This document shows, piece after piece, positions 1 through 24,001 of a DNA stretch of 24,001 nt. Origin of the DNA: a virus. The notes below the pieces were generated by a model. That model did not search any database and was not told the origin of the DNA. It was given only the letters and a program-made list of their open reading frames with translations. Numbering within the stretch: the stretch's first letter is position 1; each line of letters starts with the position of its first letter. The stretch spans positions 1 through 24,001 of IMG/VR virus record IMGVR_UViG_3300027770_000252; one strand, 5' to 3'. The position numbers and the translations under genes are program-made.

Positions 1-249
1 AAAGGCTACGACGGTGAGATTACAGCCGAAGCAATCCGTGCAGCAGCCGAAGAAGCAAGTCTCATACCTTCAGAAAAAAAAGAAGTGGTTGCTGAACAGC
101 AAGCATGGAATCGGGTGGCTCAGGCCAGTCGTGCGGGCGAGACAAGTGATGTTCCGGTGGACTATGTGCAGCGTTTCAATAACGCCAAATCCGCAGAAGA
201 AGTGATGGCTTTAATGGCTCAGGCAAGAGCAGAAGCAGAAAAATACTAA
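1..249 (+). CDS. C-terminal end of a probable capsid scaffold protein (partial)
   Basis: An open frame enters from the left edge in frame 1 and stops with TAA at 247-249, giving the last 82 residues of a longer protein. The segment is rich in Ala and Glu (for example the run AEEVMALMAQARAEAEKY-like end, with many A and E), has no cysteine and looks entirely helical. Charged, alanine-rich helical proteins directly upstream of a major capsid gene are usually scaffolds, which fold around the growing procapsid and then leave. Position (52 bases before the capsid start) and composition are the only support, so the function is inferred. A head protease or a capsid accessory protein is the main alternative. 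The coding call itself is firm because the frame is open to the edge and ends just before a ribosome-binding region. Confidence 0.6.
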   Translation, partial: KGYDGEITAEAIRAAAEEASLIPSEKKEVVAEQQAWNRVAQASRAGETSDVPVDYVQRFNNAKSAEEVMALMAQARAEAEKY

Positions 250-300
250 TCACTCCCCAGTAGGCGCACTACCTTTTGGGGCTACCCCAAAGGAAACATA

Positions 301-1269
301 GTGGCTATTACACAAGCAAGCTCAGTAGGAATTGACCAGGCGGCGTATGACAGGTTGGCGTATTTCGCCCTCCGTTCAGAACTGTTGTTTGATCAAGCAG
401 CAGACGTTCAAGCAACCAATCAGGCTATGCCTGGTTCGTCGGTGATTTTCACCATTTTCAACGAACTCGCAGCAGCAACATCAACACTCAGCGAAACTGC
501 TGACCTTACCCCTGCAACCATGGGTGATGCAAACGTGACGGTAACTCTTGCAGAATACGGCAACACTGTTGCTACAACTGCAAAACTCCGTGGCACAGCA
601 TTCTTGGACATTGATGCAACAGCAGCAAACTTGATCGGCTACAACGCTGGTCTTTCGATTGACACTGTTGTTCAAGCAGTTTTGGGTGCAGGCACAAACG
701 TGGCTTACGCTACGGGTGGTGCAGCAGTTCCAACAAGCCGTGAGTCAGTTAAGGCTGATGCAATTTTGACTGCAAACGACATCCGTAAGCAGACAGCAGC
801 TTTGCGTTCAGCAAACGTTGCAACATTCAACGGCTACTACATGGGTTACATTCACCCAGACGTTTCATACGATCTCCGCAAGGAAACCGGTAACGCTGCG
901 TGGAATGCACCTCACATCAACGTGGACACCGCAGGTATCTACAATGGCGAAATCGGCACTTTTGAGTCGGTTCGTTTCATTGAGACACCACGCGCACCAT
1001 TGAATGCCAACGCATCAAACGGCACCAGCACAACTGGAACGATTGACGTTTACAGCACTTTGATCATGGGCCGTCAGGCTTTGGCGAAGGCTTACTCAGC
1101 AATTGATGGAAACGGTGTTGTTCCAAAGGTTGTTCGTGGACCTGTCGTTGATTCGCTCATGCGTTTTAATCCAATCGGTTGGTATTGGCTCGGTGGCTAC
1201 GGTCGCTTCCGCGAAGCTTCGTTGCGTCGTGTTGAGTCGTCATCCAGCATTGGTGCTAACGCTTCCTAA
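301..1269 (+). CDS. Major capsid protein, N4-gp56 family
   Basis: A 322-residue protein that would form the icosahedral head shell. It resembles the N4-gp56-type major capsid family: an N-terminal segment rich in small residues, a central part with YIHPDVSYDLRKETG (about residues 182-196), then IGTFESVRFIETPRA (about 218-232), and a C-terminal Gly/Trp/Tyr patch (GWYWLGGYGRF) before a Ser-rich tail. Length is near the usual 300-400 for the family. The start is GTG at 301, preceded by AAAGGAAA; it directly follows the putative scaffold and is followed by a strong terminator, the standard head-gene layout. Codon choice (GCA, AAC, GGT) is uniform across the gene, as expected for a highly expressed protein. 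I am confident of the family from pattern recognition; no search was run. Confidence 0.88.
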   Translation: MAITQASSVGIDQAAYDRLAYFALRSELLFDQAADVQATNQAMPGSSVIFTIFNELAAATSTLSETADLTPATMGDANVTVTLAEYGNTVATTAKLRGTAFLDIDATAANLIGYNAGLSIDTVVQAVLGAGTNVAYATGGAAVPTSRESVKADAILTANDIRKQTAALRSANVATFNGYYMGYIHPDVSYDLRKETGNAAWNAPHINVDTAGIYNGEIGTFESVRFIETPRAPLNANASNGTSTTGTIDVYSTLIMGRQALAKAYSAIDGNGVVPKVVRGPVVDSLMRFNPIGWYWLGGYGRFREASLRRVESSSSIGANAS

Positions 1270-1295
1270 TTAGGTTGCGTTAGTTACCCCAAAGT

Positions 1296-1342
1296 GTGGG
1301 GCGGCCCAGGTTCCCCTCGACCTCGGTGCCGCCCCACTTTTT
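1296..1342 (+). terminator. Strong intrinsic terminator after the capsid gene
   Basis: GTGGGGCGGC (1296-1305) pairs perfectly with GCCGCCCCAC (1328-1337), followed at once by five T (1338-1342). The loop of about 22 bases can itself pair (AGGT with ACCT). It lies 27 bases after the capsid stop. It would separate the very abundant capsid transcript from the downstream tail genes, or let only a fraction read through. Confidence 0.88.
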
Positions 1343-1350
1343 GTTTGGTG

Positions 1351-1356
1351 TATGAT
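1351..1356 (+). promoter_or_regulatory. Possible -10 element (TATGAT) after the terminator
   Basis: TATGAT sits 8 bases after the terminator T-run and 20 bases before the next start codon, leaving room for the AAAGG ribosome site at 1366-1370. No convincing -35 hexamer lies at the right distance, because that spot falls in the terminator stem. The call rests on position and the hexamer alone. Confidence 0.25.
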
Positions 1357-1376
1357 GTTTTTGTCGAAAGGTTTCT

Positions 1377-1745
1377 ATGTCTATTTCCAATTATGCAGAG
1401 TTAAAAATTCTGGAGCACACGACGGGTAAGACCGCGTGGACCATGCCAACTGCCACTTATGTGAAGTTGCATACTGCTGACGCTGGTGAAGATGGCACTA
1501 CTGCTGCTGCAACAAATACAAGCCGTCAGTCGGCTGCGTGGGCTACTGCTGCTTCTGGTGCTATTGCTACTTCGGCAACTATTTCTTGGACCAACGTTTC
1601 TACTACAGAAACTTATTCGCATTGGTCGTTGTGGGATGCTTCTACTGCTGGTAACTGTTTGTGGACTGGTGCGTTGTCTTCTTCGGCGGCTGTGACTGCT
1701 GGCGATACTTTTCAAATCACTGCTCTTACGTTGTCGCTCGACTAA
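1377..1745 (+). CDS. Small virion structural protein (tail-fibre-like)
   Basis: A 122-residue protein beginning MSISNYAELKILEHTTGK and ending in an alternating hydrophobic strand (DTFQITALTLSLD). I recognise the general type: short phage proteins with an N-terminal NYAE-K-LDH-like start, a 'LHTADAGEDGT' segment, aromatic SHWSLWDA in the middle and a WTGAL...AGD beta-rich end. These are usually annotated as tail-fibre or minor virion proteins of unknown precise role. It is rich in Ala, Thr and Ser with no predicted membrane segment or signal peptide. The ATG at 1377 follows CGAAAGG with good spacing. It is the first gene after the capsid terminator and is followed 14 bases later by a tail-collar fibre, so it probably belongs to the tail or capsid decoration. 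Exact function is unknown. Confidence 0.7.
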   Translation: MSISNYAELKILEHTTGKTAWTMPTATYVKLHTADAGEDGTTAAATNTSRQSAAWATAASGAIATSATISWTNVSTTETYSHWSLWDASTAGNCLWTGALSSSAAVTAGDTFQITALTLSLD

Positions 1746-1759
1746 GTAAGTAGCCTTTA

Positions 1760-2704
1760 ATGGCAACAAGTTTTCCTACTTCTCTTGATGCTTTAACTAA
1801 TCCGCTTTCTACGGATACGCTTGCGTCTCCTGACCATGCAGCGCAACACGCTAACGCTAATGATGCTATTGAGGCTATAGAAGCAGCCATAGGTACTACT
1901 GCTGCACCTGTGTTAGCGAAACTTGCCAGCCCAACTTTTACTGGTACTCCTGCCGCGCCTACAGCAGCAATAGGAACAAATACAACTCAACTTGCTACTA
2001 CGGCGTTTGTTGCTGTTCAATTGAGTCCTATTGGAATGATAACTGCTTATGCTGGTTCTACTGCTCCTACTAACTGGCAGTTGTGTTATGGGCAGGCTAT
2101 TAGTCGTACTACTTACGCAAGTTTGTTTTCTGTAATCAGTACTACTTATGGTGTTGGTGACGGTTCAACAACTTTTAACCTTCCAGACTTGCGTGGTCGC
2201 ACGGTTGCTGGTGTTGATAATATGGGTGGTACTGATGCTGGTCGTCTTAGTACAGCAAATACTTTGGGTACGACTACTGGTACGGAAACTGTTACTTTAA
2301 CTTCCGCACAGTCTGGTGTTCCAGCACACGCTCATGCAAATACTGTAACAAATAATGCTGTTACAACAGGCAACCAGTCCGCAGACCACTCGCACACATT
2401 TAGTACTGGTAATGTCAGTAACGACCATACTCACAACACAGGTTTTTCATTTTTGGGTAGAACCAGTGGCGGTGATTTATTTGCGGGTGTTAATGGTTCT
2501 GTATTTAACCTTGCTACCAGTGGCATTTCGGCAAACCACACCCACAGCGGAACAACTGCTGGTATGAGTGTAAGCCATACTCACTCCGTAACATCCAATG
2601 TTTCTATCAGTAATGTCAACAACACTGCCGCTGACGCAGCATCAGCACATAGTAATATGCAACCAACAATGACCATTAACTACATTATTTTGGCAGGAGT
2701 ATAA
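1760..2704 (+). CDS. Tail fibre protein with phage tail-collar domain (first copy)
   Basis: A 314-residue fibre. Residues 1-50 form an N-terminal region (SPDHAAQHANANDAIEAIEAAIG) common at the attachment end of fibres. Residues 90-150 hold the tail-collar domain: IGMITAYAGSTAPTNWQLCYGQ followed after about 30 residues by LPDLRGR. The C-terminal half is low-complexity Thr/Ser/Asn with five His-X-His motifs at residues 190-192, 210-212, 223-225, 260-262 and 273-275, and ends in NMQPTMTINYIILAGV, a typical collar/fibre tip ending. In T4 gp37, His-X-His motifs bind iron inside a trimeric needle, so a metal-bound trimeric tip is plausible here by analogy. A second collar protein lies at 8764-9909. 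The putative fibre-assembly chaperone gene overlaps its stop by one base. Confidence 0.88.
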   Translation: MATSFPTSLDALTNPLSTDTLASPDHAAQHANANDAIEAIEAAIGTTAAPVLAKLASPTFTGTPAAPTAAIGTNTTQLATTAFVAVQLSPIGMITAYAGSTAPTNWQLCYGQAISRTTYASLFSVISTTYGVGDGSTTFNLPDLRGRTVAGVDNMGGTDAGRLSTANTLGTTTGTETVTLTSAQSGVPAHAHANTVTNNAVTTGNQSADHSHTFSTGNVSNDHTHNTGFSFLGRTSGGDLFAGVNGSVFNLATSGISANHTHSGTTAGMSVSHTHSVTSNVSISNVNNTAADAASAHSNMQPTMTINYIILAGV

Positions 2705-2997
2705 TGCTTACAGACGATGAAATAGTTCATGAAATAAAACAATTAAACATTCTTCAAGATGACCTTGTTCGGGCTTATTTCAATTGGATAAACGACCCAA
2801 CATCTATTGATGACCAAACACTTCTTGCCGTTATTCGTTGGAGGCGCACAAGTTTGCTTCATTCTTCGGATTGGACACAAACATCTGACTGCACAGTTGA
2901 CAAACAAGCATGGGCTGCATATCGTCAGCAACTTAGAGATTTGCCATCATCTAACGCTAATCCAAGGCTAATTGTTTTTCCAACGCCGCCAGCGTAG
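2704..2997 (+). CDS. Probable tail-fibre assembly chaperone
   Basis: A 97-residue soluble, acidic-then-basic protein. The central and C-terminal part, WRRTSLLHSSDWTQ (about residues 46-59), then KQAWAAYRQQLRDLP, matches the pattern seen in many phage tail-fibre assembly or p31-like chaperone proteins: an R..LL..SDWTQ motif followed by WA.YRQ.LRDLP. The rest, a helical N-terminus with LTDDEIVHEIKQLN, is variable in such proteins. Its ATG overlaps the stop of the collar fibre by one base (TAATG), implying translational coupling, and the next gene is another fibre, so its client is likely one or both of these. The family does not become part of the virion but helps fibres trimerise. Function is assigned from motif and position. 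Confidence 0.72.
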   Translation: MLTDDEIVHEIKQLNILQDDLVRAYFNWINDPTSIDDQTLLAVIRWRRTSLLHSSDWTQTSDCTVDKQAWAAYRQQLRDLPSSNANPRLIVFPTPPA

Positions 2998-3004
2998 GTA
3001 GCAG

Positions 3005-4063
3005 ATGGCTACCGCATATAACAACTCTGGTTTTGTTTACAACGCCACTAACCTCACATACAATGGAACTGCTCTATTCAGCGTAACTGCCACTAGTTCT
3101 GGCGCAGGTGTAAGCACTGCAATAGGACTTCATATTGCTCCACGTACCGCCACAGGTAGTGGTGTTGGGTCATCTTCTATTGTTTGTCTTGTTACACGGC
3201 TTCGTAGTGCGTCTGGTAGCGGGTTAGGGTCGGATACTGCTGCACGGATTGTTGTTTGTATTCGTGCTGCTACAGGTTCGGGTTCTAGTACATCCACAAC
3301 TGTTCATGTTGTCACAAAACTTTGTGCAGCCACAGGTTCGGGTACGGGTACTTCATCTGCTACGGGACTCCATATTGCCCCACGTACTGCCACAGGGTCA
3401 GGCTTGGGAACCAGCACAAACGTTCGACTCGTCAGCCGTGTACGCACCGCCACAGGGTCAGGTATAGGAACCTCGGCTACGACACGCCTAATCACAGTCA
3501 TCCGTACAGGCATAGCATCAGCAGGCACAGGTTCATCTTCTGTAACAAGAGTCATAACCAAACTTAAAACAGGAACAGGAACAGGACAAGGAACTGCTAG
3601 TAGCATCACACTCCATGTTGTTATTAGAACTAGTACAGGCGCAGGCGCAGGCACTTCATCAGGTGTCGCATACATCACGCGCTTCCGTACAGCGTCGGGT
3701 TCGGGAACGGGAACGCAAACATCTACAAGTTCGCGGGGACTACTTAGAACTTGCACAGGTTCAGGTTTAGGTAACTCAACAGTCACCTGGGATAAATCAC
3801 ACATCTTCCGTGTCCCATACAACTACCAATACGTCGGCGGATACTTCAATGATCACGACGGAGCCAACCGATTAGGTTCCTACATCAAAACCAATGTTCG
3901 AGCAAGAAACCTATACAAACTTACAGACGGCAGTTACACCATTGTTGACCAACGGGATCTGGGACAAGTCAAAAAAGTTTGGTATGGTGGGCGTGACCAC
4001 TTCTTAACACCAGCAGAACAAGCAGAACTCACAGCAGACGGATTCGGAGCAAGTATTACCTGA
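3005..4063 (+). CDS. Repeat fibre protein with 20-residue repeats and C-terminal YGG module
   Basis: A 352-residue protein in three parts. Residues 1-27 form an N-terminal cap. Residues 28-248 are eleven tandem units of 20 residues (one of 21), each starting T-A-T-G-S-G-x-G-T-S and ending in a hydrophobic strand closed by Arg or Lys. A partial unit follows to about 262. Residues 265-352 form a non-repetitive tail with NRL, N303-L-Y-K-L-T-D, V-K-K-V-W-Y-G-G and L-T-P-A-E. The regular Gly/Ser turn plus strand suggests a beta-solenoid or a fibrous shaft. I do not recognise a named family. The tail module recurs in the next gene. Thus a receptor-binding fibre is the best guess. Codon choice drifts from T-ending in the first units to A/C-ending in the later ones. 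The start ATG follows TAGGTAGCAG. Confidence 0.72.
   Translation: MATAYNNSGFVYNATNLTYNGTALFSVTATSSGAGVSTAIGLHIAPRTATGSGVGSSSIVCLVTRLRSASGSGLGSDTAARIVVCIRAATGSGSSTSTTVHVVTKLCAATGSGTGTSSATGLHIAPRTATGSGLGTSTNVRLVSRVRTATGSGIGTSATTRLITVIRTGIASAGTGSSSVTRVITKLKTGTGTGQGTASSITLHVVIRTSTGAGAGTSSGVAYITRFRTASGSGTGTQTSTSSRGLLRTCTGSGLGNSTVTWDKSHIFRVPYNYQYVGGYFNDHDGANRLGSYIKTNVRARNLYKLTDGSYTIVDQRDLGQVKKVWYGGRDHFLTPAEQAELTADGFGASIT
3086..3748 (+). repeat. Eleven coding 60-bp tandem repeats
   Basis: Each unit encodes 20 residues; unit 8 encodes 21. Units are conserved as protein but diverged as DNA. Some pairs stay close: the stretches near 3128-3165 and 3364-3410 both encode GLHIAPRTATGSG with only a few third-base changes. 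This suggests old duplication with later synonymous drift, plus more recent copying between some units. Confidence 0.85.
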
Positions 4064-4359
4064 TGGCTATATTTCGTACACCAACCGACAACTATGTGAC
4101 ACCACTATTGGCTGATTTTGATGTTAAAGGAAACCGTCTGTCCGAAGAACAACGCCTCGCTAACAGACTGGCTCGACATCGCGCCCCAACAGCCCGTGGT
4201 CGTAACGTGTTCCAGCTCACCGATCTGTCCTACACAGAGAACCAGCCATCTAATATGGCTACCGTAATCAAGGTGTACTACGGTGGGCATGATATTGAGG
4301 TGACTGCTGCCGAGGTAGCATCGTTAACAGCAGCAGGATACGGGAGTTACATATCGTGA
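4063..4359 (+). CDS. Small protein sharing the C-terminal module of the repeat fibre
   Basis: A 98-residue protein whose residues 46-98 align with residues 301-352 of the upstream fibre: GRNVFQLTDLSYT against ARNLYKLTDGSYT, VIKVYYGGHD against VKKVWYGGRD, and VTAAEVASLTAAGYGSYIS against the equivalent LT.AE.A.LTA.G(F/Y)G end. The N-terminal 45 residues are charged and helical (NRLSEEQRLANRLARHR). The gene starts on the last base of the fibre stop (TGATG), so the two are coupled. The likely meaning is a paired tip or attachment module present both free and fused, for instance a capping subunit or a part of the same fibre. The family is unknown to me and the role is inferred from this homology and linkage. 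Confidence 0.68.
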   Translation: MAIFRTPTDNYVTPLLADFDVKGNRLSEEQRLANRLARHRAPTARGRNVFQLTDLSYTENQPSNMATVIKVYYGGHDIEVTAAEVASLTAAGYGSYIS

Positions 4360-4640
4360 TCAAACATCAAGAGACACATCCAAACTTGGATGTCGAGGGT
4401 TGTTTTGGATGCAAAGTTTCAGCAGTCGGATTCAGTGCAGAACTTATGCCCACCCGTACAGGTTCTTCACGGTCGGCAACCATCGCACAAAAGGATCGTG
4501 TGCTAGAAAAGGATCTAGACGCATACAAACGATTACGTGACGACGGTATCCAACCAAGAAAAATTGATGGTGCTGCAAACGTGGAAGCGAGAGCAACAGA
4601 AAAATGGCAGGCAGAATCAGGAATACTTCCCGACTTTTAA
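4356..4640 (+). CDS. Small conserved phage protein with His/Cys cluster
   Basis: A 94-residue protein starting with GTG at 4356, overlapping the previous stop by four bases. The N-terminus carries HQETHPNLDVEGCFGCK, where His3, His7, Cys16 and Cys19 could form a zinc site. The middle has MPTRTGSSRSATIAQKDRVLEKDLDAYKRLRDDGIQPRKIDGA, a helical basic segment, then a variable acidic tail. I have seen the 'HPNLDVEGCF.CK' start and the 'DAYKRLR.DG.QP..IDG' centre in several actinophage proteins of unknown function, which makes the gene real but unexplained. Its last 37 bases overlap the glycosyltransferase start in another frame. DNA-binding or a regulatory zinc-knuckle role is possible. Confidence 0.68.
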   Translation: MIKHQETHPNLDVEGCFGCKVSAVGFSAELMPTRTGSSRSATIAQKDRVLEKDLDAYKRLRDDGIQPRKIDGAANVEARATEKWQAESGILPDF

Positions 4641-5728
4641 GTGTTGAAGGTGTCAACATCCCGCATATCGGTTACGGGAAAATGGTTCAAGGGTTAAAGA
4701 CAGCGTTATCGGAAAAGGTAACACTCGATGACCGTGCCGAAACCGTAATGTTTGCGTTACGACCAAACCTTATTTCAGGCTGGTTTGATGACCAACGGGT
4801 ATCGGTGCTAACCATGTGGGAAACAAACTGGCTACCCCCACAGTTCCACGAATACATCCCACTAATCGAAACAGTGATTGTGCCATCCATGCACAACTAT
4901 GATCTGTTCTCCCAGTTCCACAACAACGTTCACATGATCCCGTTAGGTGTTGACCGTGACATGTGGTGTCCATCAGACGATAAACCTGAAGGCAAGTTCC
5001 GGATTATGTGCGGTGGCTCAGAGTGGTATCGCAAAGGCTTAGATGTGGTGTTAGAAGTGTTCAACAGATTGCAACTATCTGACGCAGAACTTCACATCAA
5101 AATTGTGCCACCCCATCTATCGGCACCAAAGAACTTGGATTACCCAAACGTAGTATTTCACCGTGAATGGTTAACCGTTGAAGAGGAACGCGATCTAGTG
5201 CGATCCATGGATGGGTTTGTGTCGGTGTCCCGTGGCGAAGGTTTCGGTCTAATGCCATTACAAGCCATCTCAGCTGGCATCCCAACCATCCTGTCCAACG
5301 CTCATGGACATCGAGAGTTCGCCGACCTAGCAACCCATCGCATACCAACCACCAGTGTCCCCACCGCCAAGGGTGTTTGGCAAGACATGGGTGACTGGGA
5401 TGAACCTGACGCAGACGCACTCGCAGAAGCGATCACAGACCTATACAACAAACGTGACAAGTACCGTCGTCAGGCAGTCCTGACAGCCCCACAAACAGCA
5501 GCATTTAACTGGGACACAGCAGCCGATCAAGTGCTACAGATCGTGCAACCAACCAGCAACAGGTCTACTGGTACATGGAAACCGTTTGAACCTATGTGCG
5601 AAATTGAGGTATCCAAACGGGTACAAGCCACCATTGGGCAACATCATGTGGAACTATTACCTGGAGTAAAACATCGTGTAGTCTTAAACGTACGTGACGT
5701 ATTATTCAACGCAGGAGTATTGAAATGA
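4604..5728 (+). CDS. GT4-like glycosyltransferase
   Basis: A 374-residue GT-B-fold enzyme expected to move a sugar from a nucleotide-sugar donor. Residues 10-30 (LLSVEGVNIPHIGYGKM) are the N-terminal acceptor-side start; residues 90-121 include VIVPSMHNYDLF and IPLGVDRDMW, the usual end of the first domain; residues 133-151 (RIMCGGSEWYRKGLDVVLEV) open the donor domain; and 207-227 hold the nucleotide-binding loop, SVSRGEGFGLMPLQAISAG. The EX7E motif is E212 but Q220 at the second glutamate. It sits among virion genes, so candidate acceptors are fibre or capsid proteins, as reported for virion glycosylation in some mycobacteriophages; host surface or DNA are alternatives. It overlaps the previous gene by 37 bases and the next by four. 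Confidence 0.85.
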   Translation: MAGRIRNTSRLLSVEGVNIPHIGYGKMVQGLKTALSEKVTLDDRAETVMFALRPNLISGWFDDQRVSVLTMWETNWLPPQFHEYIPLIETVIVPSMHNYDLFSQFHNNVHMIPLGVDRDMWCPSDDKPEGKFRIMCGGSEWYRKGLDVVLEVFNRLQLSDAELHIKIVPPHLSAPKNLDYPNVVFHREWLTVEEERDLVRSMDGFVSVSRGEGFGLMPLQAISAGIPTILSNAHGHREFADLATHRIPTTSVPTAKGVWQDMGDWDEPDADALAEAITDLYNKRDKYRRQAVLTAPQTAAFNWDTAADQVLQIVQPTSNRSTGTWKPFEPMCEIEVSKRVQATIGQHHVELLPGVKHRVVLNVRDVLFNAGVLK

Positions 5729-5889
5729 AAGCATCCAAAGCCCAAAAGAAGATAAGCAAAGTGATAAAAGAGTTTGGGGCAAAAAAACTGCATTCAGGCT
5801 CAAAAAAGGGTCCTGTGGTAAAATCTCGTAAACAAGCCATCGCTATTGCGTTGTCTGAAGCCAAAGTTTCCAACAAGAAAGGCAAGTAA
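5725..5889 (+). CDS. Lysine-rich DUF6496-like small protein
   Basis: A 54-residue basic protein. It starts on ATGA overlapping the glycosyltransferase stop. The core KLHSGSKKGPVVKSRKQA, then IAIALSEAK, matches the small phage family I know as DUF6496: a KVIKEF.A.KLHSGSKKGP..KSRKQAIAIALSEA pattern followed by a Lys tail. Sixteen lysines and one arginine make it strongly cationic, so it may bind nucleic acid or be packaged. The family's function has not been established to my knowledge. It is paired with an even more lysine-rich gene two bases downstream, and both precede the adaptor-like gene, suggesting a virion or head-packaging role. Recognition of the family is good, the role is open. Confidence 0.8.
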   Translation: MKASKAQKKISKVIKEFGAKKLHSGSKKGPVVKSRKQAIAIALSEAKVSNKKGK

Positions 5890-5891
5890 CC

Positions 5892-6017
5892 ATGTCTGCT
5901 AAAGGCGAAAAATACAAGTCTAAAGGTGCTATGAAAAAGCACGAAAAAGGCGAAGGCAAAAAAGAGAAGATGATGGAATACGGCAAGCCTAAAATGAAGG
6001 CCAAGAAAAAGAAGTAA
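5892..6017 (+). CDS. Tiny lysine-rich protein
   Basis: A 41-residue frame (ATG at 5892, TAA at 6015-6017) with 17 lysines and several glutamates; it begins MSAKGEKYKSKGAMKKHEKG and ends in a run of lysines. It is separated from the preceding basic gene by two bases and abuts the ATG of the next gene exactly. Tight packing on both sides and the AAGGCAAG purine stretch upstream support translation. I do not recognise a family. Composition suggests a disordered, nucleic-acid-binding or capsid-filling peptide. It could also be a fragment of an ancestral longer basic protein. Confidence 0.6.
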   Translation: MSAKGEKYKSKGAMKKHEKGEGKKEKMMEYGKPKMKAKKKK

Positions 6018-6902
6018 ATGTCTACTGCTGGTGCGCTTCTAAACCGCGTATCGCGTCAACTGCTGTCTGGAACGATTGAGGAACGGAACAAACTAGCCTC
6101 GACCGTTACCTCGTCGGATACTTCTATTACCATGTCCTATGAACTGAATGCTCTCCGTGCTGGTGGAGTATTTCAACTTGATTCAGAGTTGATCTTTATT
6201 TGGGCTGCTGATGTTGGAACTAAAACATTGACTGTTGAACGTGGCTATGCAGACACCACAGCAGCAGCACATACGGCTGGTGCTATCGCCATTCTGAATC
6301 CACGGTTCCCACAACAACAAATGTTGGAAGCATTAAACCAAGACATTGATGATCTGTCTAGCCCGTTGAACGGTTTATATCGGGTTGTGTCAGTAAATGT
6401 GGACTACAACGGTGCTGACCGTCAAATCAATTTAACTAGTGCCACTTCAGTTATAGACATCATTGATGTCCGTTTGCGTTACCTATCTTCAGATTACCCA
6501 GTATTGCGTGGTGTCCGTTTGGCAAGAGGATTGCCTACATCAGATTTTGCTTCAGGTTATGCAGTTACTTTTGATGAGCAAACCATGGCAGGTACTTTAA
6601 CTGTCCGCTATAAAGCCCCGTTTGTTCGTGCTTCCACCGGAACTTCAGATATTCAAACTTCGTGCTTAATCCCTCAAACCATGGAAGACATTTTAGAGAT
6701 GGGTGTGATGGCACGAATGTTGTCGGTACGTGAAGTGAAACGTAACTTCATTGAATCACAAGGCGATACCCGCAGGTCTGATGAGGTTCCTGCTGGTTCA
6801 ATGTCTAATTCGTTTACAAACATTTCTCGTTTGCGTCGTGACCGTATTATCGCTGAAGCAGCACGATTGGCTAGACAGTATCCGCTAACTATCAGGAATT
6901 AG
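6018..6902 (+). CDS. Head-tail adaptor-like virion protein
   Basis: A 294-residue protein. The N-terminus (MSTAGALLNRVSRQLLSG) is helical; residues 45-92 form a beta module, LRAGGVFQLDSELIFIWAAD then TLTVERGYADTTAAAHTAGA; the centre (about residues 120-215) is strand-rich; and the C-terminal part (about 215-294) is long helices ending RLRRDRIIAEAARLARQYP. A mixed beta/helical protein of this size just upstream of a large propeller-like protein is the order found for adaptor (tail tubular A, or P22 gp4-type) then nozzle in short-tailed phages. The family itself I only recognise loosely. The beta module resembles residues 45-90 of the second collar fibre. The ATG directly follows the preceding stop, so reading is probably coupled. 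Confidence 0.6.
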   Translation: MSTAGALLNRVSRQLLSGTIEERNKLASTVTSSDTSITMSYELNALRAGGVFQLDSELIFIWAADVGTKTLTVERGYADTTAAAHTAGAIAILNPRFPQQQMLEALNQDIDDLSSPLNGLYRVVSVNVDYNGADRQINLTSATSVIDIIDVRLRYLSSDYPVLRGVRLARGLPTSDFASGYAVTFDEQTMAGTLTVRYKAPFVRASTGTSDIQTSCLIPQTMEDILEMGVMARMLSVREVKRNFIESQGDTRRSDEVPAGSMSNSFTNISRLRRDRIIAEAARLARQYPLTIRN

Positions 6903-6903
6903 C

Positions 6904-8757
6904 GTGACTGCGCTTCTTGATTTTTCAATTCCATTTACTGGCGGAGCCGCATACTTTACTGGTGTTGCTTCGTCGGTTCTTGTCCCTAACGTTTTTCCTG
7001 TTGCTATTAACGGTCGACCGTATCTAATTGATTCCAAATCAGGTGAGTTCAGCCGCCAGTTTGATGATCGTGTCCGTAACTCAATGGATCAATCTAATGA
7101 GCCTGGTGAGTCGTCTATTAACTCGCAAGGTTTGTGGCGTAGATCGCAGTCTTCTTGGCATTATGGTGCTGGTCAAGAGTATTCGGATACTCCCGATGCA
7201 GAGAACTATAGGTTTCATTACTCTAAGGGTGTCAATGTTTGGAATAATGGCAAACTGTCGTTGTTGAGTGCTACCTCGGTTGCATATTCAACATCTAACA
7301 CAAACTTGTATATGGCTACAGCCGATACACGGATATATGGATCTGACGGTCAATCAATTAAGTACACAACTGATTGGTCAACCTTTGTGACCGTGACTAG
7401 TACGGCAGCTTCAAATATTTATAGTTTGGCATCTGATGGGTACAACGTATTTTTTTCGTATGCCAATGGTGATATTGGTCAAACTAATGCTGGTACTTCG
7501 GCAGCATCGTCATACATCACAGGTATTGAGGCAGGCAAGATTACTTATGCCCGTGGCAGGTTGATGGTCGCTGGACAAACTACAGATAAAAATAAGATTT
7601 GGAATATCACCACAGCCCCAGGGTCATCAGCAAACAACCCTGGAGCGTTGTATACCCACCCGAATACCAACTTTGCTTGGGTTGGTTTTGCTAGTGGACA
7701 GAACCAAATCTATGCAGCAGGTTATGCAGGTAATAAATCGCTTATTTACAAAATCAGTATTAAAGCAGATGGCTCAGGTCTTGACGTGCCATTGGTTGCA
7801 GGTGAACTACCACAGGGCGAAGTAATCCAAGAAATTGATTCATACCTTGGATATATCTTGATCGGCACAGATACAGGTATCCGTTTCTGTTCCTCCGATG
7901 GTGACGGCAACCTCGTTATTGGACCGTTAATCAAAATAGGTCATCCCGTTAAATGTTTCGCTGGTATCGGACAATACGTTTATTTTGGTTGGACAAACTA
8001 TGACACTGTTTCTACAGGTATCGGTCGAATGGATGTTGGCACACAAGTTGTAACCAACCAACCCGCTTACGCCACAGACTTAATGGCAACAGGTCAAGGA
8101 ACAATTGTTGACTTGCATGAATTTGACAACAAACCTGTATTCACCGTTTCAGGTTTAGGGGCATACCGCCCTCATGCTACGAACTTGGTTGCATCAGGAA
8201 CATTGGACACCGGACTGTTCCGTTGGGGTGTAATGGACCCTAAGTTTATTCCCAAATGGGACTTGCACACCGAAGCATTAAACGGTTCTGTCTCATTTTC
8301 TATTTCACCAAACAACGAAGGTTTTGAAAATATTGGTACGGCTTCTGCCATAGGTTCTTCGTCAACAACATTTAACGGTTTAGAACCATACGTATTTGAT
8401 GCCGAAGTTCGCTTAACTCTCACACCAACAACCGACCTACTTACTAGCCCTACGGTAAACCGTTGGATGGGTAGAGCGTATGCAGCCCCATTCCGTTCAG
8501 AAATTTTTTCTGTACCAGTATTACTTTACAAACAAGTCAATGTCCGCGGGCGAGACTACTTCTTTGATGTTGAAGAAGAACTAACACAATTACGTTTACT
8601 TGTATCTGCCCCATCAGTTATTTCATATCAAGAAAACAACACTAAATACTCTGTGATTGTGGAAAACATCCAATGGAAACCCGTAGACTCACCTCAATCG
8701 CCTGGTGAATGGGACTGGGATGGAACATGTGTCATAATTATGAGAAGTGTAAGATAG
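6904..8757 (+). CDS. Large tail protein, beta-propeller-like (nozzle or minor tail protein)
   Basis: A 617-residue protein starting with GTG one base after the previous stop. Residues 75-130 include LWRRSQSSWHYGAGQEYSD and RFHYSKGVNVW, a motif pair I associate with actinophage minor tail proteins. Residues 125-400 show a repeating pattern of short strands with Asp/Gly turns (SDGQSIKYTTDW, SDGYNVFFSYANG, ARGRLMVAGQT, GYILIGTDTGIRFCSSDGDG, GQYVYFGW), as in seven- or eight-bladed propellers. The C-terminal 200 residues look like a jelly-roll or carbohydrate-binding domain. In short-tailed phages the nozzle is propeller-rich and follows the adaptor, which fits here; a receptor-binding tail hub is the alternative. 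No signal peptide or membrane segment is seen. Confidence 0.68.
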   Translation: MTALLDFSIPFTGGAAYFTGVASSVLVPNVFPVAINGRPYLIDSKSGEFSRQFDDRVRNSMDQSNEPGESSINSQGLWRRSQSSWHYGAGQEYSDTPDAENYRFHYSKGVNVWNNGKLSLLSATSVAYSTSNTNLYMATADTRIYGSDGQSIKYTTDWSTFVTVTSTAASNIYSLASDGYNVFFSYANGDIGQTNAGTSAASSYITGIEAGKITYARGRLMVAGQTTDKNKIWNITTAPGSSANNPGALYTHPNTNFAWVGFASGQNQIYAAGYAGNKSLIYKISIKADGSGLDVPLVAGELPQGEVIQEIDSYLGYILIGTDTGIRFCSSDGDGNLVIGPLIKIGHPVKCFAGIGQYVYFGWTNYDTVSTGIGRMDVGTQVVTNQPAYATDLMATGQGTIVDLHEFDNKPVFTVSGLGAYRPHATNLVASGTLDTGLFRWGVMDPKFIPKWDLHTEALNGSVSFSISPNNEGFENIGTASAIGSSSTTFNGLEPYVFDAEVRLTLTPTTDLLTSPTVNRWMGRAYAAPFRSEIFSVPVLLYKQVNVRGRDYFFDVEEELTQLRLLVSAPSVISYQENNTKYSVIVENIQWKPVDSPQSPGEWDWDGTCVIIMRSVR

Positions 8758-8763
8758 GAAAAC

Positions 8764-9909
8764 ATGGCTGCTATAACTAGACGACAATATAAAGGTGCTG
8801 CTGTATCGACAACGATTACGGCTGCCATTAACAATACGGTTACGTCATGTACTTTGGCGGCTACAACAGGTTGGCCTTCATCAGCAAGTGTACCGTTTTT
8901 TGTTGTTATTGACCCAGGTACTTCATCAGAAGAAAAGTGTTCGGCAACTATTGCTGGTTCTACTCTTACTTTAACTCGCGGAAAAGATGATACTTCTGCT
9001 TCTGCTCATGATTCTGGTGCTGTGATTTACCCAGTATTTACGGCAACCGAAGCTGATGAAGCGAACACACTCGCTTCAACGATGACCACCCGTGGTGATT
9101 TGTTGACGATGAGTTCAACACCAACCGTTACCCGTTTGGGAATTGGCACTTCAAGTTATGCTTTGACATCAAATGGGACTGATCCTATATGGGGTCAGAT
9201 TGCTGCTGGTGGTATTGCTTCTGATGCTGTAACTACCGCAAAAATTATTAATAGTGCTGTAACAACAGACAAGATTGCTGATAGTGCTGTAACTTCCGCA
9301 AAAATTGCTGATGCAACGATTGTTCAAGGTGATATTGCATTGACGTTGTTGAAGGCTCTTTGCCCTGTTGGTACCATCAATGCGTACGCTGGTGCTACTG
9401 CCCCTACTGGCTGGATTTTGTGTGATGGTACTGCTGTTGTGTCGGGTACTCATCCTGAACTGTATGCGCTTTGTGCTACTACTCCTGATTTGCGTGGGCG
9501 TTTTGCGCTAGGTAAAGCAGCATCAGGTACAGGTAGTACTTTGTTGGGTACTGGTGGTTCGACAACTATTACTGAAGCAAACTTGCCGATTCACACTCAC
9601 GCAAACACTTTGACCAATAATTCTGTGACTACTAGTAGTACTACTTCTACATCACACTCTCATGGAATTAATGATGGTAATACTTATTGGGGAGAAAATG
9701 GAACTCTTGATTGGAGTCTTGCTAACGGAAGCAGTATCAGTTTCAAAAGATTTAACGAGTTTGACAGAACAAGTGATGCTGCCAGCGTAGACCATAGCCA
9801 CAACATAACCTCCAACGTCACTATTTCAAACGGTGCTATTGGTAGTGGCACTGCCTACAATCAGCCGTTTGTTGCTGTGAGTTACATCATTAAACACGAC
9901 TACGTTTAG
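8764..9909 (+). CDS. Tail fibre protein with phage tail-collar domain (second copy)
   Basis: A 381-residue fibre. Residues 1-110 are an N-terminal beta region with a TLTLTRGKDDTSASAHDSGA segment like that in the 294-residue adaptor-like protein. Residues 153-184 contain about three 10-residue repeats (DAVTTAKIINS, AVTTDKIADS, AVTSAKIADA), a common fibre shaft pattern. Residues 201-250 are the collar domain: VGTINAYAGATAPTGWILCDG, then PDLRGRFALG. The tip region has three His-X-His motifs at 277-279, 298-300 and 344-346 and ends YNQPFVAVSYIIKHDYV. Compared with the first collar gene the shaft differs but the collar and His tip are alike, so they are paralogues and may give two receptor specificities. 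AGGA lies just upstream of the ATG. Confidence 0.87.
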   Translation: MAAITRRQYKGAAVSTTITAAINNTVTSCTLAATTGWPSSASVPFFVVIDPGTSSEEKCSATIAGSTLTLTRGKDDTSASAHDSGAVIYPVFTATEADEANTLASTMTTRGDLLTMSSTPTVTRLGIGTSSYALTSNGTDPIWGQIAAGGIASDAVTTAKIINSAVTTDKIADSAVTSAKIADATIVQGDIALTLLKALCPVGTINAYAGATAPTGWILCDGTAVVSGTHPELYALCATTPDLRGRFALGKAASGTGSTLLGTGGSTTITEANLPIHTHANTLTNNSVTTSSTTSTSHSHGINDGNTYWGENGTLDWSLANGSSISFKRFNEFDRTSDAASVDHSHNITSNVTISNGAIGSGTAYNQPFVAVSYIIKHDYV

Positions 9910-9911
9910 AA

Positions 9912-11267
9912 ATGCGGTCTAGCCGTTGGCTGATTTTTGCTCCTGTAGCAATCTTGGCGTTGTTTGCACCGACCGCTAACGCACAATCACAACCAGGGTT
10001 GCTGACCCGTTACTACACCATTGATGAAGTACCGCCCATAAAGTCCGAACTCATCTATACCGAATGCGGTAGTGAAGTGGAAAACAATATCAACCGTTCC
10101 TATGACGGTGAGCCATATCTTGAATGTACCTATGACCTATTCATGGTTCACATGACTGGGGCAATCGTTATTCCTGAGCATGAGACCATCGAGTTTTGGT
10201 TGGCTTCAGATGACGGTGGCACCATCAAGATAGGCACCCATGAGTGGGGCAATTGGGGAGACCAAGGTTGTACTTGGATGGAGTCAGGACAGATAGACAT
10301 TAGTGCAGGCATCCAGCCGCTTGACTTGTGGATGTACGAAAATGGTGGAAGTACCTGCATACTTCTTGCTTGGAACATTGATAACACAGGTTGGGCTATT
10401 GTTCCTGACGAAGCATTTTTGACGGAGCCATCATGGGAATCTACAACAACATCCACGACTACAACGACGAGCAGTTCTACTTCTGTACCCTCCACGACTG
10501 TGCCTGTGGAAGAAGAATCGACTACTACGACACTTCAAACAACTACTTCTTTGAGTCCCCAAACAACAGAAGCACTAGAAGCATCAACGACAACAACGAC
10601 AGAACTCCCGACACCAACAACGACCCTGCCACCAGTATCCAGTGAAACATCAGACGTACCTCCAGTTGTGGACACAATTCCACCTGTTGTAGACACTACC
10701 GTACCCGACACTACGGTGCCCGACACCCTGCCACCAGACACCCTGCCAGACGCACCAGAAACGCCTGAGACGCTCCCAATAGACATAACCGAGGAAATAC
10801 CAGCCGAACTCGTACAAGCCCTCACAGACGCTATAGATAGCGGTGAACCACTAACCGACGAACAGTTCGCCACAGCCGTAGAAGCACTCGGCGACCTCAA
10901 CGAAGAACAAGCCATAGCCCTCATAGACCAACTCCTTGCCACAGACGTAACAGCCGACCAAGCCACAGAACTCGCCACCAACCCTGATGTGTTGGATGTC
11001 ATCACCTCAGACCAGGCTGAAGAAATTTTTGCCACCATCGAAGTAGACCAACTAGACGACACACAAATAGCCGAACTCACAGCCGCAATCCAAAACGCAC
11101 CTCTTGCCGTACAAGAAGCGTTTGAAGCTACCATAGACATCTTCGGAGGATTTGACGACTACGTGCCAACAGGATCAAATATCCCTGTAAGGGAACGACG
11201 AACCCTTATCGCCATCGCAGCAGGGACAACCCTCACAGCAGCAGGTAGTAAGATAAAACGGAAATGA
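9912..11267 (+). CDS. Secreted PA14-domain protein with Thr/Pro linker and acidic helical domain
   Basis: A 451-residue protein with a signal peptide (MRSSRW, hydrophobic core LIFAPVAILALFAP, cleavage near ANA-Q at 24/25). Residues 28-172 look like a PA14 domain (LLTRYYTIDEVPP, FWLASDDGGTIKIG), which usually binds glycans; SDDG is the calcium-site type, and Cys52, Cys72, Cys120 and Cys149 could form disulfides. Residues 175-290 are a Thr/Ser/Pro stalk with VDT and PDT repeats. Residues 290-410 form acidic helices. The end (about 425-451) has YVPTGSNIPVRERR, a hydrophobic stretch and a basic tail, like a wall or membrane anchor. It lies between tail fibres and the holin. It could display on the host surface or act as an adhesin. 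No ribosome site is obvious. Confidence 0.78.
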   Translation: MRSSRWLIFAPVAILALFAPTANAQSQPGLLTRYYTIDEVPPIKSELIYTECGSEVENNINRSYDGEPYLECTYDLFMVHMTGAIVIPEHETIEFWLASDDGGTIKIGTHEWGNWGDQGCTWMESGQIDISAGIQPLDLWMYENGGSTCILLAWNIDNTGWAIVPDEAFLTEPSWESTTTSTTTTTSSSTSVPSTTVPVEEESTTTTLQTTTSLSPQTTEALEASTTTTTELPTPTTTLPPVSSETSDVPPVVDTIPPVVDTTVPDTTVPDTLPPDTLPDAPETPETLPIDITEEIPAELVQALTDAIDSGEPLTDEQFATAVEALGDLNEEQAIALIDQLLATDVTADQATELATNPDVLDVITSDQAEEIFATIEVDQLDDTQIAELTAAIQNAPLAVQEAFEATIDIFGGFDDYVPTGSNIPVRERRTLIAIAAGTTLTAAGSKIKRK

Positions 11268-11431
11268 AACGCCTCACTGACCTCATCAAAGACAACGCCT
11301 GGACATACGCAGGCACAGGTCTAGTCCTCATCACCCTGTCAGGGCCTACGCTCCGGCAAGCAATCTGGGTGGTTGGTGTATCATTGGTGTTACACGCAGC
11401 ATTAACTCTCAGCACAAAGGAATCAGAATGA
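11264..11431 (+). CDS. Small membrane protein, two segments (lysis cassette)
   Basis: A 55-residue protein (ATG 11264, overlapping the PA14 stop by four bases; TGA 11429-11431 overlapping the next ATG). A basic start MKRLTDLIKDN is followed by two hydrophobic stretches, TYAGTGLVLITLSG (about residues 14-27) and AIWVVGVSLVLHAALTLS (about 33-50), then a short charged tail. Two short membrane segments with a tight turn are typical of class II holins and of antiholins. It is directly before a holin-like gene and the endolysin, so holin, antiholin or pinholin partner are the candidates. No homologue comes to mind. The four-base overlaps on both sides indicate coupled translation. Confidence 0.72.
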   Translation: MKRLTDLIKDNAWTYAGTGLVLITLSGPTLRQAIWVVGVSLVLHAALTLSTKESE

Positions 11432-11664
11432 AGAAAGCACAAGACATCGCAAACCGTATCGTGGCAGTATTTTTGTCTTCGGCATTGGCTATCGTTGGCG
11501 GTAGTGCAATTTTGGCTCCAGAACTAAGTGTGTTTAAAGCAGCGGCTTTAGCCGGCTTTGCCGCCGTTGCCGCCGTAGTGCAGAAACTCGCCTCTGCCTC
11601 ACTTGACGGCAAGTTGACACTGGAAGAAATCAACAGCGCATTCGGCGCAAAACCATCAAAGTAA
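11428..11664 (+). CDS. Holin (r1t-type-like)
   Basis: A 78-residue protein with AAAGGA six bases before the ATG. Two hydrophobic segments, IVAVFLSSALAIVGGSAILA (about residues 11-30) and ALAGFAAVAAVVQKLA (about 40-55), are followed by a soluble tail, DGKLTLEEINSAFGAKPSK. The layout (hydrophobic pair, short polar link, LDG.LT.EEIN. tail) resembles r1t-type holins of actinophages. It would form the membrane lesion that lets the endolysin through. The preceding 55-residue protein may modulate it. The endolysin gene starts five bases downstream. Confidence 0.78.
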   Translation: MKKAQDIANRIVAVFLSSALAIVGGSAILAPELSVFKAAALAGFAAVAAVVQKLASASLDGKLTLEEINSAFGAKPSK

Positions 11665-11668
11665 ACCT

Positions 11669-12196
11669 GTGGCATATCCTGTTGTGCCGGTCAAACTTTG
11701 TGACCACCTAAAGAACGCTGTCCCAGGCAAACTCACTGCTGAACAGTTACGCAAAACCGTTGGTGGCACACTCCACCATTGTGCTGCTGACGCATGGGAA
11801 GCAATGGTAGATGCCGCACAAAAAGACGGAATCAAACTAACTCCCGTCTCAATCGGCGACACATATCGCACACTCGAATCCCAAACCAAAGCGTTCTTTC
11901 AGCGGTACCAACTGGAATCAACAGGCAACCCAGATACACGAACCTTTGAAGGAAAACTTTGGTACCTTAAAAAAGGTCAAGCCTGCCTTGCAACACCAGG
12001 AAAATCGCAGCATAACCTCGGCATCGCCGTTGATGTGGCTACAGCATCAGGCCCACGCCTTGCATGGATGCTCGCCAACGAACACCTTTACGGCTTCTCA
12101 CACGAAGTCCAATCCGAACCGTGGCACATCCGCTACACCCAAGGAAACCAAGTCCCACCTGCGGTTGCAGCGCACCTCGCGGCGAAAGTCGCATGA
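11669..12196 (+). CDS. Endolysin: M15 (VanY-like) D-Ala-D-Ala-type zinc peptidase
   Basis: A 175-residue protein that should cut the peptide part of host peptidoglycan. The zinc site is visible: SQHNLGIAVDV (His115 and Asp122, in the S-x-H-x-x-G-x-A-x-D pattern) and EPWHIRY (Glu150, His153). GDTYRTLESQTKAFFQRY (residues 63-80) is the conserved region upstream. The GTG start at 11669 follows the holin stop by four bases; no strong ribosome site is seen. It is a single-domain enzyme with no separate wall-binding domain, and without a signal peptide, so it needs a holin for export, which fits the preceding genes. A carboxypeptidase versus endopeptidase activity cannot be told from the sequence. 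Confidence 0.9.
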   Translation: MAYPVVPVKLCDHLKNAVPGKLTAEQLRKTVGGTLHHCAADAWEAMVDAAQKDGIKLTPVSIGDTYRTLESQTKAFFQRYQLESTGNPDTRTFEGKLWYLKKGQACLATPGKSQHNLGIAVDVATASGPRLAWMLANEHLYGFSHEVQSEPWHIRYTQGNQVPPAVAAHLAAKVA

Positions 12197-12197
12197 T

Positions 12198-12401
12198 ATG
12201 GATGCTGTTTGGGCTGCTTGTGTTACTGGTGCTTTCGGTCTGCTAGCAATCATCGTTGCCAAACTCGGCAAAGAAAATCACGCTGATCACCAAGTAGTCC
12301 AAGGAATTCTTCGCACCATGTATCGGACACAACAACGAACCGAAGATAAAGTCGATAGGATTGACACAGGGCTTACCGAACATATAAGGTCTAAGCACTA
12401 A
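12198..12401 (+). CDS. Small membrane protein following the endolysin
   Basis: A 67-residue protein in a different frame from the endolysin; its ATG at 12198 lies one base after that stop. The first 22 residues (MDAVWAACVTGAFGLLAIIVAK) form one membrane segment; the rest, TMYRTQQRTEDKVDRIDTGLTEHIRSKH at the end, is a charged amphipathic helix that could be a coiled coil. Many actinophages place such one-segment proteins after the endolysin (DUF2746-like in appearance), often called holin or lysis accessory. Role inferred from position. A second start at 12193 in another frame would make a 17-residue hydrophobic peptide (see findings). Confidence 0.7.
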   Translation: MDAVWAACVTGAFGLLAIIVAKLGKENHADHQVVQGILRTMYRTQQRTEDKVDRIDTGLTEHIRSKH

Positions 12402-12425
12402 CAACCGACTGAAAGGTGCTTGTAA

Positions 12426-12617
12426 ATGGCGAGGGGATTCACTACCGTTGAACTCATGCTCATTCGCGACTGTCTCTTAAAGGTCACACCTTCAAGAAAC
12501 CAAGCAGATGAACTATGGGAAGTAATAGAAAAACTCAACAAAACGATTGAGGGAGCGCACATTGAATACGCCAAAAAAGTCCGTGAAACCAAGCCTGCTA
12601 CAAGAGATAAAAAGTAA
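12426..12617 (+). CDS. Hypothetical small helical protein
   Basis: A 63-residue protein starting ARGFTTVELMLIRDCLLKVTPSRNQADELWEVIEKLN and ending in a lysine-rich tail. ATG at 12426 has GAAAGGTG at good spacing upstream. Its pattern is helix, short loop, helix; no membrane segment, no cysteine cluster (one Cys). It lies between the lysis genes and a small HTH gene. I do not recognise the family; DNA or RNA binding through the basic end is possible but unsupported. Confidence 0.6.
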   Translation: MARGFTTVELMLIRDCLLKVTPSRNQADELWEVIEKLNKTIEGAHIEYAKKVRETKPATRDKK

Positions 12618-12642
12618 CACAACAGTCACAGGGAGAATCCCG

Positions 12643-12828
12643 ATGCTGTTACAAATCATCAACAAACTAGACACCCAAGACAAAGCCGATCTTCTCGCTG
12701 CGTTAAACGACTACACTATTTCTGCACCGGCAATTAGTCGGGCATTAGAAAACCGTGGTCATCGGATCAGTGTTGGTTCGATTAACTCTTATCGTAGAGG
12801 AGAACTTATACATGTCGCTCGCGGATGA
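12643..12828 (+). CDS. Small helix-turn-helix DNA-binding protein
   Basis: A 61-residue protein. I chose ATG at 12643 because GGGAG lies seven bases upstream and because an earlier in-frame ATG (12547) would overlap the preceding gene by 71 bases. The sequence SAPAISRALENRGHRISVGSINSYRRGE (about residues 27-54) is a helix-turn-helix of the type found in small actinophage regulators and terminase small subunits: a short helix, G-H-x-I turn, a second helix ending in Y/H-R-R-G. The N-terminal third (QIINKLDTQDKADLLAALND) is one helix. It may bind phage DNA for regulation or packaging. Its end overlaps the phosphoesterase start by 17 bases. Confidence 0.7.
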   Translation: MLLQIINKLDTQDKADLLAALNDYTISAPAISRALENRGHRISVGSINSYRRGELIHVARG

Positions 12829-13798
12829 TTTACGGAAATCAAGCGCACCCGCTTGGCCGATCATTGGGCAAGGCAAACAGTATCGTGTTCCGAAACTTGC
12901 ACCCAGTGTTGTTTCAACAAACAAATATCAAACAGCCGTCATCTTGCCAGACATGCAACTCGGATACTTCCATGCAAACAACGATGTATTGGAACCAATC
13001 CACGACGAGCAAGCCATCGAGGTTGCGATGCGAATTGTTAAAGCATCTAAACCGAATCAAATCATTTTGGTGGGCGACAACTTAGACCTATGTGAGTTTG
13101 GTAAGTACCGCTACACGCCAGCGTTCGCACGAACAACACAAGCAACGATAGACCGTGCAACAGAACTTTGCGCACAATTACGCACGATTGCACCACAAGC
13201 CAAGATCGTATGGATTGCAGGCAACCACGAAGAACGTCTCGGCAACTATGTGTTGGATTCAGCAGCAGCAGCATTCGGGTTGCGTCGAGGCAAAGTACCC
13301 CACGAATGGCCTGTCATGTCAGTTCCATACCTATGCCGTCTAGATGAATTTGAAATCACATATTTGAGTGGATACCCAACAGGTGCGCATTGGATTAATG
13401 AACGTTTGCATGTTATCCACGGTGACAAGGTTGCTTCCGGTGGTTCCACAGCACACAAATATTTGGCAACCGTAAAAACCTCGGTCATCTTCGGACATAT
13501 CCACAGGCGTGAATGGGCTGAACGAACCCGTGACGACCATGATGGGGCAAGAACTATTTTGGCTGTATCACCAGGCTGTTTAGCGCGTACTGATGGTGCT
13601 GTGCCTTCGACCCGTGGTGGACATGATTTGGATGGCAGACCGTTGTACCGTTCAGAGGATTGGCAACAAGGTATTGCTGTGGTGGAATACGAACCAGGAG
13701 ATGGTAATTTTAATTTGGAGTTAGTACCAATCAGGGATGGTTGGGCTAGATGGCGTGGCAAAGATTATTTATCAAACAACCCAGGAGGAAAAAAATGA
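12812..13798 (+). CDS. Calcineurin-like metallophosphoesterase
   Basis: A 328-residue enzyme of the metallophosphoesterase superfamily. Start chosen at ATG 12812, with GAGGAG nine bases upstream. Metal-binding motifs occur in order: LPDMQ (Asp47, Gln49 in place of the usual His), GDNLD (88-92), GNHEER (137-142), IHGD (202-205) and GHIH (228-231). The order and spacing match the superfamily, so a two-metal active site is expected, although the Gln is a departure seen in several phage members. Substrate is unknown: DNA ends, RNA, cyclic nucleotides or phosphoproteins. It overlaps the small HTH gene by 17 bases and couples to the following coiled-coil gene by an ATGA overlap. The C-terminal 60 residues after the motifs are unassigned. 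Confidence 0.88.
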   Translation: MSLADDLRKSSAPAWPIIGQGKQYRVPKLAPSVVSTNKYQTAVILPDMQLGYFHANNDVLEPIHDEQAIEVAMRIVKASKPNQIILVGDNLDLCEFGKYRYTPAFARTTQATIDRATELCAQLRTIAPQAKIVWIAGNHEERLGNYVLDSAAAAFGLRRGKVPHEWPVMSVPYLCRLDEFEITYLSGYPTGAHWINERLHVIHGDKVASGGSTAHKYLATVKTSVIFGHIHRREWAERTRDDHDGARTILAVSPGCLARTDGAVPSTRGGHDLDGRPLYRSEDWQQGIAVVEYEPGDGNFNLELVPIRDGWARWRGKDYLSNNPGGKK

Positions 13799-14091
13799 GC
13801 GCAATGAAAGAAGTGTCTTACGATATTGCAGAAGCAAAATTTACCATTGCTGAACAGAAACAAGAAATTAGACAGTTAACGGAAGCGTTAAAGAAAGAAA
13901 AAGAGTTTACGGAAATAGTTAAAGAAGAACTGTTTGAAACATACAAGGACATTGATTGCTTTTATTACTTTGAAAAAGAAATCAATAGTGCGGCACAACT
14001 TGAAATTATACGTTTAAGTAATTGTGTCGATGCTAAAACAAAACGAATTAGACGGTTGATGGAACAAATTCGCTCGATGGAAACACTATGA
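13795..14091 (+). CDS. Small coiled-coil protein
   Basis: A 98-residue protein rich in Glu and Lys, with KFTIAEQKQEIRQLTEALKK and later stretches in heptad-like spacing, so a coiled coil is likely. It starts at ATG 13795 with AGGAGG six bases upstream, a near-perfect site, and overlaps the phosphoesterase stop (ATGA). One cysteine pair (Cys55, Cys77) is not in a zinc pattern. No family recognised. As a dimeric coiled coil it may serve as a scaffold or regulator. Confidence 0.68.
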   Translation: MSAMKEVSYDIAEAKFTIAEQKQEIRQLTEALKKEKEFTEIVKEELFETYKDIDCFYYFEKEINSAAQLEIIRLSNCVDAKTKRIRRLMEQIRSMETL

Positions 14092-14273
14092 ACTTATTTA
14101 ATGTTGGTGAGAGGGTGCGTTTGGACGATGAACCTGGCACTGTTGAGGCTGTAATATATGGTCGTGTTGACGGGATGCCTCGTTACGATGTGCGTTACGG
14201 AAGAACAACTGTGCTCATCGCGCAAGATGTACCCGAAGATGAGATTGAGCCGTGGGTGGTAGACGAACAATGA
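14088..14273 (+). CDS. Hypothetical small protein, SH3/KOW-like appearance
   Basis: A 61-residue protein (MNLFNVGERVRLDDEPGTVE...VIYGRVDGMPRYDVRY...EDEIEPWVVDEQ). The alternating hydrophobic pattern with V-G-E-R-V-R-L, P-G-T-V and Y-D-V-R-Y looks like a five-stranded small barrel, as in SH3 or KOW-like modules that bind nucleic acid or protein. The gene overlaps its neighbours by four bases at both ends, a sign of coupled expression. Function unknown. Confidence 0.62.
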   Translation: MNLFNVGERVRLDDEPGTVEAVIYGRVDGMPRYDVRYGRTTVLIAQDVPEDEIEPWVVDEQ

Positions 14274-14443
14274 TTTACCAAGTGCGCTGTAACGCTTGCA
14301 AGGCTGCGGTAGTTCACAACACAGATTATTTGACTGGCTGTTTGTGCGATTCGGACGCTCCGACGTGGGTTGGTATCGGCAAAGACGGTCGGCTTATACA
14401 TTATTCACAATCCGATATGTCTGTGATTGAATACCCTGAATGA
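14270..14443 (+). CDS. Small Cys-cluster protein (zinc-ribbon-like)
   Basis: A 57-residue protein. The start ATG at 14270 overlaps the preceding stop (ATGA). VRCNACKAAVV gives C-x2-C (Cys8, Cys11) and TGCLCDSD gives C-x-C (Cys24, Cys26), a possible zinc site. The rest is short beta-like stretches (WVGIGKDGRLIHYSQ). Phages often carry such treble-clef or ribbon proteins as host-regulator mimics. No family assigned. Overlaps its next neighbour by four bases. Confidence 0.62.
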   Translation: MIYQVRCNACKAAVVHNTDYLTGCLCDSDAPTWVGIGKDGRLIHYSQSDMSVIEYPE

Positions 14444-14715
14444 TACCCAAAACCATTGTCGAAATTACATGGGCTGACACGCATTCTGGTGGTACGGGTT
14501 GGACCCCAATTGGAGGGATAGACCAAGCCGAATACATCATCGCATCTTGCGGATACATTTTGCCAGTAGGTGACGGTGGCAAAGAAAACCATGTGACGCT
14601 GTATCAGTCGCGCTCAGAAGACGACGACCTGGATCACATCCTGCACATCCCTGTAGCGATGATTCGCACTATTAAGTCTGTTGATATTCCCAACCCTGTA
14701 ACACCCACCCTGTAG
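14440..14715 (+). CDS. Conserved hypothetical phage small protein
   Basis: A 91-residue acidic protein. It shows a pattern I have seen in many phages: an N-terminal 'IVEITWADTHSGGTGW' strand, a central 'IIASCGYILPVGDGGKENHVTL' sheet, and a C-terminal 'IPVAMIRTIKSVDIP', that is V-W-D...GW, then SCGYIL, then IP..MI..I. The function of this group is unknown. It overlaps the previous gene by four bases and ends the small-gene cluster before a short gap with a weak terminator. Confidence 0.68.
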   Translation: MIPKTIVEITWADTHSGGTGWTPIGGIDQAEYIIASCGYILPVGDGGKENHVTLYQSRSEDDDLDHILHIPVAMIRTIKSVDIPNPVTPTL

Positions 14716-14725
14716 GTTGCTTTTT
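14691..14725 (+). terminator. Weak possible terminator before the recombination module
   Basis: CAACC (14691-14695) can pair with GGTTG (14715-14719), followed by CTTTTT (14720-14725). The stem is only five base pairs with a 19-base loop, and the left arm lies inside the preceding gene. The five-T run at the right place is the main support. Confidence 0.3.
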
Positions 14726-14735
14726 GTATCTTGGC

Positions 14736-14752
14736 GTTATACGCTGTTATAC
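14736..14752 (+). repeat. Direct repeat GTTATAC x2 upstream of the exonuclease gene
   Basis: GTTATAC at 14736-14742 and again at 14746-14752, ten bases apart, about one helical turn. They sit before a good ribosome site (AGGAGG at 14763-14768) and the exonuclease ATG. It could be an operator or -10-like pair. No -35 element at the right distance is visible. Confidence 0.35.
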
Positions 14753-14773
14753 ATCAACTACTAGGAGGACAAC

Positions 14774-15709
14774 ATGCGTTACACAATAACCAAGCCACTA
14801 CACGGAAGTCCAGCATGGCTGGCAGTCAGATGGCAAAACGAACACGGTGTTGCTCGAATATCAGCATCCGTAGCAGGTGCCGTACACAACGAACACCCGT
14901 TTAAATCAGCTGCAGATCTTGCAAACGAACTATTGGCAATACATCCACCAGAACCAGTAGCACCAAACAAAGCAATGGAGCGCGGAAACCGTTTAGAGCC
15001 AGTGATGGTTGAGTGGGTTGCCGACATAGAGAACATCCAACTGCACACACCAGAAGTCATGTACGCATACGACGAACCAGCAGTGCGCTTGATTGCCACA
15101 CTTGATGCCATAGATGAGAACGGTGATGTGTACGAAGTCAAAACATCCAAGACCCGTTGGACAGGAGTGCTACCGCGCTACTGGTACTGGCAAGGTATCC
15201 AGCAAGCAATCTGTGCAGATGTAGACAAGATTGAATGGGTCATCTTTGACGGTGAAATGGAACTGAAGCGTCACACCCAGATCGTCACATCTGATGAACG
15301 TCAAATGCACATAGATGCGTGCCGCGAATTTCTAAGTGCGATAGACACTGGCAACTATCCAGCGAACTGCACGGTGGAATACCGCCATGTTGTTGCAGAC
15401 CACCCAGAGAGCCAAGACATAACCATGATGCTCCCTGACGAGTTCAAAGAAGTACTGTCCGAATTGGCAGAAACTAAAAAGATTATAAAAGAGTTAGAAG
15501 AAAGGGAAGAAACATTAAAAACAACTGTGTGTGCTGCTCTTGGTGATGCACAATACGGTGCTATAGATGGGAGCGTCGTGTGCACATGGAAAACATCGCG
15601 CCGTAACTCATTGGACAGCAAAGCATTAGAAGCAGCACATCCAGCGTTAGTAGCAAAGTTTAGAAAAGAAACCTCATACCGAACATTCAACATTAAAGGA
15701 GCAAAATAG
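14774..15709 (+). CDS. YqaJ-like viral exonuclease/recombinase
   Basis: A 311-residue nuclease of the lambda-exonuclease fold. Catalytic residues appear in the family order: MERGNRLEP (Glu75), IATLDA (Asp111) and EVKTS (Glu121, Lys123), followed by YWYWQGIQQA (about 136-145), the helix with the conserved Gln. The N-terminal 'ARISASVAGAVHNEHPFKS' (about residues 27-45) corresponds to the usual ISAS..GA start of the domain. The C-terminal 90 residues are helical and charged. It should resect double-stranded DNA ends 5'-3', making single strands for the annealing protein next door. Ribosome site AGGAGG lies six bases before ATG. The next gene begins two bases after the stop, so they are co-expressed. 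Confidence 0.9.
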   Translation: MRYTITKPLHGSPAWLAVRWQNEHGVARISASVAGAVHNEHPFKSAADLANELLAIHPPEPVAPNKAMERGNRLEPVMVEWVADIENIQLHTPEVMYAYDEPAVRLIATLDAIDENGDVYEVKTSKTRWTGVLPRYWYWQGIQQAICADVDKIEWVIFDGEMELKRHTQIVTSDERQMHIDACREFLSAIDTGNYPANCTVEYRHVVADHPESQDITMMLPDEFKEVLSELAETKKIIKELEEREETLKTTVCAALGDAQYGAIDGSVVCTWKTSRRNSLDSKALEAAHPALVAKFRKETSYRTFNIKGAK

Positions 15710-15711
15710 TC

Positions 15712-16350
15712 ATGGGATTCAACTTAGATAACTACGAAACAGTCGAGGATCGTTTAGTCCGATTCTGGAACGACCACCCAAACGGTCGTATCTTTACCGA
15801 AATGGCGCATTACGACGACAACAAGGTGGTGTTCAAGACATCCATCTACTTTGATGCAGCAGACGAGTTCCCTAAAGCCACAGGGTTCGCCGAAGAAGTT
15901 AGAGGGGCAAGTCCAGTCAATAAGACAAGCCACCTCGAAAATGCGGAAACGTCGTCAACGGGACGCGGACTAGCCAATTGTGGCTACGCGCCAAAAGGTG
16001 CACGACCAAGCCGTGAAGAAATGGAAAAGGTTGCACGCGGACAACAACCAGCACCAACAATGTCAGTCATTGACAATGTTGCTGCGTTGCGTGAGATAAC
16101 TAACGTGTTTAAATCAGCTACCGTGTACGACGAGAACCCAGGATCTAACCGTGTTAGAAAGACAGGTGATCCGGCCTCGGCTGCGCAGGTAGGCAAGATC
16201 GTTAGTTTGTGCATGAGCCAAAACTACAAGCAAGAAGAACGCCTGGAGTTGGCATCATCGCACACTGGTCGTACGATCACAGACCTAAAGCAACTCAACA
16301 AACAAGAAGCATCTGAACTGATCAGTTTGTTAGGTATGGCACCAAAATGA
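15712..16350 (+). CDS. Putative single-strand annealing protein (ERF/RAD52-like)
   Basis: A 212-residue protein two bases after the exonuclease, with AAAGGAG ten bases upstream. The core has strands (RIFTEMAHYDDNKVVFKTSIYF) followed by TSHLENAETSSTGRGLANCGYA (about residues 71-92), a helix with a conserved 'E-T-S-x-x-G-R-x-L-A-N' pattern seen in phage annealing-type and related proteins, then 'ARPSREEMEKVA'. Residues 150-208 form a helical C-terminal domain (ASAAQVGKIVSLCMSQ then KQLNKQEASELISLLG), common in such proteins. Pairing with a YqaJ-type exonuclease is the classic two-component recombination arrangement, and this is the main support. A single-strand binding role is an alternative. 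The recombinase family assignment is moderate. Confidence 0.68.
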   Translation: MGFNLDNYETVEDRLVRFWNDHPNGRIFTEMAHYDDNKVVFKTSIYFDAADEFPKATGFAEEVRGASPVNKTSHLENAETSSTGRGLANCGYAPKGARPSREEMEKVARGQQPAPTMSVIDNVAALREITNVFKSATVYDENPGSNRVRKTGDPASAAQVGKIVSLCMSQNYKQEERLELASSHTGRTITDLKQLNKQEASELISLLGMAPK

Positions 16351-16502
16351 AAGACATGAAACGATCACTCATAGCGTTCCGTCTTGAACAAGACATCGCA
16401 GAACAACTAGACACCTACTCAACTGAACATCAGCAATCTAGGTCATACATAATCCGTGTAGCACTGATGCAACTGTTGAAGAACGAAAAACCTAGTGAGT
16501 AA
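16347..16502 (+). CDS. Ribbon-helix-helix small regulator
   Basis: A 51-residue protein (ATG 16347 overlaps the previous stop; TAA 16500-16502). It starts with a basic MKDMKR, then SLIAFRLEQDIAEQLDTYST (strand plus first helix) and a second helix SRSYIIRVALMQLL, the ribbon-helix-helix order of Arc/CopG-type proteins. These bind DNA as dimers through the strand. Its last eight bases overlap the next gene's GTG. It may autoregulate the recombination operon. It is short, so it is easy to miss. Confidence 0.75.
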   Translation: MKDMKRSLIAFRLEQDIAEQLDTYSTEHQQSRSYIIRVALMQLLKNEKPSE

Positions 16503-16830
16503 AAACAAATCAAAAGGCACAGCCTTTGAGACACTTATAGTTGACTACCTTAAACAGTTTTACCCGAACTGCGAACGACGCGCCCTACAAGGTGCGTTAG
16601 ACAAAGGTGACATCACAGGTGTAGATAACAGGCTGGTCTTTGAATGCAAATCGCACAACACCCTCAACTTTTCTGGCTGGCTTAAAGAAGCAGAGATAGA
16701 AAGAATTAATGCCAATGCAGAGGTTGGGGTTGTTGTTGCGAAACGCAGAGGGTATGGTAAAGCAGAAGATCAGTACGTTGTTTTAACCGTGAAAGACCTA
16801 ATGCGGTTACTTAACATCACCGAATTCTAA
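16495..16830 (+). CDS. PD-(D/E)XK nuclease, Holliday-junction-resolvase-like
   Basis: A 111-residue protein starting with GTG at 16495, overlapping the RHH gene. It matches small archaeal-type resolvases and VRR-NUC-like nucleases: KGTAFETLIVDYL (Glu12 in helix 1), GDITGVD (Asp39), LVFECKSH (Glu50, Lys52) and then VVVAKRRGYG. E12, D39, E50, K52 are the expected catalytic set. It would resolve branched DNA made by the neighbouring exonuclease and annealing protein, or trim replication intermediates. A general restriction-endonuclease-fold nuclease is the alternative. Confidence 0.8.
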   Translation: MSKNKSKGTAFETLIVDYLKQFYPNCERRALQGALDKGDITGVDNRLVFECKSHNTLNFSGWLKEAEIERINANAEVGVVVAKRRGYGKAEDQYVVLTVKDLMRLLNITEF

Positions 16831-16861
16831 AACCCTTAACCAGTAAGCAATCCGACCTTTT

Positions 16862-16870
16862 TGCTATGAT
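16862..16870 (+). promoter_or_regulatory. Extended -10 promoter candidate
   Basis: TGC-TATGAT (16862-16870) is an extended -10 element. Transcription would start around 16877, five bases before the ATG of the next gene, so the message would be nearly leaderless; the GGGAG at 16871-16875 would then be outside it. No clear -35 is seen. It follows a 31-base gap after the nuclease stop. Confidence 0.4.
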
Positions 16871-16881
16871 GGGAGATACTA

Positions 16882-17388
16882 ATGCGAAACCTTGTACGGC
16901 TATTTGCCGTTTCTTTGGTAGGGATTATCACCTTCGGCAGCCTTGCTTCAGCAGCCAAAGCCCCATTGGTGACCCCTCAACCTCTTAGCGTGGCTCTCAG
17001 CGCGTCTGAAAGGGCATACGAACTAACCCACCGAATCCCTAAAACAGCCCAATGCCCCCAGTTTTGGAACACAGCCAGAGCAGCTGGATGGGCCGAAGAA
17101 GACCTAATGACATTAGATTTCATTATGAGTCGAGAATCCAAATGCCAACCCAAAGCCCACAACACCACCCTAAACCGCAACGGGTCACAGGACTACGGGC
17201 TGACACAGATTAACGACCGCTCATGGTGCCTGCCAAGTCGCTACCATAAAGCAGGATACTTGCAAGGGTTGGGGATTATAGAATATTGTAAAGATCTACT
17301 AAAGCCATTAGTCAACCTGACTGCGGCAAAGGCTCTTTATGACTACTCAAAAAAAACAGGCAGTGGGTTCAGACCGTGGGGACTATAA
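16882..17388 (+). CDS. Secreted lysozyme/transglycosylase-like protein
   Basis: A 168-residue protein with a signal peptide (MRNLVRLFAVSLVGIITF then GSLASAAKA, cleavage near residue 25-27). The catalytic region is DFIMSRESKC (Glu85) and SQDYGLTQIND (102-112), the pattern of SLT-type lysozymes: an E in a helix, then YGL.QIN. The C-terminus has ALYDYSKKTGSGFRPWG. It would cleave peptidoglycan outside the membrane without a holin. It is not in the lysis cassette but after the recombination genes. Roles could be lysis help, cell-wall entry, or superinfection effects. The start ATG at 16882 follows GGGAG. Confidence 0.82.
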   Translation: MRNLVRLFAVSLVGIITFGSLASAAKAPLVTPQPLSVALSASERAYELTHRIPKTAQCPQFWNTARAAGWAEEDLMTLDFIMSRESKCQPKAHNTTLNRNGSQDYGLTQINDRSWCLPSRYHKAGYLQGLGIIEYCKDLLKPLVNLTAAKALYDYSKKTGSGFRPWGL

Positions 17389-17392
17389 CTAT

Positions 17393-17659
17393 ATGGAACT
17401 GTTTTCAGATTTTGCGTTAATAGACAAAGACATGTCGTGGATGGATGGGGCACTATGCAAAGGCTTGGAATTAGAAGCCTTCTTCCCCGACAACGGCAAC
17501 TGCAGGCAAGCCAAACTGGTGTGCGCTAAGTGCCCTAAAAAGAAACGGTGCTACGACTTCGCTATTACTAATAAAATCATGGAAGGTGTTTGGGGAGGAC
17601 GATCAGCAAATGAACGTAGACAATACTTGCAAAATGTTAGACACCCAGGTAATGTGTAA
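17393..17659 (+). CDS. WhiB-family iron-sulfur transcription regulator
   Basis: An 88-residue protein (ATG 17393 chosen since the upstream in-frame ATG at 17339 would overlap the lysozyme end by 50 bases). Four cysteines in the WhiB arrangement, Cys22, Cys44, Cys47 and Cys53 (C-x2-C-x5-C), would hold a 4Fe-4S cluster; an extra Cys37 is present. GVWGG (65-69) is the typical beta-turn, followed by a basic SANERR helix. WhiB proteins occur only in actinobacteria and their phages. By analogy with the TM4 WhiB protein, which interferes with host WhiB2 and cell division, it may alter host transcription. The ribosome site is weak (GGGGA about ten bases upstream). Confidence 0.93.
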   Translation: MELFSDFALIDKDMSWMDGALCKGLELEAFFPDNGNCRQAKLVCAKCPKKKRCYDFAITNKIMEGVWGGRSANERRQYLQNVRHPGNV

Positions 17660-17662
17660 TAC

Positions 17663-17878
17663 ATGAGCACTGATACAGAGTTTGAACTGGAATACTGGCA
17701 AGATCGAGTTGATGCGTTGGCTGTAACCAACCACGCATTACAAGAAGAACGCGATCGCTACATGGATGCAGCTGAATCACTTGCACAAGAACTAGACGCG
17801 TGCAAAGCAACGATCAAGCAAGCAGAATCCGTCATATCACGTCTGCGTAATCACATCGCACAAGGCGTAGAGTTGTAA
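17663..17878 (+). CDS. Small coiled-coil protein
   Basis: A 71-residue protein, ATG three bases after the WhiB stop. Nearly all of it, TNHALQEERDRYMDAAESLAQ onward to RLRNHIAQGVEL, has heptad-spaced hydrophobic residues between charged ones, so a parallel coiled coil is likely. No other motif. Proximity to WhiB suggests a shared transcript. Function unknown. Confidence 0.6.
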   Translation: MSTDTEFELEYWQDRVDALAVTNHALQEERDRYMDAAESLAQELDACKATIKQAESVISRLRNHIAQGVEL

Positions 17879-17908
17879 TACATAAACCAAACAATAGAGG
17901 AGAAACAA

Positions 17909-18091
17909 ATGAGCCAACCAGCGCAATGGTACAAACTGAAAGACGAAACTTGGGGAGTCAAAGTACGCCACCAGGGAATGGTCGGAGAAACAGTTGATGT
18001 AACCAACAGCAAAGGCGAAGTCAAACAAGCAATTCTCGGAGAACGAGCAGCGAAGTTTGAAGATGCCGAACTCTGGTCAATTGAAAAGTAA
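17909..18091 (+). CDS. Hypothetical small beta-rich protein
   Basis: A 60-residue protein with a strong ribosome site (AGAGGAG, 17895-17901). 'WYKLKDETWGVKVRHQGMVGETVDVTNSKGEVKQAILG' suggests a short beta-sheet protein with K-x-W-x-V-x-V strands and G turns, similar to many phage small proteins of unknown function. It is followed in a different frame by a zinc-ribbon gene overlapping its end by 29 bases. Confidence 0.65.
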   Translation: MSQPAQWYKLKDETWGVKVRHQGMVGETVDVTNSKGEVKQAILGERAAKFEDAELWSIEK

Positions 18092-18302
18092 ATCAACCAA
18101 GTGGCAGTGTCCTGTGTGTGGGGAAACAATCCTCACACACATAACACTGTCGTATAAACCAGTATGTCAAAACCCAAAAACACACAGCAGTACACCTGTT
18201 GAGATGCAACCACTAGGAGAAAAACATGACAAACAAAAAGCGCAACCACCCAAGCATGAGAGTAATGCCAATCATGCCGTATCTACCACGATGCACAACT
18301 GA
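18063..18302 (+). CDS. Zinc-ribbon-like small protein
   Basis: A 79-residue protein with two cysteine pairs or knuckles: WQCPVCGETILTHITLSYKPVCQNPKTHSS, giving C-x2-C then Cys and nearby His. I know similar phage proteins with a W-x-C-x-x-C start and C.N...H.S end. The start is uncertain: ATG 18063 is used, with TTG 18081 as the alternative; neither has a clear ribosome site. The last 77 bases overlap the next gene in another frame. The Cys-rich core is the strongest support for coding; the Lys/His-rich tail after it (residues 50-79) is less certain. Confidence 0.55.
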   Translation: MPNSGQLKSKSTKWQCPVCGETILTHITLSYKPVCQNPKTHSSTPVEMQPLGEKHDKQKAQPPKHESNANHAVSTTMHN

Positions 18303-18384
18303 GTACGTCAAAGAAGAACTAACCGACGAAGAAATCTTTTACGCGTTAGATGTCTGGGAAAAAGAAAACAACCAGGAATACTAA
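18226..18384 (+). CDS. Hypothetical small protein
   Basis: A 52-residue protein (MTNKKRNHPSMRVMPIMPYL, then EELTDEEIFYALDVWEKENNQEY). The ATG at 18226 has AGGAG (18215-18219) six bases upstream, a strong site, and its TAA overlaps the next ATG, so it is very likely translated. It overlaps the zinc-ribbon gene for 77 bases in another frame. N-terminus basic, C-terminus acidic and helical. No family recognised. Confidence 0.65.
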   Translation: MTNKKRNHPSMRVMPIMPYLPRCTTEYVKEELTDEEIFYALDVWEKENNQEY

Positions 18385-18632
18385 TGAGGAAAAGACGAGA
18401 ACCCCGACGCACATATCTTGCTCAAAATATCGTATCCACATTCCCGTCAGACACACCGTATAGTTCTATTGCCTTATCACTTGGCATAGAGCACTCGACT
18501 GTGTCGTACTGGTGTGCTAAAGATGCATGGATCAACGCTTATCTAGCAGACAGATATGCATGCAAACTAGGTATGCACCCGTCAGAGATATGGACTGATT
18601 GGTTCTCAATCACAGAAGATTGCTTAGTATGA
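18384..18632 (+). CDS. Helix-turn-helix protein
   Basis: An 82-residue protein starting on the last base of the previous stop. The middle, SSIALSLGIEHSTVSYWCAK (about residues 27-46), has the helix-turn-helix look (x-x-A-x-x-L-G-I-x-x-x-T-V-S-Y-W). It is followed by ADRYACKLGMHPSEIWTDW, a tail pattern I know from small actinophage HTH proteins: a DR.A..LG.HP.EIW.DW end. It overlaps the methyltransferase start by four bases and may regulate it or the module beyond. Confidence 0.72.
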   Translation: MRKRREPRRTYLAQNIVSTFPSDTPYSSIALSLGIEHSTVSYWCAKDAWINAYLADRYACKLGMHPSEIWTDWFSITEDCLV

Positions 18633-19840
18633 AAGTCCTCTCACTCTTTTCAGGAGCAGGCGGATTTGATGTTGGATTAGAAGCAGCAGGAATGCAAACA
18701 GTATTCCAATGCGAATACGACAAACATTGTCTAAGCGTCTTAGAGCGTCACTGGCCAGATGTCCCCAGGTGGGGTGATGTGTCCACATTGACTGGTGCAT
18801 ACATACTTAAACACGCACCAGTGATAGATGTTGTTGCATGGGGAAGCCCGTGTCAGGACCTCAGTGTGGCTGGAAAACGAGGGGGCTTAGAAGGAAAGCA
18901 ATCTAACCTGTTTCACGAAGGTATCCGGATCATCAAAGAACTAAGGGAGTTAACTAATGGACAGTATCCAAGAATCTCTATTTGGGAGAACGTCGTCGGA
19001 GCAATTACTTCCAACAACGGAAATGACTTTGGGGTTATCCTCGACGAAATGGCTAAAGCAGGGGCGTTGGTCCAAGAATGGTCAGTGTTGGATGCACAAT
19101 ATTTTGGAGTACCCCAAAGACGGCGTCGAATTTTCGTCCTCACTGCATTCGATTCTGCAATCGCCAACAACTGTCCCAACCCGATACTACCTGTCGCCCA
19201 AAGCATGCGAGGGGATACTTCGGCGCGCAAGCAGAAGGGGGAAAGAACTGCCAGCCCGACTACTAAAAGCACTACAGACAACAGTTCGGAACAACAGCCA
19301 ATTCTTATAGATCGTGCAGCGTTCAATCAGGGGGTAAATGCCCTCTATGAGCCTTACATTTCAGATAACCCAATTGGCCCGTCATTGGTTGCCAGAGGAC
19401 CACACGCAATTGCTGTTGAAGTGTATGTAAAATCTCGTCGGGCGCAATCTGTAACCGATCACGAAACGTGGATAAAAGGGGAAGTCAATCCCACTTTAAA
19501 CTCTTTTGATGTTGGGGAAATTAGGGCAACTACCGCAGTAATAGAACCAATGCTTGCATTTGACAGACAGTTCGGCAGCAATGCCAACGTAACCGAAAAT
19601 GTTTCACCAACCTTAAAGTCATCTCAACAATCACCAAGTGTTGCTTACGGCAGCGAACAAATGGTGATCCGCAGACTAACGCCCTTAGAGTGCGAACGGC
19701 TTATGGGATGGCCAGATGAACACACACGGTGGAGAGCAGACGGAACAGAACAATCAGATACAACTCGATACAAGCAATGTGGTAACGGAGTTGCATCACC
19801 TGTTGCACAGTGGATAGGCAGCAAAATAATTTTGTTGTAG
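18629..19840 (+). CDS. DNA cytosine-5 methyltransferase
   Basis: A 403-residue enzyme with the ordered m5C motifs: I, LFSGAGGFDVGLEAAG (6-21); IV, WGSPCQDLS with the catalytic Cys75; VI, WENV (119-122); VIII, PQRRRRIF (162-169); a target-recognition region from about 180 to 350; IX, RRLTPLECERLMGWPD; X, CGNGVASPVAQWIG. Start chosen at ATG 18629, overlapping the HTH stop. It transfers a methyl from S-adenosylmethionine to C5 of cytosine in a specific site, for protection against restriction or for marking phage DNA. No partner restriction enzyme is seen in the window, so it looks orphan. It is the last gene before the composition change. Recognition site cannot be read from the protein. Confidence 0.95.
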   Translation: MKVLSLFSGAGGFDVGLEAAGMQTVFQCEYDKHCLSVLERHWPDVPRWGDVSTLTGAYILKHAPVIDVVAWGSPCQDLSVAGKRGGLEGKQSNLFHEGIRIIKELRELTNGQYPRISIWENVVGAITSNNGNDFGVILDEMAKAGALVQEWSVLDAQYFGVPQRRRRIFVLTAFDSAIANNCPNPILPVAQSMRGDTSARKQKGERTASPTTKSTTDNSSEQQPILIDRAAFNQGVNALYEPYISDNPIGPSLVARGPHAIAVEVYVKSRRAQSVTDHETWIKGEVNPTLNSFDVGEIRATTAVIEPMLAFDRQFGSNANVTENVSPTLKSSQQSPSVAYGSEQMVIRRLTPLECERLMGWPDEHTRWRADGTEQSDTTRYKQCGNGVASPVAQWIGSKIILL

Positions 19841-19932
19841 TTACGGTACGCTACCGATATCTGCGCTACCGATGTATGCGCATCGGGGGGCTCGCAGGTC
19901 GCGAACAAGCGTTCGGTTACCGGGTGGTAACT

Positions 19933-19969
19933 TCACTCTGCGCGGTCACGATCTCACTCTAAGCGGTCA
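19933..19969 (+). repeat. Two copies of TCACTCT-nn-GCGGTCA, 21 bases apart
   Basis: TCACTCTGCGCGGTCA (19933-19948) and TCACTCTAAGCGGTCA (19954-19969) differ at two central bases and start 21 bases apart, two helical turns, so proteins bound to both would sit on one face of the DNA. They lie about 40 bases before the dyad array. Confidence 0.6.
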
Positions 19970-20025
19970 ATCTACTGGCGCGCGCTGGCGCGCTTGCCCG
20001 CCGAGTTTCGGGAGTTCGCGCCCCG

Positions 20026-20168
20026 CTAACCCGATTAGACCGAGCCCGCGCGCACCGTTGCCGCGAGCGCGCCTAACCCGATTAGATCACCCACCGCCCC
20101 GCAGACCACTAACACGCTTAGACGGGCAAAGTGCAGGAGATACCAAGAGCCCCACCAACCCGCTTAGA
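20026..20168 (+). repeat. Array of CTAA-N5-TTAG dyad motifs
   Basis: Four copies: CTAACCCGATTAGA (20026-20039), the same again (20073-20086), CTAACACGCTTAGA (20109-20122) and CCAACCCGCTTAGA (20155-20168, left half imperfect). CTAA and TTAG are reverse complements, so the first three sites have two-fold symmetry. A degenerate copy, CTAAATCGCCTAGA, is at 20282-20295, and another exact dyad, CTAACGCGATTAGA, is at 23951-23964 on the far side of the cassette. Looks like an operator family for one dimeric regulator, or origin iterons. Confidence 0.65.
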
Positions 20169-20183
20169 TCTGTTTACCCTTGT

Positions 20184-20207
20184 CAAATTCTCGGCCAAAT
20201 TCTCGGC
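20184..20207 (+). repeat. 12-base perfect tandem repeat
   Basis: CAAATTCTCGGC is repeated twice without a gap (20184-20195, 20196-20207), followed by CAAAC. It lies just after the dyad array and before the inverted repeat at 20213. Confidence 0.65.
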
Positions 20208-20212
20208 CAAAC

Positions 20213-20227
20213 CCTTACGCGGTAAGG
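20213..20227 (+). repeat. Short inverted repeat CCTTAC/GTAAGG
   Basis: CCTTAC (20213-20218) and GTAAGG (20222-20227) flank GCG. Could be a dyad binding site; a three-base loop is too tight to favour an RNA hairpin over a protein site. Confidence 0.4.
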
Positions 20228-20229
20228 AT

Positions 20230-20244
20230 ATTAGACAATTACGC
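20230..20244 (+). repeat. 15-base direct repeat, left copy
   Basis: ATTAGACAATTACGC is exactly repeated at 23959-23973. Both copies lie in non-coding DNA on opposite sides of the five-gene cassette and both are followed within 30 bases by GCAGCTA (20248 and 23988). Confidence 0.7.
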
Positions 20245-20303
20245 CCCGCAGCTAAACACTCGAATTACCAGCGCGCGGGCTCTAAATCGCCTAGAATAAA
20301 GGC

Positions 20304-20319
20304 GCGGGCAAAAGCCCGC
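20304..20319 (+). promoter_or_regulatory. GC-rich hairpin in the leader of the AAA+ gene
   Basis: GCGGGC (20304-20309) pairs with GCCCGC (20314-20319) around an AAAA loop, 29 bases before the ATG and without a T-run. A stable leader hairpin could affect expression. The word GGCGCGGGC (20301-20309) recurs in the hairpin after the cassette (23765-23773). Confidence 0.4.
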
Positions 20320-20348
20320 AACAACCACGAAAACAGGAGACATACATA

Positions 20349-21077
20349 ATGGACACAAACGAAAACCCGATCACGCTCCCCGCGTGTTGGCAATCAGTAG
20401 ATGACACTCTACGAGCGAACCTAAATCGCGTACTGATGTACGGTGGCGCAGGTATCGGCAAAACATACACAGCACAGACAAGCCACCTCACAAGCGCAGG
20501 CGTTTTTAAGATCGGTTGCGTAGAGGATATGACCACCGCACAGATAGAAGGTATGTGGAAACCGTCGCGCGAAGGTTGGGAGTTTCACGAAGGTAGCGCG
20601 GTGAAAGCATGGAGAACTGGCGGGCGTTTGCTCATAGATGAAATTGACAAGGCAAGCGGAGAAGTGTTGGGCTCGCTCTTACAATTCTGCGACAGCGAAG
20701 CCAGCGCACAATGGCAACACCCCGACACAGGTGAGACGATCAAACCCGCGCAAGGTTTCACGATCGTTGCCACAACGAACAGCCACCCAAACGCGCTCGC
20801 CGAAGCGTTGCGCGATCGTTTCCCCGTGTGCATAGAAATAAACGAAGCACACCCGAGCGCAATCGCACTACTACCAGCATGGCTACAAGAACCAGCGCGC
20901 CAGTTATGCCGATCAACAGACGATGACCGCCTATCGTTGCGCGCGTTCGGTGCTATCGCACACCTCGCCGAAACTCTCGGCGTGACTCGCGCGGTGGAAT
21001 TGGTAGCACCAATGCACACCGAGACGCTCACAATGGCTCACGCGGTAAGCGCACTTGCAGAGAGCGAGGCGAAATAA
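20349..21077 (+). CDS. MoxR/CobS-like AAA+ ATPase
   Basis: A 242-residue ATPase. Walker A GGAGIGKT (32-39), Walker B LLIDEID (94-100), sensor ATTN (141-144) and an arginine finger region ALRDRF (153-158). 'HEGSAVKAW..GG' before Walker B (about 80-93) and the order of motifs match MoxR/CbbQ/CobS-type proteins, which act as hexameric motors with a VWA partner on client proteins or metal insertion. Its partner is the next gene, starting on the last base of its stop. The ATG has AGGAGA eight bases upstream. Base composition is much more G+C- and CGCG-rich than the upstream genes. Cobalamin function is not implied: phage CobS-like proteins are of unknown role. Confidence 0.9.
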   Translation: MDTNENPITLPACWQSVDDTLRANLNRVLMYGGAGIGKTYTAQTSHLTSAGVFKIGCVEDMTTAQIEGMWKPSREGWEFHEGSAVKAWRTGGRLLIDEIDKASGEVLGSLLQFCDSEASAQWQHPDTGETIKPAQGFTIVATTNSHPNALAEALRDRFPVCIEINEAHPSAIALLPAWLQEPARQLCRSTDDDRLSLRAFGAIAHLAETLGVTRAVELVAPMHTETLTMAHAVSALAESEAK

Positions 21078-22519
21078 TGGAAAGCACCACGCCACAAAAG
21101 GCGCGCCCCGAATACCTAGCACCGCGCAAGGATGAGAACCCGAGCGCGTGGACGGTAGGCGCGGGCGTTCCGCTCATCGCGTCCGTGTTCGCTAACGCGA
21201 AACTCGGGCAACTCATAGCACCGACAGAGCCAACACCCCTCGGGCGTTTGTTGCGTACCTATGCACTTGTTCAGGCGCGTTACGATACAAACCAGCCCGA
21301 GCAAGTGTGCGCGCAGTTTCGTTGCAAAAGCGCCGATCTCGAAATTGCTCGCGTTTGGTGGGCTCAACATCTCACCAACAAAGCACTAGGGCTCACGCGC
21401 GAAGCATGGCTAGACGGAACAGGCACAGCGATTGCCGAGCAGATCGGATTAGTTCCGATTGAGCAAGCGATCTCGGGCGCGTTACCGCACCTAATGACAC
21501 AACAAGCGCGCGCGATACTCCGCAAGATCGGAGAGACAAGCAAAGAAGGCGTGAAAGTGTTACAGGAGTTGCGAGACAATGCCAGCGACTATATGGCTTC
21601 ATATATGGGCTACCCAAACACCGAGCAAAGAGATTACGAGGCTGACGGTACGGCGTTATTCCGCATGGATGAGCAACGCCTCGCAAAACTGGCGAACATC
21701 ATCACGGAAGCGCGCCACGAATACGAGCGAGCAACGGACAAACACCGAGAAGGCAAAGGCGAGGACGGAGACCAGCAAGAAGGCTCGGAAACTCCGAACC
21801 AATTCGGCGGAAAACTCGCGCCACAATTCGGCGAGGGCTCGGCGTGGTATCCAATCAACCTCGGGCGCGTCAATCTCACCCGCAAGCATGAAGGCAAAAT
21901 CGGAGTGAAACGCACCGCCAGCGATAGCGGGCGCACAATTCGTTACCCCTCGCGCGCACTCACCGACCCCGCGCGCCGAGTGTTCGGCACAAAAGCCCGC
22001 AACCGCAATGCACTAATCGTCTTAGACATGAGCGGAAGCATGGACTACAGCGAGGACGAACTAGACGAGATAATAGAATTCGCTCGCGGTGCTGTAGTTG
22101 TTGGGTACTCGGGAGACGGAGAGAGCCAGCCAAATTGTTATGTATTGGCGAAGGACGGACACCGCGTAGAGGACTTGCCCGACATGGACGGAAGCAACGG
22201 TTGCGATGGCTCGGCGTTCCAATTCGCGGTGGACAAATACCGCAAAAGCGGAGTCACCCCCGTAATTTGGGTAAGTGACGGAGACATATCAGGCACAGCC
22301 AACTACTCCACGCAATCACTCGCGCGCGACATGATAGACAAACTCCGCGCCAATCGCGGAACGCATTGTCTCACCTCGCGCGAAGCGATCGGGCTCATGG
22401 AGAAAATGGCGCTAGGTCACAAAATCCAGCCACAAATCCACGCCCGCCTATATCAACTCGCGCGCGTAGCAACACCAGCGCACGCGATAGAAGCAACGAG
22501 GCGCGCAAATGCCAACTAA
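21077..22519 (+). CDS. VWA-domain protein, CobT-like partner of the AAA+ ATPase
   Basis: A 480-residue protein. Residues 1-220 are helical; 220-260 are a Gly/Glu/Gln linker; and 310-470 hold a von Willebrand A domain with the MIDAS pattern: LIVLDMSGSMD (Asp317, Ser319, Ser321), a central NGCDGSA loop (375-380), and IWVSDGDISG (Asp401, Asp403). CobT and other MoxR partners share this plan, a long helical N-terminus and a C-terminal VWA. It probably binds the client and gives it to the ATPase. The start overlaps the ATPase stop by one base, implying stoichiometric expression. The client is unknown. Confidence 0.88.
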   Translation: MESTTPQKARPEYLAPRKDENPSAWTVGAGVPLIASVFANAKLGQLIAPTEPTPLGRLLRTYALVQARYDTNQPEQVCAQFRCKSADLEIARVWWAQHLTNKALGLTREAWLDGTGTAIAEQIGLVPIEQAISGALPHLMTQQARAILRKIGETSKEGVKVLQELRDNASDYMASYMGYPNTEQRDYEADGTALFRMDEQRLAKLANIITEARHEYERATDKHREGKGEDGDQQEGSETPNQFGGKLAPQFGEGSAWYPINLGRVNLTRKHEGKIGVKRTASDSGRTIRYPSRALTDPARRVFGTKARNRNALIVLDMSGSMDYSEDELDEIIEFARGAVVVGYSGDGESQPNCYVLAKDGHRVEDLPDMDGSNGCDGSAFQFAVDKYRKSGVTPVIWVSDGDISGTANYSTQSLARDMIDKLRANRGTHCLTSREAIGLMEKMALGHKIQPQIHARLYQLARVATPAHAIEATRRANAN

Positions 22520-22592
22520 CGACATTGGGCTATTCATCATCATTGTTGTAGCAATGGGGCTACGACACCTAAAGGATATTTGGAAAGGATAA
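22509..22592 (+). CDS. Mini membrane peptide
   Basis: A 27-residue frame (ATG 22509, TAA 22590-22592) overlapping the VWA stop by 11 bases. It begins MPTNDIGLFIIIVVAMG and ends RHLKDIWKG: one hydrophobic stretch and a basic tail, so it would sit in the membrane with its C-terminus inside. GAGG lies about eight bases upstream. It is followed four bases later by a second membrane gene. Such a short frame could be chance; tight packing and membrane character favour it. Confidence 0.5.
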   Translation: MPTNDIGLFIIIVVAMGLRHLKDIWKG

Positions 22593-22596
22593 CGAA

Positions 22597-22779
22597 ATGG
22601 ATCTAGGGCTATGGATTATCGCTATGACTCCACCAGTGAGCGCAATCGCGTTGTGCGCGTTCATCGAATTTGCAAACAAACCAACCCCGCAAGAGCGGAA
22701 AGATCGTAACGCCGAACTAATCAAAGCAAGGCGCGCGAAAATAAACCACAACCAACAAAAGAAAGCAGGTAGCAAGTGA
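22597..22779 (+). CDS. Small single-pass membrane protein
   Basis: A 60-residue protein, with AAAGGA before the ATG. LGLWIIAMTPPVSAIALCAF (residues 3-22) is one membrane segment, followed by EFANKPTPQERKDRNAELIK and a strongly basic tail with many K, R, N and Q. The C-terminal helix could bind a cytoplasmic partner such as the next protein. It overlaps the next start by four bases. No family recognised. It differs from the lysis membrane proteins in having one segment and a long basic tail. Confidence 0.68.
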   Translation: MDLGLWIIAMTPPVSAIALCAFIEFANKPTPQERKDRNAELIKARRAKINHNQQKKAGSK

Positions 22780-23705
22780 ACAGCAACGACAACCAAAAGC
22801 GGGAGACGCTGGCAAACAGCCGAGCCCGACTAATGAAGTTAAGTGAGCAATGCCAAGAGTTAATCACAGGCGCATTGCAGAACCGAGACACCGACACCGA
22901 GCAAACAAAAGCGGAACGGTACAGCGACATCATGGCGGTACGAGGGCAACTAATCCAAGTAGCCACGCAATGCCTCAATCTCGCGACAGAACTTAACGAC
23001 CATAAAACGGTGGCAACGATGAGCCAATTCATAGAGAACCTGCCACTACCCGACCACGATCAGGGCTACGACATCGCGAGCCCCGAACAACAAACCGCGC
23101 AAGCGGTGCATGGAATAACGGAGAAGCACAAATCTTTACAAGAAGCGCTACTCCGCGCAATCATGCCCGAAATAGATCGCCAACTAATGAAGACATACCC
23201 CGACAAAGACCGCGATAACTATGTCCTAGTCCAAATAGACATAGACCCACCAACACCGCACCATGACGAGCAACTCGGCTCGGGCGCAGTAGTTGGCGTT
23301 GCGATAAACAAACTCCGAGACGCAGAGCATGGCGAACTAGAGGAACTACTTACCAGCGCCGAAGCACCAAAACAACTCGGCGAGGAGTACGCGCCCGACA
23401 TCATCGCTCTACTCACTTGGGGCATGGCACAAGCGCTGGACGATGACGGAGAACCAACAGGCGAGAAACACCACACCCGAAATCTCATGATCTGCCACCC
23501 GCGAGGCATGGAGTCCTTCACCCGAGTAGATGACGGGAAAAACTGGGAGACACCAATAGTTAATCAACTCGCAGGCGGAGACAAAAATGAGTTTGAGGAA
23601 CAACTAGAGGAACTCGCGCAAGGCAAGTACGGAAAGTTTCCGCGCAACTTCGCACGCTTCTACTTACGCACAGCAGTAGCAGGCGGAAAGATCAAAGACG
23701 AATAG
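22776..23705 (+). CDS. Unrecognised 309-residue protein of the AAA+/VWA cassette
   Basis: A GTG-started protein overlapping the previous gene by four bases (GTGA). Residues 1-80 are helical and acidic/basic, probably coiled coil (LANSRARLMKLSEQCQELIT). Residues 100-170 are more helical with KSLQEALLRAIMPEIDRQLM. Residues 150-309 are mixed alpha/beta (YVLVQIDIDPPTPHHDEQLG, SGAVVGVAINKLRD, RNLMICHPRGMESF) and end NFARFYLRTAVAGGKIKDE. No signal peptide, membrane segment or catalytic motif that I recognise. In this position it could be the client or an effector of the ATPase-VWA pair. HPRGM and HH (residues about 160-161) are candidate functional residues. Its codon use matches the other cassette genes. 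Confidence 0.7.
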   Translation: MNSNDNQKRETLANSRARLMKLSEQCQELITGALQNRDTDTEQTKAERYSDIMAVRGQLIQVATQCLNLATELNDHKTVATMSQFIENLPLPDHDQGYDIASPEQQTAQAVHGITEKHKSLQEALLRAIMPEIDRQLMKTYPDKDRDNYVLVQIDIDPPTPHHDEQLGSGAVVGVAINKLRDAEHGELEELLTSAEAPKQLGEEYAPDIIALLTWGMAQALDDDGEPTGEKHHTRNLMICHPRGMESFTRVDDGKNWETPIVNQLAGGDKNEFEEQLEELAQGKYGKFPRNFARFYLRTAVAGGKIKDE

Positions 23706-23727
23706 AACCACCAGCACGAGCGAACCC

Positions 23728-23775
23728 ACGCCCGCGCACTTATTCCGCCCCCCTGCGGAGTAATGGCGCGGGCGT
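23728..23775 (+). terminator. Large GC-rich hairpin after the cassette
   Basis: ACGCCCGCGC (23728-23737) pairs perfectly with GCGCGGGCGT (23766-23775). Inside, after a two-base mismatch, TTATTCCGC (23740-23748) pairs with GCGGAGTAA (23755-23763), one pair being G-T. That is about 19 pairs around a six-base C-rich loop. Only TTT follows, so it is not a textbook terminator with a T-run, but actinobacterial terminators often lack one. It lies 22 bases after the last cassette stop. Confidence 0.55.
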
Positions 23776-24001
23776 TTCGCATTACTGGCGCAACTCGAAT
23801 TTGGCACAAAACAGATCTAAACGCGAAAGACCAACAAAAAGCACGCACACAGAAGCCACGAGAGCGATCAAAACAAAACCCGCGACACAATCCCCCACAA
23901 CAAAACGACTCACAAACACGCGCAACAACTCCGCGAACTTCGCAAACCAACTAACGCGATTAGACAATTACGCGCACCCGGAACTATGCAGCTAGAAAAC
24001 T
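23776..24001 (+). other. A/C-rich non-coding tail with a dyad and the repeat copy
   Basis: No credible gene. The + strand is mostly A and C with little T. It holds a CTAA-N5-TTAG dyad (CTAACGCGATTAGA, 23951-23964) overlapping the second copy of ATTAGACAATTACGC (23959-23973), followed by GCAGCTA (23988-23994), so it mirrors the control region before the cassette. The region continues past the window edge. Confidence 0.6.

Follow-up and report, generated by a model that had tools for sequence, protein, structure and literature searches.

A few model phages are known to give the infected cell a new coat by proteins of their own, most of them small; T5, for example, encodes Llp, a surface lipoprotein that acts in superinfection exclusion. 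Ltp of phage TP-J34 is likewise a superinfection-exclusion lipoprotein at the cell surface, as described in the available portion of its report (PMC3952083). Here we describe a protein encoded in a window of 24,001 nucleotides (the whole stretch of DNA analysed), whose record IMG/VR classes as virus, and which, being phage-encoded, would resemble Ltp and Llp in being exposed at the outer surface of its host. It differs from them, as far as that portion of the Ltp report reaches, in having no lipobox (by eye), in lying among tail-fibre and lysis genes rather than in a lysogeny module, and in belonging to a family with exchangeable heads and chromosomal relatives. We propose, tentatively, that this protein and a small membrane partner form a two-gene cassette that displays a lectin on the infected cell and masks receptors against superinfection or re-adsorption; exported, membrane-anchored display taken alone is, on the predicted topology, quite probable. 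The single elements of the proposal have precedents in PA14 lectins and in phage surface proteins that act in exclusion. The protein is not a one-phage oddity but belongs to a large, modular head-stalk-anchor family of phage proteins with a constant membrane partner, in which heads swap and the anchor stays. Among the papers listed by searches of an open-access library (subscription papers and most preprints lying outside it) none describes the surface-protein family, and the available portions of two further papers lack the terms PA14 (PMC6802176) and surface protein (PMC12143481). PADLOC, a collection that addresses defence at large and may lack exclusion proteins, holds no model matching the surface protein or its partner at E <= 0.1.

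The sequence of the window suggests a podovirus-like actinophage, since it encodes a major head protein (phrog_1357), collar fibres, a relative of podophage gp80 and a WhiB-family regulator (17339-17659, E 8.5e-17), the last of which fits an actinobacterial host. On the plus strand, a collar-domain tail fibre (8764..9909) stops 2 bases before the ATG of the surface protein, a 451-residue product of the ORF 9912-11267 (9912..11267 includes the stop). Two successive ATGA overlaps then join the surface-protein gene to that of the partner, a 55-residue two-helix membrane protein with an LSG motif (11264..11431, +), and the partner gene to a holin-like gene (11428..11664, +), which is followed by a VanY/M15-type peptidase, the probable endolysin (11669..12196, +; PF02557, E 3.8e-16). 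This order agrees with the initial annotation, which had placed the gene between fibres and holin. The holin matches are weak (r1t holin at E 0.051, below the cut-off, and the holin family phrog_443 at E 0.0038). The best PHROG of the holin-like protein is phrog_26427, labelled nuclease; that label may be wrong, as size and the weak matches suggest a holin.

The surface protein is not a chance reading frame, as relatives are encoded in 242/250 candidate IMG/VR stretches and the PA14 domain has a dN/dS of 0.10-0.22 in 7/8 pairs (L005 not being computable), which indicates purifying selection. Searches of PHROGs, NCBIfam and PADLOC returned no match to it, and Pfam gave a sub-threshold PA14 and a weak DUF58. 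Its N-terminus carries a Sec-type signal peptide (residues 1-26, 9912..9989; MRSSRWLIFAPVAILALFAPTANA-Q), assigned together with its cleavage site by eye and supported by a best 15-residue Kyte-Doolittle mean of 2.23. There follow a PA14-fold head (residues 27-173, 9990..10430), a Thr/Ser/Pro-rich stalk (residues 174-297, 10431..10802), an acidic helical domain that is common to the chromosomal proteins discussed below (residues 298-416, 10803..11159) and a tail (residues 417-451, 11160..11264), all on the plus strand. AlphaFold confidence is high for most of the head and helical domain, where eight helices are predicted at 298-407 with a pLDDT of about 90, and low over the stalk (about 174-297), which is mostly predicted to be disordered and without structure. 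Signal peptide, four-cysteine PA14 domain, Thr/Pro stalk and acidic helices had all been read from the letters beforehand, and each is recovered here, the PA14 domain as a modelled fold with a Z of 18.1. Wherever the N-terminus of an aligned phage member is complete, it opens with a secretion signal (by eye); it is conserved in the 22 aligned PA14 rows and kept at 74-83% identity to the window in 11 relatives that bear another head. For the fold of the helical domain, whole-protein structure searches were filled by PA14 matches, and a Foldseek search with the fused C-terminal model of a relative, L100 (mean pLDDT 63.5, with block values of 49-62 over the partner part), gave no match at E <= 0.001 (best 0.22).

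Pfam PA14 (PF07691) falls below its cut-off of 24 bits on the window protein (E 0.0017, 18.6 bits; 20.7 bits in a one-genome search), and it is the AlphaFold model that clearly shows a PA14 fold, with a VIA-align Z of 18.1 to the anti-sigma-type PA14 6qdi over 137 residues at an rmsd of 2.0. Further matches are to 6qe7 (RsgI3, Z 17.7), to the sugar-binding PA14 of Marinomonas MpAFP (about 15.5) and to the yeast Epa and Flo adhesins (12-13), such that two RsgI-type PA14 domains head the order of solved folds, mostly sugar-binding adhesins come next, and glycosidases and protective antigen lie lower. The head cysteines at 52, 72, 120 and 149 are all kept in aligned PA14-headed rows, while aligned rows with the second head class have four cysteines at other positions. 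Within an SDDGG motif at 99-103, D100, D101, G102 and G103 are invariant in 22/22 aligned PA14 rows, and this Asp-Asp-Gly-Gly stretch aligns with the DDG of RsgI-type PA14; in PA14 domains the adjacent Asp-Asp belongs to a calcium- and sugar-binding site, and the head is predicted to bind sugar. The likeness to the bacterial PA14 domains of the MpAFP adhesin and the RsgI3 type thus extends over the whole head fold (Z 15-18) and the DDG motif, whereas the window head is 15-22% identical to them, scores below the Pfam cut-off and is borne by an anchor that the phage itself encodes together with a partner.

In yeast, flocculins and Epa adhesins carry a lectin head on a Ser/Thr-rich stalk with C-terminal GPI anchoring. 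The window protein shares their head fold (Z 12-13), likeness in stalk and anchor being analogy only, and has a bacterial tail and two-helix partner in place of the eukaryotic GPI anchor. The presence of yeast flocculins, Epa adhesins and PA14 domains of bacterial adhesins among the near solved folds, together with the long stalk, would suit an adhesin acting in trans, one that makes the infected cell sticky for fresh hosts, particles or grazers so that progeny meet new hosts more often. In sparse plankton, however, clumping would presumably gain a lysing cell little, and we consider such a role improbable.

The tail of the window protein, YVPTGSNIPVRERR followed by TLIAIAAGTTLTAAG and SKIKRK, consists of a YVPxGS motif, an invariant RR, a short hydrophobic run and a basic end. 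Among the loci listed, the distance from the Y of YVPxGS to the C-terminus is 33-37 residues in 115/133. C-terminal sorting signals of the LPXTG type are built of a motif, a hydrophobic run and a basic end, and this order is common to the window tail and to LPXTG and other such signals. The window tail departs from them in its extra invariant RR and in the lack of any NCBIfam match at E <= 0.1, and fused relatives carry the tail internally. A sortase-substrate reading was dropped, the motif being YVPxGS and no NCBIfam model matching. The hydrophobic run, about 15 residues with a mean hydropathy of 1.47, has neither the length nor the strength usual in a single membrane-spanning helix, which speaks against display if the tail is taken by itself. 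The anchor-like end of the initial annotation holds as to hydrophobic run and basic end, but with no NCBIfam match a stand-alone anchor is improbable: the tail probably does not act alone in the manner of LPXTG and would work with the co-encoded two-helix partner. By predicted topology, tail and partner may be regarded as one membrane anchor, which small phages would encode as two separate genes.

The constancy of the partner can be judged from 162 phage loci, the window included, taken from the best 80 of 242 relatives and from 80 of at least 120 pattern matches. The surface-protein gene was read to its stop in 148/162, and 133 of these differ by ORF sequence. Among the loci listed, the partner is present in 126/126 with enough 3' flank, as the next gene in 118 and as a C-terminal fusion in 8 (7/133 distinct loci being too short 3' for the check, and L104 and L123, counted among the 126, being truncated repeats of L027 and L066). 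As a control, the search was moved to six other positions, where it gave 0-5 hits of 96-120. Its start overlaps the surface-protein stop as in the window in 52/118. In the chromosomal loci that were read the partner is fused in 10/15 and adjacent in 5/15, which indicates that it belongs to the surface protein, and an alignment of seven phage and five chromosomal fusions runs through helical domain and tail into the LSG part. The window partner matches phrog_29041 over its full length (E 2.9e-37); PHROGs gives that entry no function label, and its tie to the surface protein described here gives it a function to look for.

The closeness of the pair to the lysis genes brings in the main rival to receptor masking, namely that surface protein and partner are a lysis accessory, for example a pair that spans the envelope or regulates the holin, in which the head binds a wall polymer and positions or times lysis. 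Gene order lends this some weight, as the genes of surface protein, partner and holin-like protein are chained by two ATGA overlaps; the partner also looks holin-like in size. Furthermore, the tail motif lies within 1.2 kb upstream of the VanY-related peptidase in 61/62 loci, namely those of the best 80 VanY-related loci whose upstream DNA reaches at least 1 kb; they partly share contigs with the earlier loci, so that the counts are not independent. In the same 62 loci the partner shows LSG in 58 (by a loose pattern, without control) and LTG by eye in 4. The lone exception, L324, encodes within 1.2 kb upstream of position 5001 a surface protein shrunken to 84 residues (by eye), consisting of a signal, a stretch of about 30 residues that includes two cysteines, and a tail-like end, NPPGSRIPEEQRKTLNAVVLL; the partner comes next. 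Approached from the other side, among loci chosen by the tail motif only, with the window counted, a related holin-like gene lies within 4 kb downstream in 39/57 and a related peptidase in 28/57. In phage DSL-LC01, however, hypothetical genes come behind the fused gene and then a nucleotide reductase, and the 12 kb seen there contain no annotated lysis gene. The available portion of the DSL-LC01 paper names other genes, a D-Ala-D-Ala carboxypeptidase among them, and contains neither the word PA14 nor the word collagen (PMC10611076). Weighing these points with the head swapping and chromosomal copies below, we think a lysis role unlikely. Genes that by eye appear terminase-like (L115) or peptidase-like (L108 and L110) lie behind the module in three further loci, and Pfam was negative on their first 150 residues, so that they carry no weight in the argument. 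A lysozyme- or transglycosylase-like gene with a signal-like start (16882-17388; SLT_3, E 5e-8) lies about 5 kb from the lysis string of the window.

The heads are the variable part of the family. In 100/133 of the loci listed the head could be delimited with a length of at least 70 residues, and these heads fall into six classes of 60, 20, 16, 2, 1 and 1 (the 60 being PA14), linked by BLAST at E 1e-4, so that classes may still share distant fold kinship. All six sit on a common stalk, helical domain, tail and partner, and shorter heads of still other sequence were seen beyond them. Pfam matched none of three heads tested (one short head, one of class two and one of class three). Comparison with L042 illustrates the exchange: upstream, the third gene is 88.4% and the second 81.8% identical to the window, and the adjacent fibre 71% and 60% in two parts; within the module the signal is 75%, the stalk 67%, the helical part with tail 83% and the partner 94.5% identical, whereas the heads have no similarity. 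Head similarity is missing in ten more of the 18 relatives compared (L051, L053, L054, L055, L059, L063, L069, L081, L135 and L168); L051, L081, L135 and L168 have little or no similarity upstream, and their match is limited to signal, stalk, C-terminal part and downstream genes. Such wholesale swapping of large heads would be unexpected for a lysis timer.

PA14 heads seem to be exchanged within their class too, as head dS exceeds that of the helical domain (1.36 against 0.27 in L004, 1.51 against 0.51 in L008, 1.56 against 0.59 in L009, 1.47 against 0.55 in L067 and 2.11 against 0.60 in L018, with a smaller excess in L003, 0.65 against 0.35, and L002, 0.22 against 0.16). The stalk has the highest dN/dS of the protein in 7/8 pairs; in L002 the dN/dS of the tail is above 1, from very few changes. 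If heads followed the receptor, head type should track fibre type, and the very weak link observed (partial Mantel r 0.09, p 0.05, 71 loci) counts against masking; covariation of head and fibre was accordingly set aside as support for it. In single relatives head and fibre tip also go separate ways: L005 has a head similar to that of the window and a fibre tip without similarity.

A C-terminal domain to be sought in host genomes had been suggested from the sequence beforehand, and it is indeed found in surface-type chromosomal proteins of actinobacterial MAGs, by name Acidimicrobiia. A scan of 84,980 species genomes with the tail pattern returned 14 stretches, of which 7 are real (L084, L088, L091, L093-L096), each the sole copy in its own genome by profile search (8 genomes). 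Six stretches with short open frames were dropped (L085, L086, L087, L089, L092 and L097), as was L090, a 1,923-residue frame with no profile match in its own genome; a scan of genome contigs with the helical-part pattern gave 263 stretches, none of them confirmed. The seven genomes are labelled Acidimicrobiaceae (1), Microthrixaceae (1; class Acidimicrobiia) and actinobacterium or the like (4). The MAG of L088, labelled Bifidobacterium breve, also carries the module and groups in the family of the Microthrixaceae MAG, and its label looks wrong. Wider searches found the module in 13/150 genomes of the G003 family, 2/37 of the G007 family, 4/296 of the class, 2/396 of the phylum (both already known), and 3/29 and 3/24 of two genera, samples that overlap and in which many genomes were scored for their best candidates only, so that some copies may have been missed. 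The module is thus patchy in hosts and near-constant in this phage group, which fits either the lasting insertion of phage genes into chromosomes or their loss from hosts.

The window C-domain is 35-49% identical to five chromosomal copies. Heads of the chromosomal proteins comprise RCC1 repeats, DUF4082 and DUF285 in the five scanned, others having low-complexity repeats only. Neighbouring genes are cellular, as judged by Pfam in 4 genomes and by eye in 10 more (L093 being left out of the 15): chaperonin, TsaD, IMP dehydrogenase and GMP synthase in G007, flavoenzymes and glyoxalase in G003, cytochrome P450 and MFS in G316, and an ABC transporter in G416. In G327 (L246, 7812-9256) a chromosomal copy is split over two adjacent frames of one orientation. 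Cellular neighbours, chromosomal copies and other heads together argue that the anchor is not a part confined to phage lysis, and it looks like a real cell-surface module. This weighs against the lysis explanation, as a lethal pore or trigger makes little sense for a pair found in chromosomal loci of 15 genomes amid cellular genes; it accounts for gene position, not for chromosomal copies or head swapping.

These relatives bear equally on whether the product might be a fibre-like or decoration protein of the virion. Its gene directly behind a collar-domain fibre would suit that idea, as would the PA14 domains found in other phage proteins, but by-eye signal peptides across aligned members, the constant membrane partner and the chromosomal homologues make a virion component very unlikely. 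The initial annotation had judged the protein closer to a bacterial surface adhesin than to a virion protein, and the chromosomal C-domain copies, the by-eye signals and the mostly adhesin PA14 folds fall in line with that judgement.

In a C-domain tree of 62 phage and 14 chromosomal sequences (94 columns, some long branches, L247 left out because its tail escaped the pattern), the labels phage and chromosome need 5 changes, where shuffled labels need 13 on average; well-supported branches make at least 2 of the 5 unavoidable. This indicates labels that are clustered and not separate, and the count does not discriminate between gain and loss. At several points of the tree chromosomal copies are nested among those of phages, and the group with the fused large-phage copies adjoins fused chromosomal ones. 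A broader and more speculative proposal than masking itself is that of a virus-borne, antigen-like display system: that phages of Acidimicrobiia (the host assigned indirectly) possess a core late gene pair with a conserved membrane anchor, on which unrelated heads are swapped by recombination in the stalk; that this anchor has passed repeatedly between the phages and the chromosomes of their hosts; and that both would thus share one pool of surface heads in deciding which phages bind a cell. YVPxGS...RR with an LSG partner provides a sequence tag that would mark phages of Acidimicrobiia.

Returning to receptor masking, we envisage that the surface protein would leave the cytoplasm by its signal peptide and that its tail would be held at the cytoplasmic membrane with the two-helix partner. 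The helical domain would lie near the wall and the Thr/Pro stalk would carry the PA14 head outwards, such that late in infection the cell becomes coated with a sugar-binding head of the phage's choosing. By occupying or masking surface glycans, the head could keep other phages from adsorbing to the infected cell or its debris, and could likewise keep the phage's own progeny from re-adsorbing to them at lysis. The topology in the membrane, the exposure at the surface, the binding of sugar, the late timing and the benefit are all predicted steps of this sequence, and masking is the most likely use in that it best suits a sugar-binding head that can be exchanged. That the protein could alter host adhesion or block other phages, as the initial annotation suggested, is plausible. 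It sits less well with the coupling of the gene to lysis genes, which is late for a classic exclusion gene, and with L324, which keeps only signal, about 30 residues and tail-like end and is left unexplained by a lectin. The family yields a testable prediction about the competition between uncultured actinobacteria and their phages at the surface of the cell.

Some other genes of the window were noted as well. A family-4 glycosyltransferase (4604-5728; best Pfam GT4-conflict, E 8.1e-12) could modify the surface or the stalk. A 352-residue protein with imperfect TGSGxGTSS-rich repeats and no Pfam family at E <= 0.1 is encoded at 3005-4063. At 20349-22519 lies an AAA_5 ATPase and, behind it, a protein that contains a DMSGSM stretch and has no Pfam match, a pair that by eye resembles MoxR/VWA or CobS/CobT. 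Finally, a C-5 cytosine DNA methylase is encoded at 18599-19840 (E 9.5e-55).
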